64,000 nt of DNA from Salinisphaera japonica YTM-1 (GTDB taxonomy: Bacteria > Pseudomonadota > Gammaproteobacteria > Nevskiales > Salinisphaeraceae), in assembly GCF_003788585.1 (NCBI RefSeq), contig NZ_AYKG01000004.1:1-64000 (forward strand), written 5' to 3'. Each line of letters starts with the position of its first letter. Within the stretch, counting starts at the first letter, position 1. Position numbers and translations under genes: made by a program. Shown piece after piece: positions 1-64,000 of the stretch. The notes under the pieces were generated by a model, which worked only from the letters and a program-made list of their open reading frames with translations, did not search any database and was not told where the DNA came from.

Positions 1-163
1 TTATCAGCCTCAGATCGCTCGGTGAGCCGCTTGGTTTCAGTCGGGCGAGATGGTATCTAGCCCTCGCGCGCGGCTGGCCCGCGGGCCGCATTTCGGATGG
101 CCGCAAAACCGCGGCCTGCTGCGAAAACCGGACACTCGGCGGCCCGGTTTGCGCAAACGGGAT

Positions 164-192
164 TTGGCAGGCCCTCCAGGCCTCGGTATAGT
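164..192 (+). promoter_or_regulatory. Sigma70-like promoter of the gcv operon
   Basis: A TTGGCA box at 164-169 and a TATAGT box at 187-192 are separated by exactly 17 bp, close to the sigma70 consensus. Transcription from here would start near 199, just before the glycine riboswitch at 217. Nothing in bases 1-163 can be supported as a gene: reading frames there have no family resemblance and lie in the leader region. Confidence 0.6.
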
Positions 193-216
193 CAAGTTGC
201 GATCGCAAATCGCGTA

Positions 217-388
217 GGAGAGAGCGGCACGACGATGTGTCGCCGCCGAAGGCGCAATTCCCGCCCGGAAACGCTCAGGCTCACGGACTACGCGCCGGCT
301 GCTTGCGGCCACGATCGACTCTGGAGAGCAACCGCCAAAACGCGGTTCACCGACGGGGCTAATCTCTCAGGTGCCAGGACAGAGGGGC
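217..388 (+). ncRNA. Tandem glycine riboswitch upstream of gcvT
   Basis: Two consecutive glycine aptamers are readable. The first begins GGAGAG at 217 and contains CCGAAGGCGCAA near 245-256 and CTCAGGC..GGAC at 274-287. The second begins CTCTGGAGAG near 319-328, with ACCGACGGGGCTAA near 349-362 and CTCTCAGGT..GGACAGAG at 364-384. These are the conserved core segments of the gcvT-type glycine riboswitch, and the tandem order matches the cooperative two-aptamer form. It ends about 65 nt before the gcvT start, so it is placed to control the operon by glycine. No intrinsic terminator is obvious in the linker, so control of translation initiation is possible, but that is inference. Confidence 0.92.
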
Positions 389-451
389 GGCGGACAACGA
401 ATCACGGCCGATAGCGCCGTTCATGCCGCCCACGCGCCCAGAGTCGATCGC

Positions 452-1570
452 ATGGCAAAGACAACGCCGCTCCACGCTGAACACGTCGCCCTTGACGCCA
501 AACTGGTGAACTTCGCCGGCTGGGACATGCCGATCAACTACGGCTCCCAGATCGCCGAGCACCGCGCGGTGCGTGAGGATGCCGGCATGTTCGATGTCTC
601 GCATATGCGCCCGGTGGATGTGTATGGCCCCGAAGCCCGGGCTTTTCTGCGACACGTGCTGGCCAACGACGTGGCCAAGATCGACGAGATCGGCCGGGCG
701 CTCTATACCTGCATGCTCAATACCCGTGGCGGGGTGATCGACGACCTGATCGTCTATCACCTGGGCGAAGAGTGGTACCGCATCGTCATCAATGCCGGCA
801 CCGCGGAAAAAGATATGGCCTGGCTGCACGGCATGGCCGAGCACCACGAGGTGAGCGTCGAGGAATTCCGCGACTCGGCCATCATCGCGGTCCAGGGGCC
901 GAAAGCCGCCGACAAGATCGCATCCGCCCTGGGGGAGCACGCCGAACGCGCGGCCGCTCTCAAGACGTTTCGTGGCTTTGCCGACGGCCAGTGGTCGATC
1001 GGGCGGACCGGCTACACCGGGGAGGACGGCTACGAGATCGTCATGGCCGCCGCGGATGCGGTGTCCACCTGGCAGGCGCTGCAACAGGCCGGTGTCACGC
1101 CGATCGGCCTGGGCGCGCGTGACACGCTGCGCCTGGAGGCCGGGCTGAATCTCTATGGCCAGGACATGGACGAGGACACCACGCCATTGGAATCCGGCCT
1201 GGGCTGGACCGTGGCGTTCGAGCCGGCCGAGCGTGATTTCGTGGGCCGCAACGCGCTGGAGCTGGCACGAGAGCTCGACGACGGCAAGAAGCTGGTCGGG
1301 CTGGTGCTGGGGGCTCGCGGCGTCATGCGCCACGGCGCGGCCGTACGCCCGGCCGGTGATGAACACACGAGCGCCGAGGCGGCAGCCGGTGTCATCACAA
1401 GCGGCAGTTTCGGCCCGACCGTTCAGTGCTCGATCGCGCTGGCGCGTGTGCCCGTCGCCTGGACAGGCGAGGTCGAGGTGTCACTGCGCGGGGCGTGGAA
1501 GCCGGCTCGTATCGTGGCTTACCCGTTCGTGCGCAAGGGCCGCTCACGCATCCCGTCGAACACCGATTGA
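452..1570 (+). CDS. gcvT: Glycine cleavage system T protein (aminomethyltransferase)
   Basis: A 372-residue GcvT that transfers the methylene carbon from the aminomethyl-lipoyl arm of H protein to tetrahydrofolate and releases ammonia. The start at 452 (MAKTTPLHAEHVAL) is chosen because the family begins here and the open frame upstream runs through riboswitch sequence. The N-terminal folate-binding region (HRAVREDAGMFDVSHM), the GRTGYTGEDGYEI segment and the C-terminal barrel (VTSGSFGP-like ITSGSFGPTVQCSIAL) are all present and length is normal. It is the first gene of gcvT-gcvH-gcvPA-tpx-gcvPB, directly below the tandem glycine riboswitch. Confidence 0.97.
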   Translation: MAKTTPLHAEHVALDAKLVNFAGWDMPINYGSQIAEHRAVREDAGMFDVSHMRPVDVYGPEARAFLRHVLANDVAKIDEIGRALYTCMLNTRGGVIDDLIVYHLGEEWYRIVINAGTAEKDMAWLHGMAEHHEVSVEEFRDSAIIAVQGPKAADKIASALGEHAERAAALKTFRGFADGQWSIGRTGYTGEDGYEIVMAAADAVSTWQALQQAGVTPIGLGARDTLRLEAGLNLYGQDMDEDTTPLESGLGWTVAFEPAERDFVGRNALELARELDDGKKLVGLVLGARGVMRHGAAVRPAGDEHTSAEAAAGVITSGSFGPTVQCSIALARVPVAWTGEVEVSLRGAWKPARIVAYPFVRKGRSRIPSNTD

Positions 1571-1649
1571 TCAAACCCGCACGGCCGAGTGCATCGAATC
1601 GGCTGCCATTTTCGAATCACTACCCAAGCCCCGACAAGGAAGTACGGCC

Positions 1650-2045
1650 ATGAGCGAAATCCCCAAGGATCTGTCCTACGCCAAGACCCACGAATGGATC
1701 GCCAACGACGGCGACGGCACGGTCACCATCGGCATCACCGAATATGCCCAGGGCTCGCTGGGTGATCTGGTGTTTGTCGAGCTGCCCGAAGCCGGTACCA
1801 AGGTATCGGCCGGGGACGCCGTGGCCGTGGTGGAATCGGTCAAGGCCGCATCGGATATCTATGCCCCGGTCAACGGCGAGATCGTCGAAATCAACGAAGA
1901 CCTGGACGAGTCGCCCGAGCGCGTCAACGAAGATCCCTTCGGCCAGGGCTGGCTGTTCAAGATGGCCGTCAACAACGCCGACGATCTGGACGGGCTGCTC
2001 GATGCCGCAGCCTACGGCGAGATCGTCGACGCCGAAGAAAGCTAA
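1650..2045 (+). CDS. gcvH: Glycine cleavage system H protein (lipoyl carrier)
   Basis: A 131-residue H protein that shuttles the aminomethyl group between the P, T and L proteins. The lipoylation site is Lys65 in ESVKAASDIYAPVNGE, within the usual lipoyl hammerhead fold. The start at 1650 has an AAGGAAG ribosome binding site at 1637-1643. A 79-nt gap separates it from gcvT and 69 nt from gcvPA, with no terminator seen, so it should be cotranscribed and glycine-regulated. Confidence 0.97.
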   Translation: MSEIPKDLSYAKTHEWIANDGDGTVTIGITEYAQGSLGDLVFVELPEAGTKVSAGDAVAVVESVKAASDIYAPVNGEIVEINEDLDESPERVNEDPFGQGWLFKMAVNNADDLDGLLDAAAYGEIVDAEES

Positions 2046-2114
2046 CCCGTCTCAACGATTGCCTCTGGCGCGCCGAGAATCCGGTGCGCGCGGCTTTGCC
2101 AACGCGACTGATTT

Positions 2115-3494
2115 ATGCCTTTCATCCCGCATACCGACCACGATATCCAGCAGATGCTGGCTGCCACCGGCGCCGACTCGATCGATGCGCTGTTCTCCGA
2201 GATCGATCCGTCGCTGCGCGATGTCGATATCTCGGCCGTGCCCGAGCGGGCCAGCGAACAGGCCGTCACGCGCTTGATGCACGACCGGGCCAGCCAGGAC
2301 GCCCCCGGGCTGTGTTTCATCGGCGCCGGGGCCTACGAGCATCATATTCCGGCAGCGGTCTGGGAGATCACCACGCGCGGCGAGTTCTATAGCGCCTATA
2401 CGCCGTACCAGCCCGAGGCCAGCCAGGGCACGCTGCAGGTGGTCTATGAATACCAGTCGATGATGGCCGGGCTGACCGGCATGGACGTGGCCAACGCCTC
2501 GCTCTACGACGGCGCTTCCGCCCTGGCCGAGGCGGTGTTGATGGCCGTGCGGGCCAATCGCAAGTCGAAATCCGCGCGCATCCTCATGCCGGCCAGCGTG
2601 CACCCGTTCTATCGCGAAGTGGCCTACAACATTTGCAAGAACCAGCAGATCACGTTCGAGGCCATCGGCTACGACGAGACGACCGGTCTGATCGATCGCG
2701 AGGCGCTGTCGGCCTGGGCCGATGAAGACATCACCGCGCTGGTCATCCCACAGCCCAATTTCTTTGGCGCCATCGAGGATGTCGACGCCTTGACCGATTG
2801 GGCGCAGAATAACGGCGCGCTGGCCATCGGCGTGGTCAATCCGTTGTCGCTGGCGCTGCTGAAGGCGCCGGGCCAATGGGGCCACGGCGAGGGCGCGGAT
2901 ATCGTGGTCGGCGAAGGCCAGCCGCTGGGCGCGCCCATGGCCGGGGGCGGGCCGTATTTCGGCATTCTGTGTTGTCGCAAGAAGCATGTGCGCCAGATGC
3001 CGGGCCGTGTGGTCGGCAAGACCACCGACATGGAAGGCCGCGAAGGCTATGTGCTGACGCTGCAACCGCGCGAGCAGCATATCCGCCGCTCCAAGGCTAC
3101 CTCCAATATCTGTACCAACCAGGGCCTGCTGGTCACCGCGGCCACGATCCACATGAGCCTGATGGGCAATACCGGGCTGCATAACGTGGCCGCCACCTGT
3201 GCGGCCACCACGCGTGATCTGGTGGCCCGGCTGACGGCGATTGCCGGGGTCGAGAAAGTCTTCGACTCGGCCTATTTTCACGAGTGTGCGCTGCGCCTGC
3301 CGGTGGCAGCAGAGAACGTGCTGGCCCAGCTTGCCGAGCGCGATATCTTCGGCGGACTCGATCTGTCGCGGTTCTATGCCGGTACCGAGAACGTCATTCT
3401 CGTCTGTGCCACGGAAACCAAAACGGACGGCGATCTAGCGGCCTTCGCCGAGGCCTTGGCGGACGTGCTGGCCGACGAGACGGAGGCCGCCTGA
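2115..3494 (+). CDS. gcvPA: Glycine dehydrogenase (decarboxylating) subunit 1
   Basis: A 459-residue N-terminal half of the P protein, of the two-subunit type in which PA and PB form an alpha2beta2 PLP enzyme that decarboxylates glycine and loads H protein. Conserved segments include [15 protein letters not shown], the [16 protein letters not shown] region and the [11 protein letters not shown] stretch near residue 330. The PLP lysine is on the partner GcvPB, as expected. Its stop overlaps the tpx start (TGATG at 3492-3496), so tpx is translationally coupled to it. Confidence 0.96.
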
Positions 3495-4003
3495 TGCGTG
3501 TGACGATCACCCGCCGCGGCGAGACGATGCAGATCAATGACGGTTTCCCGGCCGTCGGCGATACCTTGGCGCCCATGCGTCTGACCGGCTCGGATCTGGG
3601 CGACGTGGGCCTGGCGGATTTCGCCGGCCGCAGGAAGATCTTCAATATCTTTCCCAGCCTGGATACCAAGACCTGTGCGCTATCGGTCAAGCAGTTCAAC
3701 GCCCGCGTCGAAGCGCTTGCCGATACCGTGCTGCTCCAGGTCTCGGCCGATCTGCCGTTTGCCCACAGCCGTTTCTGTGCTGCCGAAGGGCTGGAAAACG
3801 GCGTCACGCTGTCGATGATGCGTGACAAAGCGTTCGCCGCGGACTACGGCGTACTGATCGAGGACGGCTCGATGGCGGGCCTGTGTGCCCGGGCCGTGAT
3901 CGTGGCCGACGGCGACGATCGCGTAGTGCACGCCGAGCTTGTCAGTGAAATCGCCCAGGAACCGGACTACGAGGCCGCTATGGCCGCGCTATCGCGCGAC
4001 TAG
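3494..4003 (+). CDS. tpx: Thiol peroxidase, Tpx family, inside the gcv operon
   Basis: A 169-residue atypical 2-Cys peroxiredoxin that reduces peroxides using thioredoxin. The peroxidatic Cys61 lies in FPSLDTKTCALSV and the resolving Cys95 in HSRFCAAEGL, the Tpx spacing. The start is set by the TGATG overlap with gcvPA; a longer frame upstream is only gcvPA in another phase. It sits between the two P-protein subunits, an unusual site. Proximity could protect the lipoyl/PLP glycine decarboxylase or the dihydrolipoyl pool from peroxide, but this is inference. Confidence 0.93.
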   Translation: MRVTITRRGETMQINDGFPAVGDTLAPMRLTGSDLGDVGLADFAGRRKIFNIFPSLDTKTCALSVKQFNARVEALADTVLLQVSADLPFAHSRFCAAEGLENGVTLSMMRDKAFAADYGVLIEDGSMAGLCARAVIVADGDDRVVHAELVSEIAQEPDYEAAMAALSRD

Positions 4004-4057
4004 CTTCGCCGCGCGTCTGATTTCCCAGTCGCCGAGCCGCTCGGCGCCAAGACAACG

Positions 4058-5560
4058 ATGACGACCATGACCGAACAACTGATCTTCGAACACAGCCGTC
4101 CCGGCCGCCAGGCTGCCGCCCAGGCGCCGGCCAGTGCCCCGACCATCGATGACCTGCCGGCCACCGCCATGCGCCGTACCGCGCTCGGCCTGCCGGAGGT
4201 CTCCGAGCTGGATGTCGTGCGTCACTACACGCGGCTGTCGCAGCAGAATTTTTCCATCGATACGCACTTCTATCCGTTGGGCTCGTGCACGATGAAACAC
4301 AACCCGCGGGCCTGTAACACGCTGGCCTCGTTGCCGGGGTTTCTGGGCCGTCATCCGCTGGCCCCGGCCCGCCACGGCCAGGGCATGATGGCTTGCTTCT
4401 ACGAGCTGCAGGAGATGCTCAAGACCGTGACCGGCATGGCCGGTGTCTCGCTCACGCCGATGGCCGGCGCCCAGGGCGAGTTCACGGGTGTGGCCATGAT
4501 CAAGGCCTATCACGAGGCCCGCGGCGATTACGAGCGCGACGAGATTCTCGTGCCCGAGGCGGCCCACGGCACCAACCCGGCCACGGCGGTCATGTGTGGT
4601 TGCAAGGTGGTCGAGATCCCGGCTGACGGTGACGGCGACGTCGATGTGGCCGCACTGCGGGAAAAGGTCGGGCCGAAGACCGCGGGTATCATGCTCACCA
4701 ACCCGTCCACGCTGGGCGTGTTCGAGCAGGACATCCTGGAAATCTCGAAGATGATCCACGAAGCCGGCGGGCTGCTCTATTACGACGGCGCCAATCTGAA
4801 CGCCATTCTGGGCAAGGCACGTCCGGGCGATATGGGCTTCGACGTCATCCATATGAACCTGCACAAGACCTTTTCCACGCCGCACGGCGGCGGCGGGCCG
4901 GGCTCCGGAGCCGTGGGGGTGGGCAAGCGTCTGTTGGATTTCATGCCGATCCCGGTGGTCGGGCGTGACGGCGAGGGCGAAGGTACGACTTATCGCTGGC
5001 TCGACGAGCGCGACGTGCCCCATACCATCGGCCGGCTGTCGGCGTTCATGGGCAATGCCGGCGTGCTGCTGCGCGCCTATATCTATGCGCGTCTGCTGGG
5101 GCGCGAGGGCATGACCCGGGTCGCCGAGTTCGCGACGTTGAACTCCAATTACCTGATGACCCGGCTCAAGGCTGCCGGCTTCGATGTCGCCTATCCCGAG
5201 CGCAAGGCCAGCCACGAGTTCATCGTCACGCTCAAGCGCCAGAAACAGGAGCTTGGTGTCGGCGCGGGTGATTTCGCCAAGCGCCTGCTGGATTACGGCT
5301 ATCACGCGCCCACGGTCTATTTCCCGCTGCTGGTGCCCGAATGTCTGCTCATCGAGCCGACCGAGACCGAGTCGCGCGAGACGATCGACGGCTTCGTGGA
5401 CGCCATGATCGCGATCTGGGATGAGGCCAGGGTGGATGCGACAACACTCACCGAGGCCCCGTTCAACCTGCCGGTCCGCCGGCTCGACGAGGTGGCGGCA
5501 GCCAAGAATCTGGATCTGAAATTCGAGGCCGAAACGGGTGACGCACGCAGCGTGGCCTGA
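4058..5560 (+). CDS. gcvPB: Glycine dehydrogenase (decarboxylating) subunit 2
   Basis: A 500-residue C-terminal half of the P protein. The PLP-binding lysine is in [20 protein letters not shown], followed by the glycine-rich loop typical of GcvP. Other family segments are [13 protein letters not shown] near the start and [14 protein letters not shown] start at 4058 or at 4067 ([13 protein letters not shown]) is possible. It completes the gcv operon; the L protein is not in the window and is normally shared with other lipoyl complexes. Confidence 0.96.
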
Positions 5561-5579
5561 TCGCGGCGTCGCCATGCTT

Positions 5580-5608
5580 TTGTCGCGGGCTACTTGCAGC
5601 GATAATAC
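5580..5608 (+). promoter_or_regulatory. Possible promoter of the nucleoside operon
   Basis: TTGTCG at 5580-5585 and TAATAC at 5603-5608 are spaced by 17 bp in the 172-bp gap between gcvPB and deoC. The -35 box is only moderately close to consensus. No repressor operator was recognised. Confidence 0.35.
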
Positions 5609-5732
5609 AGGCGCTCGGTTTGGGGAACGGCCGGGCGTCATTCGTATAACGAGATCGGACGTGTCGTGACGCCACAACGAGTTGGCGTGCCCGGCATGCG
5701 GCTCGTTCAATGCACGATCGAGCCGATTTGTC

Positions 5733-6389
5733 ATGAGCCACGCCCTGTATGACCTCGCCGCGCGTATCGACCATACGCTGCTCAAGCCCCAAGCCAGCCG
5801 CGATCAGATCGCGGGGTATTGCGACCAGGCGCTGGCCCATGGCTTTGCGGCTGTCTGCGTCAATCCACGTCATGTACGGGCGGTGGCCGATCGTCTGACG
5901 GGTAGCCACGTGGCGACCTGCGCCGTGGTTGGTTTTCCGCTGGGCGCTCACACCACCGAAATCAAGGCTGGCGAAGCCCGGCGGGCTGTGGCTGACGGTG
6001 CCCGCGAGATCGATATGGTGATCGCCATCGGCGCGCTGCTCGAAGGCGATGAGGCCTATGTGGCCGACGATATCGCCCGTGTACGCCAAGCCTGTGGCTC
6101 GGCCTCCTTGAAAGTCATCCTGGAAACCGGCCTGCTGGACGATGCGGCCAAACGGCGCGGCTGTGAAATCGCCCGCGCGGCCGGTGCACATTACGTAAAG
6201 ACCTCGACCGGATTCGCCGACGGAGGGGCCACGGTGGCCGATATCGCGCTCATGCACGCCACCGTGGGCGGGGCGATGGGCATCAAGGCGTCAGGCGGGG
6301 TGCGCACCCGCGAGGCCGCCCTGGCTCTGGTCGAGGCCGGCGCCACGCGTATCGGCACCAGCAACGGCGTGGCCTTGCTGGGCGACTAA
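5733..6389 (+). CDS. deoC: Deoxyribose-phosphate aldolase
   Basis: A 218-residue class I aldolase that cleaves 2-deoxyribose 5-phosphate into glyceraldehyde 3-phosphate and acetaldehyde. The Schiff-base lysine is Lys156 in HYVKTSTGF and the second active-site lysine is Lys185 in GIKASGGVR; the N-terminal IDHTLLKP motif is present. The start at 5733 gives the normal length and removes an unrelated 17-residue extension. It opens a tight operon for nucleoside uptake and breakdown and provides its last catabolic step. Confidence 0.96.
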   Translation: MSHALYDLAARIDHTLLKPQASRDQIAGYCDQALAHGFAAVCVNPRHVRAVADRLTGSHVATCAVVGFPLGAHTTEIKAGEARRAVADGAREIDMVIAIGALLEGDEAYVADDIARVRQACGSASLKVILETGLLDDAAKRRGCEIARAAGAHYVKTSTGFADGGATVADIALMHATVGGAMGIKASGGVRTREAALALVEAGATRIGTSNGVALLGD

Positions 6390-6404
6390 CAACAAGAGAG
6401 TGCC

Positions 6405-7355
6405 GTGACAGCCAAACACGTGATCATCGACTGTGATCCGGGCCAAGACGATTTCATCAATCTCATGCTGGTCGCGGCCGCGCCCGAGGTCTTTGAGGTG
6501 GCCGCAATCACCACGGTGGCCGGCAATGTGCCGCTGGCCTTGACGACCCATAATGCCCGGCTGGCCTGTGATTGGGCTGGCTGGCGCCAGGTGCCTGTCT
6601 ACGCCGGCTGCCCGGCGCCGCTCATGCGCGGCCTGGCCACGGCCGAGCACGTACACGGGGCCACCGGCGTCGACGGCCTGCCGCCGGCCACGCCCGGCAC
6701 GCCACTGATCGACACCCACGCCGTGCCCGCGATGATCGATGCGCTGCGGGCCGCCGAGGCGCCGATGACGCTCATCGCCACTGGCCCGCTGACCAATATT
6801 GCAACGGCGCTGATCATGGCGCCGGACATCGTCGATGGCATCGAGCAGATCGTGTTGATGGGCGGGGCGCGCAGCGCGGGCGGCAACATCACCCCCTCGG
6901 CGGAATTCAATATGGCGGTGGATCCGCACGCCGCGGCTCGTGTGGCCGCGGCCGGCATACCGCTGGTGATTTTTGGCCTGGATGTAACCCATCAACTGCG
7001 TATGACCGGGCCGCGACGGGCAAGGCTACGCGCGATCGGCACGCCTGTTGCAACGGTGATTGCCGACATGCTCGACAGCACGGCCAATCGAATGACGTTT
7101 GCCGCCGATGATGGCCCGCCGTTGCACGACCCGTGTACCGCACTTTTTCTCATCGCCCCCTCGCTTTTCGATCTCGTGGATTGCCATCTGGCCGTTGAGA
7201 CCGACAGCCCCGTGACCTACGGCCACACGGCCGTGGATATTGCCGGTGCCACCGGCCGGCCGGTCAACGCGCGCTGGGCCACGGCCATCGACGACGAGGC
7301 CGCGTTTGCCTGTATCGAGCAGCGCCTGGCCGGCCTGGCGGCCGGGGCCAACTGA
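6405..7355 (+). CDS. Inosine/uridine-preferring nucleoside hydrolase
   Basis: A 316-residue IUNH-family ribohydrolase that splits ribonucleosides to base plus ribose. The calcium-binding N-terminal motif reads DCDPGQDD (Asp9, Asp11, Asp15, Asp16) in place of the usual DTDPGIDD. MGGARSAGGNITPSAEFN and a C-terminal HDPCTALF segment complete the active site. The start is GTG at 6405, 15 nt after deoC. Base preference (RihA, RihB or RihC type) cannot be decided from sequence by eye. Confidence 0.9.
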   Translation: MTAKHVIIDCDPGQDDFINLMLVAAAPEVFEVAAITTVAGNVPLALTTHNARLACDWAGWRQVPVYAGCPAPLMRGLATAEHVHGATGVDGLPPATPGTPLIDTHAVPAMIDALRAAEAPMTLIATGPLTNIATALIMAPDIVDGIEQIVLMGGARSAGGNITPSAEFNMAVDPHAAARVAAAGIPLVIFGLDVTHQLRMTGPRRARLRAIGTPVATVIADMLDSTANRMTFAADDGPPLHDPCTALFLIAPSLFDLVDCHLAVETDSPVTYGHTAVDIAGATGRPVNARWATAIDDEAAFACIEQRLAGLAAGAN

Positions 7356-8308
7356 TGCCGCCCGGACACGCCCGTGGCGCCTTGATCTGGCTATGCGTCG
7401 TACTTGGCCTGGTCATGGCTGGCGCTGCCCGGGCCGAGGCCGGCGAGGGCGCTGAACAGCTTGAAGTGCCTGTGGGGGCAGATGCCGATGAAGCCGAGCA
7501 GGGCGATTCAGATAGCCCGTATCTGTCGGACTGGTTTCATCAGCAGGTTCAGTTCATCGGCTCGACGGATATTCGTTTTGGCCCGCGCCCGGTCGATGAT
7601 ATCTATCTCGAATACGAGTTCTTCGGTACGAAGGGCCCGTTCGATATCTACGGCTATATCGACTTCAACAAGATTTTCGGCGTTGGCAGTGATTTCAATA
7701 ACGGCGTCTGGGACGCCGACGGCTCGCCGTTTTTCACCGAGCTACAGCCGCGTATGTCGCTCGACCGGCTGTTCGGCCGCGATTTCGGGTTTGGCCCGAT
7801 CAAGGAATGGTTCGTGGCCACGGACTATATCCTGGATGTCGGTCATAACCGCAGCTCGCGCCAGAACACGTTCTATGTCGGCCCCGGGGCGGCTATTGAC
7901 ACCCATTCGCCGGTCAATCTGGAAGTCAATTTCTTCTTCCGGCGTCAGTTTGCTTATTACGATGCGCCGACCGTGGATACCTGGGACGGCTATCGTTTTC
8001 AGGCCAATTACTCGGTGCCGCTGGGCCGTGCGCCGCTGGATGGCAATCTGCTTTATGTCGGCTTTTTGAACTATGACTTTGGCTCGGAGCTGGGTGATCG
8101 AGCGGGTGCGTTTCGCACCAACGAGGCCCTGGTCGAAACCAACGTATTGATCCTGTCCTACACCCATCTGCGCTATTTCCTTGCCGCGCGTTATTTCAAG
8201 AACGGCGGGCAATGGCAGGACGGGGCGATCCTGGATTTCGGCAACGGCCCGCAGCGCCTGGATGAAAACGGCTGGGGCTATTACCTGGCTATCGGCTGGC
8301 AGTTCTGA
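7355..8308 (+). CDS. tsx: Tsx-like nucleoside-specific outer membrane channel
   Basis: A 317-residue outer membrane beta-barrel with an N-terminal signal peptide (hydrophobic ALIWLCVVLGLVMAGAARAEA). The mature part is rich in alternating aromatic strands, includes GYIDFNKIFG and WFVATDYILDVGHN, and ends in a C-terminal Phe after WQ (AIGWQF), the usual barrel end. It fits the Tsx/OmpK family that lets nucleosides cross the outer membrane. It overlaps the hydrolase stop by one base (TGATG), and its place among nucleoside genes supports the function. Confidence 0.82.
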   Translation: MPPGHARGALIWLCVVLGLVMAGAARAEAGEGAEQLEVPVGADADEAEQGDSDSPYLSDWFHQQVQFIGSTDIRFGPRPVDDIYLEYEFFGTKGPFDIYGYIDFNKIFGVGSDFNNGVWDADGSPFFTELQPRMSLDRLFGRDFGFGPIKEWFVATDYILDVGHNRSSRQNTFYVGPGAAIDTHSPVNLEVNFFFRRQFAYYDAPTVDTWDGYRFQANYSVPLGRAPLDGNLLYVGFLNYDFGSELGDRAGAFRTNEALVETNVLILSYTHLRYFLAARYFKNGGQWQDGAILDFGNGPQRLDENGWGYYLAIGWQF

Positions 8309-8322
8309 ACCATCAAGGATTT

Positions 8323-9702
8323 ATGAATAACCCCCAGAACGCGACCCCGCACGCCGAGCGTGCTTCGGAAAACGTCGAGACGATCGGCATCGCCCCGGTG
8401 CCCGAGGCACGGCGTGATATGTCGGCGCTATCGCTGTTCTCGATCTGGGGGCTGGCCTCGGCCTCAGCCACCACGCCGGTGATCGGGTTGCTGCTCTACG
8501 ACGTGGGGCTGACCAATTTCTTCATCGCGGTAATCATCGCCGGGCTGATCGGCATCATTCCGGCAGGACTGTTCTCCGAGCAGGGCCGGGAAGTACCGCT
8601 GATCTCACTGGTCACCGCACGGGCGACCTTCGGGCCCGGGGCCAGTTTCTTCCTGTCGATTCTCTATACCATCGTGGGGGCGGGTTGGTTCGGGCTGAAC
8701 ACCGATGTGGGCGGCCAGATCCTGTCCACGCTGTATCCCGGCTACGGCATGCTCTGGTACTGGCTGTTGGGTATCGGCCAGACCGCGCTCGTGTTCCTGG
8801 GCATGAAGTGGCTGGAACGGTTTTATAACTGGACCGCGCTGATCTTCATCGCCAGCTACGGCGTGTTGATCTATTACATGGTCACCCGGTTCCCGCTGGT
8901 ATTGCCTTTCGAGGCCACCGGCTCGGTGCACTGGGGCGCTATTATCCAGACGATCCTGAGTTTCTCGCTTTTAGCGTGGGCCTACGAGTTCTCGACCGTC
9001 TCGCGCTTTTGCCCGCCCAAGACTGCCGACGAGCCCCCGGCCCGGCGCGCAGCTTATTTCAGTGCGGCCACCGTGGGTGTGCTCTTGCCCGTATTGTTGA
9101 TGGGCGTGCTGGGGCTGATCGGCAAGGCCTCGACCGGCGAGTGGAACATCGCGCTGATCGCCAAGGACCTGCCCGTCGGCGGGGCGATCGCGGCACTCGG
9201 CGTGATTCTGGCGATCGCCCATACCAACGCCATGAATCTCTACCCGGCGGTGACCAAGCTGTTGGCGGCCAGCGAAACCGTACGCACGCCGCATCGCCTG
9301 GATCAGCCGATCGCCTCGCTCGTGCTCGGCCTGATCGCCACCCTCATGGCGGTCGGCGGCATTCTGGAGCACGTGGAGCCGTTTCTCTCGGTGTTGGGCG
9401 TGTTCCTGTTTCCTTTCACGTTCTTGATGATGTTCGACTGGGTGCTGATTCAAAAACGCGCCACGCCGGTCTCGGCGTTCTTCGAGAAGAAACAGCGGCT
9501 TGCCGAACAGTTTCGCCCGAGTGCCTGTATCGCGTTCGTGATCGGTGTGGCGTTGTCGCTGCTGGGCTATTTCAAGGTCTTGCCGGGCGTGTGGATCGAA
9601 ACGCTGCCCTGGACGGTGATCGCCTCGGTCATCGCCTGTGGGGTCTATGCCGTGCTGCGACTCGTGATCAACGACCCGCCGATCCAGAGCGAGACGCCCT
9701 GA
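8323..9702 (+). CDS. NCS1-family nucleobase/nucleoside permease (CodB-like)
   Basis: A 459-residue polytopic membrane protein with about twelve hydrophobic segments and the NCS1 signature region near the start (LFSIWGLASASATTPVIGLL) followed by an ARATFGPGASFF segment in TM3. NCS1 proteins are cation symporters for cytosine, purines, allantoin and related compounds. Here it lies between a nucleoside porin and cytidine deaminase, so the substrate is probably a nucleoside or base. It starts 15 nt after the porin gene. Confidence 0.85.
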   Translation: MNNPQNATPHAERASENVETIGIAPVPEARRDMSALSLFSIWGLASASATTPVIGLLLYDVGLTNFFIAVIIAGLIGIIPAGLFSEQGREVPLISLVTARATFGPGASFFLSILYTIVGAGWFGLNTDVGGQILSTLYPGYGMLWYWLLGIGQTALVFLGMKWLERFYNWTALIFIASYGVLIYYMVTRFPLVLPFEATGSVHWGAIIQTILSFSLLAWAYEFSTVSRFCPPKTADEPPARRAAYFSAATVGVLLPVLLMGVLGLIGKASTGEWNIALIAKDLPVGGAIAALGVILAIAHTNAMNLYPAVTKLLAASETVRTPHRLDQPIASLVLGLIATLMAVGGILEHVEPFLSVLGVFLFPFTFLMMFDWVLIQKRATPVSAFFEKKQRLAEQFRPSACIAFVIGVALSLLGYFKVLPGVWIETLPWTVIASVIACGVYAVLRLVINDPPIQSETP

Positions 9703-10106
9703 TGCCCGCTGTCGTTGATTGGGAGGCGCTTATCACCGCGGCCTGGCGGGTGCGGGCCAATGCCCATGCGCCGTATTCACGCTTTGCCGTGGGGGCAGCA
9801 CTTCAGAGCCTCGACGGGACGATCCATGCCGGCTGCAACGTCGAGAACATCGCTTTTCCCAGCGGCCAGTGTGCCGAGGCCAGCGCGATCGGCAACATGG
9901 TCAGCACGGCCGGGGCGATATCGATCGTGGCCGTGGTTGTGGCTACCGAGGCCCTGACGTTCACCTGGCCCTGCGGACAGTGTCGTCAGAAACTGGTCGA
10001 GCTGGCAGCCCCTGATTGTAGGGTGATGTCGGTCACGGCCGATGCCCGCTCGGCGCCGCGCGGGCTGGCTGTTCTGTTGCCCGGCGCATTGACGAGCCTG
10101 ACATGA
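9702..10106 (+). CDS. cdd: Cytidine deaminase
   Basis: A 134-residue homotetramer-type deaminase converting cytidine and deoxycytidine to uridine and deoxyuridine. Zinc ligands are Cys57, Cys91 and Cys94 and the proton shuttle is Glu59, in QCAEASA and WPCGQCRQ. The substrate-binding CNVENIAFPSG motif is present. The start overlaps the permease stop (TGATG), and its end overlaps deoB by four bases (ATGA), so translation is coupled along the operon. Confidence 0.95.
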   Translation: MPAVVDWEALITAAWRVRANAHAPYSRFAVGAALQSLDGTIHAGCNVENIAFPSGQCAEASAIGNMVSTAGAISIVAVVVATEALTFTWPCGQCRQKLVELAAPDCRVMSVTADARSAPRGLAVLLPGALTSLT

Positions 10107-11314
10107 GTGCCGGGCGGTGTATTGTTCTGGTCATGGATTCGCTAGGCATCGGTGCGGCCCCTGACGCGGCGGGCTACGGCGATGACGGGGCCGATACGTT
10201 GGGGCATATCGTGGCCGAAACGCGGGATCTTCGTTTGCCGGTTCTGGCCGGTCTGGGCCTGGCCCGCGCAGCCGAGGCCGCCCGCGGCCAGCCGTTGGCC
10301 CACGACATCGGCGATGTAAACGACAACGCAGCCTGGGCCCATGCGTTGCCTGTCGGCCGGCCCAAGGGCAGCACCGGCGGTCACTGGGAGATCGCCGGCC
10401 TGCCGGTGCACGAAGACTGGGGCTATTTCGGCCGCGATTCGGCTGATCCGTACCCGGCGGGCCTGCTCGAGGCACTGGCCGGGCAGGCCGGCATCGACGG
10501 TGTCATTACTGTCGGGCGCGCCTCGGGCACGGCGGTAATCGCCGAGCACGGCGAGGCCCATGTCCAGAGCGGGCGCCCCATCGTTTATACCTCGGCCGAC
10601 AGCGTGCTTCAGATCGCCGCCCACGAGCGTGTCTTCGGTCTGGCACGGCTTTATGCGGTCTGCGAGGCCGCGCGGACCTTGTGTGATGCCTATCGTATCG
10701 CTCGCGTCATCGCCCGGCCCTTCGTGGGCGAGGGGGCGGGGGATTTCAGGCGCACCGATAACCGGCGTGATTTCGCCATGCCGCCAAGCGCGGCCACGCT
10801 GCTCGACCGGTTACAGGCACACGGCGTGCCGGTGATCACCTTCGGCAAGATCGGTGATCTGTTCGCGCATCGCGGTATCGACACACAGCATCCGGCCACC
10901 GGCCAGGAACAGGTCTTTGATGCGCTGGCGGACACGCTGGCCAATCGCCCCGAGCCGGGTTTTCTGTTCGCCAATTTCTGTGATTTCGACTCCAAGTACG
11001 GCCATCGTCGTGACGTGGCGGGCTACGCGGGCGAGCTTGTGGCTTTCGATGCCCGGCTGGGGCGTTTTCTGGCCGAGCTTTCACCGAATGACCGGTTGAT
11101 CATCACCGCCGATCACGGCAATGACCCGACCGCACCCGGCAGTGACCACACCCGTGAATGCGTGCCGGTGCTCTTGCACGGCGCCGGCGTGTCGCCCGGC
11201 AATCACGGGCGACGAGACGGCTTTGCCGACGTTGGGGCCACGGTCGCGGCATTTTTCGATCTGCCGGCGACGGGCCTGACCGGCCGGCCCATCACCTACG
11301 AGACAGATTCATGA
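10103..11314 (+). CDS. deoB: Phosphopentomutase
   Basis: A 403-residue metalloenzyme of the alkaline phosphatase superfamily that interconverts (deoxy)ribose 1-phosphate and 5-phosphate. The N-terminal metal-binding segment VLVMDSLGIGAAPDA, the GRPKGSTGGHWEIAG substrate loop and the C-terminal ITADHGNDPTAPGSDHTRE metal site are all intact. It links phosphorolysis (udp) to aldol cleavage (deoC). It overlaps cdd and udp by four bases each. Confidence 0.97.
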   Translation: MSAGRCIVLVMDSLGIGAAPDAAGYGDDGADTLGHIVAETRDLRLPVLAGLGLARAAEAARGQPLAHDIGDVNDNAAWAHALPVGRPKGSTGGHWEIAGLPVHEDWGYFGRDSADPYPAGLLEALAGQAGIDGVITVGRASGTAVIAEHGEAHVQSGRPIVYTSADSVLQIAAHERVFGLARLYAVCEAARTLCDAYRIARVIARPFVGEGAGDFRRTDNRRDFAMPPSAATLLDRLQAHGVPVITFGKIGDLFAHRGIDTQHPATGQEQVFDALADTLANRPEPGFLFANFCDFDSKYGHRRDVAGYAGELVAFDARLGRFLAELSPNDRLIITADHGNDPTAPGSDHTRECVPVLLHGAGVSPGNHGRRDGFADVGATVAAFFDLPATGLTGRPITYETDS

Positions 11315-12075
11315 GCCAGGCACGGCAATATCATATCGGCCTGTCGGCCGCCGATATCGGCGGGGCGCTCGACGTGCTGTTACCCGGCGATCCGGGCCGC
11401 GTGGCGGATCTGGCGCGGGCACTGGACGACCAGGCGTACGCGCTGGGCCAGAACCGGGAATATTGTTCCTGGCTGGCTCATGTCGACGGGCGCCCGGTGC
11501 TGGTGTGCTCGTCGGGGCTCGGCGCGCCCTCGACCGCGGTTGCCGTGGAGGAGCTGGCCAATATCGGCATCAAGCGTTTCATCCGCGTCGGCACCACGGG
11601 CGCGATCCAGCCCTATATCGATTTCGCCGATATCGTGATCAGCAAGGCCGCGGTGCGCCTTGAGGGCACCTCCCGCCACTATGCGCCGCTGGCCTATCCG
11701 GCGGTGGCCTCGTTTTCGCTGACCCAACGGCTGGTCGCCGCCGCCGAGCGCCTGGGCGTGCCGCATCATGTGGGCATCACGGCCTCGTCGGATACGTTCT
11801 GGCCGGGCCAGGAGCGCTACGACAGCCACTCCGGCTACGTGCGCCGCGCGTTTCAGGGCTCGTTGGCCGAGTGGCGCGCCCTGGGCGTGGCCAATTTTGA
11901 AATGGAGGCGGCCGCGCTATTCACGGTTTGTGCAACGTTCGGCCTGGACGCGGCCTGTATCTGCGGGGTGATCGCCCGGCGCGTTGACGCCGAGGCCGTG
12001 AACCACGCGGCTTACCCGCTGGCGGCCGAGCGTTGGCAGTCGATTCTGCTTGAGGCCTTGCGCGAGCCGGTCTGA
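11311..12075 (+). CDS. udp: Uridine phosphorylase
   Basis: A 254-residue NP-I family nucleoside phosphorylase. LLPGDPGRV is the phosphate-binding loop, SSGLGAPSTAVAVEEL and RVGTTGAIQ follow, and NFEMEAAALFTV is the sugar and base site with its Glu-Met-Glu triad. The start at 11311 overlaps the deoB stop (ATGA). It yields uracil plus (deoxy)ribose 1-phosphate for DeoB, completing the route cytidine, uridine, pentose phosphate. Confidence 0.94.
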   Translation: MSQARQYHIGLSAADIGGALDVLLPGDPGRVADLARALDDQAYALGQNREYCSWLAHVDGRPVLVCSSGLGAPSTAVAVEELANIGIKRFIRVGTTGAIQPYIDFADIVISKAAVRLEGTSRHYAPLAYPAVASFSLTQRLVAAAERLGVPHHVGITASSDTFWPGQERYDSHSGYVRRAFQGSLAEWRALGVANFEMEAAALFTVCATFGLDAACICGVIARRVDAEAVNHAAYPLAAERWQSILLEALREPV

Positions 12076-12176
12076 TGGCGGGCGGGCGCCGGCCATAAAA
12101 AGCCCTGCGCAAGTATGGCAAGATACCGGCCATATATGCCCCGCCGGGTATTGGTTTTGCCGATAAAGGATGTTTT

Positions 12177-13124
12177 ATGTCCGCTCTGATTTGCGGTTCG
12201 ATCGCTTTCGACACGATCATGGTCTACTCGGGCCAGTTCAAGAACGAGATCCTGCCGGATCAGGTTCACATGCTGAACGTGTCGTTTCTCGTGCCGGATA
12301 TGCGTCGTGAGTTCGGCGGCTGTGCCGGTAATATCGCGTATTCGCTGGCACTGCTCGGTGGCCAGGGACAGGCCATGGCCACCGTAGGCAAGGATTTCGA
12401 CGACTACGGCGACTGGATGGCCGAGCACGGCATCAGCCGCGATTACATCAAGGTCATCGACGACGCCTATACCGCCCAGGCTTATATCACGACCGATCTG
12501 GATGATAATCAGATCACGGCCTTTCATCCGGGGGCCATGAACCATGCCCACGAGCAGAGCGTGCCGGCCGATACCGGCATCACGCTGGGTGTGGTCTCGC
12601 CGGACGGCAAGGACGGCATGGTGGCCCATGCCCAACAGTTTGCCGATGCCGGCATCGATTTCATGTTCGACCCGGGCCAGGGCCTGCCGATGTTCAACGG
12701 CGACGAGCTCAAGACCATCATCGGGCAGGCGTCTTATCTGGCCTTGAACGACTACGAGTCACAGCTCGTGCGTGACCGCACGGGCATGAGCGAGGCCGAC
12801 ATCGCCGCACAGCTCAAGGCGTTGATCATCACCAAGGGGGGCAACGGCTCGATCATCTACGCCGATGGCCAGACCCACAAGATTCCGGCCGGCAGCCCGG
12901 CGGCACTGGCTGATCCGACCGGCTGTGGCGATGCGTTTCGCGCCGGGCTGATCTACGGCATGCAGCAGGGCTGTGACTGGCCGACGATCGGGCGGATCGC
13001 CTCGCTGATGGGCACGATCAAGATCGAGCGCCCGGGCACGCAGAACCACTCGTTCACGCTGGATGGCTTCAAGGCCCGCCTGGCCGACGAGTTCGGCGCC
13101 GAATACGCCGAAGCGCTCGGCTGA
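12177..13124 (+). CDS. PfkB-family sugar/nucleoside kinase, adenosine kinase-like
   Basis: A 315-residue ribokinase-family protein. The N-terminal GGCAGNIAYSLALLGG segment and the C-terminal DPTGCGDAFRAGLIYG signature (catalytic base Asp252) define the PfkB family, and the overall form resembles bacterial adenosine kinases. It would phosphorylate adenosine with ATP, a fitting neighbour for a nucleoside operon that has no purine nucleoside phosphorylase. A 101-bp gap separates it from udp, so it may have its own promoter. Substrate is inferred. Confidence 0.82.
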   Translation: MSALICGSIAFDTIMVYSGQFKNEILPDQVHMLNVSFLVPDMRREFGGCAGNIAYSLALLGGQGQAMATVGKDFDDYGDWMAEHGISRDYIKVIDDAYTAQAYITTDLDDNQITAFHPGAMNHAHEQSVPADTGITLGVVSPDGKDGMVAHAQQFADAGIDFMFDPGQGLPMFNGDELKTIIGQASYLALNDYESQLVRDRTGMSEADIAAQLKALIITKGGNGSIIYADGQTHKIPAGSPAALADPTGCGDAFRAGLIYGMQQGCDWPTIGRIASLMGTIKIERPGTQNHSFTLDGFKARLADEFGAEYAEALG

Positions 13125-13182
13125 TGAGACGTTGCGGCCGGGGCCGTCCGGGGCCAGTGCGAGGCCGGCCCGCGTGATCGTC

Positions 13183-13713
13183 ATGCCGCGCCGACTCGTC
13201 ACCGATCGGCTGACGCTGCGCCCCCCGACGCGCGACGATGCCTCGTCGATCTGGGCCTACGCCAGCGACCCTGTGGCTACCCGCTATATGGTGTGGCCGA
13301 CGCACGTCGATCGTGACGATGTTGACGATCATCTGGACGATGTCGCCGACGGCTGGGCCGCCGGCGATGACTTCGCTTATGTGATCGCCCTGAGTGATCC
13401 AGGCGACGTCGTGGGCATGGTATCGGCCCAGTTCAGCGACGACGGGGTCGAGATCGGTTTCATCGTCGCGCGGGCCCATCAGCGCCGCGGTATCGCCACC
13501 GAGGCGGCCACGGCCGTGATGCAGGCGGTGCAGTCACTGGACGATGTCTATCGTATCTGGGCCAGTTCTGACGCCGATAACCCGGCCTCGGCAGGCGTTT
13601 TGCGGGGCCTGGACATGCAGTTTGAAGGCTGTCTGCGACGGCGCTCGGCACGGCCCAACCGAGCGGATGTTATCGGCCCGCAAGATGATCATATCTATGC
13701 TTGGGTGCGCTGA
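13183..13713 (+). CDS. GNAT-family N-acetyltransferase (RimJ/RimL type)
   Basis: A 176-residue acetyltransferase with the RimJ/RimL-like opening LVTDRLTLRPPTRDDA and the acetyl-CoA loop ARAHQRRGIATEA. Starts at 13183 (ATG) or 13174 (GTG) both fit; the longer open frame upstream overlaps the kinase gene. The target (protein N-terminus, amino acid or antibiotic) is unknown. Confidence 0.82.
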   Translation: MPRRLVTDRLTLRPPTRDDASSIWAYASDPVATRYMVWPTHVDRDDVDDHLDDVADGWAAGDDFAYVIALSDPGDVVGMVSAQFSDDGVEIGFIVARAHQRRGIATEAATAVMQAVQSLDDVYRIWASSDADNPASAGVLRGLDMQFEGCLRRRSARPNRADVIGPQDDHIYAWVR

Positions 13714-13761
13714 TTCTTCGATCGGCGCGGCCTGTTATTCCATACCGTAGCGATACTGCCC

Positions 13762-14577
13762 ATGTTCGTACGCCCTGATATCGACCCGGTCGCGTTTTCG
13801 ATCGGCCCCATTGCCGTGCACTGGTACGGCCTGATGTATCTGTTGTCGTTCCTGGTTGGCTGGGGGCTTGCGGTCTGGCGCACGCGTCTGCCCCATATCC
13901 GCTGGAACAGCGAAGAGGTCGGCGATCTGCTGTTCTATGTCGTGCTCGGCGTGGTGCTGGGCGGGCGTCTGGGCTATGTGCTGCTCTATCAGCCGGGCTT
14001 TTTCCTCGGCCATCCACTGCAGATATTCGCGGTCTGGGACGGCGGTATGTCGTTTCATGGCGGCATGATCGGGGTGTTCATCGCCTCGGCGATCTTCGGT
14101 GCCAAGACTCGCCGGACGTTTTTTCAGATCACCGACTTCATCGCCCCGATCGTGCCCGTGGGCCTGTTTTTCGGGCGGATCGCCAACTTCATCAACGGCG
14201 AGCTGGTCGGCCGGGTCGCCGAAGTGCCCTGGGCGATGGTCTATCCCGACGTCGGCCCGCAGCCGCGTCATCCCTCGGAGCTGTACGAGGCCAGTCTTGA
14301 AGGGCTGGCGTTGTTCGTCATCCTGTGGCTGTATTCGTCGCGGCCACGGCCACGCGCGGCTGTCTCGGGGCTGTTTCTTCTTGGCTACGGCACGTTTCGT
14401 CTGTTCTGTGAATTCTTCCGCCAGCCGGATGCTTTTGCCGGGTTCATCGCCTTTGGCTGGGTCACGCTCGGCATGGCCTACTCGGCGCCGATGATCATCG
14501 CCGGCATCATCATGCTGATCTGGGCCTATACGCGCACCGATCCGAATAAGACAGACACCCGTCAGGACGCGACGTGA
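13762..14577 (+). CDS. lgt: Prolipoprotein diacylglyceryl transferase
   Basis: A 271-residue inner membrane enzyme that attaches diacylglycerol from phosphatidylglycerol to the lipobox cysteine of prolipoproteins. Seven hydrophobic segments, [10 protein letters not shown] and the Lgt signature [14 protein letters not shown] are present. It overlaps thyA (TGATG), as the lgt-thyA pair does in many gammaproteobacteria. Confidence 0.97.
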
Positions 14578-15383
14578 TGCAGGCACTGGAACAGCCGTAC
14601 CTGGATTTGATGGCCGAGATTCGCGATCACGGCGTGACCAAGGCTGATCGCACCGGGGTGGGCACGCGCTCGGTCTTTGGCCGCCAGATGCGTTTTGATC
14701 TGAATCGTGGGTTCCCCGTGCTTACGACCAAGAAACTCTATCTGCGAGCCATCATCCACGAGCTGCTGTGGTTCATCGCCGGCGATACCAATATCGGCTA
14801 TCTGCGCGATAACAAGGTGCGCATCTGGGACGAGTGGGCCGATGCCAACGGGGATCTGGGCCCTGTGTACGGCTATCAGTGGCGCTCGTGGCCGGCCCCG
14901 AACGGCCAGGCCATCGATCAGCTGGTCCGTGTGATCGAGGCCATCAAGCACAACCCGGATTCACGCCGGCATCTGGTCACGGCCTGGAACCCGGCCCAGG
15001 TCGATGACATGGCGCTGCCGCCGTGTCATGCCCTGTTTCAATTCTATGTCGCGGAGGGGCGGCTGTCCTGTCAGCTCTATCAGCGCAGCGGTGACGTGTT
15101 TCTCGGGGTGCCGTTCAATATCGCAAGCTATGCGCTGCTCACGCATATGGTCGCCCAGGCGTGCGGGCTCGGCGTGGGCGAGTTCGTGCACACCCTGGGC
15201 GATGCGCATCTGTATCTGAACCATCTGGATCAGGTCGAAACCCAGTTGGCACGCGCGCCAAAGCCGGCACCGCGGCTATGGCTCAATCCCGAGGTGCATG
15301 ACGTGTTCGCCTTCACCTTCGACGACATCACTGTCGAGGATTACCACAGCCACCCGAGCATCAAGGCACCGATCGCGGTATGA
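14577..15383 (+). CDS. thyA: Thymidylate synthase
   Basis: A 268-residue ThyA converting dUMP to dTMP with methylene-tetrahydrofolate. The catalytic Cys150 lies in [23 protein letters not shown], the [16 protein letters not shown] dUMP site and the [15 protein letters not shown] segment are conserved. The start ATG at 14577 overlaps the lgt stop; a GTG three bases earlier is possible. It overlaps folA by four bases, coupling dTMP synthesis to dihydrofolate recycling. Confidence 0.97.
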
Positions 15384-15892
15384 CCTCAAAGGATTCCAGG
15401 CCCAGGCTCACACTCATCGCCGCGATGGACGAAAACCGGCTCATCGGCGCCGACGGCGACATGCCCTGGCATATTCCCGGCGATCTGCCGCGCTTCAAGC
15501 GACTGACCACGGGTAAACCCATTCTCATGGGCCGCAAGACGTTCGAGTCCATCGGCCGGGCGTTGCCCAACCGTCACAATATCGTGCTCTCACGTTCCAG
15601 CGCGCTGGATGCTCGGGACGACATCACGCGGGTCGCCTCGGTCGAGGCCGCGCTGGCCGCAGCCGGCGATGCGCCCGAGCTGATGGTGATCGGCGGGGCC
15701 GAGGTCTATCGCCTGGTGTTGGCCGCGGCCGACTGTCTGGATATCACGCATATCCAGGCCGAATACGCCGGAGACACCTGGTTTCCCCCGGTCGACTGGT
15801 CGGCCTGGCGTATCGAGGCCGAACAGTACATCGCCGCCGATGGCCAGACACCGGCCCACCGGTTCGTGACGTGGGTCCGGGCCGCGGTATAG
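15380..15892 (+). CDS. folA: Dihydrofolate reductase
   Basis: A 170-residue DHFR reducing the dihydrofolate made by ThyA. The N-terminal [20 protein letters not shown] carries the Met20-type loop, with the catalytic Asp in [23 protein letters not shown] is the cofactor site and VIGGAEVY closes the nucleotide fold. The four-base overlap with thyA indicates coupled translation. Confidence 0.97.
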
Positions 15893-15930
15893 ACTCGAAA
15901 ATCGATCGTTTAAAAAAAGAGGAGACCCCA

Positions 15931-16200
15931 ATGGCCGATCTACAAGCCGACTTCGAACAGGCCCAGAAAGATGTCGAAACCCTGAGCAAGAAGCCGGGTA
16001 ACGATGATCTCCTGGCTCTCTATGCGCATTTCAAACAAGCCAAGGAAGGCGACGTATCCGGCAAGCGCCCAGGCATGACCGATTTCAAGGGCCGCGCCAA
16101 GTACGATGCCTGGGCCAAGCTCAAGGGCACCGACGCCGAGACCGCCAAACAGGGTTATATCGACAAGGTCAACGCGCTGCTTGATGCCGACAAGAAATAA
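15931..16200 (+). CDS. Acyl-CoA-binding protein
   Basis: An 89-residue ACBP, a four-helix cytosolic carrier of medium- and long-chain acyl-CoA. The YAHFKQAKEGDVSGKRPG and AKYDAWAKLKG segments are the family acyl-CoA contacts. An AAAAGAGGAG ribosome binding site precedes the start. ACBP is common in eukaryotes and patchy in bacteria, so its presence suggests a lineage handling much fatty acid; an acyl-CoA ligase lies at 27878-29482. Confidence 0.94.
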   Translation: MADLQADFEQAQKDVETLSKKPGNDDLLALYAHFKQAKEGDVSGKRPGMTDFKGRAKYDAWAKLKGTDAETAKQGYIDKVNALLDADKK

Positions 16201-16242
16201 CGCCTGCATCGAACCCGGTCGGGCCATGCGTAGAGTCACGCT

Positions 16243-16893
16243 ATGACGCAGATTCCCAACTGGCTGATATTCGATCTCGGCGGCGTACTCGTCGACGTCG
16301 CCCCCGGTGACGTGACGCACGCGCGGTTGGCCGCGGCATTCGGCATGGCCGAGGCCCGTCTGGATGAGGCGTTGCTCGCGCCAGACGAGGACGACGGGCT
16401 GTCGCGTATCCAGCGCTTCGAAACGGGCGCGCTGGGCGTCGACGAGCTGCTTGGCGCGTTGAACGAGGCCGCGACGACACGGCTGTCTCGCCAAGATTTC
16501 GTAGTCGCGCTCAACGCCATGCTGCCGGGCTGTTTCGACGATACGGCAGCGCTTGTAGGCCAGCTGTCGGCAGCGGGCATCAATATCGCCTGCTACAGCA
16601 ATACCAACCCGGTGCACTGGAGCCATATCCAGCGGCAATTCGCTTTCTTCGACGACATCATCGAGCCGTTTGCCTCGCACGTGGTCGGCCATCGCAAGCC
16701 CGACCCGGAAGGCTATGCCCGCGTTGCCGCAGCCCTGGGCGCCGATCCCGAGGCATGTCTGCTAATCGATGATCGTCTGGAAAACGTCGAGGGCGCATAC
16801 AGCGCTGGCTGGCAGGCGCATCATTTTCAGGGGGTGGCCGGTCTGCGAGACAGCCTGCGTGAAGCCGGTTTTGTCGTCGAGGCGATCTCTTGA
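16243..16893 (+). CDS. HAD-superfamily hydrolase (haloacid dehalogenase/YihX-like)
   Basis: A 216-residue HAD hydrolase. Motif I reads FDLGGVLVDV (the second nucleophile-site Asp is replaced by Gly, a pattern seen in the YihX/epoxide-hydrolase-like branch), motif II is CYSNTNPVHW, and motifs III and IV are GHRKPDPEGY and CLLIDDRLENVEGA. The substrate is unknown; sugar phosphatases are common in this branch. The stop overlaps the Sir2 start. Confidence 0.85.
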   Translation: MTQIPNWLIFDLGGVLVDVAPGDVTHARLAAAFGMAEARLDEALLAPDEDDGLSRIQRFETGALGVDELLGALNEAATTRLSRQDFVVALNAMLPGCFDDTAALVGQLSAAGINIACYSNTNPVHWSHIQRQFAFFDDIIEPFASHVVGHRKPDPEGYARVAAALGADPEACLLIDDRLENVEGAYSAGWQAHHFQGVAGLRDSLREAGFVVEAIS

Positions 16894-17750
16894 GCACGAC
16901 CGCAGTCGATACCGCGCCCGCGAGCGCACGCAGCGATAACGTCGCCGCGCTGCGCGATTTCATCGACGCGCATCGCCGGCTGTTCGTGCTGAGCGGGGCC
17001 GGCCTGTCCGTGGGCTCGGGCATCCCTGATTATCGGGATCGCCAGGGCGGCTGGAAAGGGGCCACACCCATCCAGCATCAGGCGTTCATCTCGCAGCACG
17101 ATAAACGCCAGCGCTACTGGGCCCGCAGCATGGCCGGCTGGCCGCCGGTGGCCCGGGCACGACCCAACGCCGGCCACGAGGCTTTGGCGGGGCTCGGCCG
17201 ACGCGAGCAGTTGTCGTTGCTGGTGACCCAGAACGTCGACGGGCTGCATCAAGCCGCAGGCAGCCGCGGCGTGGTGGATCTGCACGGGCGCCTGGATCGC
17301 GTGGTGTGTCTGGAGTGTGGCAATCGTATCCATCGTAACGAGGTACAGACCGCGCTGATCCAGGCCAACGCCGGTTGGCTGACCGATGCCGATGCGATCC
17401 GCCCGGACGGCGATATCGAGCTGGGTGACGTCGACTACTCGCGCTTCAACGTGCCCGGCTGCCCGATGTGCGGCGGCGTGTTGAAGCCCGACGTGGTGTT
17501 TTTCGGTGGCTCGGTGCCCAAGGCCCGGGTCGAACGCGCCTGGGCCGGGCTGCGCGCCTCGGACGCGGTACTGGTGGCCGGCTCGTCGCTGATGGTGTGG
17601 TCGGGCTTTCGATTCGTGCGCGAGGCCGCGCGCACGGGGCTGCCGGTCATGGCCATCAATTACGGCAAAACCCGGGCCGACGATCTGCTCACCCACAAGA
17701 TTGATGACGACTGCGTCGAGGTTCTCGAGGCCGCACTCGGCCACGGTTAG
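16890..17750 (+). CDS. NAD-dependent protein deacylase, Sir2 family
   Basis: A 286-residue sirtuin that removes acyl groups from lysines using NAD+. The NAD site GAGLSVGSGIPDYRD, the TQNVDGLHQAAG segment, the catalytic His in DLHGRLDRV, and two zinc-binding pairs (CLECGN and CPMCGG) are all present. The start is TTG at 16890, overlapping the HAD stop. It is longer than CobB because of an insert between the zinc pairs. Targets are unknown. Confidence 0.93.
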   Translation: MSTTAVDTAPASARSDNVAALRDFIDAHRRLFVLSGAGLSVGSGIPDYRDRQGGWKGATPIQHQAFISQHDKRQRYWARSMAGWPPVARARPNAGHEALAGLGRREQLSLLVTQNVDGLHQAAGSRGVVDLHGRLDRVVCLECGNRIHRNEVQTALIQANAGWLTDADAIRPDGDIELGDVDYSRFNVPGCPMCGGVLKPDVVFFGGSVPKARVERAWAGLRASDAVLVAGSSLMVWSGFRFVREAARTGLPVMAINYGKTRADDLLTHKIDDDCVEVLEAALGHG

Positions 17751-17894
17751 CCAGAGTTCGCGTGCCCACGGCGCTCGCGACAGCGCATGGGCGGCTGCGG
17801 GCAAGCCTGAAGCAGCCATTCGACAACAGACACACATAAGTGCAGCATGCGGGTGTGCTATCGTCGATATATCACATCGTCTGATGGAATCGAC

Positions 17895-19121
17895 ATGGCA
17901 GAAAAAAATCCGGAAAAAGGGTATATCGCGTTGCTGGGCTGGGCGATGGGCGCCATCGAAGCCGCCGAACGATTTGATCGGCGCTATGTCGTCGTCGCCC
18001 CGGAATGGGCCGAAGATTACTGTAAAGAGCACGATATTCCTTTCGTGCCCTGGAACTTCGAGCGTCTGAACGACCGCTCGCTGGAAATCGCCGAAAAGCT
18101 CAAGGAAATGGGCGTCGACGCGGCGGTGCCGCTGTTCGAGGAAGTCGTCGAATGGGCCGGGGCGATCAACTCCGTGCTGATGGATAACCCGCGTCTGCAC
18201 GGTCAGGCCGTGTTGTTCCGCGACAAGGCGCTGATGAAGCGTCGTGCCCAGCTGGGCGGTATTCGTGTCGGTATTTTCGAGGAAGCCCACGAGCGCGACG
18301 ATGTCTATCGTTTCTTCAAGCGCGTGAACCAGACGCTGCTCAAGCTGGACGGCGATACCGAAGACCCGATCCATCTCAAGGCCTTCGACAAGGCCGGCTG
18401 TCTGGGTCATCGCATGATCAAGTCGGCCGAAGAGATCGAGCAGATTCCGGATGCCGAATACCCGCTGTTGATGGAAAGCCATCTCGACGGCTGGGAGTTT
18501 GCGGTTGAGGCCTGGGTCTGGAACGGCAAGATCCAGTTCCTGAATATCTCCGAGTACGTCACGCTGGGCTATTCGGTGTTCGTGCCGGCCACGCCGGAGC
18601 TGGAATCCTGGCGTAACCTGATCACGCAGCAGATCGAGCTGCTGATCAAGACCTTTGATATCAAGTTCGGTCAGATCCATCCGGAATACTTCGTGACCTC
18701 GGACGGCACGATGTACTTCGGCGAAGTGGCCTATCGCCCGCCGGGCTTCAAGGCCTTCGAGTTGATCGAGCGTGCCTACGGCTTCAGCGCCTACCAAGCC
18801 TCGATGCTGGTCTTCGACCCGAACACCACGCAGGAAGAGGTCGATGCCTTCTTCCCGGAAGAAGTCACCGGCGCCAAGGGCTATGCCGGCTGCTTCGGCG
18901 TCTACCCGCGCAAGCGCGTGGTCTCCAAGTTGGAGATTCCACAGGAAGTCAGCGAGCACGAATACTTCGACTTCCACGAACTGAACGCCCCGCTGCAGGA
19001 AACCGTAACCAAGCGCAACGCCTTCGGCACCCATTGGGGTCTGGTGTTCTTCTTCGGCGACAGCCCGCACAAGCTGCGTGATCTGCTCAAGCATCAGGAA
19101 GAGCTGGACTATTACGTCTAG
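17895..19121 (+). CDS. ATP-grasp domain protein of unknown substrate
   Basis: A 408-residue protein with an ATP-grasp layout: an N-terminal Rossmann-like part (GYIALLGWAMGAIEAAERF), a central lysine-containing lid region (LLMESHLDGWEFAVEAWVW) and a C-terminal metal-binding region (YFGEVAYRPPGFKAFEL). It should ligate a carboxylate to an amine or thiol through an acyl phosphate. The start at 17895 is chosen because upstream codons carry no conserved pattern. It stands alone before a strong terminator, so context gives no substrate hint. Confidence 0.7.
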   Translation: MAEKNPEKGYIALLGWAMGAIEAAERFDRRYVVVAPEWAEDYCKEHDIPFVPWNFERLNDRSLEIAEKLKEMGVDAAVPLFEEVVEWAGAINSVLMDNPRLHGQAVLFRDKALMKRRAQLGGIRVGIFEEAHERDDVYRFFKRVNQTLLKLDGDTEDPIHLKAFDKAGCLGHRMIKSAEEIEQIPDAEYPLLMESHLDGWEFAVEAWVWNGKIQFLNISEYVTLGYSVFVPATPELESWRNLITQQIELLIKTFDIKFGQIHPEYFVTSDGTMYFGEVAYRPPGFKAFELIERAYGFSAYQASMLVFDPNTTQEEVDAFFPEEVTGAKGYAGCFGVYPRKRVVSKLEIPQEVSEHEYFDFHELNAPLQETVTKRNAFGTHWGLVFFFGDSPHKLRDLLKHQEELDYYV

Positions 19122-19146
19122 CCTGCTGCCCGCTTAGCCAGTAAAG

Positions 19147-19176
19147 AAAAAAGCCTCCGTTCGCGGAGGCTTTTTT
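19147..19176 (+). terminator. Bidirectional intrinsic terminator
   Basis: AAAAAAGCCTCCG, a TTCG loop, then CGGAGGCTTTTTT: a perfect stem with A and T runs on both sides. It ends the ATP-grasp gene and can work on both strands. Confidence 0.92.
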
Positions 19177-19181
19177 GGTTC

Positions 19182-19495
19182 AGCGCAGATTAGCCGGACG
19201 CCACGCCGCGCGGGCGACTTGTCCGCAAAGAACACAAATGAGCGCAAATAATCTTCGATGTGGCATCGAAGCGACGCCCGCCGCTCCAACGCGCGCGCTG
19301 AACGTGGGTTATCCGGAAAAACCTTTTTCATGGATCTTCATCGCAGACTTGATTCGCAAGAACAGACCATAACCACTTGTGCCTGTGGTCTTTATGTGCG
19401 GTTTATTCGCATCTATTTGCGGACTGTCATTCTCGAATCCCGCTGATCTGCGACGAACCTTTTTTCTGGATCGGTCCGCTAGCGGTGTGGCGCGC
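19182..19495. repeat. Gene-free stretch with inverted GTCCGCAAA-type repeats
   Basis: No gene is supported here. The arm GTCCGCAAA..AATGAGCGCAAATAA near 19221-19251 reappears inverted and imperfect at 19401-19424 (TTTATTCGCATCTATTTGCGGAC). A perfect 8-bp hairpin (CTTCGATG TGG CATCGAAG) lies at 19253-19271. It may be an intergenic repeat of the REP or MITE kind, or a decayed one. Confidence 0.4.
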
Positions 19496-21499
19496 TCAGC
19501 GCTCGTGCCATTCAAAACCCTTGCCCCAGCTGGCGGCAATGGCCGCGCGTATGGCCTCGATGGCCGTATCCGGCACGCGGGTGGGATCACCGGTCTCGGC
19601 GGCGCGGTAATGAAACACGTACAGACGCGCGGCAAAATCCTCGAACAATAGTGACGACTCGCCCTCGAGCTCGCCGTTGCCGTACGTCGAGGTCACGATG
19701 CCGTGGCCCCAGTTCTGGGCCTTGTCGCGGTTGGGGTTATAGAAATACACCCGCCAGGCGCCGGTGCCGTCCTGGGCGACGCGCTGAATGGCGACCGCGT
19801 GCCAGCCGACCCAATCGCCGCTCGATGTCGTGGCCGCGATGCCACAGGGCTGGGCATACACCAGCGCGCGGTCACCGTTATAGGCCGGGTGATAAGCGCT
19901 GCAGAAGGCGCGCAGGAAACCGCTGCAATCGGTGATCGCGTTGGTCGATAATTCGATCAGTGCCGCGAAATCGCGGGTGACCCACCAGCCATGCATCTCC
20001 GGGTTGACCCAGCGATGGCCGTCGCCCAGCCGGCCGACCGTGCGTCGACCCATCTCGACATAGAGCCGATCGATGTGTGGCGTAAGCAGACGCGACACGG
20101 CATCCAGCTCGGTATGCAGTGTCTTGGCCATGCCGGCGTCGAGCCCGGCCGAGTGCATGACCTGGCCCTCGAAATCCATGACGATATCGTGGTCACGGGC
20201 GGCCGAGGCGATCAGATCAAGCAGATAGCCCGGATCATTCTGTGCCCAGAGGCTGATCGCCCGCGCGGACTGGCACGTCGGGTTGTGTCCCTGATCGACG
20301 CCGCGCGGCTGGCCGAGCACCGCACAGGCCCCGGCCAACAGCCGAGTGCGCGCGCGCTCGTGATCGGCCGGCGCCTCGGGTAACAGAGCCGCCACGGCGT
20401 CGGGGTGGAGCGCAAGACGCGCCAGACGCTGCAGGCCGGGCAGCACGGGCCGTTGAAAAACCAAGCCGGCCCCCAGCAGGCGCGACAGGCCATAGATGGC
20501 ATAGGCCGTGTCCGGCGTGATCGCCTGGTCGATCAACGCGCCGATCGCCGGGGCGTGGGCGGCATAAGCGGCCTGGCCGATCGTGCTACAGCCCAGTGCC
20601 GCCGGAATCAGTGCTGGCGCGTGCGTGGATAGATGACGAACCAGAACAGCGTGGTCACGACACACCAGGCCTGTTTCGTTCATCGAAGCACCGAAAACGC
20701 CGGCCTCGGCGGCCAGCTGGTCAGCGTCGCAGGCGGCGAGTGCCGCGGCGTAGCCATCGCCTTCGGCCTGGGCAAGCACGCTGGGGGCCTCGACGGCTGA
20801 CAACCAGTGGCGGGCCACCGCGGCCACGCTGTCGTCAACGCTGGTTTCTGTAATCGCCTGGCCGGCTGCTTGAATAAGAGCGACGGCTCGATCACTCATG
20901 ATCGGGCGCTGGGCCATGATCTCGGCTACCTCGGCGAGCAGCCGGTCGAGAATAAGCCCCATGCCCAGGCGATGCGCCAACAGGTCGAACAGCCCGTGCA
21001 GGCGTGCGCTATCCGCGGCCGAGCGCTCGCGCGAGGCCTCGGTGGCCTCGCCGAACAGGAGATCGAGATTGGCCGCCATGGCCTCGGCCAGAAACGCGCG
21101 TGCGTCTTGAGCCGACAGCCCGGCGTGCGCGGTGCGCGCCTCGGCGATGGCCAACAGGCGCAGCTCGCTCAGGCATTCCAGGGTGGCTGAGTCGCCACCG
21201 GCGCGCAGCGTGGGCCCGACCAGCGCGGGCTGCAGGCCGGCCGGCATATCCCAGTCGGTGCCGGCGAACACGCCGGCCGCATCGAACCCGTCAGCCCGGT
21301 CAGCCAGCACGGCCACGCCGCCCGGCGCCTTGAGCAGCTTGGCCGTACGCACCAGCAGCTGGCTTTGATGGGTGTATTTCGAAAACGCCGGTGCCTCGGC
21401 CAGGCGCACCAGCGTTTGATCAAAATCCTCGACGAGGCGCGGCGAAGGCGAGGCTGTTTGGGGGTCGGACAACACGGATACCAGGCGGTAGCGATCCAC
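19496..21499 (-). CDS. 667-aa uncharacterised protein with papain-like C-terminal residues
   Basis: I do not recognise a named family. The first 400 residues are helix-rich, Ala/Leu-rich and without membrane segments. The last 260 residues look like a compact catalytic domain: Cys409 at the start of a helix (NPTCQSARAIS), His567 in a strand (GWHAVAIQ) and Asn588 (YFYNPNRDK). This order and setting match papain-fold enzymes (peptidase, deamidase or transglutaminase types). No signal peptide is seen. A small membrane protein gene lies 62 bp upstream on the same strand. An enzymatic role is inference. Confidence 0.6.
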   Translation of the reverse strand: MDRYRLVSVLSDPQTASPSPRLVEDFDQTLVRLAEAPAFSKYTHQSQLLVRTAKLLKAPGGVAVLADRADGFDAAGVFAGTDWDMPAGLQPALVGPTLRAGGDSATLECLSELRLLAIAEARTAHAGLSAQDARAFLAEAMAANLDLLFGEATEASRERSAADSARLHGLFDLLAHRLGMGLILDRLLAEVAEIMAQRPIMSDRAVALIQAAGQAITETSVDDSVAAVARHWLSAVEAPSVLAQAEGDGYAAALAACDADQLAAEAGVFGASMNETGLVCRDHAVLVRHLSTHAPALIPAALGCSTIGQAAYAAHAPAIGALIDQAITPDTAYAIYGLSRLLGAGLVFQRPVLPGLQRLARLALHPDAVAALLPEAPADHERARTRLLAGACAVLGQPRGVDQGHNPTCQSARAISLWAQNDPGYLLDLIASAARDHDIVMDFEGQVMHSAGLDAGMAKTLHTELDAVSRLLTPHIDRLYVEMGRRTVGRLGDGHRWVNPEMHGWWVTRDFAALIELSTNAITDCSGFLRAFCSAYHPAYNGDRALVYAQPCGIAATTSSGDWVGWHAVAIQRVAQDGTGAWRVYFYNPNRDKAQNWGHGIVTSTYGNGELEGESSLLFEDFAARLYVFHYRAAETGDPTRVPDTAIEAIRAAIAASWGKGFEWHER

Positions 21500-21561
21500 G
21501 GCGGATCAAAACTGACGTTAACACGCGCGCCCGACCATCCAGCGGCGCGGACAGGCGTTGG

Positions 21562-21933
21562 TCAGACGGGCATGGCCCGACCATCAGCAAAGACCGCGAT
21601 ACCGCGAATAAAGCGATAGGCACACCAGAGCCAGAGCACGAGATAGCCCAGCACGCCGATCAAAAAAGGCGTGAGGATCAGACAGACCACGCTCCAGAAA
21701 ATCGTGAACCAGAAGGTGCGCATCTGCCAGCGATGATGGCTCCAGGCCACGCCGCCCCGCGGTACGTCGCCCAGTTTGATGTGATTGACGATCACACCGG
21801 CAATCGCGGTCAAAAAGAAGAAACAGGACAGGCCATACAGCACATAAGTGATCAACAGCACGTTGCGCTCGCTGGCACTTGCCGGGCTGTCGGTTTCGAT
21901 CGGCGGTTGTGGTGTTTCGGAGGTCATAGTCAT
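21562..21933 (-). CDS. Small membrane protein, DUF4870-like
   Basis: A 123-residue protein with a Pro/Ser-rich N-terminus and three hydrophobic segments (about 24-50, 73-90 and 93-110). The HHRWQMRTFWFTIFW segment resembles the RWQ.RTFW region of DUF4870-type proteins. Function is unknown. It is encoded 62 bp upstream of the 667-aa protein in the same direction. The palindromic element at 21968-22241 lies just upstream, so its promoter may be inside or beyond that element. Confidence 0.65.
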   Translation of the reverse strand: MTMTSETPQPPIETDSPASASERNVLLITYVLYGLSCFFFLTAIAGVIVNHIKLGDVPRGGVAWSHHRWQMRTFWFTIFWSVVCLILTPFLIGVLGYLVLWLWCAYRFIRGIAVFADGRAMPV

Positions 21934-21967
21934 CTCATCGGCCGGTCAATCGAAGGCGGGTGATTTG

Positions 21968-22241
21968 CTAGGGCCTGTTGCCGTTTCATGCGAGCGCCGC
22001 GTTGGAGGCCGCAAATCGTGTCCTGCAAGGCGCGAGTCGCCGTATCGTGGCGTGTCACGATCAAGACTCGCAACGCAGCAGGACGCGATTTGCGGCCCAA
22101 CCCTTCGGGACAAGCGCTGTTTTGCGGCAATACAGCGTTCTAGCCCACTAGCGCAGAATGACTGCGCGGCGCGGGCTACGCCTCGTCTTGCCGCAAAACA
22201 GCGCTTGGCGCGGGCTCGCATGAAACGGCAACAGGCCCTAG
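21968..22241. mobile_element. Cloverleaf MITE-like element, copy 1
   Basis: A 274-bp non-coding palindrome. Perfect 28-bp terminal inverted repeats (21968-21995 and 22214-22241) begin CTAGGGCCTGTTGCCG. Inside are two long hairpins: 22007-22097 (20-nt arms, one mismatch) and 22111-22207 (20-bp perfect arms), giving a three-way, tRNA-like fold. Flanking TA may be a target duplication if the ends are GGGCC. It shares internal words with the element at 32163-32445, for example GCCT(C/T)GTCTTGCCGC and GCAAGGCGCG. It lies between divergent genes and ends 32 nt before the GST start. Confidence 0.85.
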
Positions 22242-22273
22242 AGTCAGACCACGTTTTCCAGGTCTGCCCGCTC

Positions 22274-22936
22274 ATGCTCAAACTGTTCACCCATCACCGA
22301 AGCGTGTCTGCTCATCGGGTACGGATCGCGCTGAATTACAAAGGTGTGGCCTATGAGTCGATTTTCACGGGGCTGGACGGTGCAGCCGCCGATCGACAAT
22401 CGTTTCTCGAGGTCAACCCACAGGGCCTGATCCCGGCGCTCTGGGTCGAGAACGATCTCATCATCTCGCAGTCATCCGCCATTCTGGAATATCTGGAAGA
22501 GCGCTACCCGGAGCGGGCGCTATTGCCCGAGGATATCGCCTTGCGCGCACGGGTTCGGTCGTTCGCCCAGATTGCCATCGCCGATACCCATCCGTTGAAC
22601 AATCTGCGGGTGCTGCGCTATCTGCGTGATGAAATGAACGTCGAATATGACCATCGACGGGCCTGGTTCGAGCATTGGCTGCACAAGGCGTTCGGGCCGA
22701 TGGAGTCGTTGCTGGCCGAACAGGCCGAGACGACCCATTCGTTCTGTTTCACGGCCCGGCCCAGCCTGGCGGATGTCTGCGTCGTGCCACAGATTGCCAT
22801 GGCCGAGCGCTACGGCGTGCGTCTGGATGATTACCCACGGCTGCGGCGCGTGTATCGGGCCTGCCTGTCGCTGGCCGCGTTTCAGGCTGCGGCTCCGGAC
22901 ACCCAGCCCGACAACCGGGGCACGCCACGCACTTGA
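22274..22936 (+). CDS. maiA: Glutathione S-transferase family, maleylacetoacetate isomerase-like
   Basis: A 220-residue GST. The N-terminal thioredoxin-like domain has RVRIALNYKGV, NPQGLIPAL with the cis-Pro and SQSSAILEYLEE for glutathione binding; the C-terminal helical domain has SLADVCVVPQI. These fit the zeta class (maleylacetoacetate isomerase), although the usual SSCS active-site motif reads HRSVSAH here, so other GST roles are possible. The start at 22274 is the only one that clears the palindromic element upstream. Confidence 0.8.
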   Translation: MLKLFTHHRSVSAHRVRIALNYKGVAYESIFTGLDGAAADRQSFLEVNPQGLIPALWVENDLIISQSSAILEYLEERYPERALLPEDIALRARVRSFAQIAIADTHPLNNLRVLRYLRDEMNVEYDHRRAWFEHWLHKAFGPMESLLAEQAETTHSFCFTARPSLADVCVVPQIAMAERYGVRLDDYPRLRRVYRACLSLAAFQAAAPDTQPDNRGTPRT

Positions 22937-23014
22937 GCCGGTTGTACAAGGCTTGAGTCCCGTGCAGGCCAGGGCGTAACGTCAAGCCTTGTTCTCCTGT
23001 CGCCGGTTGCTGCG

Positions 23015-26000
23015 ATGAATACCCAGACCGCTCGTGTACTGGCCGAAATTCGTGCGTTCATCGATGCGGATTCGCGCATTGTCGATTCCAGTGCGGCGAT
23101 CGCTTTTGCCGAGCGCTATCTTCAGGGCGTGCCGGCCTCCATGCTGGCCGCGCGCTCGACCGAGCGGGTATATGAAGCCGTGTTGGCGCATTACGCGCAG
23201 ATCGCCCATCCGCGCTCGCCGGGCACGCCGCTGATCGAGATCGTTTCCATCGACGACGGCGCCAGTGATTGCGATACCGCGCTGATCAGCGTGGCCGACG
23301 ACATGGCGTTTCTGGTGGACACCGTCACGCTGGCCGTGCGCGCCACCGGCGCCGAGATCGACTGGACGCTTCATCCGGTGGTTGCTGTCACGCGTGATAG
23401 CGATGGCCGGCCAAGCGCGATAAGCGACGTGCACGAACATGCCCCCGGCGGGCAGCGCACGAGTGAATCGCTGATTCGCGTGGAGTTTGCCGCACCGGCG
23501 GGGCTGGACCGCGACGCCTTGATCGAGCAGGTCCGGGCCAGCCTGGTGGATGTCCACACCGTCGTGACCGACTGGCGCGCCATGCGTCGTCGCCTGCAGC
23601 AGGTCATCGATGATCTGGAACGCGCGGCCAGCGGCATCGACCGGGAAGAACGCCTGGAAACCCAGGCGTTTCTGTCGTGGCTGGCCGACGATCACTTCAC
23701 CTTTCTGGGGTATCGCTGTCGCGCGGTCGAGGCCGATACCGACGGCGAGGCCATGATCGACCTGCCCGATACCAGCCTGGGCCTGCTGCGCGAGGATCGT
23801 GCCGGCGTCGATCCTGACGGCTATGTGGCCCCGGCGGCGGTACTGGATGAATACACCCAGTCGCCGCGCCTGGCGGTGATCACCAAGGCCAACCGCCACG
23901 CCTGGATTCATCACCCGGAAACCATGGACGTGATCGCCATCAAGCGCCTGGACGCGGCCGGCAACGTCATCGGCGCACATCGCTTTCTGGGGCTGTTCTC
24001 CGGCGAGGCCTATCGCGCCAGCCCGCGGGATATCCCGCTGCTGCGGCGCAAGATCAGCCACGTCATGGCACGGGCCGCGTTTCGGGATCGCTCGCACGCG
24101 GCCAAGAGCCTGCGCTATATCCTGGAGACCTTCCCGCGCGATGAGTTGTTTCAGGCGAGCGAGGCCGAGCTGTTCGATACGGTGACGGGCGTGCTCAACA
24201 TGCGCGAGACCGAGCGGCTGCGCCTGTTTCTACGGCGCGACCGGTATCGGCGTTTCTATTCGGCGATCGTCTATATCCCCCGTGAGCGTTACACGGTGGC
24301 GCTGCGCCAGCAGATCGAGGCCACGCTGGAAGCTGCGCTGGCCGGCCGGCGCCAGGACGCTGACGCCGACTTCCTGCGGGGCTCGGTGGTGCGCCTGGTC
24401 TTTCAGATCGCCACCGAAGCCGACACGCCCACACCGGACACCGCCGAAATCGAGCGCCAGCTCGTTGATCAGACCCGTGCCTGGCCGGATCGATTTCTGG
24501 CCGCGGCTCGCCAGGCCGGGCTGTCGATGCCGGCCTATGCACATGCCTTTGACAGCGCCTACCAGCGTCGTAACGCCGCCGACGCGGCCATCGCCGATGC
24601 CGGTGTCCTGGCCGAGTTGGCCGGTGACAGCCGGCCGGTGCTGCGGGTCGCCGGCGTGGGCGAGGACAACACGGTCACGCTCAAGCTCTATGGCAGCGGC
24701 GAGGCCCCGGCGCTGTCGGACGTGTTGCCGATCTTCGAGTACTTTGGCCTGGCGGTGATCAACCAGCACCCGTTCAGCGTGGAGCGCAGCGGCTTTGCAA
24801 GCCAGTGGATCCACGAGTTCGAGGCGCGCCATCCCGCGGCGACCCGCCTGGCCGAGCGCTCGCGTCGCGATGCGCTGGCCGAGCTTTTCGATGAGATCAT
24901 GGCCGGCCGCGTGGCCAACGATAACCTGAACCGTCTGGTTGTCGAGGCCGGCTTCTCCGCGCGTGAAATCGTGCTCGTGCGCAGCGTGGCGCGTTATCTA
25001 TTGCAGACCGAGCTGCCGTTTTCGCCGGTCTATATCGGGGATCGGCTGGCCGAACAGTCTGATCTGGTCGCGCGTATCGTCGAGCTGTTCGGCCTGCGCC
25101 TGGATCCCGATCAGGCACGCTCGGCCCAGGCCGAAGCGGCGGCCGTCGAGGCGATCGAGGCATCGCTGGAAGCCATCGCCAGCCTGGATACCGATCGCGT
25201 GCTGCGGGCCTTCTACGGCGTCGTCGATGCCGTACTGCGTACCAACTACTACCAACACGACGAGCGTGGGCAGCCGCGGCCTTATGTCTCGCTCAAGCTG
25301 GATTCCTCTGGTCTGGCCGAGCTGCCCGAGCCGCGGCCCTGGGTCGAGACCTTCGTCTATGCCCCCGAGGTCGAGGGCGTGCATCTGCGCGGCGGGCCGA
25401 TCGCGCGTGGCGGCCTGCGCTGGTCCGACCGGCTGGAGGATTTCCGGACCGAGGTGCTGGGCTTGATGAAGGCCCAGATGGTCAAGAACGCGGTGATCGT
25501 GCCGGTGGGGGCCAAGGGCGGCTTCGTGCTGAAGGGCCTGCCCGCGGATATCGATCGCGATACCCGTGCAGCCCGTGGCATCGCCGGCTACAAGGTCTTC
25601 ATTCGCGGGTTGTTGGATATCACCGACAACCGCGTGGGCGACGACGTGATCACGCCCGACCGGGTGGTCGCGCGCGACGCGGCTGATCCGTATCTCGTGG
25701 TCGCCGCCGACAAGGGCACGGCCAGTTTTTCGGATATCGCCAACGGCCTGTCGGCGGAATACGATTTCTGGCTGGACGATGCCTTTGCCTCCGGCGGCTC
25801 GGCCGGCTATGACCACAAGGTGATGGGCATCACCGCCCGCGGCGCCTGGGAGGGCGTCAAGCGTCACTTCCGCGAGATGGGCCGTGATTGCCAGAACGAG
25901 GCCTTCACCGCCGTGGCCGTGGGTGATATGGGCGGCGACGTGTTCGGCAACGGCATGCTGGCCTCGCGCTGTATCCGCCTGTTGGCGGCGTTCAATCACC

Positions 26001-27814
26001 GTCATATCTTCATCGATCCGGATCCGGACATGGCGGCCAGCTACGCCGAGCGCGAGCGGTTGTTCACCGCCTCGGCCTCGGGCTGGGATGCCTACGCTGC
26101 CGAGCTGATCTCGCGCGGCGGCGGGGTCTATGAACGCTCGGCCAAGCGCATCACCGTCTCCGACGAAGCCATGACCGCCCTGGGCCTGGGCCAGCGTGAA
26201 TACACGCCGACCGCCCTGATCGCGGCGCTGCTGGCCGCCCCGGTCGATCTGTTCTGGAACGGCGGCATCGGCACCTACGTCAAGGCCAGCCATGAATCAC
26301 ACGCCGACGTGGGCGACCGGGCCAACGACGCGCTTCGGATCGACGGCCGGGCCATGCGCGCCCGCGTGGTCGGCGAGGGCGGCAACCTGGGCTTCACCCA
26401 GGCCGGGCGGGTCGAGTACGCGCTGGCCGGTGGGCGTATCAACACCGATGCCATCGATAATTCCGGCGGCGTCGATTCCTCGGATCTCGAGGTCAATATC
26501 AAGATCGCGCTGGGCACGGCCGAGGCCGACGGCCGGCTTGATCGTGAGGCCCGCAACCGGCTGTTGGCCGAGATGACGCCGGATGTGATCGCGCTGGTTC
26601 TGCGTACCAACGTGTTACAGACCCAGCAGATCAGCCTCATGCAGGCCGAGAGCACGACACGTTTTGATGAGCAGATCAGTTTCATGCGCGCGCTCGAGCG
26701 CGACGGGCGGCTGGATCGTCGCCTGGAGGGCCTGCCGGATGACGAAACCATCGAGGTACGCTCGCGCGAGCGCCTGGGCCTGACCCGGCCTGAACTCGCC
26801 GTGCTGATTTCCTATAACAAGCTGGCCCTGGCCGATGCCGCCCTGGCCGGCGGCCTGGCCGATGATCCCGCTCTTGAAGGCTGGCTGTTCGACGGGCTGC
26901 CGGAGGCACTCGGCGAGCGTTTTGCCCCGGATGTGCGCGGGCATCGGCTGCGGCGAGAGCTGATCGCCACGCTGGCGACCAATCAGATGGTCGACCGGCT
27001 GGGTATCGCCAGCGCGCATCGCCTGCCGGCCGGCTTCGGCACACGCATGGAGGCCGCGGTGCGTGGCTACGTGCTGGCCGATGCCTGGTTGGGCGGCGAG
27101 TCGTTGTTCTGTGCCATCGACGGGTTGGACGACACGATTTCCGCGGCCGAACAATACCGCGCGCATCGTATCGGCATCGCGTTCTTGAAACATGCGATGA
27201 ACTGGTGGCTGGCCACGCCCGGTCTGGGCGAGGATATTTCGGATCTGCTGGCGCGCTATCAGCCGGGTGCCCAACGCCTGACGACCGCGCTGGCGGATTA
27301 TCTCGTTGGCGCCTATCGCACGCGCTTTGATGCCACCTACGCACAGTGGGAGGCGCTTGGCGTGCCGGGCGAGCTATCCCACCGCATCGCCGTGGCCGAT
27401 GTCGGCGGTGGCATCATGGATATCGCCGCGTTGGCTGCCGAGCGCGATGTGGCCGTCACCGAGGTGGCCGGCCTGTATTACCGCGTGGGCGATTTGCTGG
27501 GCGTGGCCTGGCTACAGAACGCGATCCACCAGCTGCCGGCCAACGAGCGCTGGCAGGCCCTGGCGCGCATGAGTCTGCGCGGCGACAGCTACCGGATCCA
27601 TCAACGTATCGTGGATCAGGTGCTCACGCGCGAGGCCGATGATCCGCTGGCTGACTGGCAGGCCGACAACGAGCGCACGCTGGCCTTCATTGCAGCACGC
27701 CTGGCTGAACTCCAGGCCATCGAAACCCCGGGCCACGAGCATCTGACCGTGGTGGTTCGCGATCTGGCGCGCCTGACGCTGCCCGGCCAGACGAGCCTGA
27801 GCGGGGCGGCATAA
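23015..27814 (+). CDS. gdhB: NAD-specific glutamate dehydrogenase, large (180 kDa) type
   Basis: A 1599-residue enzyme of the bacterial NAD-GDH family that oxidises glutamate to 2-oxoglutarate and ammonia. N-terminal ACT-like regulatory regions fill roughly the first 700 residues. The catalytic part contains GGLRWSDRLEDFRTEVLGL, KAQMVKNAVIVPVGAKGGF with its catalytic lysine, and a nucleotide fold around VAVGDMGGDVFGNGML. Length matches the family, with no frameshift. It stands alone and is followed by a hairpin. Confidence 0.96.
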   Translation: MNTQTARVLAEIRAFIDADSRIVDSSAAIAFAERYLQGVPASMLAARSTERVYEAVLAHYAQIAHPRSPGTPLIEIVSIDDGASDCDTALISVADDMAFLVDTVTLAVRATGAEIDWTLHPVVAVTRDSDGRPSAISDVHEHAPGGQRTSESLIRVEFAAPAGLDRDALIEQVRASLVDVHTVVTDWRAMRRRLQQVIDDLERAASGIDREERLETQAFLSWLADDHFTFLGYRCRAVEADTDGEAMIDLPDTSLGLLREDRAGVDPDGYVAPAAVLDEYTQSPRLAVITKANRHAWIHHPETMDVIAIKRLDAAGNVIGAHRFLGLFSGEAYRASPRDIPLLRRKISHVMARAAFRDRSHAAKSLRYILETFPRDELFQASEAELFDTVTGVLNMRETERLRLFLRRDRYRRFYSAIVYIPRERYTVALRQQIEATLEAALAGRRQDADADFLRGSVVRLVFQIATEADTPTPDTAEIERQLVDQTRAWPDRFLAAARQAGLSMPAYAHAFDSAYQRRNAADAAIADAGVLAELAGDSRPVLRVAGVGEDNTVTLKLYGSGEAPALSDVLPIFEYFGLAVINQHPFSVERSGFASQWIHEFEARHPAATRLAERSRRDALAELFDEIMAGRVANDNLNRLVVEAGFSAREIVLVRSVARYLLQTELPFSPVYIGDRLAEQSDLVARIVELFGLRLDPDQARSAQAEAAAVEAIEASLEAIASLDTDRVLRAFYGVVDAVLRTNYYQHDERGQPRPYVSLKLDSSGLAELPEPRPWVETFVYAPEVEGVHLRGGPIARGGLRWSDRLEDFRTEVLGLMKAQMVKNAVIVPVGAKGGFVLKGLPADIDRDTRAARGIAGYKVFIRGLLDITDNRVGDDVITPDRVVARDAADPYLVVAADKGTASFSDIANGLSAEYDFWLDDAFASGGSAGYDHKVMGITARGAWEGVKRHFREMGRDCQNEAFTAVAVGDMGGDVFGNGMLASRCIRLLAAFNHRHIFIDPDPDMAASYAERERLFTASASGWDAYAAELISRGGGVYERSAKRITVSDEAMTALGLGQREYTPTALIAALLAAPVDLFWNGGIGTYVKASHESHADVGDRANDALRIDGRAMRARVVGEGGNLGFTQAGRVEYALAGGRINTDAIDNSGGVDSSDLEVNIKIALGTAEADGRLDREARNRLLAEMTPDVIALVLRTNVLQTQQISLMQAESTTRFDEQISFMRALERDGRLDRRLEGLPDDETIEVRSRERLGLTRPELAVLISYNKLALADAALAGGLADDPALEGWLFDGLPEALGERFAPDVRGHRLRRELIATLATNQMVDRLGIASAHRLPAGFGTRMEAAVRGYVLADAWLGGESLFCAIDGLDDTISAAEQYRAHRIGIAFLKHAMNWWLATPGLGEDISDLLARYQPGAQRLTTALADYLVGAYRTRFDATYAQWEALGVPGELSHRIAVADVGGGIMDIAALAAERDVAVTEVAGLYYRVGDLLGVAWLQNAIHQLPANERWQALARMSLRGDSYRIHQRIVDQVLTREADDPLADWQADNERTLAFIAARLAELQAIETPGHEHLTVVVRDLARLTLPGQTSLSGAA

Positions 27815-27847
27815 AAAGCCCCGGCGATCGGACTGATCGCCGGGGCT
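27813..27847 (-). terminator. Intrinsic terminator between convergent genes
   Basis: Stem AGCCCCGGCGATC / GATCGCCGGGGCT at 27817-27847. Read on the minus strand it is followed by a T run (TTTTTA), so it best terminates the acyl-CoA ligase gene. On the plus strand the T tract is poor. It begins inside the GDH stop codon. Confidence 0.8.
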
Positions 27848-27877
27848 TGTCTGCAGCGCCGGTTGACGCGCCGGTGG

Positions 27878-29482
27878 CTATTCCTGGAGCTGTTCCCGCA
27901 GCGCCAGCTTGCTGAACTTGCCGGTTGAGGTGCGCGGAATCTCGTCGATGAAGACATAGTCGTCCGGCACCATCCATTTGGGCATCCGCTCCAGCAGATG
28001 CGCTCGAATGGCGGCCTCGTCGATTGTCTTGCCCTGGACGGCCACAATCGCGGCCAGCGGGCGCTCGCCCCATTTATCGTCGCTCTTGGCGATGACCGCG
28101 GCTTCAGCCACGTCGGGGTGGCCCATGATCTCGTTTTCCAGATGGACCGAGGATATCCACTCGCCGCCGGACTTGATCACGTCTTTCGTGCGATCAGTGA
28201 TATCGATATAGCCGTCGTCATCGATGGTGGCGATATCGCCGGTCCGCAGCCAGCCGTCGGCGGTGAATTTCTCTTCGCTGTTCTCCAGGCGATAATAATT
28301 GCCGGCAATCCACGGGCCGTGGATCTGAAGCTCGCCCATGCTTTCGCCATCGCGCGGGGCCAGCTCGCCTTCGTTGTCGACGATACGCACCCGCACCAGT
28401 GGCACCGTGGTACCCACGGTGGCGCGCCGGGCATAGCGGGCATCTTCATCCAGTGCCTGCACCGCCGGTTTCAAGCGCCCCGAGGTGCCCAGCGGCGAGG
28501 TTTCTGTCATGCCCCAGGCCTGGATGAGCTGCAGGCCGTGGCCGTCAAAGCGCCGGATCATCGACTCCGGGGCCGCCGAGCCGCCCACGATCATCGATAG
28601 ATTATCGACCAGTTGCCAGCGCTCGGGCTCCTTGTCCAGCGCGTTGAGAATACCCATCCAGATCGTGGGCACGCCGGCCGAGATCGTCACGCCCTCGTCC
28701 TGATACAGGTTCAACAGGCTTTCGGCGTCCAGGTGTGGGCCGGGGTGTACCTGCTTGGCCCCGCACAGCGTGGATGAATACGGCAGCCCCCAGGCGTTGA
28801 CATGAAACATGGGCACCACCGGCAGAACCGTGGCGTTGTAGCTGAGATTCAGACAATCCGGCAGCGAGGAGGTCAACGCGTGCAGCACGGTCGAGCGGTG
28901 TGAGTAGGTCACGCCCTTGGGCTTGCCCGTGGTGCCCGAGGTGTAGCACATGCCACAGGCGTCGTGCTCGTGCTTGTCGGGATAGACGAAATCCTGTGAG
29001 GCCGAGTCCAGAAAGGCTTCGTAATCGATCATCGGTTCGGCCACGGCCTGGCCGGTCAGATTGACGACCACGACTTTCTCGACGTTGATCTGGTCGGCGA
29101 ACTTTTCGTAGAGCGGCAGCAGCACATCATCGACGACAAGGATCCGGTCCTCGGCGTGATTGATGATCCAGGCGATATCCTCCGGCGCCAGACGGATGTT
29201 GATCATGTGGCAGACGCCGCCCATGGCCGGGATGCCGAAATAACATTCCAGATGGGCGAAATGATTCCACGACAGGGTGCCCACGCGATCGCCGAGCTGA
29301 ATGCCGGCATCGGTGAGGGCCTGGGCCAGTTTCTTGGCCCGCGCTGCCATGTCGGCGTAAGTCTCGCGGTGCCGGGACTTGTCCGGCATCTGGCTGACGA
29401 TCTCGACGTTCGGGAACTCGGTGGCCGCGCGCTCGAGTATCTCGTCGAGCAGCAGGGGGGACGACATCATGCACGAGCCCAT
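27878..29482 (-). CDS. Medium/long-chain fatty acid-CoA ligase
   Basis: A roughly 534-residue ANL-superfamily acyl-CoA synthetase that activates a fatty acid via acyl-adenylate. The P-loop-like YTSGTTGKPKGVTYSHRS, the A5 motif GMTETSP, A7 WLRTGDIA and the C-terminal catalytic lysine in RTSTGKFSKLAL are present. It resembles the AlkK/FadD3-type ligases. The start at 29482 (MGSCMMSS) has GGAG six bases upstream. The ACBP at 15931 could carry its product. Confidence 0.9.
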   Translation of the reverse strand: MGSCMMSSPLLLDEILERAATEFPNVEIVSQMPDKSRHRETYADMAARAKKLAQALTDAGIQLGDRVGTLSWNHFAHLECYFGIPAMGGVCHMINIRLAPEDIAWIINHAEDRILVVDDVLLPLYEKFADQINVEKVVVVNLTGQAVAEPMIDYEAFLDSASQDFVYPDKHEHDACGMCYTSGTTGKPKGVTYSHRSTVLHALTSSLPDCLNLSYNATVLPVVPMFHVNAWGLPYSSTLCGAKQVHPGPHLDAESLLNLYQDEGVTISAGVPTIWMGILNALDKEPERWQLVDNLSMIVGGSAAPESMIRRFDGHGLQLIQAWGMTETSPLGTSGRLKPAVQALDEDARYARRATVGTTVPLVRVRIVDNEGELAPRDGESMGELQIHGPWIAGNYYRLENSEEKFTADGWLRTGDIATIDDDGYIDITDRTKDVIKSGGEWISSVHLENEIMGHPDVAEAAVIAKSDDKWGERPLAAIVAVQGKTIDEAAIRAHLLERMPKWMVPDDYVFIDEIPRTSTGKFSKLALREQLQE

Positions 29483-29582
29483 CAAACACTCCGCTGGCAA
29501 AAGGTCTGATCAGCGTGTGGGCGCGGGCCGTGCAGGTCTATACGGCTTTCGACGCACGCGCGGTGGCGCGTGGCGTGCCGTA

Positions 29583-30677
29583 TCAGCTGCGGTGAGGCGC
29601 CGAAATATAGTCTGGGGTGCTCATCTCGTGCAGGCGACTGGACGTGCGCTCGAACTCGAAAGCCAGTTCGGTGCCGGCGTAGAGATCGTCCGGGCCGCCG
29701 TCGGCGGCCAGAAACACGTTCACGCGCCGGTCATAGAACTCGTCGATGGCGTTGATGAACCGTCTCGCTGCGTTTTCGTCGCGATCGACCAGCACGGGCA
29801 CGTCCGAGATCATCACCACCGGGAACTCGCGCGCGATCTCGATATAGTCGTTTGCCGATCGGGCCGAGCGACACAGCGCATCGAACTCGAACCAGACCGC
29901 GTTCTCCGCGCGATAGCGGGTGGCAATCTTGCGGCCCAGAATCTCGACGTTGCCGGCATGCACCACGCGCCCGGCGGCCAGCTTGTCAAAGCTTTTGCCC
30001 AGGGCGTCATCGGCCGCCGGCCCGGCAGGCGTCTGATAGGTGCTGGCCTCCTGGATATGATCCAGGCGGAAATCCGTGCCGTCGGCCAGATGCAGGATCT
30101 GACAGTTCGTCTTCAGCCGTTCGATCGCCGGCAGGAAGTTCTCGCGCTTGAGCCCGCCCTTGTAGAGATCGTCCGGGTCGACGTTGGAGGTGGCCACCAG
30201 GGTCACGCCGCGCTCGAACAGGGCCTCTGTCAGGCGCGACAGGATCATGGCATCGGCGATGTCCGAGACGAAGAACTCGTCGAAGCACAGCACGCGATCG
30301 CTGGCCCAGTCGTCGGCGATCTTGACCAACGGATCACTCTGATTGGCGTAGGTCTTGCGCGCCTCGTGCACCTTCGCCATGAAGCGATGGAAATGCAGAC
30401 GCGACTTGTCCTCGAAGGGCAGGGCCTCGTAGAAACAATCCATGAGATAGGTCTTGCCGCGGCCCACGCCGCCCCAGACATAAAGCCCGGTCACCGGCGT
30501 GCGTTTTTTCTTGCGCCCGAACAGCCCGTGTGAGGTGGTGCGGTTGGCGCACAGCTCGTCATAAATGCGCTGCAGGGCATCCACCGCCTCGACCTGGGCC
30601 GGATCGCGCTGGAAATCCGTGTGTTCCAGATCGGCCTCGTAGCGCTGTTTGGGCGTGAGCGATGAAGCTTTGGACAT
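29583..30677 (-). CDS. zapE: Cell division protein ZapE (AFG1-like ATPase)
   Basis: A roughly 364-residue AAA-type ATPase that associates with the Z ring and modulates FtsZ assembly. The Walker A is GGVGRGKTYLMDCFY and the Walker B is VLCFDEFFVSD, followed by TLVATSNVDPDDLY as sensor region. The start is taken at MSKASSLTPKQRYE (30677). The 45-bp gap to the divergent xerD holds both promoters. Confidence 0.94.
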   Translation of the reverse strand: MSKASSLTPKQRYEADLEHTDFQRDPAQVEAVDALQRIYDELCANRTTSHGLFGRKKKRTPVTGLYVWGGVGRGKTYLMDCFYEALPFEDKSRLHFHRFMAKVHEARKTYANQSDPLVKIADDWASDRVLCFDEFFVSDIADAMILSRLTEALFERGVTLVATSNVDPDDLYKGGLKRENFLPAIERLKTNCQILHLADGTDFRLDHIQEASTYQTPAGPAADDALGKSFDKLAAGRVVHAGNVEILGRKIATRYRAENAVWFEFDALCRSARSANDYIEIAREFPVVMISDVPVLVDRDENAARRFINAIDEFYDRRVNVFLAADGGPDDLYAGTELAFEFERTSSRLHEMSTPDYISAPHRS

Positions 30678-30721
30678 GAGCTCGGCTGGCCGGGAAAAGC
30701 GTTGCATTATACGCTTTCGCC

Positions 30722-31636
30722 ATGGCTGTAATCGATGCACTGGACAAGCCCGTTGCTGAAACCATCGCGCGTTTCATCGATGCCCTGTGGGCCGAGCGCG
30801 GGCTGTCCAAGGCCACGCTGGATGCCTATCAGGCCGATCTGGCCCGCTTTGCGGCCTCCGAGCAATGCCCGAGCAACGGCCTGCTGGCGGTCGCGCCAGG
30901 CGATATTCAGGCGTATCTGGCAGCGCGCACCGGCCCGGGAAACAGCCCGCGCAGCGTGGCCCGGCTGTTATCGAGCCTGCGCCAGTTCTATCGTCACGAG
31001 CGGCGTGCCGGGCGCATCACGGCCGATCCCACCGCACTGATCGATAGCCCCGCTCAGGGCCAGCGCCTGCCCAAGACGCTGAGCGAGGCAGACGTCGAAG
31101 CCCTGATCCGGGCGCCGGACACCGACACCGAGCTGGGCCTGCGTGACCGGGCCATGCTGGAGTTGATGTATGCCGCGGGCCTGCGTGTATCCGAGCTGGT
31201 CTCGGCCAGCCTGTCGCAGGTCAATACGCGACAGGGCGTGATCCGGGTGATGGGCAAGGGCGGGCGTGAGCGCCTGGTGCCGATCGGCGAGGCGGCCGGC
31301 GCCTGGATCCAGCGTTACGTGGCCGGCGCCCGCGGGCTGTTGCTGGGCGCGCACGTCAGCGATGCCCTGTTTGTGACCGGCCGCGGCGGGGCGATGACGC
31401 GCCAGAACGTCTGGCATCGTATCCGCGGCCACGCCGAGCGGGCCGGCATCGCCAAGGCGGTTTCTCCGCATGCGCTGCGCCATGCCTTTGCCACCCATCT
31501 GCTCAACCACGGCGCGGATCTGCGCGCGGTACAGATATTGCTGGGCCATGCCGATCTCTCGACCACCCAGATCTATACCCATGTCGCCCGGGCACGGCTC
31601 AAGGCCCTGCACGGCGAACATCATCCGCGAGGCTGA
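30722..31636 (+). CDS. xerD: Site-specific tyrosine recombinase XerD
   Basis: A 304-residue tyrosine recombinase that resolves chromosome dimers at dif with XerC. Active-site residues are Arg155 (GLRVSELV), Lys179 (GKGGRERLVP), His250 and Arg253 (HALRHAFATH), His276 (LLGHADLSTTQ) and the Tyr285 nucleophile (IYTHV). The N-terminal SAM-like core-binding domain and length fit housekeeping XerD rather than an element integrase. The ATG at 30722 lies 45 bp from divergent zapE. Confidence 0.9.
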   Translation: MAVIDALDKPVAETIARFIDALWAERGLSKATLDAYQADLARFAASEQCPSNGLLAVAPGDIQAYLAARTGPGNSPRSVARLLSSLRQFYRHERRAGRITADPTALIDSPAQGQRLPKTLSEADVEALIRAPDTDTELGLRDRAMLELMYAAGLRVSELVSASLSQVNTRQGVIRVMGKGGRERLVPIGEAAGAWIQRYVAGARGLLLGAHVSDALFVTGRGGAMTRQNVWHRIRGHAERAGIAKAVSPHALRHAFATHLLNHGADLRAVQILLGHADLSTTQIYTHVARARLKALHGEHHPRG

Positions 31637-31639
31637 CCG

Positions 31640-32179
31640 TTGGCACGCAATATCGAGATCAAGGCACGGGTTGCTGACCTGGCCGCATTGGAAACCACAG
31701 TGGCCGGGCTGGCCGACGAGGGCCCGGTTGTCATCACACAGGCTGATACGTTTTTCTGCGCTGAGACGGGGCGTTTGAAGCTGCGTGATTTCTTGACGAG
31801 ACCGGCCAGCGGCGAGCTGATTTATTATCAACGCAGCGACCAGACCGGCCCGAGGGCGTCGTTCTATCGTCGCGTCGTGACCGATGACCCGACCGCGCTA
31901 CGCGATGTGCTGGCCGCCGCCCAAGGCATCAACGGGCGCGTGGAAAAGACACGACGGCTCTATCTCGTCGGGCGCATACGCATCCATCTCGACCGGGTGG
32001 CCGGGCTTGGCACGTTCATGGAGTTGGAGGTGGTGCTTGCCGACGACGAGCCGGAAACAGCCGGTCAGGCTGAAGCACAGGCGCTGATGGCCACGCTGGA
32101 TATCGACGAAGACGCCCTGTGCACGGGCGCCTACGTCGACATGCTCGGCCAGCAATCCGTCCAGGGCGTGTCGTCATAA
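31640..32179 (+). CDS. CYTH-domain protein (class IV adenylate cyclase-like)
   Basis: A 179-residue CYTH/triphosphate-tunnel protein. The N-terminal ARNIEIKARV carries the ExExK-like motif, followed by LKLRDF and GTFMELEVVL tunnel strands. Members act as adenylate cyclases, thiamine-triphosphatases or inorganic triphosphatases; the reaction here is not known. The start is TTG at 31640, 3 nt after xerD. The last residues (QGVSS) and the TAA stop lie inside a MITE-like element, so the native C-terminus was probably altered by the insertion. Confidence 0.8.
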   Translation: MARNIEIKARVADLAALETTVAGLADEGPVVITQADTFFCAETGRLKLRDFLTRPASGELIYYQRSDQTGPRASFYRRVVTDDPTALRDVLAAAQGINGRVEKTRRLYLVGRIRIHLDRVAGLGTFMELEVVLADDEPETAGQAEAQALMATLDIDEDALCTGAYVDMLGQQSVQGVSS

Positions 32180-32445
32180 GATATGACGTCGCATTGCTCG
32201 CGCCGGGCGTGTCAGGCAAGGCGCGGGCCGCCGAGCGGGGCCCGCCACGGTCAAGGCCCGTAACGCCGCATGGCGCGTCCGGCGCGAGCAACCCGAATGG
32301 GCCGGCGGCCAAGCCCCGGCAATCCTGCGCCATAGTCGATTTTTAGGGGCTCATTTACGTGGAATAACCCCGCTGCCCGCGCGATGCCTTGTCTTGCCGC
32401 GGCTTGGCCGCCGGTGCGCCGCCTTATCTTATGACGACACGCCCT
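32163..32445. mobile_element. Cloverleaf MITE-like element, copy 2
   Basis: A 283-bp palindrome with perfect 21-bp terminal repeats (32163-32183 and 32425-32445), AGGGCGTGTCGTCATAAGAT and so on. Two internal hairpins: 32194-32291 (16-nt arms, one mismatch) and 32302-32414 (21-nt arms, one mismatch). Its plan and several internal words match copy 1 at 21968-22241, but the terminal sequences differ after AGGGC. It supplies the stop codon of the CYTH gene at one end and overlaps the fdxA stop at the other, filling the whole space between these convergent genes. Confidence 0.85.
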
Positions 32446-32767
32446 AGCGCTCCAACAGCTCGCGCTTGTTGGCTTTGTCGGCCCACTCGTCGGCGTCTTC
32501 CGGCGGTTTCTTCACTTCAGTGATGACCGGCCATTTCTGTGACAGCTCGGCGTTGAGCTCCAGGAAATCCGCCTGATCGGCCGGGAGATCGTCCTCGGAC
32601 AGAATCGCCTCGACCGGGCACTCCGGCTCGCACAGCGTGCAGTCGATGCACTCCTCGGGATCGATCGCCAGGAAGTTCGGGCCTTCGTGGAAGCAATCCA
32701 CGGGGCAGACTTCCACACAGTCGGTGTATTTACACTTGATGCAGTTTTCGGTGACAACGAAGGTCAT
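32444..32767 (-). CDS. fdxA: Seven-iron ferredoxin FdxA
   Basis: A 107-residue ferredoxin with one [3Fe-4S] and one [4Fe-4S] cluster. Ligands lie in [20 protein letters not shown] (Cys9, Cys17, Cys21, Cys25) and [13 protein letters not shown] (Cys40, 43, 46, 50). The Azotobacter FdI-type C-terminal extension is present. It is an electron carrier; the partner is unknown. Its stop codon abuts the end of the palindromic element. Confidence 0.95.
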
Positions 32768-32856
32768 GCGTTACGCCTCGTCCCTCGAGATGTTCGGTGA
32801 TCGCGTGGATCGGTTCGGTTAGCCGAAAGTCTATCAGCCGAGGGCCGCTCGCGCGC

Positions 32857-33441
32857 TCAATATCGCGGCGTGGCGGCCAGATTCATCGCTTTCCAGTCAT
32901 CGGCGCCAAGCGCTTCTACGTGGACGTCGTGCCTGCCGGATTCGCGATCAGCCATATAACGCGTCAGCGCCCGGTGGATGGTCGGAAAAGCCAGCTGTGA
33001 CCAGTCGATCTCGTCAAGCGGCACGAACGCCACCTCGCTGCTCTCCGGACCGGCCGGCTCGCGCGCGCCCTGTTGTACGGCGGTGAAAAAGATATGGATC
33101 TGGCCGATGTGCGTCACATCGATCATCGAGTGCAGGGACAGATCGCGCGCGACGATGCCGGCTTCTTCCCAGGTCTCTCGTGCGGCGCCATCTGCTGCGG
33201 TTTCGCCCAGTTCGAGAAAGCCGGCCGGCAGGGTCCAGAATCCAAGCCGCGGCTCGATGGCACGCCGACACATCAGGATCGCGCCGTCGGCCTCGATGAT
33301 CGTGCCGACCACATTGCGCGGGTTGTCATAAAAGATCTCGCCGGTGGCGGTGCAGACATTTCGTTTGCGGTCGTCGCCGTCGGGGATCTTGAACTCGGTG
33401 GGCGCACCACAGTTCGGGCAAAAACGCATTGGGCGAGACAT
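32857..33441 (-). CDS. NUDIX hydrolase with N-terminal zinc ribbon
   Basis: A 194-residue NUDIX enzyme. A CPNCG zinc-ribbon half lies at residues 8-12 with a later Cys, and the Nudix box reads GFLELGETAADGAARETWEEAG. Zinc-ribbon NUDIX proteins often hydrolyse NADH/NAD+ or ADP-ribose-type diphosphates; the substrate here is not settled. Confidence 0.88.
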   Translation of the reverse strand: MSRPMRFCPNCGAPTEFKIPDGDDRKRNVCTATGEIFYDNPRNVVGTIIEADGAILMCRRAIEPRLGFWTLPAGFLELGETAADGAARETWEEAGIVARDLSLHSMIDVTHIGQIHIFFTAVQQGAREPAGPESSEVAFVPLDEIDWSQLAFPTIHRALTRYMADRESGRHDVHVEALGADDWKAMNLAATPRY

Positions 33442-33591
33442 GACGGGCCGCGATCAGGGATCAAACACGCATCCTACCGCAGCTTGGCCTGTCGGCGGGC
33501 GCGTAGAGCGTGGGCCACGGCTTACGCGCTGGCACGCGCCGATGAGGCTGATATGCTCCGGTTTGGGGAAACGATTCCATAAAAGCCGAAC

Positions 33592-36387
33592 ATGAATCCA
33601 GCAATCAACGAAAAACACCCCGCGACCGGCCAGGCCGACCAACAAGAAGCCGATCGCGAACTACGAGGCCAGGTGCGCCGTGCCGGGGCGCTTCTGGGGG
33701 ATGTGCTTCAGGCACAGGCGCGCTCGGAGGTCTTCGATACGGTTGAGACACTGCGTCGCGGCTTTATCGGTCTGCGCGAGGCCGACGACGCCGAGGAACG
33801 CGCACGGCTCATGGCGCTGATCGATGCGCTGCCCGCCGAGACGATGACCGAAGTCACGCGTGCCTTCGCCATCTATTTCAACCTGGCCAATCTGCTGGAA
33901 GAGCTGCACGCGCATCGCACGCGTCGCAGCCTGGCCGCTGACGGCGACCCGCGCTGGCTGGGCTCGTTCAACCGCACGTTTACGGACATGGCGGCCCAGG
34001 GCGTGGCGCTCGATGATCTGATGGGCCGGCTGCAGACCCTGTCGTTCATCCCGGTGTTCACCGCCCACCCGACCGAGGCCAAGCCACGGGCCGTGCTGGA
34101 TGCGCTGCGCCGGATCTTCGAGTGGTTTCACGAACTCGCCTTTGGCAATCCCGATGCCTTGAAGCGCGAGGAGATCGAAGAACATATCCGCCAGAACATC
34201 CAGGTGCTGTGGAAGACCGAGGAGTTGCGTGGTTCACGGCCCACCGTCGAGGATGAGATCCGTAACGGACTGTATTACTTCCGGGCCTCGTTGTTTGCCA
34301 GCGTGCCGCAGATCTATCGCAATCTGGAGAAAGCCGTGGCCAATGCCTACGGCAAGCCGCACGTGGATGCGCCGACGGTGCTCACCTTCGGCTCCTGGAT
34401 CGGTGGCGATCGCGACGGCAACCCGTACGTCACCGCGCGCGAAACCCGCTACGCGCTGCGGATGCAGTCACGCGAGATTCTGTCGGAATATCTGCGCCGG
34501 ATTGATGACCTGTCCAGCCGGCTGTCGTTCTCGGCGCGCTGGTGCAGCCCCAGTGACGACTTCTGGGCCTCGCTGGAGGCCGACGAGCAACGAATCGCTT
34601 CGCACTCGGGTGTTCGGCCCGAGCGTTATGCCGCCGAGCCGTATCGGCGCAAGCTCTATCTCATGCGGCGCCGGTTGGCGGCCATGGTTGACCAGATCCA
34701 GACCGAGCTGCGGCTGCGCGCCGAGCGCAGCGAGCGCACCTCGCTGGCCTATGAAAGCGCCGATGCGCTGATCGCGGATATCCGTGTCATGCGTGAGTCG
34801 TTGGCCGGCCACGGGGATGAGGTCATCGCCGAAGACCAGATCAAGGATCTACAGCGCCTGGTCGAGACGTTCGGTTTTCATCTGGCCCGGCTGGATCTGC
34901 GCGAGGAATCCACGCGCCACACCCAGTGCGTGCACGAGCTGTTCGCGGCCCTCGGCCACGATATCGACTATGAATCGATGGACGAGGCGGCCCGCGTCGA
35001 GTTCCTGAATGCCGAACTCGCACGCGATGACATGCCGGCCATCGGCCGCGTGGATGTCAGCTCTGACGTCAACGACACGCTGGAATCACTGGCCGTGGTG
35101 CGTGAATTCACCCGCACGCTCGGCAACGCCGCGTTCGGCAGCTATGTGATCTCCATGACGCACAGCGCCTCCGACGTGCTGGCCCTGCTCTGGCTGATGC
35201 GGGTCACCGGCGTCTACGAGCCGGGGGCCACCAGCGCGCCGCCGCTGTCGATCGCGCCGCTGTTCGAGACCGTGGCCGATCTGGAACACATCGAGCCGGT
35301 GCTCGACAAACTGCTGGCCAACACCCATTACCGGGCCTTCATCGAGGCCGGTGAATCCGACGACACGTTGCGCCAGGAAGTCATGCTGGGCTATTCGGAT
35401 TCCTGCAAGGACGGCGGCATCATGACCTCGCGCTGGCAGCTCTACCGCGCCCAGCAGGAGGCCGTGGCTCTGTGCGAGCGTCACGGCGTGGATTGTGTGC
35501 TGTTCCACGGGCGCGGCGGCACCGTCGGGCGCGGCGGCGGGCCGACCCATCAGGCGATCATGAGCCAGCCGCCCGGCACGGTGCGCTCGCGCATCAAGTT
35601 CACCGAGCAGGGCGAGATGATCTTCGCCAAGTACTCGAACCCGGAAACCGCCGTGCACGAGCTGACTCTCGGTGTGACCGGTACGCTCAAGGCCTCGTGC
35701 AGCCAGGCCTCGGATGCCGATTATTCCGACATCGCCAGCCGTCTGGCCGATACCGGTGAAGCCTTCTATCGCGACCTGACCGAGAACACGGAAGGCTTTT
35801 TCGATTATTTCCAGGCTGCCACACCCACGGCAGAAATCGGCGCGCTGAACATCGGGTCACGGCCCGGCTCGCGCCCGTCCAAGGCCAAGCTCGACAAGAG
35901 CTCGATCCGCGCCATTTCGTGGGTCTTCGCCTGGGCCCAGTCACGCCATACCCTGCCGGGTTGGTTGGGCCTGGGCACGGCACTGGCCGAGGTCGAGACC
36001 GAGACGCTGCAGTCGCTGTATCGCGAGTGGCCGTATTTCCGCACGATCATCGACAACGTCCAGATGTCGCTGGCCAAGGCGGATATGTCGATCGCGACCG
36101 AGTACGCGCGCCTGGCTGAGGGCCAGCATCATATCTTTGATGCTATCCAGGGCGAATATGACCGCGCGGTGCAGGGCATCCTCAAGATCACCGGCGAGCA
36201 CAAGATCCTCGACGACGACCCGGTGCTACAGACCTCGCTGGACCGGCGCCGACCGTATCTGGACCCGCTCAACCATATTCAGACCGCGGCACTCACCCGG
36301 TATCGCGAGAACGGCGATCGGGCCTGGCTCGATCCGGTGCTGCGCTCGATCAACGCGATTGCGGCCGGCATGCGCAACACCGGTTAA
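33592..36387 (+). CDS. ppc: Phosphoenolpyruvate carboxylase
   Basis: A 931-residue PEPC that makes oxaloacetate from PEP and bicarbonate for anaplerosis. Catalytic segments are intact: VFTAHPTEAKPRAV with the active-site His, GSWIGGDRDGNPYVT, GYSDSCKDGGIMTSRW with catalytic Lys, and FHGRGGTVGRGGGPTH. The C-terminal MRNTG end, which closes the active site, is exact. It is a single gene with its own upstream region. Confidence 0.97.
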   Translation: MNPAINEKHPATGQADQQEADRELRGQVRRAGALLGDVLQAQARSEVFDTVETLRRGFIGLREADDAEERARLMALIDALPAETMTEVTRAFAIYFNLANLLEELHAHRTRRSLAADGDPRWLGSFNRTFTDMAAQGVALDDLMGRLQTLSFIPVFTAHPTEAKPRAVLDALRRIFEWFHELAFGNPDALKREEIEEHIRQNIQVLWKTEELRGSRPTVEDEIRNGLYYFRASLFASVPQIYRNLEKAVANAYGKPHVDAPTVLTFGSWIGGDRDGNPYVTARETRYALRMQSREILSEYLRRIDDLSSRLSFSARWCSPSDDFWASLEADEQRIASHSGVRPERYAAEPYRRKLYLMRRRLAAMVDQIQTELRLRAERSERTSLAYESADALIADIRVMRESLAGHGDEVIAEDQIKDLQRLVETFGFHLARLDLREESTRHTQCVHELFAALGHDIDYESMDEAARVEFLNAELARDDMPAIGRVDVSSDVNDTLESLAVVREFTRTLGNAAFGSYVISMTHSASDVLALLWLMRVTGVYEPGATSAPPLSIAPLFETVADLEHIEPVLDKLLANTHYRAFIEAGESDDTLRQEVMLGYSDSCKDGGIMTSRWQLYRAQQEAVALCERHGVDCVLFHGRGGTVGRGGGPTHQAIMSQPPGTVRSRIKFTEQGEMIFAKYSNPETAVHELTLGVTGTLKASCSQASDADYSDIASRLADTGEAFYRDLTENTEGFFDYFQAATPTAEIGALNIGSRPGSRPSKAKLDKSSIRAISWVFAWAQSRHTLPGWLGLGTALAEVETETLQSLYREWPYFRTIIDNVQMSLAKADMSIATEYARLAEGQHHIFDAIQGEYDRAVQGILKITGEHKILDDDPVLQTSLDRRRPYLDPLNHIQTAALTRYRENGDRAWLDPVLRSINAIAAGMRNTG

Positions 36388-36479
36388 CAAGGCAGGGCTT
36401 GTCGGCGGCGAGTCCTCGGGCTCGTCGACGGCGCGCGCTGTTATCCTATGCGCATTATTCAAGCTAAAAGGATCAGGCC

Positions 36480-36863
36480 ATGGCCGAGAACATGCCCGAA
36501 ATCAAGATCGATGCCGACAATATGTACCGCGAGGAATCCTTCACGGATCTCAAGGTCGGCAGCATTCGTCGCTTGATTCCGGTAACCGCCAGCGGCGACG
36601 ACGACGCGTCGCGCGAGGTGCACTACGAAGGCTCGGCGAGCCTGATGACCCCCGCGGGCAGCCTGCCGCTGTCGTTCGAGCTTGAGGCCGACGATCTGGC
36701 GGGCGCGATCGAGAAATTCCCGGACGCGGTCAATCAGGCCGCAGAGAAAGCGATCGACGAGCTCAAGGAAATGCAGCGCCAGCAGAGCCAGAAGATCCAG
36801 GTGCCGGGTCAGGAAAACTATGGCGGTGGCCAGGGTGGCGGCGGCGGCCGTATCCAGTTCTGA
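36480..36863 (+). CDS. Conserved hypothetical protein with Gly-rich tail
   Basis: A 127-residue acidic cytoplasmic protein. It opens EIKIDADNMYREESFTDLKVG, has an amphipathic helix around 84-106 (AAEKAIDELKEMQRQQSQK) and ends in a glycine-rich tail (YGGGQGGGGGRIQF). An AAAAGGA ribosome binding site precedes it. I recall no assigned function. It stands alone and is followed by an intrinsic terminator. Confidence 0.8.
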   Translation: MAENMPEIKIDADNMYREESFTDLKVGSIRRLIPVTASGDDDASREVHYEGSASLMTPAGSLPLSFELEADDLAGAIEKFPDAVNQAAEKAIDELKEMQRQQSQKIQVPGQENYGGGQGGGGGRIQF

Positions 36864-36886
36864 TTGCCGAATCGACCGTGGACACG

Positions 36887-36916
36887 AGCCGACGTCATTT
36901 CGACGTCGGCTTTTTT
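36887..36916 (+). terminator. Intrinsic terminator
   Basis: Perfect 10-bp stem AGCCGACGTC / GACGTCGGCT at 36887-36911 followed by TTTTTT on the plus strand. It ends the 36480-36863 gene. The minus strand lacks a T run, so slyX is not terminated here. Confidence 0.9.
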
Positions 36917-36926
36917 GTGCGCGCTG

Positions 36927-37136
36927 TCAGTAGTGCGGCGGACGCTCGTCGGTCGGCGACGGCGTGTCGTCGCCTTGTTCCTGTATCTGCGTCAGGCGTT
37001 GTTCCAGAGCCTGGCAGCGCGCGGCCAGGCGCGACAGCGCCTGATCCTGACGATAGATCTGTTCGCTGAGCTGGCTGATCGTATCGTCCTGATACGCGAT
37101 ACGGATTTCCAGTTCTTCGAGCGTTGTCTCAGGCAT
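36927..37136 (-). CDS. slyX: SlyX family coiled-coil protein
   Basis: A 69-residue SlyX homologue: an almost continuous coiled coil (LEIRIAYQDDTISQLSEQI and following heptads) ending in the family's RPPHY. Its molecular function is not established. It overlaps the HIT gene upstream by eight bases, so the two form an operon. Confidence 0.92.
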   Translation of the reverse strand: MPETTLEELEIRIAYQDDTISQLSEQIYRQDQALSRLAARCQALEQRLTQIQEQGDDTPSPTDERPPHY

Positions 37137-37638
37137 GGGCGTTGCCTCGCGCCACGGCCTTCAGATTCAGCGCATCGGCCAGCGCCGCCGTGATCGTATC
37201 GATACGAGACGCCGTGTAATCATCGCCCGGCGGCAGGTGGCCCCAGACCGGTTTGGGCCAGCAGGCATCGTTTTCATGCCGGGCGACCACATGCACATGC
37301 ATCTGCGGCACCTCGTTGCCAATGGCGGCGACGTTCATCTTGTCCGCAACAAAGAACTCACCGGCCGTGATCGATAGATCACGAACCTGGCGGCTGATCC
37401 GGTCATGCTCGGCGTCGTCGAGTTCGTGCCAGCCGCGTGCATCGGTATCGGGGACCAGAATCAACCAGGCCACGCGCGCGTTGCGATGCAACAACACGCT
37501 GGCGCGCTCGAGCCGGCCCAGCAGATGACAGTCGCCGGCCAGGCGCGGATGCAGGGCACCGACCGGATCACGGGCCGGATCAACGGCGAGATAACCGGTC
37601 GCGGATGGCGCGGCCGGTTGAAAGGATTGCTCGGGCAA
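37129..37638 (-). CDS. HIT-domain protein
   Basis: A 169-residue histidine-triad protein. The HxHxH motif is QMHVHVVARH, and WLILVPDTDARGWHEL is the preceding strand. HIT proteins hydrolyse or transfer nucleotides from substrates such as AMP-lysine or dinucleoside polyphosphates; the substrate here is unknown. It is cotranscribed with slyX. Confidence 0.9.
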   Translation of the reverse strand: MPEQSFQPAAPSATGYLAVDPARDPVGALHPRLAGDCHLLGRLERASVLLHRNARVAWLILVPDTDARGWHELDDAEHDRISRQVRDLSITAGEFFVADKMNVAAIGNEVPQMHVHVVARHENDACWPKPVWGHLPPGDDYTASRIDTITAALADALNLKAVARGNAHA

Positions 37639-37726
37639 GGCTGGAGCCTTTTGATAAAGAGTTGCCGGCTTGGATGATACAGCGCGTCAAAGGTTCCGCG
37701 CTGCGTGTGGGCCCGGCGTATGATCA

Positions 37727-38404
37727 TCAGTTCATTGCTTCGATCCAGCGCGCCATACGCTTGCGCGAGCGGCGGTTCTTCAACCGCATGGTGGACACGC
37801 TTTGCGGCCGGATCTTGAGATCATCGCCGTTAGCCGCTTCACCCTGAATCAAAAAGTCGCGCTCGAAGCCGATGGAGTTTCCGTCGGGGCCATAGTTGAT
37901 GATCGCCGTCATGCGAATCGACTGCAGGCCCAGGGTGGTCAGATCATCGTTGTCGATATTCGTGACCGAATTCTCGCGGGCCGCCTGCAGGATCAGATCG
38001 TTGAAGCTGCCGGTCGTCATCGAGCATCCGGAGTTCAACGGGCCCTGGCGCGTCACCGAGCCGTCCTTGAGATCCGGCTGTTCGCCGCGGGACCGATCGA
38101 TATCGGTGATCGAACACGTCGTCTCTCCTTGGCTGGTCGACAGCGTGATCAGCAGCAGCTGGATATAGACCGGCTCATGCGACATGTTGCTCAACAGACA
38201 GATCGAGCTTGTATCGTTGCCATAGGCCTGGTTGATCAACAACCGCGAGCGGCGTTGACGCTGAAAGCTGTACAGCAACAGTTGGGCATAGAACAGCCAT
38301 ACCAGCAGTGTGAGAAACGTCCCCACGGCCGATAGGCCGGAGGCGTTGTCCATGATCCAAGACCACATATCAATACTCTTTTTCTTTTTAGATGATTGGC
38401 CCAC
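37727..38404 (-). CDS. Hypothetical single-pass membrane protein
   Basis: A 225-residue protein with a Lys-rich start (GQSSKKKKS), one clear membrane segment about residues 24-48 (SAVGTFLTLLVWLFYAQLLL) and a long soluble C-terminal region ending in a basic helix (RLKNRRSRKRMARWIEAM). I do not recognise a family. It is less GC-rich than its neighbours and lies at the edge of the mobile-element remnant, so it may be acquired DNA. Confidence 0.65.
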   Translation of the reverse strand: MGQSSKKKKSIDMWSWIMDNASGLSAVGTFLTLLVWLFYAQLLLYSFQRQRRSRLLINQAYGNDTSSICLLSNMSHEPVYIQLLLITLSTSQGETTCSITDIDRSRGEQPDLKDGSVTRQGPLNSGCSMTTGSFNDLILQAARENSVTNIDNDDLTTLGLQSIRMTAIINYGPDGNSIGFERDFLIQGEAANGDDLKIRPQSVSTMRLKNRRSRKRMARWIEAMN

Positions 38405-39284
38405 GCCCGTAGCCTGGCCAGTCGCTATCCATGAATGAGGGCGCGAGATAATAGAGCGTGCGTGTCTGATTGCTATCCGTGCGCGTACGGAGCGTGCGTT
38501 ACGGATGGCCTGTCAGACGCATTCCCGGAGCTTTGCAGGATGTTGCCAGCGAGACGGCAAGACACGTACGGGCACACCGGGTTGTTGCAAAACAACCATT
38601 GGGGTTGGGCCCCGTCGACAAAATGTTCCAGGCCCACATCCAGCCCGCAGCCACTGACTGGAAATCGTTACACCGCCCGCGGCGCAGACGCACTTTGCCC
38701 GCGGTGAGATGGCAAAGCCATGACCGGAGGCTGAGTAAACGTTAAGGAGAGTCGGTGCCGATCGGCACACGGCGTACGACCCCTTGCGAGGCGCCGACTG
38801 CTGTCAGGGCCACACTATTTGGGTCGAGATGTCGCGTGGTGCCGGGGCGGCTCCAATAAATAAAATATAAGGCAATGATAATAAATGTTTTTAATTTTAT
38901 CCAAGTATAACGTACCCCCAAAAATACCCCCAGCGTTGTATGACTAGATATTCCAGGAAGGCTGCGCGAGCGTAATACACCTGTGTCTAAATTCCGCCAA
39001 AAGCTATTTTCGACGACCATATGTAAATGACAGCTCACACAGTTTGAAGGCTGTTAGCTGTCACGAGAGCCGCGCCTATTACAGCGAATTCTCAAACCTC
39101 TCGCGAAAGTGCGCAAGGCGCGAAACGCGGGCAATCCGTCAGATACGGCCTCGCTGGCCGACTCGGCCATGTCCGCGGCAGTGAAATCGGCGCAACGAAT
39201 TGTCATCTGATAAGGCTGATGACTGTCGAGCATCGATAACCCGATGATAAACGGTATTTTGCTGAGCGAGCCGAGGAAAGCAAT
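38405..39284. other. 880-bp gene-free stretch at the island edge
   Basis: No convincing gene was found; a 98-codon frame on the minus strand has no family features. It holds a 14-bp palindrome (GTGCCGATCGGCAC, 38755-38768) and an AT-rich patch at 38845-38915. It also holds TACCCCCAAAAATACCCCC at 38913-38931, a doubled TACCCCC of a kind I recall next to P4-type integrase genes (recollection, not checked). No integrase follows, so this may be a junction left after loss of one. Confidence 0.5.
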
Positions 39285-41093
39285 TCATTCCGTCTGTAGC
39301 AATGTGATCGCCGCGTTCGGCTTTGGTAGATTCACGCCGAGCGACCCAGCGGCATCCGGAATCAGAATCACCTTCAGCAGAGACTGTTTCCGGCTGCCTG
39401 TTGCCCGGCATGTCCAGATGTTTTCGTCGTTGGGTGTCTTCCGGTGTAGTCTCAGCTTCTGAAACCGCTTTTGTGCGTGGCTCCAATTCGCTGAGTCAAA
39501 ATCGCGGAATATCCGCGGTGAGACTAGCGCTAAACCTTCCGGCACGACATGGATCCGCGCCTGGGCGGTGTTGATTGGTACCGATTCAAGCTCGATCGAC
39601 TGTTTTAGCCAGGCGAGGAATCGCTCGCCCGCATCCTCGCTGGAATCCATGCCGTCGACGTGGCCATCACCCTGATGCGGTTGTGGGTCTGATTCAGGAG
39701 CCGACGAGCTAGGTTCTGTAGCAGCGGCGTCCTCGACCGCCGAATTAGCCTCAATGTTGAACGGTAAAGGTAACTCATCTAGTGCGTCCTCATTACTCGC
39801 GTTGCTTACCGCAGTCGATTGATTGCCAACATCGCCGTGCGGTGATGAGGCGCCGGTGGCAGGTGCTTTCTGGTTCTCAACCGACGGCTCATTCTGGAGC
39901 GATGTCTCGCTGGGCTTTGTCTTTTGCTGATCGGCCATGACGGACTCGACAGATCCATCCATAACGACGGGTCGACGGGACGAGTCTGGCCAAATCTGGT
40001 CTGCCTGAAATCGAAGGCACGTCAGTTGCTTTTGCCAATCGGCGATTGTGATCGAGCAGAGCCAGACTGCGCGGTCTTCGTTGGGAACCAATAGACCGTG
40101 CTGTTGCAACTCGTCCATAAGCCGATCATTCCGTGTCGGGATGCCGGTCTGGCCTTCCTCGATCAGATGAGTGCGGAGCTTGTCGAGTGTGGTCTTGGAC
40201 ACCAGCCAAAGCGTGTCGCCGTCGAGATAGGCCGCCGCGCCGCGACGGTTCATCGGCAATTCGCCGTTATCCAGCAGATAACGCAGACCAGTGATCAGGC
40301 GCTCAACAAGCGGCTTGGCCTTGGCTGTCGGCAGTTGCACGTTCTTGCGGCCACTGAGGTTGCGTGCGACCGACAAGCCATCCGCCTTACCCACGATTTC
40401 ACCGATGGCGCCGGCGTCGGTGAGATCACCCTGAATGGCCGCGAGCCAGTTATGTAGTGCGCTCTGATCGCCCGCGATCCACCGTAGTCCTTCGGTTGGC
40501 ATGAGATGGTGCGCCAGCAGCGGCGGGATCCGCTCATGGTGGCGATAGACACGCTTCGGATTGAAGTCGATGGAATACGTTGCCCCGATCGGCATCGACC
40601 CGTGAACCGGCGACCAAGCGCTGCGCCGGCCATATGTTCCCTCGTAAAGCGTGATGCACTGATCCGTGACCGGTTTACCGAGATCGTGGAGCAGGGCGGC
40701 GGTAACGCAGGCATACGTCCACAGATCCTGCACTCGAGATTGAACCTCCGGGGCTTCGCCGCGCGGGAGGATGACGCCCTGTTTCAGATCCAAGGTGTGG
40801 CGCACGACTTCGATACCGTGCTGTAGCAGCCCACCAACGCCCCCGTGATGATGGGATTCCGACGCCGGAAGGCGCTGAACCAGGGCCGCATAATTATCGA
40901 AGACCGCTTGGTACAGAGATCGCCAATGTTCAGCCGGCACGCCGGCGCGGGCACGGATCGCTGCGAGCTCGCCTTTAAACGGGGCGAGCAATTCCGATGA
41001 CGCTAGAACTTTGAAACGATGGCGTTCGGGGCCATCGGCCGTTCCAGCGTCCTCGCTGGGGCGCAGCCATTTCTTGAAACGCGAAACGATCAT
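39285..41093 (-). CDS. MobH-type relaxase (TraI_2 family)
   Basis: A 602-residue relaxase of the HD-hydrolase-like MobH class, as in SXT/R391 and clc-like elements. It would nick oriT and pilot DNA in conjugation. The His cluster HHHGGVGGLLQHGIEV (81-96) and the ALLHDLGKP motif (133-141) are the predicted metal site. Residues about 380-480 form a Ser/Pro/Glu-rich linker, and the end (about 485-600) fits the TraI_2 C-terminal DNA-binding domain. No coupling protein or type IV secretion gene is next to it, so the element looks incomplete here. Confidence 0.85.
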   Translation of the reverse strand: MIVSRFKKWLRPSEDAGTADGPERHRFKVLASSELLAPFKGELAAIRARAGVPAEHWRSLYQAVFDNYAALVQRLPASESHHHGGVGGLLQHGIEVVRHTLDLKQGVILPRGEAPEVQSRVQDLWTYACVTAALLHDLGKPVTDQCITLYEGTYGRRSAWSPVHGSMPIGATYSIDFNPKRVYRHHERIPPLLAHHLMPTEGLRWIAGDQSALHNWLAAIQGDLTDAGAIGEIVGKADGLSVARNLSGRKNVQLPTAKAKPLVERLITGLRYLLDNGELPMNRRGAAAYLDGDTLWLVSKTTLDKLRTHLIEEGQTGIPTRNDRLMDELQQHGLLVPNEDRAVWLCSITIADWQKQLTCLRFQADQIWPDSSRRPVVMDGSVESVMADQQKTKPSETSLQNEPSVENQKAPATGASSPHGDVGNQSTAVSNASNEDALDELPLPFNIEANSAVEDAAATEPSSSAPESDPQPHQGDGHVDGMDSSEDAGERFLAWLKQSIELESVPINTAQARIHVVPEGLALVSPRIFRDFDSANWSHAQKRFQKLRLHRKTPNDENIWTCRATGSRKQSLLKVILIPDAAGSLGVNLPKPNAAITLLQTE

Positions 41094-41714
41094 GATGAGC
41101 GATCATGCTGGATCGGACCGGGTTCTGGGTGCAATAAATTCACTCGGGCACCGAGTGAATTTATACCCTTTCGCCCTTTCAACGGGCTCTATAGCGACCT
41201 TTGACCGGGTAAGCCCATTACCATTGAAAAACCTATTCCATTCGGCCCTTTGCACCAGCCCTTCGGCCCTTCGCCGTCACCGCTGTTGCAACGTGAAAGG
41301 CCGCGCATCGGCGCGGCCTGGGTGACTACCGTATTGAGCGTGTTGCTCGCGACGCGCCGCACCGTGAAAGCGCGCATCGCCTGATTGGAGGAGTGCCCCA
41401 AGGCTATGATATCGGCCTCGCCGTCAGTAAGGCCCGGTCATGCGGGTTCGGGATCGGGGCGTCGGAACCTGATTCATCTTTGGGCACGGATTACCGCACA
41501 AAGGGGCGCCGTCAACTTCCGGAGACGGGCAGCCGGCGTGGTCAAGGAAGGCCGTGGCCTTCCCGTGATCGGCTCGGAAGCCGGCCCTGGGAAGGCCACG
41601 GCGCAACCACGCCTGAATCAGCTAAAAGAGGGGCGCCAGTACACACCTGGCGCTATGTGAAGCGTTCCCGGCTGTCGATGGGCTGAGATTGAGCGTCTGT
41701 GCCCACCGAGAACG
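41094..41714. other. Gene-free region upstream of the relaxase
   Basis: No gene is supported. It contains a 31-bp palindrome (listed separately), repeated CTTCGGCCCTT words around 41240-41275, a GC hairpin AGGCCGCG/CGCGGCCT at about 41297-41318, and a 14-bp inverted repeat GCCGTGGCCTTCCC at 41551-41564 and 41589-41602. In a MobH element this is a plausible place for oriT, but no nic site was recognised. Confidence 0.45.
41134..41164. promoter_or_regulatory. Perfect 31-bp palindrome before the relaxase gene
   Basis: ATAAATTCACTCGG, spacer GCA, then CCGAGTGAATTTAT: 14-bp perfect arms, 41 bp upstream of the relaxase start. Its symmetry suggests a dimeric repressor operator; an oriT hairpin is the other possibility. 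Confidence 0.55.
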
Positions 41715-41716
41715 CA

Positions 41717-41803
41717 GGATCGGATCCTCGAAAGGACACTCCGTCTCACGATCCGAGCGGAGTTTGCTGCCGAAGCAGCAAGGGCCGTTGATAACCGCAA
41801 CGG
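41717..41803 (+). ncRNA. Pseudoknot motif, copy A
   Basis: GGATCG at 41717-41722 pairs with CGATCC at 41749-41754. Within that loop, ACTCCG at 41738-41743 pairs with CGGAGT at 41758-41763, making an H-type pseudoknot. A mini-hairpin CCT-CGAA-AGG lies at 41726-41735, an extra hairpin GCTGCCGAAGCAGC at 41766-41779, and a last stem CCGTTG/CAACGG at 41785-41803. Copy B at 43641 keeps the fold with compensated changes. It may be a structured RNA or a folded single-stranded DNA signal. The GNRA-like CGAAA on the plus strand suggests that orientation, opposite to the genes around it. Confidence 0.7.
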
Positions 41804-41877
41804 TACGGATGAAATCGTTGCTGCTTATACTCGCATGATTCCATTACGCGAGTCATTCCCGGTAAAGTGCGATGAAC

Positions 41878-41906
41878 CGAAAAAAAGCCCCGCGTTGTGC
41901 GGGGCT
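41878..41906 (-). terminator. Intrinsic terminator of ardC
   Basis: Stem AGCCCCGC/GCGGGGCT followed on the minus strand by a run of seven T. It lies 9 bp past the ardC stop. Confidence 0.9.
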
Positions 41907-41914
41907 GTGTGGGT

Positions 41915-42802
41915 TCAGGCCGTTTTGGGCGTTTCCTGTGTCTGCAGGTGGCCAATCAGCCATTGATAGGCGGTCTCGGCTTGAGCCGCCGCCCGGAAAA
42001 TCGCTGACTGGTCCTCTTTGAGGATACTGAGCCAGTAATCGATATAGCCCGCGCTATCCTCGAAGGTCTGGCCGTGCAGGCCGAGCGCTGACATCGCATA
42101 AGTGGCTGTAATCTCGGCGATAAGCTCCTCGAACGCGTAAGCGCCCTTGCGAACAGTGGTCTCGTACTTAGGTCGATTGCAGCGATCCCGCGTCTTGGTG
42201 GCGTGGGCCAGTTCATGAAGAACGGTGACGCTGTAATCCACCGCCGAACTGAACCGATCGCGGTCGGGCATCGCAATGATGTCCGTATTCGGTTGATAGC
42301 AGGCCCGTGTGCCGCCGTGCAGAACGGTAATCCCAATGGCATTAACGATCCGCTCGACCGCCTCGATTGGCTCGAAACCGAACCGCGGTCGCGGATCCGG
42401 GGCTTCGAGGCCGTCGATCTGATCGAGATTGAAGACATTGAAGTATCGCAGAATACGAATCTTTTCTGTGACAGCCTCGCCGTCTGCGTCGACTTCGTCG
42501 GTCTCTTTCTCGATGGCCTTGTAGAAAACAGCCGGTGTGCTGTGCTCATCCTTGCGAACCTGACCGCCCAGCTTCTGGGCCTGTCGGTAGGTGAGCCAGT
42601 GGCCGGTGCTGTACTTCTGATCCAGCTGCATCGCCCATAGGATGGCCACGTTGATGCCGTGGTAGTCATCGCCCGTGGACAGATTGACCGGGATGTTGAA
42701 TGTCTGAGTCTGATCCCAGGGGCAGCGCCAGGGCCGTGTCCCCTGTTCCAGTGCGTGAATGAACTGATCGGTGATCTGTTGCCGAATGTTGGTTTTAGCC
42801 AT
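41915..42802 (-). CDS. ardC: ArdC-family antirestriction protein (ssDNA-binding plus zincin)
   Basis: A 295-residue protein. The N-terminal ArdC/DUF1738 domain (MAKTNIRQQITDQFIHALEQ, about 1-130, with GINVAILW and GHWLTYRQAQKLGGQVRK) binds single-stranded DNA in the family. The C-terminal domain has the zinc-metallopeptidase motif VLHELAHAT and a downstream EELIAEITA. Such proteins protect incoming conjugative DNA from restriction. The start at 42802 is the one that follows a GGAGAAACACC leader; an open frame extends much further upstream but overlaps DUF3577. That leader can fold and hide the ribosome binding site. Confidence 0.9.
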   Translation of the reverse strand: MAKTNIRQQITDQFIHALEQGTRPWRCPWDQTQTFNIPVNLSTGDDYHGINVAILWAMQLDQKYSTGHWLTYRQAQKLGGQVRKDEHSTPAVFYKAIEKETDEVDADGEAVTEKIRILRYFNVFNLDQIDGLEAPDPRPRFGFEPIEAVERIVNAIGITVLHGGTRACYQPNTDIIAMPDRDRFSSAVDYSVTVLHELAHATKTRDRCNRPKYETTVRKGAYAFEELIAEITATYAMSALGLHGQTFEDSAGYIDYWLSILKEDQSAIFRAAAQAETAYQWLIGHLQTQETPKTA

Positions 42803-42834
42803 GGTGTTTCTCCATAAAAAAACGGGGAAACACC
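42803..42834 (-). promoter_or_regulatory. Hairpin hiding the ardC ribosome binding site
   Basis: On the minus strand GGTGTTTCCCC pairs with GGAGAAACACC directly before the ATG (11 pairs, one G-U), around an A/T-rich loop. The GGAG Shine-Dalgarno is in the 3' arm. The same layout precedes DUF3577 at 43539-43567. Confidence 0.75.
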
Positions 42835-42880
42835 GATCCCGCAGGGAACGATGTCCCCCGATGGGATTGAAAGCGAAGTA

Positions 42881-42906
42881 AAAATCGGGACGCGAACGTC
42901 CCGATT
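42881..42906 (-). terminator. Intrinsic terminator of the DUF3577 gene
   Basis: Stem AATCGGGACG/CGTCCCGATT with a CGAA loop; on the minus strand it runs into TTTTT. It lies 12 bp beyond the DUF3577 stop, so ardC needs its own transcription start or read-through. Confidence 0.88.
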
Positions 42907-42917
42907 GGTTTGGCCGA

Positions 42918-43538
42918 TTAGGCCGCGGTAGCAGCTGGCAGACGCCAGACCTTGTCCTGGCCGTCGAAACGATAGCCTGCTTCCTTGAGCGCGGCTTTGC
43001 GCTCCTGGAAGTCGGGATCGTCTTTCGACAGCGCGACTTCGGCCGGCATGCCGTCAGGATCCGACTCGGGCGATTCAGGCGTGGCCGCTTCCGGTTCGGG
43101 GGCGGTCTCGGATCCAGCGTCGCTATTTTGCGATTCCGGTTCCTCGCCGTCGTCGGATTCCGTCTCGGTGCTGTAGACAGTCTCGCCATCGATCTTGATG
43201 AAGCCGATGTAGAGCAGGCGGGCTTTCAGGCTGATGCCTGTCTCGCCGGCACGTTCGCCCTTGGAATAGGTGAACGTGTCGGGATACAGATCTCCGAGCC
43301 GGAAACCGATCAAGACCTTGCGGTCTTGTGCTACGGCATTCTGATACTGCGGGACCAGTTCGATCGCCTGGGCACCGCTGACACGGCAATCAAAACGTGT
43401 GTGATTGACGTTATCTTTGGAACCGTGCAGTGCCGCGATGTCGCAAGCCCAGAACGGCGAACCGTTCTTGGGGCGAACTTCGCGGACGCGGTTCAGATAG
43501 CCGATACCCTGCGTGTGAAGATCGAAATATTCAGACAT
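42918..43538 (-). CDS. DUF3577 (STY4534-type) ICE protein
   Basis: A 206-residue protein. The first 120 residues (EYFDLHTQGIGYLNRVREV, FWACDIAALHG, FDCRVSGAQA) match the DUF3577/STY4534 family found in integrative elements and thought to act in element replication or ssDNA handling. A long acidic Glu/Pro/Ser linker (about 125-170) leads to a short C-terminal domain (FQERKAALKEAGYRFDGQDKVWRLP). The start at 43538 follows the GGAGAAACACC leader. Direct biochemical function is not established. Confidence 0.82.
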   Translation of the reverse strand: MSEYFDLHTQGIGYLNRVREVRPKNGSPFWACDIAALHGSKDNVNHTRFDCRVSGAQAIELVPQYQNAVAQDRKVLIGFRLGDLYPDTFTYSKGERAGETGISLKARLLYIGFIKIDGETVYSTETESDDGEEPESQNSDAGSETAPEPEAATPESPESDPDGMPAEVALSKDDPDFQERKAALKEAGYRFDGQDKVWRLPAATAA

Positions 43539-43567
43539 GGTGTTTCTCCTGGAATAGGGGATACACC
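43539..43567 (-). promoter_or_regulatory. Hairpin hiding the DUF3577 ribosome binding site
   Basis: On the minus strand GGTGTATCCCC pairs with GGAGAAACACC next to the ATG, with one T-T mismatch. The arm next to the start is identical to that before ardC, while the distal arm differs but still pairs. Confidence 0.75.
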
Positions 43568-43640
43568 ACACCCTCATTGGGGATGATGATCCCCAAGAGT
43601 GGGTTGGAAGATGCCGCAAAAGCAGCAGGTTTATAAGAAT

Positions 43641-43710
43641 GGATCGAACCTCGAAAGGCGTCTCTGTTCGCGATCCGGAGAGACTTCAAGGGCCGCTATC
43701 AACCTAGCGG
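43641..43710 (+). ncRNA. Pseudoknot motif, copy B
   Basis: GGATCG 43641-43646 pairs with CGATCC 43671-43676; GTCTCT 43660-43665 pairs with AGAGAC 43679-43684; CCTCGAAAGG at 43649-43658 is conserved; the last stem is CCGCTA 43693-43698 with TAGCGG 43705-43710. Compared with copy A, five of six pairs in the second stem and two in the third are changed on both sides. It lies about 100 bp upstream of the DUF3577 start. The context (antirestriction and element replication genes) recalls the published STAXI RNA class, but I could not compare it with that consensus. Confidence 0.72.
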
Positions 43711-43797
43711 TAGGGTTTCAGGTGTAAGGCAACCAGATTAGAAACGTTCCGTCAAGCGAAGGCCGCCATGGCAGCGCACGTCAGATTGATGCGATCG

Positions 43798-44841
43798 CTA
43801 TAAATGGGCAAGTTGCTCTGAAATTCGGTTGCGTAACGCTTCATTGATACGGCCCGGCACCGCGTCTGCGCCTAGCTCAATGACTCGGTCACCGACCGTC
43901 TGCTGCTTTTTGGCAATATCGAGCAGCAAAGCACAAAGATCGGTGAAGCCGGCGTCGCGAAGAACATCTGCGGCGCGCCGTGCGCGCTGGTCGCTGCGCG
44001 GTAGAAAAATAGCGCTGGCAGGACCGAACCGGTCTGGCAAGGGAATCCAGTAGAAGGCGGCGCCAAACGGCCTCATGGCATCGATGAAAACGCATTCGGA
44101 GTTTGCTTCGGCGTGAGCAGCGAATATGTCGAATTCGTCGCTCAGGGCTTCGATTGCGAAGCTGTTCAGGGAGGTCTGATGAATCTCCGCTTCGATAATC
44201 ACAGGGAGATCGAAGGAGCGTGAGAGATATTGGGCTACAGCAAAATGATGGCTACCGCCAACGTTCGATAGAAAAACCCGACCGTCCCAAGCATAGGACG
44301 ACAAATGATCAGCGGGATTCTCGCAGTGGATGATGCGAATTTCATCGTGGGCCAGCGCTCGGTAGAACGCAGTTTCATCGGCTTCGCCAAGTTCTTTCTT
44401 GCATTCATGGCGTACAAAGTCGGTCAGACAATCATATTTTTCTAAGGGTCCTTTAGAGCAGCTCAGACCATCAATATCGCGTATATCAATGGCCACTTGC
44501 CGCTTGGTAGTCGACGCGAAATCCAGAAGTGGCTGACACGTTCGTCGGTGTCCTCGGTAATCGCCAAATGAGTCACGAGCCCAGCCTGTAAGTAGGCCAT
44601 CTTCGCGGCGTGGAAACATGAACACGGGCCATTGACCGAATCGATGCCATGGGGCTACCAAAGTCTCGTCGATACCGCTGGATGCAACACTGATAGCGGG
44701 CACGTCATCGGCCGGAAAATGCTCGGTCCACGCCGTCAGACGAGCAGGTGTACCCAACCAGTCATGAAATGATAACCACGCCTCATCGCGCATCGAGCGC
44801 CAATAGCCGGCCCACGTTTTGTTGCCGATTAACTCACTCAT
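43798..44841 (-). CDS. 347-aa protein of unknown function in the element remnant
   Basis: I do not recognise this family with confidence. It is soluble, with a central GRVFLSNVGGSHHFAVAQYL segment whose Gly-Ser-His-His could be catalytic, and a mixed alpha/beta pattern. No signal peptide or membrane segment is seen. It overlaps by eight bases a small coiled-coil gene, which itself follows an RHH gene, so the three are one operon. The operon could be an accessory or toxin-antitoxin-like cargo unit; that is inference. Confidence 0.7.
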   Translation of the reverse strand: MSELIGNKTWAGYWRSMRDEAWLSFHDWLGTPARLTAWTEHFPADDVPAISVASSGIDETLVAPWHRFGQWPVFMFPRREDGLLTGWARDSFGDYRGHRRTCQPLLDFASTTKRQVAIDIRDIDGLSCSKGPLEKYDCLTDFVRHECKKELGEADETAFYRALAHDEIRIIHCENPADHLSSYAWDGRVFLSNVGGSHHFAVAQYLSRSFDLPVIIEAEIHQTSLNSFAIEALSDEFDIFAAHAEANSECVFIDAMRPFGAAFYWIPLPDRFGPASAIFLPRSDQRARRAADVLRDAGFTDLCALLLDIAKKQQTVGDRVIELGADAVPGRINEALRNRISEQLAHL

Positions 44842-45037
44842 CGGACCGTTGTTGTGTCGGAATCTCGCGTTGTCGTTCTCGTGCCAGGTCGATCAGCGTT
44901 TCAATGCGGATCAACCGTTCTGTATTGGCCGTGACCGATTGGTGTAACGCATCTACTTCGGCGCGCAATCTGTCGACACGCTCGGTTACCACGGTCATCT
45001 CGCGGCCAGCGGAAAGAAGCGTTGTCCAGACACTCAT
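44834..45037 (-). CDS. Small coiled-coil protein
   Basis: A 67-residue protein that is mostly one amphipathic coiled coil (VVTERVDRLRAEVDALHQSV, then RLIRIETLIDLARERQRE). It overlaps the 347-aa gene downstream by eight bases and starts 2 bp after the RHH gene. It may be a linker or oligomerisation partner. No family name can be given. Confidence 0.65.
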   Translation of the reverse strand: MSVWTTLLSAGREMTVVTERVDRLRAEVDALHQSVTANTERLIRIETLIDLARERQREIPTQQRSDE

Positions 45038-45039
45038 CG

Positions 45040-45420
45040 CTAGGCCTGGATCAAATGGGCGACGCCCGAGATGAGCGCCGGATCCTCGGCAGCTTCACGC
45101 CGTGTGCGCTCACGGATACGCTCTATCCATGCCGGATCGGTAAGCTGCTTTCGTGCCTTGGTGGCACGTTCAAGTGTGCCCTCAATCTTCGTATTCAGGT
45201 CTTCGATCTGCCTGAGCAGATCCGCGGCCGTTGCCTCGACTATCTCTTGCTCGGATGCATTAAGCGCATCCGAATCAAAAGTATCGATGGCGCGCCGGAT
45301 AAGCTCGGCATCGGAACTCAGCCCGAGTTCGGCACGCAGCGTCTCGATTCGACGTACATGCGCAGCGCTCAGGTGATACTGCTTGCGCAGCATCCTAGGC
45401 TCTTCGTGATTGGTGGCCAT
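45040..45420 (-). CDS. Ribbon-helix-helix protein with coiled-coil tail
   Basis: A 126-residue protein. The segment LRKQYHLSAAHVRRIETLRAELGLSSDAELIRRAIDTF fits a strand-helix-helix DNA-binding fold. A coiled coil (about 62-95) and a basic helix follow. It is first in a three-gene operon and may autoregulate it; an imperfect TGTACACCTACACA site lies upstream at about 45453-45466. The ATG at 45420 is used; a TTG two codons earlier is possible. Confidence 0.7.
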   Translation of the reverse strand: MATNHEEPRMLRKQYHLSAAHVRRIETLRAELGLSSDAELIRRAIDTFDSDALNASEQEIVEATAADLLRQIEDLNTKIEGTLERATKARKQLTDPAWIERIRERTRREAAEDPALISGVAHLIQA

Positions 45421-45426
45421 AATCAA

Positions 45427-46019
45427 CTCTGCAGTACTGACTCAATCGTATTGTACACCTACACATCCGCCGACACATGCACAGCTTGCCGCGGCTACAT
45501 CACTGCTTTGGGGGCGAGGTTGCCGATTTGACGCGATAGCCGCGATGTATTTGACTCGTACAGATCACGGTACTTGCTTGTTGTTTGGCGGGCTCGATGC
45601 CTGGCTGCTGACGAGCACGGCGATCCTCGTAATCTAATCATCGTGCGCCATCTGTAGCGCGACCTTGAGCAGCATCTCCTGGACGGATTCGAGCACGACT
45701 TTCGCGACACCATCTATTTCGGCGGCGATGTCCGACAGATCGACGATGCCAGGCACGGCCAGCCGAGCACCTTTAGATACGTGCAACTCTCATCAGTGAC
45801 TTGCTATCGGATGAGCTCAAATCATAGGTCAGAAGTGTCTAATGGACCCGGACAAGTCCACTTGACGCTCCAATAAGTCCTTGGACTTTAGGCCAAATGG
45901 ACAAAGGTGATCGTCCATCACCATGCGGTAAAGCGTTGCGATCTTGGTCATTGGTGTACCTCTGCGTTGCCGGATTTGAAAGTCTAGGTCGCGAAAACGG
46001 CGTAGAACCCTCGCGACGC
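45427..46019. other. 590-bp junction region with gene debris
   Basis: No intact gene. A minus-strand fragment ending near 45636 (residues such as GIVDLSDIAAEIDGVAKVV, then EMLLKVALQMAHDD) reads like the C-terminus of a truncated protein I cannot name. The rest up to the copB fragment shows nothing recognisable. This is the likely border between the element remnant and the copper island. Confidence 0.4.
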
Positions 46020-46507
46020 TCAGTACCAGGCCCTGATGCCTATGACGAATGCGGTCGACGAGGTCGCTTCACCTTCGCATTCAGCGATGTCTTCAGTCTC
46101 ACCGTGCAGCGCCTCGTAGCGCACGCCGACGTAGGGCGCGAACTCGCGCTTGATCTCGTAGCACAGGCACGGGCCCATCTCGGTGTCGTTGACGCCCTGG
46201 CCCAGACTGTACTCGGGTACGTCGTTGGCACTGGCGCCGAGTTCCAGGCGCGGCTGCAGGATCAAGCGTTAGCTGAGCGGCAACTCGTACTTGAACTCGC
46301 CGCGGAAACTCACGTCGCCGTCCTCGCTGACGAATAGTGCGGTATCGGACTCGAGCCAGTAAGGTGCCAGACTCTGTATGCCAAGCACGGCGAAGGCGCG
46401 GTCGGCACCGGGGCTGGTGTCGTAGCGAATACCCGCCTGGGCGCCCCCGAAAGGGGCTGATTATGCGGTTATACAGCGCCTGACACTCGGTGTCCTCCAG
46501 CCGCCGT
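46020..46507 (-). pseudogene. Decayed, 5'-truncated copy of copB
   Basis: It aligns with the C-terminal 60 percent of the intact CopB at 54782-55591. The first codons match EDTEFQALYNRTITPF, then an extra base in a G run near 46444-46449 shifts the frame. The following frame continues IRYD, then a stretch matching SDTALFVSEDGDVSFRGEF, is cut by a TAA (near 46269-46271) where CopB has Gln, and goes on to the shared GIRAWY end. So it carries a 5' truncation, a frameshift and a nonsense codon. It lies just downstream of nuoN, mirroring copB upstream of nuoA. Confidence 0.9.
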
Positions 46508-46525
46508 GAAATCACACCAACATCC

Positions 46526-47944
46526 TTAAGGTAGCAGCATTACTCGCCCAAGCTCAGACCATAGCGGTTCAGCTAGGATACCGAGACCGATCGTCAACAA
46601 CGTAGCCAGATAGAGCGCCTTTTGGGCCCAGCCACCGAGTACTGGCACCGGCCCGTCGAGATCACCAAAGTACACGGGACCGAGTACCCGCAGATAATAG
46701 ACTAACGAAACGACTGTATTGATGACGGCGATCACGGCCAGCCAGGCATAGCCGGCCTCGATCGTGGTCACGAACAGCGCCAGCTTGCCGACGAAACCGC
46801 CCAGCGGCGGGATGCCCACCAGCGACAGAAAGCTCACCACCAGCACCGCAGCAATCCCGGGCCGGGCCGTCGCCAGCCCGCGGTAATCGGCAAGATTCGT
46901 CCGGCCGCGCAGTTGCGTGACCGCCGCGAATGCTGCCAGATTGGCGGCCGCATAAGCGCCCAGGAAGAACAGCAAGGCCGGTATCGCCTGCGCGTTCAGG
47001 CCGACCGCGGTAACCGCCATCAGAGCATAGCCGGACTGTGAAATCGACGACCAGCCCAGCAGCCGGCGCACGTCGCTCTGGCCGAGCGCCCCGAGATTGC
47101 CAATGGTCATGGTGGCCACGGCAAGCGTGGCGACAAGCGGCCGCCAGGCGACAACGTCGGCCGGAAAGATTGTCACCAGCCGTGCCAGCGCAATGGCCGC
47201 GCCGATCTTGGGGGCCACGGTCAGAAACGCGGCAGCCGGTGGCGGCGCGCCCTCGGACACGTCGGGCATCCAGGTATGGGCCGGCACCGCCGCCAGCTTG
47301 AAGGCGACGCCGACCACGACCAGCGTCAATCCGATCAGTGCCATGATTTGGGGCGCGCCGGTGGCGGCTTTTGCTATTTGCGCGTAATCCGTGCTGCCGA
47401 ACAGGCCAAAGAGCAGCGTCACCCCGATCATGAGCAGCGTATTGGTGAGCGCGCCGACCAGGAAATACTTCATCCCCGCTTCCACCGACAGCGGCCAGGC
47501 GCGGTGGTAGGCCGCGAGCGTATAGCCGGTGACCGACGACAGCAGCACCGCCATGACTAGCTGCAGCAGATCGGCCGCCCCGGCAAGCAGCATGGCTCCA
47601 AGTGCTGCCAGCAACAGCATGGCGTAATACTCACCGTGGCGGCGATCGCTGCGCAGCCATTCCGGGGTCAGCGCCACGCAGATCGCGGTGGTGGCCAGAA
47701 TGAGCAGGCGAGCCCAAATACTCGCGCCGTCGAGCGCCCAGACGCCGGCGAACGTCAGCCGCGCCGGCTCGCCCAGCTGTAGCGCACAGAGCACGGCCGC
47801 GGCGAACAGGCTGGCGAGCGCCCCGATGGCAAGCCGCCAGTGGTCCTGCTGGCGCATGAACGAGGCGGCCAGCAGCAGCACGACCGCGCTGACCAGGACA
47901 CTGATCTCGGGCAGGACGTCGCCGATCGGCATGCTATGGCCCAC
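46526..47944 (-). CDS. nuoN: NuoN-like proton-translocating membrane subunit
   Basis: A 472-residue antiporter-type subunit with about 13-14 membrane segments. The TM7 lysine is kept (VGVAFKLAAVPAHTWMPD), and TWMPDVSEGAPPPAAAFL is the family loop. The TM5 glutamate normally in GIELxSLP is not there: the matching stretch reads VMAVLLSSVTGY. It is the last gene of the cluster. An internal start at 47932 (MPIGDVLPE) would remove the overlap with nuoM. Confidence 0.88.
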   Translation of the reverse strand: MGHSMPIGDVLPEISVLVSAVVLLLAASFMRQQDHWRLAIGALASLFAAAVLCALQLGEPARLTFAGVWALDGASIWARLLILATTAICVALTPEWLRSDRRHGEYYAMLLLAALGAMLLAGAADLLQLVMAVLLSSVTGYTLAAYHRAWPLSVEAGMKYFLVGALTNTLLMIGVTLLFGLFGSTDYAQIAKAATGAPQIMALIGLTLVVVGVAFKLAAVPAHTWMPDVSEGAPPPAAAFLTVAPKIGAAIALARLVTIFPADVVAWRPLVATLAVATMTIGNLGALGQSDVRRLLGWSSISQSGYALMAVTAVGLNAQAIPALLFFLGAYAAANLAAFAAVTQLRGRTNLADYRGLATARPGIAAVLVVSFLSLVGIPPLGGFVGKLALFVTTIEAGYAWLAVIAVINTVVSLVYYLRVLGPVYFGDLDGPVPVLGGWAQKALYLATLLTIGLGILAEPLWSELGRVMLLP

Positions 47945-49418
47945 CGGTGAGCACCGCCGTGGTGCTGTTGATCAAGGTCAGCAGCCAGACCGGGTAGATG
48001 CCGATGACAACCACCAGCACCGCGAGTACCGTCAGCATCCGGGTTTCGACCCGGCCGAGGTCGCTGAAATCGGACCAGCGCGCGGGCAGTTCGCCAAAGA
48101 ACAGCTGCTGGAGCATCTGCAGGAACAGGGCCGCGGTGATCAGGATGCCGACGAGCCCGATCGCCGCCAGCCACGGATAGACGCCGAAGGTGCCGACAAA
48201 GATCTGCAGCTCGGCCACGAAGCCGGCCAGCCCCGGCAGGCCGAGACTGGCAAAGGAGGCCAGTACGGCGAAGCCGGTGAGTCGGGGGGCAACCTGAGCC
48301 AGGCCGCCGTAGGTTTGCAGATCGTATTCACGGCCGCGCTGCCAGAAGACGCCGCAGATCAGGAACAACGAACCCGTGATCAGCCCGTGGGCCACCATCT
48401 CGACGGTCGCGCCGGTCAACGCCATCTGACGCGCGGCCTGCTCGCCACCGCCGACCAGGGCGCCGGCTGCGGCGATGCCGAGCAGCGAGTATCCCATGTG
48501 ATTGACCGAGGTATAGGCAATCCGGCGCTTGAGATCGCGCTGTGCCATCGCCACCAGCGCGCCCCAGAGAATCGAGACCACCGCAACGATTCCGAGCGCG
48601 AAGGCGTAACGCGCGAAGGTCGCGCTCATCATCGAAAACGGAATACGGATGAGCCCGTAGGTGCCCATCTTGAGCAGCACGCCGGCCAGGATCGCGGACG
48701 CCGGGCCGGGCGCATCGACGTGGGCCGGCGGCAGCCAGGTATGCAAGGGCACGAAGGGCGTCTTGATTCCGAGACCGATGACAAAACCGAGCAGCACCAG
48801 CGCGCCGCGCACGTCCATGCCGGCCAGCGGCTGGCGCGCGATGAGTTCGCGCATGTCGAAGGTGACCGGATCGGTGGTCAGCACCAGAGCAATGATCGCC
48901 AGCAGCATCGCCAGCGAGCCGGCGAAGGTATAGACAAAGAACTTGAGCGCGGCGCGCTGGGCGTCGCCGTGACCCCAGCGGCCGATCAGAAAGAACAGTC
49001 CGACCAGGCTCAGATCGAAAAACACATAGAACAGCAGCAGATCCAGGGTCAGGAACACGCCCAGCGACACCGCTTCCAGGAATAAAAACCAGGCGTAGTA
49101 CTGGCGCGGTCGACCCTGGGTTTCGGCCGGCCAGGCGATCGCGGCCACGAACAGCAGGGCGCTCATGGTTGCGATCGCCAGGGCGATGCCGTCCACGCCC
49201 ATGCGCCAGCCGACCCCGAGCGAGGGAATCCAGGGATAGCTCTCGACCCATTGAAAGACCGGCGCGCCCGCTCCGGTATCGAAACCGATCCAGGCGATGA
49301 TCAGCAGCAGCAGCGGAATCGCGCCGAGCACGCAGGCCACCTTGCGGCAGCGGTCCTCGTTGACGTAAAGGATCGCCAGCGCGCCGATCAAGGGAACCAG
49401 AATAGTCAGCGTGAGCAT
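47934..49418 (-). CDS. nuoM: NuoM-like proton-translocating membrane subunit
   Basis: A 494-residue antiporter-type subunit. The TM7 region KTPFVPLHTWLPPAHVDAPG keeps the conserved lysine and family loop, and HGLITGSLFLICG is present. The TM5 Glu of NuoM is replaced by Asp (FYVFFDLSLVGLFFLIGRWG). It starts one base after the nuoL stop, so translation is coupled. Confidence 0.9.
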   Translation of the reverse strand: MLTLTILVPLIGALAILYVNEDRCRKVACVLGAIPLLLLIIAWIGFDTGAGAPVFQWVESYPWIPSLGVGWRMGVDGIALAIATMSALLFVAAIAWPAETQGRPRQYYAWFLFLEAVSLGVFLTLDLLLFYVFFDLSLVGLFFLIGRWGHGDAQRAALKFFVYTFAGSLAMLLAIIALVLTTDPVTFDMRELIARQPLAGMDVRGALVLLGFVIGLGIKTPFVPLHTWLPPAHVDAPGPASAILAGVLLKMGTYGLIRIPFSMMSATFARYAFALGIVAVVSILWGALVAMAQRDLKRRIAYTSVNHMGYSLLGIAAAGALVGGGEQAARQMALTGATVEMVAHGLITGSLFLICGVFWQRGREYDLQTYGGLAQVAPRLTGFAVLASFASLGLPGLAGFVAELQIFVGTFGVYPWLAAIGLVGILITAALFLQMLQQLFFGELPARWSDFSDLGRVETRMLTVLAVLVVVIGIYPVWLLTLINSTTAVLTGGP

Positions 49419-49419
49419 G

Positions 49420-51249
49420 TCAGCTCCCTGCGAGCAGAATTAGGGTCAACACCACGACCCCGATCGCGATGAGGGCGAAATAATGATGGGAGAGGCCGGT
49501 CTGCAGGCGACGGCTGTCTTCGCCGCCGAGGGCGACCCAGCGCGCGGACCCTTCGGGCAGGCCATCGGCCAGGCGTTCCAGAAAATGCCAGCCGGTCTGG
49601 GCGATCGCTGTGGCCGCGGCGGCGATACGCCCGACCGTATAATCGATGACGTGGTCGTCGAATCGGGCGCTGTATTGCGCCAGCTGGCTGGTCGGCGCCA
49701 CGACGAGCCGATGGATCGCGACCGGCAGGCCGAGCCAGTCGGCGCTGGCGGCCAGCGCGCCGTCGCCGCCCAAGGCCGGATCGCGACGGGCGACCAGCAG
49801 GCCCGCATAGAGACCGGCCGCGACCGCGATCAGCGAGCCGATGGTCTCCCAGCGCTTGAACGCGGGCAGGCTTGCGGCAAATCCCTGTTCGAGCGCGTCG
49901 CGCACACCCGGCAGCCAGAGTGCGCCGAGTGCGACACAGGCCAAGGCCAGCAGGGCCAGCATCACGGTCTCCAGCCGGTATGGCGGCTTGGCGCTGTGCC
50001 CGGCCTCGTCGCCCGGACCGAAGACCGAATACTGGAAACGCATCGCATAGGCCGCACTCAGACCGCCGGCAAGTATGACTGCGATCGCCAGCGTCGGCCC
50101 GGCGTGGCCGGCGGCCGCGATCACCGCCTCCTTGGTCCAGGCCGCGCCCAGCGGCGGCACACCGGCCAGCGCGAGCGCGCCCGCCGCACTCAAGACCGTT
50201 ACATAGGGCAGGGTGCGCGCAAAGCGCATGCGGCTCAGCTCGAAACTGCCGGCCTGTTCGCCGGCAATGCCGGCACCCAGGAACAGCAATGCCTTGAATG
50301 CCGCATGGCTCACCATATGCGCGAGCGCAACGCCCGGATAGCCGGCGCCGACAGCGACGAACATGAGCCCGTACTGGGCCGAGGTCGAGGCGGCCAGCAG
50401 TTTTTTGGCGTGTGGCTGCAGCAGCGCCACCGTGCCGCCGGCAAGGGCTGTGACCAGACCGATGCCGATGGTGACCGGGCCAAACCAGGCGGCGCTATCG
50501 AGTACCGGATGCAGCCTGATCAGCAGATAGGCGCCGGCCGCGACCATGGTCGCCGCATGCAGCAGCGCCGATACTGAGGTCGGACCGGCCATCGCGCGAA
50601 ACAGCCAGGGCGCAAACGGTACTTGGCCGGATTTGGCCGCGGCCGACAGCAACACGCCGAATACCAGCAGCTGCTGCAGCGGACCGTCGAGCTGGCCCAG
50701 CCCGGCAAAGGCGAAGCTGCGAGTGCCGGTAAACGCCGCCATCGCGGCCAGGAACAGGCCGAGATCGCCGAGCCGGGTCGCTACGAAGGCATAGCGTCCG
50801 GCCGCCGGATTGTCGGCGTCGCGCCAGCGGTGACTGATCAGCGCCCAGGAACAGGCCCCCACCAGTTCCCAGCCGATCAGCAGCGTCAACAGATCGGCCG
50901 CGATCACGAGCAGTTCCATAGCACCGACGAACAACAGCAGCAGGGCGATCAGGCGCTTCAGGCCCTGGCTGTCCTCGTGGGCCGTCGCATAGACCACGAC
51001 CGGCAGAGCCACCGCGGGCACCAGGATCGCCATCACGGCGGAGAAATCGGTCAACCCAACCTGGAGCCGTAGTGCCCCGCTCCACGCCAGCTGTCCGCTC
51101 CAGCCGCCGAGCGCGGCCCAGATCGCGAGTGCCAGGGTGGCGGCTAACACGCCAGCGGCGGCGATACCCAGCGTCGCGCGGCGCTCGCCTGCGCGCAGGA
51201 AAACCGCCGGAGCAGCCAGAATCGGGATGAGCGCGAGTAACCAGAGCAT
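49420..51249 (-). CDS. nuoL: NuoL-like proton-translocating membrane subunit
   Basis: A 609-residue NuoL-like antiporter subunit. Both the TM5 glutamate (LIGWELVGACSWALI) and the TM7 lysine (AAKSGQVPFAPWLFRAM) are retained, with GPTSVSALLHAATMVAAGAY as signature. The C-terminal end has further helices (VGRIAAAATAIAQTGWHF) where NuoL carries its long lateral helix and last TM. The start overlaps the nuoK stop by one base (TGATG). Confidence 0.9.
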   Translation of the reverse strand: MLWLLALIPILAAPAVFLRAGERRATLGIAAAGVLAATLALAIWAALGGWSGQLAWSGALRLQVGLTDFSAVMAILVPAVALPVVVYATAHEDSQGLKRLIALLLLFVGAMELLVIAADLLTLLIGWELVGACSWALISHRWRDADNPAAGRYAFVATRLGDLGLFLAAMAAFTGTRSFAFAGLGQLDGPLQQLLVFGVLLSAAAKSGQVPFAPWLFRAMAGPTSVSALLHAATMVAAGAYLLIRLHPVLDSAAWFGPVTIGIGLVTALAGGTVALLQPHAKKLLAASTSAQYGLMFVAVGAGYPGVALAHMVSHAAFKALLFLGAGIAGEQAGSFELSRMRFARTLPYVTVLSAAGALALAGVPPLGAAWTKEAVIAAAGHAGPTLAIAVILAGGLSAAYAMRFQYSVFGPGDEAGHSAKPPYRLETVMLALLALACVALGALWLPGVRDALEQGFAASLPAFKRWETIGSLIAVAAGLYAGLLVARRDPALGGDGALAASADWLGLPVAIHRLVVAPTSQLAQYSARFDDHVIDYTVGRIAAAATAIAQTGWHFLERLADGLPEGSARWVALGGEDSRRLQTGLSHHYFALIAIGVVVLTLILLAGS

Positions 51250-51554
51250 CAGTGCTTCATGGTGCCGAGGCTTTCGGTCATATCGGCCTGCCGGTTGCGA
51301 TAGACCGCGGTGATCAGCGCAAAGCCCACCGACATTTCCACCGCCATCACGGCCATGGTGACGATGGCCAGCAGTTGCCCGGTCGGCACGCCGCCGGCGG
51401 CCAGCGACCAGAAGCCGACTGCGGCCAGCAGTACGCCGTTGAGCATGAGTTCCAGGCCCATCATCAGCATGACGAACGACTGCTGGGAAAGCGTGCCATA
51501 GAGGCCGATGCCGATCAGGGCCGCGGCCACGAGCAGGATAGCGGTGAGGGTCAT
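51249..51554 (-). CDS. nuoK: NuoK-like membrane subunit
   Basis: A 101-residue three-helix subunit. The two intramembrane glutamates that serve proton transfer in NuoK are present, in MMGLELMLNGVLL and MAVEMSVGFALI. Length and ending (VYRNRQ) are normal. It overlaps nuoL by one base. Confidence 0.93.
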   Translation of the reverse strand: MTLTAILLVAAALIGIGLYGTLSQQSFVMLMMGLELMLNGVLLAAVGFWSLAAGGVPTGQLLAIVTMAVMAVEMSVGFALITAVYRNRQADMTESLGTMKH

Positions 51555-51567
51555 TGTTCTCGTCTCC

Positions 51568-52173
51568 TCAATGATGGTGATGGCCGTGGCCGCCGCCTTC
51601 CTCGGGCAGACGTCCGGCCGGCTGACCGCCCGGTTCCAGGGGCGGCGGAACAGAGCCTTCGTCCGCGGGACCGAAGCGCCCGCTGCGGCTCGACAGGATC
51701 ACGCTGGCCACCATGGTCGCCAGCAGGGTCACGCCCGCGGTTTCGAAGATCAGCATCGAGTCGCCGAGCAGTTCCTTGCCGAGATCCGTTACCACGCGCG
51801 CGTCGGAAGCGACCGGGTTATCCGCAAAGTCGGTGACCAGCATCACCGCCGCCAGACCCACAAACGCAGCGATACCCGCGCCGATCGAAAAACGGTGCTG
51901 ATGCACCATGACCATCGGGTTCAGGCCGGCGGGATTCATCATGTACATGACCATGAACAAGGCCATGACCATCATCTCCACGCCCATCATGAAAATGGTC
52001 GCAATGCCGAGGTAGGGTGCGCCGAGCAGCAGCATGATCAGGCCGACCGCGATGAACGAGGCCAGCAGCAAAAACGATGCGCGCACCATCGAATCGGTAC
52101 AGAAAACCCGCCAGCCGGACACGATTGCGGTCAGGGCGAAGATCCAGAAGGCCATATCGTCCACAACGCTCAT
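51568..52173 (-). CDS. nuoJ: NuoJ-like membrane subunit with His-rich tail
   Basis: A 201-residue five-helix subunit. FLLLASFIAVGLIMLLLGAP and the following GIATIFMMGVEMMVMALFMV are the NuoJ TM2-TM3 pattern with its pi-bulge region. The C-terminus ends in a Pro/Gly stretch and GGGHGHHHH, not usual for NuoJ and a possible metal-binding tail. The start at 52173 overlaps the nuoH stop by four bases. Confidence 0.88.
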   Translation of the reverse strand: MSVVDDMAFWIFALTAIVSGWRVFCTDSMVRASFLLLASFIAVGLIMLLLGAPYLGIATIFMMGVEMMVMALFMVMYMMNPAGLNPMVMVHQHRFSIGAGIAAFVGLAAVMLVTDFADNPVASDARVVTDLGKELLGDSMLIFETAGVTLLATMVASVILSSRSGRFGPADEGSVPPPLEPGGQPAGRLPEEGGGHGHHHH

Positions 52174-53084
52174 AGCGCCACCAGTCCGGCCCAGACGAGA
52201 TCGATGAACGCCAGCGGCATGAGCACGATCCAGATCAAGGTCAGCATCCGGCTCGGTGAAATACGCGCAAATAAGTGGCTGAGCGCAACCAGCAGCACGA
52301 GCACCACGGCCGTTTTGAGCAGCAGCCAGAGCGGGCCCGGCAGCACCGGCCCGAGATAGCCGCCGAGGAATACGGTCGCCGCCATGGCCGCCGTTGCCAC
52401 CAGCATGGCCAGGCGCGCGAATTCCCAGACCAGCCGCGCCGCTCCCGAGATCTCCGAGGCCGTGCCGTCGGCCAGATCGGCCGAGTCCGCATAGTTGAAC
52501 GGGCCTCTGAAGCTGAGAGACAGGCCAAGCAGCAGGAACAGCGGGAGCCCGAGCGGCTGGCGGATGACATTCCAGAGTTCGTGCTGGGATTCGATGATCT
52601 TCGGAACGGCCAGCGACTCGGCGGGCAATGCCGCCGCGATAAGCACGAACATGCTGATCAGCATCACCGGTAGCCCGATGGCGACATAGCGGTAGGCGCC
52701 GATCAGGCCGAGTTGAGAATTGGCCGACCAACCGTGCAGGAAGACGACCACGACCGTCAGCGCTTCGACGGCGCCCCACCAGACGATGCCGACTTCGAGG
52801 TCCGCAAGCACGCTGGCGCTGGAGAAGGGCACGAGTGCGACGCCGGTACCGGCCAGCCCGGCATACAGTGCAGGCGCCAGACGCCAGTTCAGCAAATCCG
52901 GCGCTTCGGTCAGGTTGGACTGTTGACGCAGTATCGTGGCGCACCGGTAGAGCGGGTTGGCGAGCGGCGCGCGCGGCTGTCGACCTTCGCGCGCGGCCGC
53001 CCAGAGCCCGTCGAGCACGGCTATGTACCACGCCATGCCGAGGAGGAAAGCGACCCAGGTCATGGTTAGAACGATCGGGGTCAT
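52170..53084 (-). CDS. nuoH: NuoH-like membrane subunit
   Basis: A 304-residue subunit of the NuoH/HycD family, which forms the quinone cavity side of complex I. TASEISGAARLVWEFARLAM corresponds to the acidic loop HTEYSGMKFALFFLAEY, and ATVFLGGYLGP follows. The N-terminal loop (QPRAPLANPLYRCATILRQ) is closer to the group 4 hydrogenase type than to textbook NuoH. The start at 53084 is set by the ATGA overlap with the B-D fusion gene. Confidence 0.86.
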   Translation of the reverse strand: MTPIVLTMTWVAFLLGMAWYIAVLDGLWAAAREGRQPRAPLANPLYRCATILRQQSNLTEAPDLLNWRLAPALYAGLAGTGVALVPFSSASVLADLEVGIVWWGAVEALTVVVVFLHGWSANSQLGLIGAYRYVAIGLPVMLISMFVLIAAALPAESLAVPKIIESQHELWNVIRQPLGLPLFLLLGLSLSFRGPFNYADSADLADGTASEISGAARLVWEFARLAMLVATAAMAATVFLGGYLGPVLPGPLWLLLKTAVVLVLLVALSHLFARISPSRMLTLIWIVLMPLAFIDLVWAGLVAL

Positions 53085-54331
53085 GGGGCCTCCAGTGGCG
53101 CCATGCGACACAGCGCGGCGCTATCGAAACTGTTGAGCACCAGCAGCGCCTCACTCCATTCAAGCCCCGGTAACAGCTCGGTTACGCGATAATCGATCGG
53201 CGGTGCCCGATGCGCCCATGGCGCCTCGATAAGTGCGCCATGGTCGATCATCGCGTCGGGTGCCGCCGAAACGAGCGCCAGCGCTTGTTCGGCTTCGTCG
53301 AACCACTGCGCCAGACGCGCTCGACAGTCGCTTTGTGTTTGCATGACCGGCGTGAAGTCGAGTCGTGTGTACGTTGGGTTGTCGCTGCGGTGGTCGATGG
53401 CGTGGCCGGCAGCGCGTTGTACCGGGCCGCCGAGTTCACGCGCCAGTCGGTCATCGATCCGACCGAGCCCCGGCGCGAGTGCAGCCTTCAAACCGGATCG
53501 GGCGGCCGCTTTTCGCAGCGGCGCAATAGCGATGGTCTCGTTCGCGCGTACGCGTGCCGCCAATATTTGGGCGCGCCGACTCAGTGTTGGCAATCCGACG
53601 AGCGACAGGAGGCGGGCGATGCACACGAGATGGTGCGCAGCGCGTGCTCGCTCGATCTGCGCAAGGGCCGTCGTTTCGTGCAGCAAGTGATCGAACGGTA
53701 CGCGATCGACGTCGCGCGGCGGATAGGTTGGGTTAACCACTTCGGCTGACTGGATCACGTCGCCCTGGAACGTCACCTCCAGTACCAGTCCAGCGGGCCA
53801 GTACGGCATGAACGGGCCGATCTGGGTGGTGTAGACATCCAGCGTTAGCCCGTCGCGAATATCCGGCGTCGGCGGCATGGGCATCATGCGCCCGTAGGGC
53901 ACGCCACCCATCATCCCTTCGCCGCCCTGACCGTGATCGCCCTTGCCGCGCCAGGGTGCGGGTGGCTCGTCCGCGAGCCGGTGGGTCTCCGATGCATGGG
54001 CGCCGGAAATCAGGTTGCGGTAAAGCACGCGTAAAGCCACTACGGGATCGTCGGATGACGCAGCGCGCCGCGCTTCGTCCACGTCGTCGCCCTGTTCGTC
54101 TCCCCACCAGAACGTGGCGCGTGGGTGCGGCAGCTGGTCGTGGAGTCGGTCGAGATAGGCCTGGTCGCTATCCCGGACGCGGCCCGCGACTAACAGGATA
54201 CTGGCGTGCCGGGGTGTGGCGGTTACGTCGATATCCGCATTCCGCAGCAAGCGCTCGACGGCAGGGGCGCGGTCGCGCCCCATGGCCACGAATACCGGCA
54301 CGGGGGCGCGTGCCGCCAGGCGCTCGAGCAT
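53081..54331 (-). CDS. Fused NuoB-like/NuoD-like protein without Fe-S cysteines
   Basis: A 416-residue soluble protein. Residues about 10-110 follow NuoB order (VFVAMGRDRAPAVERLL, then PRHASILLVAGRV, then LPHPRATFWWGDE). Residues about 160-416 follow NuoD/hydrogenase large subunits (TTQIGPFMPYWPAGLVLEV near the start, GALIEAPWAH for the EAPRGE site, LLVLNSFD at the end). Between them lies a Gly/Met-rich linker. Only Cys237, Cys336 and Cys408 occur, so the four N2-cluster cysteines of NuoB are missing. NuoC is absent. It may be a structural cap on the membrane arm rather than a redox unit; that is inference. Confidence 0.75.
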   Translation of the reverse strand: MLERLAARAPVPVFVAMGRDRAPAVERLLRNADIDVTATPRHASILLVAGRVRDSDQAYLDRLHDQLPHPRATFWWGDEQGDDVDEARRAASSDDPVVALRVLYRNLISGAHASETHRLADEPPAPWRGKGDHGQGGEGMMGGVPYGRMMPMPPTPDIRDGLTLDVYTTQIGPFMPYWPAGLVLEVTFQGDVIQSAEVVNPTYPPRDVDRVPFDHLLHETTALAQIERARAAHHLVCIARLLSLVGLPTLSRRAQILAARVRANETIAIAPLRKAAARSGLKAALAPGLGRIDDRLARELGGPVQRAAGHAIDHRSDNPTYTRLDFTPVMQTQSDCRARLAQWFDEAEQALALVSAAPDAMIDHGALIEAPWAHRAPPIDYRVTELLPGLEWSEALLVLNSFDSAALCRMAPLEAP

Positions 54332-54333
54332 CT

Positions 54334-54684
54334 TCACTGCCACCGAAAGATACCTTCGCGCCAGCCGTAGAGGATGCCCACCGTGAGGATGGCGAGGAAC
54401 ATGCCCATCTCCGCGAGCGCCTTGACGCCTTCGGCGACGTACACGACCGCCCATGGGTACATGAACATCATCTCCATCTCGAAGGCGATGAACAGCAGCG
54501 TCATCGAGTAGTAACGCACATGAAAACGCTGCCAGGCGTGCGTGTTCGGTGCGCTACCCCCGAGAAACGGGATCTTCTGCGACTCGACCACGCGATCGCG
54601 ACGAGTGCGTGCCGCAACCCACTGCAACAGCAGGGCGCCCGCCACGATCGTGCCCATGATGGTGAGTAGGCCCGTTAACGCCAT
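54334..54684 (-). CDS. nuoA: NuoA-like membrane subunit
   Basis: A 116-residue three-helix NuoA. RFHVRYYSMTLLFIAFEMEMMFMYPWAV is reduced here to its hallmark FEMEMMFMYPW, the TM2 acidic motif; RVVESQKIPFLGG is the TM1-TM2 loop, where the usual conserved Cys of NuoA (in YECG) is not seen. It is the first gene of the complex I-like block, 97 bp after copB with no terminator between them. Confidence 0.92.
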   Translation of the reverse strand: MALTGLLTIMGTIVAGALLLQWVAARTRRDRVVESQKIPFLGGSAPNTHAWQRFHVRYYSMTLLFIAFEMEMMFMYPWAVVYVAEGVKALAEMGMFLAILTVGILYGWREGIFRWQ

Positions 54685-54781
54685 TGGGTTTTATCCTCTT
54701 TGGCTCGCTGCAAGCCCGTACGCGAAGTCCACAGACATGCTAATGAGATGAACGCCCTCCATACATCCGGTGATTTCCCTA

Positions 54782-55591
54782 TCAGTACCAGGCGCGGATA
54801 CCGACCACGAAAGCGGTCGACGACGTTTCCTCGCCTTCGGCCTGGGCGATGTCCTTGGTTTCGCCATAGCTCTGCTCCCAGCGTACGCCGATATAAGGCG
54901 CGAACTCGCGCTTGATCTCGTAGCGCAGCCGGATCCCCATCTCGGTGTTATTGAGACCGCTGCCCAGTCCGTATTCCGGCACATCCTGGGCTGAGGCATT
55001 GATTTCGGCCCGTGGCTGCAGGATCAAGCGCTGGGTAAGCAACAGCTCGTACTCGAATTCGCCGCGGAAACTCACGTCGCCGTCTTCGCTGACGAACAAC
55101 GCCGTATCTGATTCGAACCAGTAGGGCGCGAGCCCCTGCAGGCCAAACACCGCAAAGCCGCGGTCCGGGTTTGGATTGACGTCGTAGCGCAGACCGGCCT
55201 GGGCGCTCCAGAAAGGCGTGATCGTGCGGTTGTAGAGTGCTTGGAACTCGGTGTCCTCCGGCGAGCCGCCACGCATCGGGCCCTCGCCTTCGGTCTTGAG
55301 CCAGAGCTTGTTGTAATCGCCGCCAATCCAGCCCTGGGCGTCCCAGAGATAGTTGTTGGTCCCGTCGACGTCGCCGTATTCGAGGCGATCGATCAGAAAG
55401 AACTTATGAATCTGCTGATCTTTGATGGGCTTTTTCCAGGCCAGCGGCGCCCCGCTTGAGGGCTCGACGGGCCCCTGGGGGATGACCGAGTCGAGATCGG
55501 CTTTGCCATCGGATGCCGCAAAAGCTGGGGCCGTAGATCCCAAAAGAAGAACGGCCGCGCCGAGGATGGTTGGGGTCGATTGTTTAAGCAT
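54782..55591 (-). CDS. copB: Copper resistance protein CopB
   Basis: A 269-residue outer membrane CopB/PcoB protein with a signal peptide cut near AFAASDG. IHKFFLIDRLEYGD, a WIGGDYNKLWLKTEGEG segment and the closing FVVGIRAWY (aromatic C-terminal residue) are family hallmarks. It overlaps copA by eight bases. It lacks the Met-rich N-terminal repeats of some CopB proteins. A decayed partial copy lies at 46020-46507. Confidence 0.93.
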   Translation of the reverse strand: MLKQSTPTILGAAVLLLGSTAPAFAASDGKADLDSVIPQGPVEPSSGAPLAWKKPIKDQQIHKFFLIDRLEYGDVDGTNNYLWDAQGWIGGDYNKLWLKTEGEGPMRGGSPEDTEFQALYNRTITPFWSAQAGLRYDVNPNPDRGFAVFGLQGLAPYWFESDTALFVSEDGDVSFRGEFEYELLLTQRLILQPRAEINASAQDVPEYGLGSGLNNTEMGIRLRYEIKREFAPYIGVRWEQSYGETKDIAQAEGEETSSTAFVVGIRAWY

Positions 55592-57569
55592 TCTTGTCTC
55601 CGGATTGATCGCTCACGCGCACGACGCGGAACATGCCCATTTCCATGTGATAGAGCAGATGGCAGTGAAAGGCCCAGCGGCCCGGTTCGTCTGCCGTGAT
55701 CAGCAGCGATGCGCGGGATCCCGGCAGCACGCTTAGGGTGTGCTTGAACGGCAGGTGCTCGCCCTGGTCGTTCTCAAGCTCCATGAACATGCCGTGCAGA
55801 TGGATGGGATGTTCCATCATCGTGTCGTTAACCATGATCAGCCGAATCCGCTCGCCGTACGGAAACTCGATCGGCGTGGCGTTGGAGTACTTCACACCGT
55901 CGAACGACCACATGTAGCGGTCCATGTTGCCGGTCAGGTGTACCTCGATCGTGCGCGAGGGTTCGCGGCGGTCGCGCATCGGGACCATATTGCGCAGCTG
56001 ACTGTAGGTGAGCACGCGATGGTTGACGTCCTCGAGCCCGGTCCCACGCTCGCCCAGGCGATCACGCTGAACGTTGGCCACGGTCAAGTTGCCGGCGCCG
56101 TGATGATCCGGGCCGTGCTTGGCTATGACCGGCCCGGATTGTTCCATCATCGCGCCCGTACCCATGGACCCGGCATTCGGGCCCGTGCCATGGGCCATCT
56201 TTTTCATATCGTGGCCCATGCCGGCCATTTTTCCAGACATCTTCGAGTCGGCCATCTTGTGGCCCTGATGCGACATCTCGGCCATGCCGGAATCCTTTTT
56301 AGGCATGTCCATCTTTTGCATCGAGCCGTGATCCATCGCCATCTGGCCGTGGCCCATCGGTTTCGGGCGCTTGCCCTGCGACATCTTCATGCCGCCCATG
56401 CCCATCTGACTCATGTCCATGCCCATATCGATCATCGTGCGCTGGGGCTGCTCGCGCAGGGCGGGCACGGGCGCGACCATGCCGACACGCGGCGCGAGTG
56501 TGCCGCGGGCATAACCGCTGCGGTCCATGGTCTCGGCCATGATCGTGTAGGCCTGATCGGCCTTGGGTTGCACGACCACGTCGAAGGTCTCGGCGACGCC
56601 GATCTGGAATTCGTCGGTCTCGACCGGCTGGATTTCCTTGCCGTCGGCCGCGACCACGGTCATCGGCAAGCCCGGCACGCGGACGTTGAAATAGGTCATT
56701 GCGGAGGCGTTGATTACGCGCAGGCGAATACGCTCGCCGGGCGTGAACAGGCCGGTCCAGTTGGCATCGGGATGCACGCCGTTCATTAGATAGCTATAGG
56801 TATGGCCGGTGACATCGGCGATGTCACGCGGGCTCATGCGCATGTCGCCCCAGGCCAGGCGATCCTTCAGAGTCGTCGCGACACCGGATTGGCGAAAATC
56901 CTCGGCCAGATCGCCCAGCGTGCGCTCGCTGAAGTTGTAATAGTCGCTCATTTCCTTGAGCTTGGCCAGCAGACGATGCGGATCCTCGAAGGTCCAGTCG
57001 TTGAGCACGATGACGTACTCGCGATCGGCGTTGATGCCGTCGTCGTTGGCCGAATGAATGACGATCGGCCCGGTCTGGCCGACCTGTTCCTGTAGGCCAG
57101 AATGACTGTGATACCAGTAGGTGCCCGCCTGGCGGACCGGGAAATCGACTTCGAAGGTCTCGCCAGGATCGATGCCGGGAAAGGCGACGCCGGGCACGCC
57201 GTCCATCTGGAACGGCAGCAAAATGCCGTGCCAGTGGATCGAGGTCGACTCGTCGAGATGGTTATGCACTCGGAGATGGGCGTTCTGTCCTTCCCAGAGT
57301 TCGACGATCGGGCCGGGCGTGGTGTGGTTCAGCGTAATGGCCGACGCGCGACCGCCGGCGATATCGATCATCTCGCGACGGACATGGACATCCATGACGA
57401 CGTCGCGCGCGCCGCCGCCCGGAACCTGGGCCGCTGCGGTATTGAGGTGGCGTGTCATGCCCTCGCGGGCATAGGCGGGCAGCAGGGCGTTGAAACCCGC
57501 CAGCAGCCCGGTTGCGCCCATGGCCCGTAACAGGCGACGGCGGTCGCTATCGTGTGTTCGATCACTCAT
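55584..57569 (-). CDS. copA: Periplasmic multicopper oxidase CopA
   Basis: A 661-residue CopA/PcoA exported by Tat (DRRRLLRAMGATG at 9-21, then a hydrophobic stretch). Copper ligands lie in STSIHWHGIL (His112, His114), WYHSHSG (His154, His156), HPIHLHGMFME and WAFHCHLLYHMEMGMF. A long Met/His-rich insert (about 385-475) gives extra Cu(I) sites. It oxidises and sequesters copper in the periplasm. It is followed by copB with an overlap. Confidence 0.96.
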   Translation of the reverse strand: MSDRTHDSDRRRLLRAMGATGLLAGFNALLPAYAREGMTRHLNTAAAQVPGGGARDVVMDVHVRREMIDIAGGRASAITLNHTTPGPIVELWEGQNAHLRVHNHLDESTSIHWHGILLPFQMDGVPGVAFPGIDPGETFEVDFPVRQAGTYWYHSHSGLQEQVGQTGPIVIHSANDDGINADREYVIVLNDWTFEDPHRLLAKLKEMSDYYNFSERTLGDLAEDFRQSGVATTLKDRLAWGDMRMSPRDIADVTGHTYSYLMNGVHPDANWTGLFTPGERIRLRVINASAMTYFNVRVPGLPMTVVAADGKEIQPVETDEFQIGVAETFDVVVQPKADQAYTIMAETMDRSGYARGTLAPRVGMVAPVPALREQPQRTMIDMGMDMSQMGMGGMKMSQGKRPKPMGHGQMAMDHGSMQKMDMPKKDSGMAEMSHQGHKMADSKMSGKMAGMGHDMKKMAHGTGPNAGSMGTGAMMEQSGPVIAKHGPDHHGAGNLTVANVQRDRLGERGTGLEDVNHRVLTYSQLRNMVPMRDRREPSRTIEVHLTGNMDRYMWSFDGVKYSNATPIEFPYGERIRLIMVNDTMMEHPIHLHGMFMELENDQGEHLPFKHTLSVLPGSRASLLITADEPGRWAFHCHLLYHMEMGMFRVVRVSDQSGDKNA

Positions 57570-57619
57570 TGAAGGGTGCTCCTGAATTCGTGTTCTGTAG
57601 ATGGACGAGTCCGTGATGC

Positions 57620-58300
57620 TCAGCCGTGTGCATGAGCACTACCGTTCGGATCTGAATGGGGCTGTTCTTGGGCCTCGCCGTGTGAGTCTGGATGCCCGCT
57701 GGCCTCGTCCGAGGCGTGACCGCCACCGTGGCTCTCGTCAGATTCATCGTGATGGCCTTCGTCCCCATGGCCGATGCCCTGAGCCTTAGCGGTCTGCAGC
57801 ATCTGCCGGTAATCGGAGGCGGACATGCTCGGCAGTTGCTCGACGAAGGCGGTCATCGCCCATATCTCCTCGTCGCTATGCGACGCGCCCCAGGCAGGCA
57901 TGGCCGATGCCTTGATGCCGTGCTTGATTACCCAGAAGAGTTCAGCCGGACTTTTCTCTTTGGCCGCATGGGTAAGCTCCGGTGGTTTGGGGTACATGCC
58001 GCGCGCAGCGACCGACTGTTGGCCGCCGGGCGGGGCATGACAATCGCTGCACATGGCGTCGAAGTTGGCAGCGCCTGCCAGTAACTGGTCTTCAGAGCCC
58101 AGCTTCGGGGCTTCGATGCCGGAGGCCTGTTTTTCAACCGAGCGATGGACCGTTTTCTGTAATGCCCAGCGCGTGATCGGCCAGTGTTCGCTAGTCGCCG
58201 CGACGTTATAAACACCGGAATAAATGACTCCGGCGGCTGCGGCGCCTACGATGAGCAAGCTCACGAGTAGGGTCGCTATGACAATTTTCCAAGTTCGCAC
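57620..58300 (-). CDS. Membrane-anchored cytochrome c with His-rich tail
   Basis: A 226-residue single-heme protein. An N-terminal membrane anchor (IVIATLLVSLLIVGAAAAGV) is followed by the heme site CSDCH (Cys84, Cys87, His88) and probable axial Met134 (ASAMPAWG). Residues about 178-226 are rich in His, Asp and Glu and may bind metal. It is 50 bp upstream of copA in the same operon and could pass electrons in copper oxidation or from the adjacent membrane module. Confidence 0.88.
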   Translation of the reverse strand: MRTWKIVIATLLVSLLIVGAAAAGVIYSGVYNVAATSEHWPITRWALQKTVHRSVEKQASGIEAPKLGSEDQLLAGAANFDAMCSDCHAPPGGQQSVAARGMYPKPPELTHAAKEKSPAELFWVIKHGIKASAMPAWGASHSDEEIWAMTAFVEQLPSMSASDYRQMLQTAKAQGIGHGDEGHHDESDESHGGGHASDEASGHPDSHGEAQEQPHSDPNGSAHAHG

Positions 58301-58352
58301 AATGCGTCTCCGTGGGAACGGTGACGCAGCACGGCGCTCTAGGACTTTGCTG

Positions 58353-58379
58353 AGATAACCGCCAAGTGGCGACTTTCAA
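58353..58379 (-). promoter_or_regulatory. Possible promoter with palindromic spacer before the cytochrome c-copAB operon
   Basis: On the minus strand TTGAAA (58374-58379) and TTATCT (58353-58358) are 15 bp apart. The spacer contains the perfect palindrome CGCCACTTGGCG (58360-58371). Such placement suits a repressor or activator site. The short spacing makes the promoter call tentative. Confidence 0.35.
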
Positions 58380-58465
58380 CAATCTCCTAGTGAAACGCTA
58401 TGCAAAAGCCGCAACCACCGTTCTGATTGATGTTCGGCGCATCATTAATGCACCAAAAGCTTCAA

Positions 58466-58831
58466 TTAGACGCGAGTAGGCGGCGGACGATAGGGAGGAT
58501 GTTCGAACCCGGGGGCGACCGCGACAAGCGCACGGCTTACCAAGTGCGCCGCAGGGGGAGACAGCGCATCAGTTGGGAAGCTGGTGTTGACCGCACTCGA
58601 GGAGCAATGGCCCATGACCGAGCAGCAGCATCGATCATGGGATGGGGAGTCGCCACTACCCTCGACGTGCTTCGTCGCGTGCGAGTGCTCGCTGGCCGTC
58701 GCACCCGAGTTCGTAACAGCGGATGTTTCCGCGTTAGCGTGCTCGGAATCGTGCAGGCAAGATATCCCCGGAACGCCCGCTTGGGCGACCAAGGCTTGCA
58801 ACAGCAAAATTAGAACCAAGAAGGCACGCAT
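58466..58831 (-). CDS. Small exported Cys/His-rich protein, possible copper-binding
   Basis: A 121-residue protein with a signal peptide (AFLVLILLLQALVAQA) and a mature part with SHDRCCCSVMGHCSSS and several His. It resembles short periplasmic proteins encoded at the front of copAB operons (CopL or DUF2946 type), but identity is uncertain. A TTGCTA-16-TATAGT promoter-like pair ends six bases before the ATG, so the message may have almost no leader. Confidence 0.6.
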   Translation of the reverse strand: MRAFLVLILLLQALVAQAGVPGISCLHDSEHANAETSAVTNSGATASEHSHATKHVEGSGDSPSHDRCCCSVMGHCSSSAVNTSFPTDALSPPAAHLVSRALVAVAPGFEHPPYRPPPTRV

Positions 58832-59018
58832 CGTTTGACTATATCAAAATAGGCGAGGCTAGCAATGGCCGTCGGCTAAGTTTTTTCTCGAGCAAAAAAA
58901 CGTTTTTGTAAATCATCGAGGTTGGCTGGTTCTAAGGCGCGCGGCGCATGCATGCGAGCTCGAACATATTCTGGGCTCGTCTTACATTAGCGATCGAAGA
59001 CCTTAGAGCTTTTGAAGC

Positions 59019-59660
59019 TTAAGGTAGCGATGGGTTCGCGGTGCTCGGAAGCGACGTAGAAAGCGTTGAGGGCGGAAGGCAAAGCCCCGAGTCATTACAG
59101 GCTTGTACCACGGCCTCGACGGTGGATATGTCGTTGTCGGCAACTTCATCCAGGGCCGCTATCAACTTAACCTTACCCGAATACACCCGGATCGGGTCTT
59201 CAAGGCCGACGTCGAGTTCATCGCCCGGTGGGTATACAAGCTCGGTCGATAACAGCACGCCGTTCGCAAATACCTTGATGTCGGTCGGAATAAGAAAGTC
59301 GAAAGAGGCGGGATTGGCGTTGATATGCCACTCCGATGCGATGTCCAGTTCTATTTGGATCGTATCGCCGTCGCGCGTTGCATCGAGATCCACGTGGGCC
59401 GCGCTAAAACGCTGTGTTTGCGGTGGGACGGACTTTGAGACTGTTGATGACTCTGACGCGGTATAGAGGTCAACAACGTCCCGCTTGCCATCCCGGCTAT
59501 TACCTGTCGACTGGTCGGTCGTCGATTGCACTTCGGGCTCCGTACTAGGTACGGTCCATTGCGAGAAAAGAAAAAGGCCGCTGACCGTGACCGCGATGGT
59601 CGCTGGCAACAGCCAAGTGAGGACAAAACTCTTACGGGTCGACACGCGTCTGCTCTCCAC
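59019..59660 (-). CDS. DsbD alpha-domain-like protein (separate chain)
   Basis: A 213-residue protein anchored or exported by an N-terminal hydrophobic segment (FVLTWLLPATIAVTVSGLFL). The core matches the DsbD N-terminal domain: SEWHINANPASFDFLIPT, and VQACNDSGLCLPPST with the redox cysteine pair. In normal DsbD this domain is fused to the membrane part; here it is a separate gene overlapping the next one upstream by 29 bases. Confidence 0.82.
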   Translation of the reverse strand: MESRRVSTRKSFVLTWLLPATIAVTVSGLFLFSQWTVPSTEPEVQSTTDQSTGNSRDGKRDVVDLYTASESSTVSKSVPPQTQRFSAAHVDLDATRDGDTIQIELDIASEWHINANPASFDFLIPTDIKVFANGVLLSTELVYPPGDELDVGLEDPIRVYSGKVKLIAALDEVADNDISTVEAVVQACNDSGLCLPPSTLSTSLPSTANPSLP

Positions 59661-60819
59661 TGGTTTCGATGGCTGTTTTCAAAGTGCCCACCGTAAATAG
59701 ATCGGGTAGGCGTCGGTGCACGGTCCCGTCCGGCTTCAAGACCACGGCGAAGGGCAGGCCGGCGCCACCGAAGGATCGTAGGTAGGCATCAAGCGCAGCG
59801 TCCGGCCGCGTGAGATCGGCGCGTAGAACGCGCATCTGGGCTGCATCGACGGATTTCACAATCGTGGCGTCGGCGTAAACGGTTTGTTCCAGAACTTTGC
59901 AGTTAATACACCAATCCGCCGTGAACTCGACAAGCACCGGCGCGCCGGCAGTGCGGGCCTCGGCAAGCGCGCGCTCCGTTAGCGGCTGCCAAGGCAACGC
60001 GTGCTGTGCGCCGGCCCCACGATCAAAGCCGAGCGTGACGGCGCCGGCCACGCCAGCGACCAAGACGAGCGCCGGTACCAAACGCGCGCCGAATCCGGGG
60101 CCGACCACCAATGCGCGGATCAACCAGAAAGCCAGGGTCCCGAGCCAGGCGGTCCACAGCAGGGTGCCGACGCGTTCCGCGAGCACGGTCGTTGCAAAAA
60201 ACGTCGCGCCGGCCAGGAGAATCAGGCCCATGACCTGCTGCACGCGGGATAGCCACGCGCCGCTGCGTGGTATGCGTGTCAGTAGTCCGGGTCGGGCCAG
60301 CAGAACGAGGTAGGGCAGGGCCAACCCGACGCCCACCGCCATGAACAGCGCGAAGATCGTGCTCGGCGCCTGCGTGAGCGCAAATGCCATGACGCCGCCC
60401 AGGAAAGGCCCGGTGCAGGGCGCGGACAAGACCGCGGCCAGAAAACCGGCCAAGTAGGGTTCGGCGTAGCCGTTTCCCTGGACGCGGTAGACCCATTGGG
60501 GTGGTTGCACGCCGCGCCCCGCGAGACTGTAAACGCCGAGGCCGGCGAGCAGGAAAGCCAGTGCCGCGCGAAACCAGAACGCCTGGAACAGGGTGCCCCA
60601 GGTCCAGTTCAGCATGGCGGTCGCCAAAGCGAGCGCACCGAAGAAGGTGAGCGTGCCAGCCAGCAGCGCGATCGCTGCCAGAAAGCGTTGTCGCGAACCG
60701 TTGCCCACCACGCGCGCGATCGTGCGCAACTTGACGGGCAACGCGGGTAGCACACACGGCGTGAGATTGAGCAGCACGCCGGCGAACAGCGCCAGCAGGA
60801 GATTCGTCCAGATCGTCAT
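59632..60819 (-). CDS. dsbD: DsbD-type thiol reductase, membrane plus thioredoxin domains
   Basis: A 395-residue protein with eight membrane segments carrying the beta-domain cysteines (NLTPCVLPALPVK and LSAPCTGPFLGG) and a C-terminal thioredoxin domain with TADWCINCKVLEQTV. It moves electrons from cytosolic thioredoxin to the periplasm, here to the separate alpha domain. It starts in a four-base overlap with the TVP38 gene. Its likely role is to keep copper-exposed periplasmic cysteines or cytochrome c reduced. Confidence 0.92.
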   Translation of the reverse strand: MTIWTNLLLALFAGVLLNLTPCVLPALPVKLRTIARVVGNGSRQRFLAAIALLAGTLTFFGALALATAMLNWTWGTLFQAFWFRAALAFLLAGLGVYSLAGRGVQPPQWVYRVQGNGYAEPYLAGFLAAVLSAPCTGPFLGGVMAFALTQAPSTIFALFMAVGVGLALPYLVLLARPGLLTRIPRSGAWLSRVQQVMGLILLAGATFFATTVLAERVGTLLWTAWLGTLAFWLIRALVVGPGFGARLVPALVLVAGVAGAVTLGFDRGAGAQHALPWQPLTERALAEARTAGAPVLVEFTADWCINCKVLEQTVYADATIVKSVDAAQMRVLRADLTRPDAALDAYLRSFGGAGLPFAVVLKPDGTVHRRLPDLFTVGTLKTAIETSGEQTRVDP

Positions 60820-61634
60820 CGCGTGGCGTTTTGGCGGCGGCGATCCCGCGCCCTGGAATGGTCGTGCTCGCGGTTTCGCTCATGCGCGCCCCGCGATCGG
60901 ATGACGCGCGCCGCGCCGAACAAGATCAGCGCGGCAATGCCTGCGAGAGTCCAGATATAGGCCGGCAAGTGCAGCGCCTGACTACCGAGCAGTACGCTCA
61001 GTACGGTCAGCGGCAAAATACCCACGCCGGTGGTCCAGACGAACGTCCATCGCGGCACGCCGGCGAGTCCCGCGGCGTAATTGATCAGGTTGAACGACAT
61101 GATCGGTATCAGGCGCGCGGTCAGCAGTGTCGAAATACTGCTATCACTCACGAATGCATCCAACCGCGCCTGGTAACGCAGCGGAACCAAGCGCGTCCGC
61201 GTGGCCGGGCCCAGGGCCCGTGCGATCTCGTAACTCAGTATTGCGCCGATCATTGCGCCCGCCCAGGTGAGCAGTACACCCAGCCCGGAGCCGAAGACGA
61301 CGCCATTGGCGATTGCGATCACCTCGGCCGGGAACGGTACGAAGGAATGAGCTGTCATCAGGCCGATGGACGCGGCAGGCGCCCAGGGGCCAGCGCGCTC
61401 GAGGAGCGTGCGCAAACCGTCACTACTAAAATCGACAGCAAACAGGCTGTATTCGACCAAGCACCAGATGATGACGATATCGATCCAGAGCAGTGCTGCG
61501 GTTAGCACCACAGCCGCTATCAGCCACCCCTTGCGCGCGGTGCGTAGCAATGTGCGGAAGACCACGGCCAACAACACGAGGCCCAGTGCGGCCAACGCCA
61601 GGCAGACGAACAGCAAATCGGCGTTCATCGCCAT
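60816..61634 (-). CDS. TVP38/TMEM64 (DedA-related) membrane protein
   Basis: A 272-residue membrane protein. The SNARE-associated/VTT domain is recognised by FVPFPAEVIAIANGVVFG, then WAGAMIGAILSYEIARALG and LLTARLIPIMSFNLINYAAGL. These proteins are linked to lipid scrambling or transport. The C-terminus is very basic (RDRRRQNATR). It overlaps dsbD by four bases and follows the methyltransferase by 36 bp. Confidence 0.88.
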   Translation of the reverse strand: MAMNADLLFVCLALAALGLVLLAVVFRTLLRTARKGWLIAAVVLTAALLWIDIVIIWCLVEYSLFAVDFSSDGLRTLLERAGPWAPAASIGLMTAHSFVPFPAEVIAIANGVVFGSGLGVLLTWAGAMIGAILSYEIARALGPATRTRLVPLRYQARLDAFVSDSSISTLLTARLIPIMSFNLINYAAGLAGVPRWTFVWTTGVGILPLTVLSVLLGSQALHLPAYIWTLAGIAALILFGAARVIRSRGAHERNREHDHSRARDRRRQNATR

Positions 61635-61670
61635 CGGGCTTCTCGCTGATTTTTTCGTTTCGGTAGAAAA

Positions 61671-62306
61671 TTAAGCTTGAACATGGGTACCACGGGCGGT
61701 CATGAGCCCCCAGAGCCAGTTGATTTTGTAGGTTTCGATCTGCACGGCGGCGTAGCCGCTTTCTTTGAGCATTCGAGCGCACTCATGCGTTCGATAGGTC
61801 CGTGCGTGCGCATGAGCGCGCAGCCGTTGATAGCGCTCGAACAGCCGGCACATCAGATAGTCGCCACACCAGTCCGTGAGCACGAGCTGGCCGCCGGGGC
61901 GCAGCACGCGCCGCATTTCGATCAACGCGTCGAGCGGCCGCGCGACGTAGTGAAACATGCTGCAGGAAACGACGAGGTCGAACTGTGCGTCGGCAAATGG
62001 GAGCTGCTCTGCCCATCCCTCATGAAGCGCTATATCAGACGGGAGTTTGCGGCGCGCGATTTTGAGCATGGCGGGTACCGGATCCACGCCCACGAGCCGA
62101 GTTGGGGGATGAACGGTCGCAAGACGATAAAGCAGGGCGCCCGTTCCGCAGCCCACATCGAGTAATCGATCCTCCTCGCCCAGCGGCAAACGCGCGATCG
62201 TCTCCTGCATCGTCGCCTCGATATAGAACGACCACTTCCGATCATAGCGGCCCGCAATCCGAGCGTATTCCGCGACAACCTCTTGGTACGGAGCTTGGGT
62301 TTGCAT
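61671..62306 (-). CDS. Class I SAM-dependent methyltransferase
   Basis: A 211-residue methyltransferase. Motif I is LLDVGCGTGALLYRL with the acidic end of strand two in LVGVDPVPAML, and DLVVSCSMFHYVARP is motif IV. The substrate is unknown. It is probably the first gene of the methyltransferase-TVP38-dsbD operon. Confidence 0.87.
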   Translation of the reverse strand: MQTQAPYQEVVAEYARIAGRYDRKWSFYIEATMQETIARLPLGEEDRLLDVGCGTGALLYRLATVHPPTRLVGVDPVPAMLKIARRKLPSDIALHEGWAEQLPFADAQFDLVVSCSMFHYVARPLDALIEMRRVLRPGGQLVLTDWCGDYLMCRLFERYQRLRAHAHARTYRTHECARMLKESGYAAVQIETYKINWLWGLMTARGTHVQA

Positions 62307-62398
62307 GTCGGAAACAAGCCTTTGATTGGATGGCCGACGTCATGCATCGATCGGGTCCATACCCAGCGCGGACGGCTCATGACGTGATCGCCGGTAAC

Positions 62399-62437
62399 GC
62401 CCCGGATACAGCAACGCGACGCGCCTGTATCCGGGGC
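62399..62437. terminator. Strong hairpin after the peroxiredoxin gene
   Basis: GCCCCGGATACAG at 62399-62411 pairs perfectly with CTGTATCCGGGGC at 62425-62437. Neither strand has a proper T run, so it may stabilise the 3' end rather than terminate. It lies 16 bp past the peroxiredoxin stop. Confidence 0.55.
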
Positions 62438-62453
62438 AGCACACTCTCAGTCG

Positions 62454-63089
62454 TTACTTGTTCGGCTGCTTGGTCATGCGCAGGTAGGGCTTGAGTTCGT
62501 TCCAGCCGGCCGGGAACAGCTTCTCGGCTTCTTCATTGGACAACGCCGGCGACACGATCACGTCGTCGCCGTCCTGCCAATTGGCCGGGGTGGTGACCTT
62601 GTAGTTGTCGGTCAGCTGCAACGAATCGATCACCCGCAGAATCTCGTCGAAATTGCGCCCGGCGCTCTTGGGATAGGTGAGCGTCATCCGGATCTTCTTG
62701 TTGGAATCGATGATGAACACACTGCGCACCGTCGATGTATCGCCTGCGTTCGGGTGGATCATGTCGTAAAGTTCGGCGACCTTGCGGTCGGAATCGCCGA
62801 TGAGCGGGAAGTTCACGGCCTGGCCCTGAGTTTCCTCGATATCGGCCGACCAGCGTTTGTGATCGTCCACCGAATCCACCGAGACCACGATGGCTTTCAC
62901 GTTGCGCTGGGCGAACCTTTCCTTGAGACCGCCGACCGCGCCCAGCTCGGTGGTGCACACCGGTGTGAAGTCGGCCGGATGCGACATCAACATGCCCCAG
63001 CCGTCGCCAAGCCATTCGTGGAAATCGATCTCGCCTTCGGTGGTATCGGCGGTGAAATTCGGGGCGGTATCGCCTAGATGTAAGCTCAT
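62454..63089 (-). CDS. 1-Cys peroxiredoxin (Prx6 family)
   Basis: A 211-residue peroxiredoxin. The peroxidatic Cys45 is in SHPADFTPVCTTELGAV, and the C-terminal arm (about 170-211) matches the Prx6/1-Cys group, which has no fixed resolving Cys. It detoxifies peroxides, useful beside copper genes. The start at 63089 has a GGAG-like site upstream. Confidence 0.95.
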   Translation of the reverse strand: MSLHLGDTAPNFTADTTEGEIDFHEWLGDGWGMLMSHPADFTPVCTTELGAVGGLKERFAQRNVKAIVVSVDSVDDHKRWSADIEETQGQAVNFPLIGDSDRKVAELYDMIHPNAGDTSTVRSVFIIDSNKKIRMTLTYPKSAGRNFDEILRVIDSLQLTDNYKVTTPANWQDGDDVIVSPALSNEEAEKLFPAGWNELKPYLRMTKQPNK

Positions 63090-63158
63090 TTCTATACTCC
63101 TGTTCGATCAAGAAGAGGCCGGCGGCCACCGGGATTGGGGCCGCCGGCGCATTCGTGT

Positions 63159-63446
63159 CTAGCCCTTGTCGGTCGAACCGTCCGGGCCGTTCATATTCTC
63201 CATCTTGCTCTGCATCATCTTGTTGCAGGTTTCCATCATGTCGTTCATCCGGGTCATCATTTTCATCATCGGCATGTCCTTGTCGTTCATGCCCATGCCA
63301 TGACCCTTTTCACTATCGTCTTGCATCATCTGCCCCATGTTGTCCGCGGGTGCCGACTGGGTATCGTCGCCTGGCGTGGCGGCGAGTACGGCGGGTGCGC
63401 CCGCGATCAGAGCGGCGGCAATAATCGTTTTTACTGTTGTACGCAT
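63159..63446 (-). CDS. Small exported Met-rich protein
   Basis: A 95-residue protein with a signal peptide (TIIAAALIAGAPAVLAA). The mature chain is rich in Met, Asp and Lys (KGHGMGMNDKDMPMMKMMTR, then TCNKMMQSKMENM), a pattern suited to Cu(I) binding. No named family is certain. It lies in a copper-related set with DUF411 and a small membrane protein. Confidence 0.75.
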   Translation of the reverse strand: MRTTVKTIIAAALIAGAPAVLAATPGDDTQSAPADNMGQMMQDDSEKGHGMGMNDKDMPMMKMMTRMNDMMETCNKMMQSKMENMNGPDGSTDKG

Positions 63447-63450
63447 GGTT

Positions 63451-63783
63451 CTAGTCCTCTTTGGATTGTGCAGAAGGCGCGCTCAACGGCGCTGTCTGCT
63501 GTGAATAACGGGTTTGCGTGTTTGGTTCCTGTCGGGCCGTTGAATCATCAGTAGCTTTCGGTCGCATGCTCCACATCATCCAGCCCATCATGATCATGCA
63601 GGGCAGGATGAACAGCAGCGGCACGGCCCCGATGGCCACGACCCAGTTCCAGTTGAATACGAGCCCGATTACCGCGGCGACCAAGCCGCCCACGAGCACG
63701 CTGCGTGGCTCGAGCCAGCGCCGGGCCGGATGACCCGAGTCGGACGACGAAGTCGATGCTTCGGAATTGCAGCTTTTCACCAT
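63451..63783 (-). CDS. Small membrane protein, DUF2933-like
   Basis: A 110-residue protein if started at 63783 (MVKSCNSEAS). Two hydrophobic segments (VLVGGLVAAVIGLVFNW and VAIGAVPLLFILPCMIMMGW) end in a Met/Trp-rich stretch, like DUF2933 proteins found in copper clusters. The longer frame to 63840 would overlap the DUF411 gene, so the shorter start is preferred. It ends 5 bp before the Met-rich protein gene. Confidence 0.65.
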   Translation of the reverse strand: MVKSCNSEASTSSSDSGHPARRWLEPRSVLVGGLVAAVIGLVFNWNWVVAIGAVPLLFILPCMIMMGWMMWSMRPKATDDSTARQEPNTQTRYSQQTAPLSAPSAQSKED

Positions 63784-63814
63784 TGATTTCCTCGATGGTT
63801 GCCTGAAGACAGGC

Positions 63815-64000
63815 CTAATACGTCGTGTAAACGTCATCACTCAGCGTGTGAATCACGAAAGGTTCCTGCTTTTCGCCACCCATGCCGGGGGATCCCATCG
63901 GCATTCCGGGCAGCGAGATGCCACGGATATCGGGCTGTTCGTCCAGCAGTTTGTTGATTACTTGCGCCGGCACATGGCCGACGACGACATAGTTGCCGAC
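63815..64000 (-). CDS. DUF411 protein, C-terminal part (cut by window edge)
   Basis: The last 61 codons are visible, reading VGNYVVVGHVPAQVINKLLD, then ISLPGMPMGSPGMGG and ending DDVYTTY before a TAG at 63815-63817. The GHVPA and PGMPMGSPGM segments are hallmarks of DUF411, a small periplasmic protein family common in copper resistance clusters. Its N-terminus lies beyond base 64000. Confidence 0.88.
   Translation of the reverse strand, partial: VGNYVVVGHVPAQVINKLLDEQPDIRGISLPGMPMGSPGMGGEKQEPFVIHTLSDDVYTTY

Follow-up and report, generated by a model that had tools for sequence, protein, structure and literature searches.

The window, by which we mean the whole 64,000-nt stretch that was analysed (Salinisphaera japonica YTM-1, GCF_003788585.1, NZ_AYKG01000004.1, positions 1 to 64,000), contains an apparent piece of a conjugative DNA element that carries two copies, A and B, of a small structured motif. 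Domain matches confirmed that this element holds ArdC and DUF3577 genes, as a first-pass annotation of the DNA had proposed. The features of the region are as follows.

39285..41093, minus strand: TraI_2 relaxase/helicase-like gene, downstream of copy A
41440..41715, minus strand: conserved segment (GTGGCCTTCCC..GGGAAGGCCAC, GCCCCTTTGTGCG), apparently noncoding, with copy A at its head
41716..41806, minus strand: copy A, in which the motif has an additional C(UUCG)G hairpin inserted between P1 and P2 (45.6 bits with covariance model R3, which had copies A and B among its sequences)
41726..41735, minus strand: copy A P4 hairpin, CCT-TTCG-AGG
41749..41754, minus strand: copy A P3 5' arm, GGATCG, pairing with CGATCC at 41717-41722
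41758..41763, minus strand: copy A P2 5' arm, ACTCCG, pairing with CGGAGT at 41738-41743
41764..41781, minus strand: copy A extra hairpin, TTGCTGC-TTCG-GCAGCAA
41915..42802, minus strand: ardC (ArdcN + MPTase-PolyVal)
42803..42860, minus strand: ardC leader; its hairpin GGTGTTTCCCCG/TGGAGAAACACC contains the ribosome-binding site (equalled by 1 of 200 shuffles)
42918..43538, minus strand: DUF3577 gene, STY4534 family ICE replication protein (Pfam PF12101, 186.9 bits)
43539..43600, minus strand: second part of the DUF3577 leader, with a TTGGGG..CCCCAA hairpin and a weaker GGTGTATC/GAAACACC hairpin around the ribosome-binding site
43640..43713, minus strand: copy B, the complete motif, with P1, linker GCCCTTGAA and the P2/P3 pseudoknot with P4 (84.6 bits with R3)
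43641..43646, pairing with 43671..43676, minus strand: copy B P3, CGATCC with the 5' arm GGATCG at 43671..43676
43649..43658, minus strand: copy B P4 hairpin, CCT-TTCG-AGG, between the 3' arms of P2 and P3
43679..43684, minus strand: copy B P2 5' arm, GTCTCT, pairing with AGAGAC at 43660-43665 (a pairing present in no search model)
43693..43710, minus strand: copy B P1 hairpin, CCGCTA/TAGCGG (4 of 6 pairs changed on both sides in the genus alignment)
43750..43755, minus strand: TTGACG, a -35-like box that precedes copy B by 36 nt

The motif comprises a P1 hairpin and a single H-type pseudoknot (P2/P3), with a UUCG-type hairpin, P4, placed between the 3' arms of P2 and P3; the fold order is P2-N2-P3-N5-P2'-P4(UUCG)-P3'. 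A pattern search of the whole genome returned copies A and B as its only exact matches (a reversed control pattern gave none), at the places given by the first-pass annotation and with every stem that it had named. P3 (GGATCG/CGATCC) and P4 (CCT..AGG, loop TTCG) are the same in both copies. P2 reads ACTCCG/CGGAGT in copy A versus GTCTCT/AGAGAC in copy B, and P1 reads CCGTTG/CAACGG versus CCGCTA/TAGCGG, so that the copies differ by five compensated pairs in P2 and two in P1, the same seven that had been counted from the sequence beforehand.

Covariance searches conducted without the P2 pairing recovered the motif in six of the 14 genus genomes, in five further Gammaproteobacteria belonging to four families (from a sample of 369 genomes), and in one genome of another 20. 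The existence of further covarying homologues, which the annotation had set as its own test, was thereby demonstrated both within the genus and in other families. Model R2, applied to 398 genomes of the phylum, matched its own genome alone, and blastn of two leaders and of the copy-A segment against plasmids gave no matches. Two islands outside the genus contain seven copies each, all on one strand, and copies within an island are co-oriented. The motif belongs to a mobile family that heads many genes of SPI-7/STY4534-like conjugative islands.

The models used the letters of P2 and never its pairing, and P2 therefore provides a test of pairing that lies outside them. Its arms pair at a single fixed spacing in 31 of 36 model matches, versus 3.8% at random places, and in 22 of the 23 matches from outside the genus. 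P2, P3 and P4 are all present in 35 of the 36 matches, which yield 24 distinct cores (L004:9312, which failed P2, was removed before the core counts). These cores display 14 different P2 helices that are 98.6% paired, versus 76.6% when the arms are dealt anew (0 of 2000 as good), and P3 is 100% paired across six helix sequences; P1, P3 and P4 also covary. Genome G821, which is in none of the models, has seven copies, all with 12 of 12 standard pairs, and its P2 series (GCCTCT/AGAGGC, GCCTCT/AGAGGT, ACCTCT/AGAGGT) passes through a G.U intermediate. Within the genus, an alignment of 11 distinct copies is paired in 98.7% of 229 cells and has both sides changed in 9 of 21 pairs (slid controls, 0-3); in 500 shuffles four of five measures were never reached, and the fifth, the number of pair types, was reached in 356. 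Three matches that failed P2 (L088, L091 and L095, in an alignment where 16 of 19 rows pass) were treated as chance matches. An E-value limit omitted L050:10233 (E 0.84) and L100:13079 (E 0.99), both weak, from the later set, together with L057:7083 (E 0.66, a degenerate copy) and L104:18563 (E 0.27, with P2 and P3 complete).

The genus and wider alignments, with P2 pairing outside the models, uphold the earlier proposal of selected, covarying pseudoknots. They also bear on the idea that the copies are non-functional repeats spread with a mobile element. The copies are indeed dispersed, and some appear by eye to be decaying, with broken pairs in the A copies of L005 and L006. Compensatory changes nevertheless occur in all four helices, the fold is kept across five bacterial families, the spacing is nearly fixed and a gene mostly lies close behind; this explanation is already contradicted by the covariation, and we regard it as highly improbable.

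With pseudoknots not considered, the RNA fold of copy B improves only a little on shuffles (z -1.49), which counts against a leader RNA, and its minimum-energy form keeps P1 and P2 but has a linker helix in place of P3 and P4. We propose no switch operating through the alternative helix of this fold (CCCUUGAA/UUUCGAGG), which, by eye, cannot form in the L099 copies. A loose generic pseudoknot descriptor gave many unrelated matches in the window and loci, and was so unspecific that no claim is made to rest on it alone. As judged from sequence comparison, it is the family evidence, and not the fold alone, that is decisive in indicating pairing beyond chance.

The motif can be read on either strand. 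The commonest P4 loop is TTCG (8 of 24 cores), and on the sense strand P2 and P3 of these cores contain six G.U versus two A.C wobble pairs. This excess is small, P3 was fitted on that strand, and the strand test by wobble pairs is only suggestive; P4 was excluded from the test because the hairpin search admits G.U and not A.C. Because the UUCG-type loops and most of the wobble pairs point to it, the favoured RNA-like strand is the minus strand, which carries DUF3577, ardC and traI in the sense orientation. The first-pass annotation had the motifs running opposite to these genes; this proved incorrect. Copy B ends 101 nt 5' of the DUF3577 start on the sense strand of that gene, and since the RNA-like strand is the gene strand, the best reading is that copy B is a 5' leader and that the DUF3577 gene is predicted to be under its control.

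Action in single-stranded DNA, which had been left open beside action as RNA, appears less likely than the latter. In such a mechanism the transferred strand would fold in the recipient and provide early genes with a single-strand promoter, a primer site or a protein site, as Frpo and ssi elements do. The setting of relaxase, ArdC and island genes would suit it, and plasmids are known to carry leading-region genes and promoters of the Frpo type (PMC11541004). DUF3577 and ardC are directed at the conserved segment next to traI, an orientation that would be expected were that segment the oriT; a conserved TTGACA lies upstream of the motif; and copy A folded as DNA does better than shuffles on either strand (z -4.67 and -3.88). 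Copy B, however, does not (z -1.08 and -1.10), the loops of UUCG type and the G.U pairs on the sense strand speak for RNA, and a hairpin holding the ribosome-binding site (RBS hairpin) stands behind many copies. The knot also lies downstream of the -35-like TTGACA box, which is outside it. Frpo-type promoters carry -35 and -10 boxes inside a transferred-strand hairpin. Frpo/ssi promoters resemble the motif in being structured and in lying close to leading-region genes of conjugative elements, and they differ in acting in the transferred ssDNA strand. We consider a single-stranded DNA function unlikely.

Returning to a leader RNA, we find that 26 of 36 copies are followed at 67-111 nt by a start codon, starts being assigned with a simple rule, and the genes that follow encode DUF3577, DUF3275, DUF932, RadC, SNF2/DEAD helicase and DUF4942 proteins. 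The other ten copies have no called start in that range, which counts against a leader; they include four that head an apparently noncoding segment (window copy A, L100:6287, L106:2397 and L099:18320). The copy-A segment is common to islands of other families (including L116) and has no minus-strand ORF of at least 80 aa in 41440..41715. Of 31 leaders, 17 have an RBS hairpin that no more than 10 of 200 shuffles equal, and 14 miss that mark. In the DUF3577 leader of the window, the segment 43539-43640 folds with z -4.80, and the RBS hairpin alone is no better than shuffles (38 of 200 as good). The ardC leader has its RBS hairpin without a pseudoknot of the motif family (a genome search found only three copies), which again counts against the leader interpretation. 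Upstream, TTGACA or TTGACG is found at 35-37 nt in all 11 genus B copies examined; the -10 boxes that follow the conserved TTGACA appear poor by eye, a further point against.

Cis-acting antitermination RNAs, such as HK022 put and EAR, sit close behind their promoters, and the genus copies of the knot are similarly placed behind a promoter-like box. The leader might therefore be an attenuator or a processive antitermination element instead of a translational one, and the 460 nt without a called gene behind copy A would fit this. Against it, no U-run follows P3' in the copies read by eye, and the RBS hairpin recurs across leaders; we consider it rather unlikely.

Our preferred reading, which we hold to be reasonably probable, is that the motif is a predicted cis-acting 5' leader RNA, in fold and place a third family of the STAXI/radC kind, that would co-switch island genes. 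Transcription would start at or just before P1, and the pseudoknot would act as a sensing or protein-binding domain, the formation of which may alter either how accessible the ribosome-binding site is or how transcription proceeds along the leader. A single signal, which might be a protein encoded by the island, could then co-switch a set of DNA-handling genes, for example around transfer. The motif probably helps to control when genes switch on, because the knot heads many island genes and occupies the slot of STAXI and radC. If it is an island-wide switch, it would add an RNA layer to the ways in which conjugative islands are controlled.

No Rfam 15 family matches the motif at its gathering score, and none does so in L099 8900-19100 or L100. 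At E values up to 10, the interval 41500-43800 gave 11 matches, all far below gathering and none of them STAXI or radC; the three that overlap copy A (mir-4879, Hrs10 and EAV_LTH) were taken as chance. STAXI (RF01728, gathering 40.5) was found neither in the window at gathering nor at E 10 in 41500-43800, and radC (RF01754, gathering 40) was reached neither in the window nor in five genus genomes (0 of 5). STAXI was found in none of four relatives' genomes, where the control also matched nowhere, and absence from the class cannot be inferred from the further searches (STAXI 0 of 369 and radC 0 of 185 genomes), in which controls matched 0 of 14 in both cases. Models R1 and R3, run over 17 loci with 15 radC and two STAXI sites, matched at none of those sites, and homology is therefore not claimed: the likeness is one of fold and position, with no sequence-level link found by R1 or R3. 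The suggestion that the copies might belong to STAXI accordingly holds for fold and position and fails for membership, there being no match at E 10 and no tandem repeats.

In other elements the slot before DUF3577 is occupied by STAXI (L070, L072) or radC (L068, L071, L073, L083). The radC RNA is likewise a 5' leader of conjugative-island genes including DUF3577, and it has a P1 hairpin followed by a P2/P3 pseudoknot with P4 between P2' and P3', this first pseudoknot being present in 14 of 15 copies. Its spacings (0-2, 3-5, 0-2, 0-1) are similar to those of the motif, its P3 is often GGATC/GATCC or GATC/GATC (GGATCG/CGATCC in copies A and B), and several copies have an RBS hairpin downstream. 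It differs in a second pseudoknot, present in 14 of 15 copies; none was found with copy A or copy B, in the 200 nt behind copy A, or in the roughly 20 nt scanned behind copy B. The best knot in a 270-nt scan of the copy B leader was the known P2/P3 knot. The descriptor knot beat all 40 shuffles in 10 of 17 DUF3577 leaders (L070, L072, L075, L080, L081, L082 and L084 failed), and in L068, L071, L073 and L083 the best such knot is the second radC pseudoknot.

STAXI shares with the motif its pseudoknot unit, its arm order and a UUCG hairpin in the same position, with similar spacings (1-2, 5, 0, 0, from the two copies in L070 and L072, each with two G.U pairs in P3); by eye, its consensus loop, TGAGA, is the loop of copy A. 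It lies between topB and DUF3577 in enterobacterial elements (L070, L072), and its gene setting near ssb, topoisomerase, antirestriction or integrase genes is matched by ardC in the window. STAXI units are described in one report as tandem, in twos or threes, and from Enterobacteriales (PMC2864571), and another records their detection by RNA-seq beside topB in Pectobacterium (PMC4710047). The motif differs in having one unit per leader, with one knot each in copies A and B.

The STAXI and radC RNAs have been on record since 2010; the literature passages found leave their roles unexplained. The motif is probably a new, single-pseudoknot family of island leader RNA of the same kind, acting in mRNA. 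Being compact, with a single knot, and occupying the same slot ahead of the same orthologous gene, this third family reduces the matter to one question, namely what the knot preceding DUF3577 and other island genes senses, and its 74-nt one-pseudoknot unit lends itself to probing, pull-down and reporter tests. More tentatively, STAXI, radC, the motif and unnamed leaders (for instance in ICEHin1056, Vibrio or Nitrogeniibacter plasmids) could possibly form one superfamily that defines an island regulon, in which a single island-encoded or transfer-linked signal would open the RBS hairpin on arrival or departure.

Inspection of the window sequence bore out both motif positions proposed in the first-pass annotation, and a search of the whole 3.26 Mb genome found the exact motif pattern 2 times; a third copy of the family lies elsewhere in that genome (G000:C68:71051). 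On the minus strand both copies (A and B) comprise, in order, the P1 hairpin, a GCCCTT linker, the 5′ arm of P2, GGATCG (the 5′ arm of P3), about 5 nt, the 3′ arm of P2, the P4 hairpin (CCT-TTCG-AGG) and CGATCC (the 3′ arm of P3), with P2 and P3 interlocked. In copy A an additional C(UUCG)G hairpin sits between P1 and P2. The seven compensated pairs previously claimed between the copies are present, five in P2 and two in P1. The motif can be drawn on either strand, with its UUCG loops on the minus strand; since that is the sense strand of the DUF3577, ardC and TraI_2 genes, the copies run with these genes and not, as had been proposed, opposite to them.

Features on the minus strand around the two copies
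39285-41093, minus strand, TraI_2 gene
41440-41715, minus strand, segment behind copy A, apparently noncoding
41716-41806, minus strand, copy A (between ardC and traI)
41883-41909, minus strand, hairpin resembling a terminator, with a T-run, immediately after ardC (by eye)
41915-42802, minus strand, ardC
42918-43538, minus strand, DUF3577 gene
43640-43713, minus strand, copy B
43750-43755, minus strand, TTGACG, 36 nt upstream of copy B

The DUF3577 start codon follows 101 nt after the end of copy B. Every one of the 11 B copies inspected in the genus has TTGACA or TTGACG 35–37 nt ahead of the motif. By eye, −10 boxes 17 nt behind this element are poor in those copies, and TAT-like boxes are often found at 22–24 nt. 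Given the terminator-like hairpin behind ardC, copy A would be transcribed separately from ardC or by read-through. Elsewhere, at window positions 205-392 (plus strand), Rfam identifies a tandem glycine riboswitch (RF00504, 61.0 and 51.6 bits).

A covariance model of the family (R1), built from 4 copies with the P2 pairs omitted and the P2 letters kept as unpaired columns, gave 12 matches above 70 bits in 61 relatives, all within 6 of the 14 genomes of the genus (own genome included) and none in the 47 relatives outside it. Among 11 distinct genus copies (4 of them from R1), 98.7% of 229 cells were paired (98.5% in P2), and 9 of 21 pairs had changed on both sides. Four of five covariation measures were reached by 0 of 500 shuffles; the fifth, the number of pair types, was reached by 356 of 500. 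Decaying A-type copies with broken pairs were seen by eye in the genus (loci L005 9711-9801 and L006 1592-1659).

A second model, R2, likewise lacking P2 pairs, matched 8 of 369 class genomes at E up to 0.01. Besides the own genome, five of these (G147, G270, G185, G188 and G285, representing four families) passed the P2 test, which the matches in G131 and G322 and one match in G285 failed. Across 398 phylum genomes R2 matched the own genome only. Model R3, run on 20 members of the order to which G188 belongs, detected 7 copies in G188 itself and 7 in G821, a newly found genome of that genus. All 7 copies in G821 have 12 of 12 standard pairs, and their P2 helices form a chain (GCCTCT/AGAGGC, GCCTCT/AGAGGT, ACCTCT/AGAGGT) in which the middle step is a sense-strand G.U pair. 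The further covarying homologues on which the first-pass annotation had staked its proposal were found by R1, R2 and R3 both in the genus and in other families; because filtering in the R1 and R2 searches was strict and the genomes were a sample, this spread is a lower bound.

The family set comprised 36 R2 matches (E up to 0.2) from 17 loci, 10 being copies from which R2 was built. At least 5 of 6 pairs in each of P2 and P3, together with the P4 hairpin, were found in 35; L004:9312 was the single failure. The alignment contained 24 distinct cores, with 14 different helices at P2 and 6 at P3. P2 placement was partly free in that alignment, and a separate test imposed a spacing of 2 and 5 nt. 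Of the 36 rows, 31 (9/13 in the genus, 22/23 outside it) still formed five or more of the six P2 pairs; at random window positions the figure was 3.8%. L104:10635 passes in another register than its better helix in the alignment; the five failures were L004:9312, two rows of copy-A form, L059, where 3 nt precede P3, and L104:15182, whose gaps are wider. We conclude that the pseudoknot family is real, absent from Rfam 15 and wider than could have been known from the window.

Copies within one island all lie on the same strand; a weak opposite-strand match in L100 (E 0.99) lacked the family features. A start codon follows 67–111 nt behind 26 of 36 copies when starts are called simply as the first one having an RBS-like sequence and at least 45 codons; in a few rows this picks an earlier in-frame start or the wrong frame. 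DUF3577 stands behind copies in the window, other genus genomes (the DUF3577 family being present in 6 of 7 searched), G188 and (by eye) G821; in G185 a 31-aa frame behind a copy begins like DUF3577. Other genes in this position encode DUF3275, DUF932, RadC, an SNF2/DEAD helicase, DUF4942 and a CCDC90-like protein, and 2 of 10 proteins scanned had no match. SPI-7-type conjugative islands are annotated with the same kind of gene set, in which STY4534 is DUF3577.

An apparently noncoding segment behind A-type copies is conserved across families (L100 5985-6290, L106 2465-2770, L099 18385-18740 and L116). The copy heading it, found in the genus, G147/G270, G188 and G821, is the last of its set where the order is visible (G147, G188, G821). 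Arms of the segment resemble GTGGCCTTCCC..GGGAAGGCCAC, and all six sequences aligned contain GCCCCTTTGTGCG. In the window the segment contains plus-strand ORFs and no minus-strand ORF of at least 80 aa; its candidate identities are a noncoding RNA and the transfer origin (oriT). By eye, arms of its long hairpin change together from TGGCC/GGCCA to TAGCC/GGCTA.

In many leaders the last element is a hairpin with the ribosome-binding site in, or in contact with, its 3′ arm; the two arms (for example GGTGTTTCTC/GAGAAACACC, GATGCGATCTCC/GGAGATCGCATC and GATGTTTTCTCC/GGAGAAAACATC) vary across leaders yet, by eye, remain complementary. At most 10 of 200 shuffles matched this hairpin in 17 of 31 leaders tested, including the window's ardC leader, and the binding-site core lay inside the best right arm in 18 of 31. 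The window's DUF3577 leader is outside the 17 (38 of 200 shuffles as good); yet 43539-43640 taken as a whole is far more stably folded than its shuffles (z −4.80). Across the leaders covered (window, L049-L059, L068-L084 and L099-L105), the hairpin is common to those with the Rfam leader RNAs radC (RF01754) or STAXI (RF01728), those with the present family, and the window's ardC leader, which has no pseudoknot.

These analyses show a conserved RNA-like fold in leader position, used repeatedly per island, with an RBS hairpin in many leaders. From them we infer that transcription starts from the TTGACA box and that the knot binds a ligand or protein and couples to translation. An energy fold of copy B with pseudoknots excluded gave P1 and P2 together with a competing linker helix, and does not help with mechanism. 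Less probably, the structure may instead work in single-stranded DNA: the genes are located in a plausible leading region, and single-strand promoters are in use in plasmid leading regions (PMC11541004). The wobble count in P2 and P3 (6 G.U versus 2 A.C) mildly favours RNA and the UUCG loops do so more strongly, an argument that Weinberg and colleagues made for STAXI (PMC2864571).

The comparison with known leader RNAs drew on 17 DUF3577 loci of other elements, taken from plasmid records (among 60 of 62 records listed). In the slot immediately preceding DUF3577, Rfam identifies STAXI in L070 and L072, radC in L068, L071, L073 and L083, and neither in the remaining 11; further radC copies precede other genes in these loci. 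Two pseudoknots were computed for radC, each in 14 of 15 copies. The P3 arms of the first include GGATC/GATCC, GGGTC/GACCC and CGGTC/GACCG, and its spacings resemble those of the present family. One study (PMC7657543) counts radC among families whose database structure lacks covariation-supported pairs. The STAXI unit (two copies read) has spacings of 1–2, 5, 0 and 0 and a P3 with two G.U pairs. Knots of the same layout, with no STAXI or radC match, occur in leaders of ICEHin1056 (L076), Klebsiella (L069) and Nitrogeniibacter (L079). The DUF3577 leaders of L081, L082 and L084 (Vibrio, Shewanella) share a CACACGG..TTAAAT..GTGTCGCG motif and a wider P2–P3 gap, and by eye look like another branch.

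The earlier suggestion that the motifs may belong to STAXI holds for the kind of structure and the slot, but the family covariance models miss STAXI sites. They equally give no match at radC sites, and our claim is therefore one of likeness to radC and STAXI in structure and place, and not of proven common descent. Rfam lists a clan for neither. The present family is a new variant among a known kind of leader RNAs.
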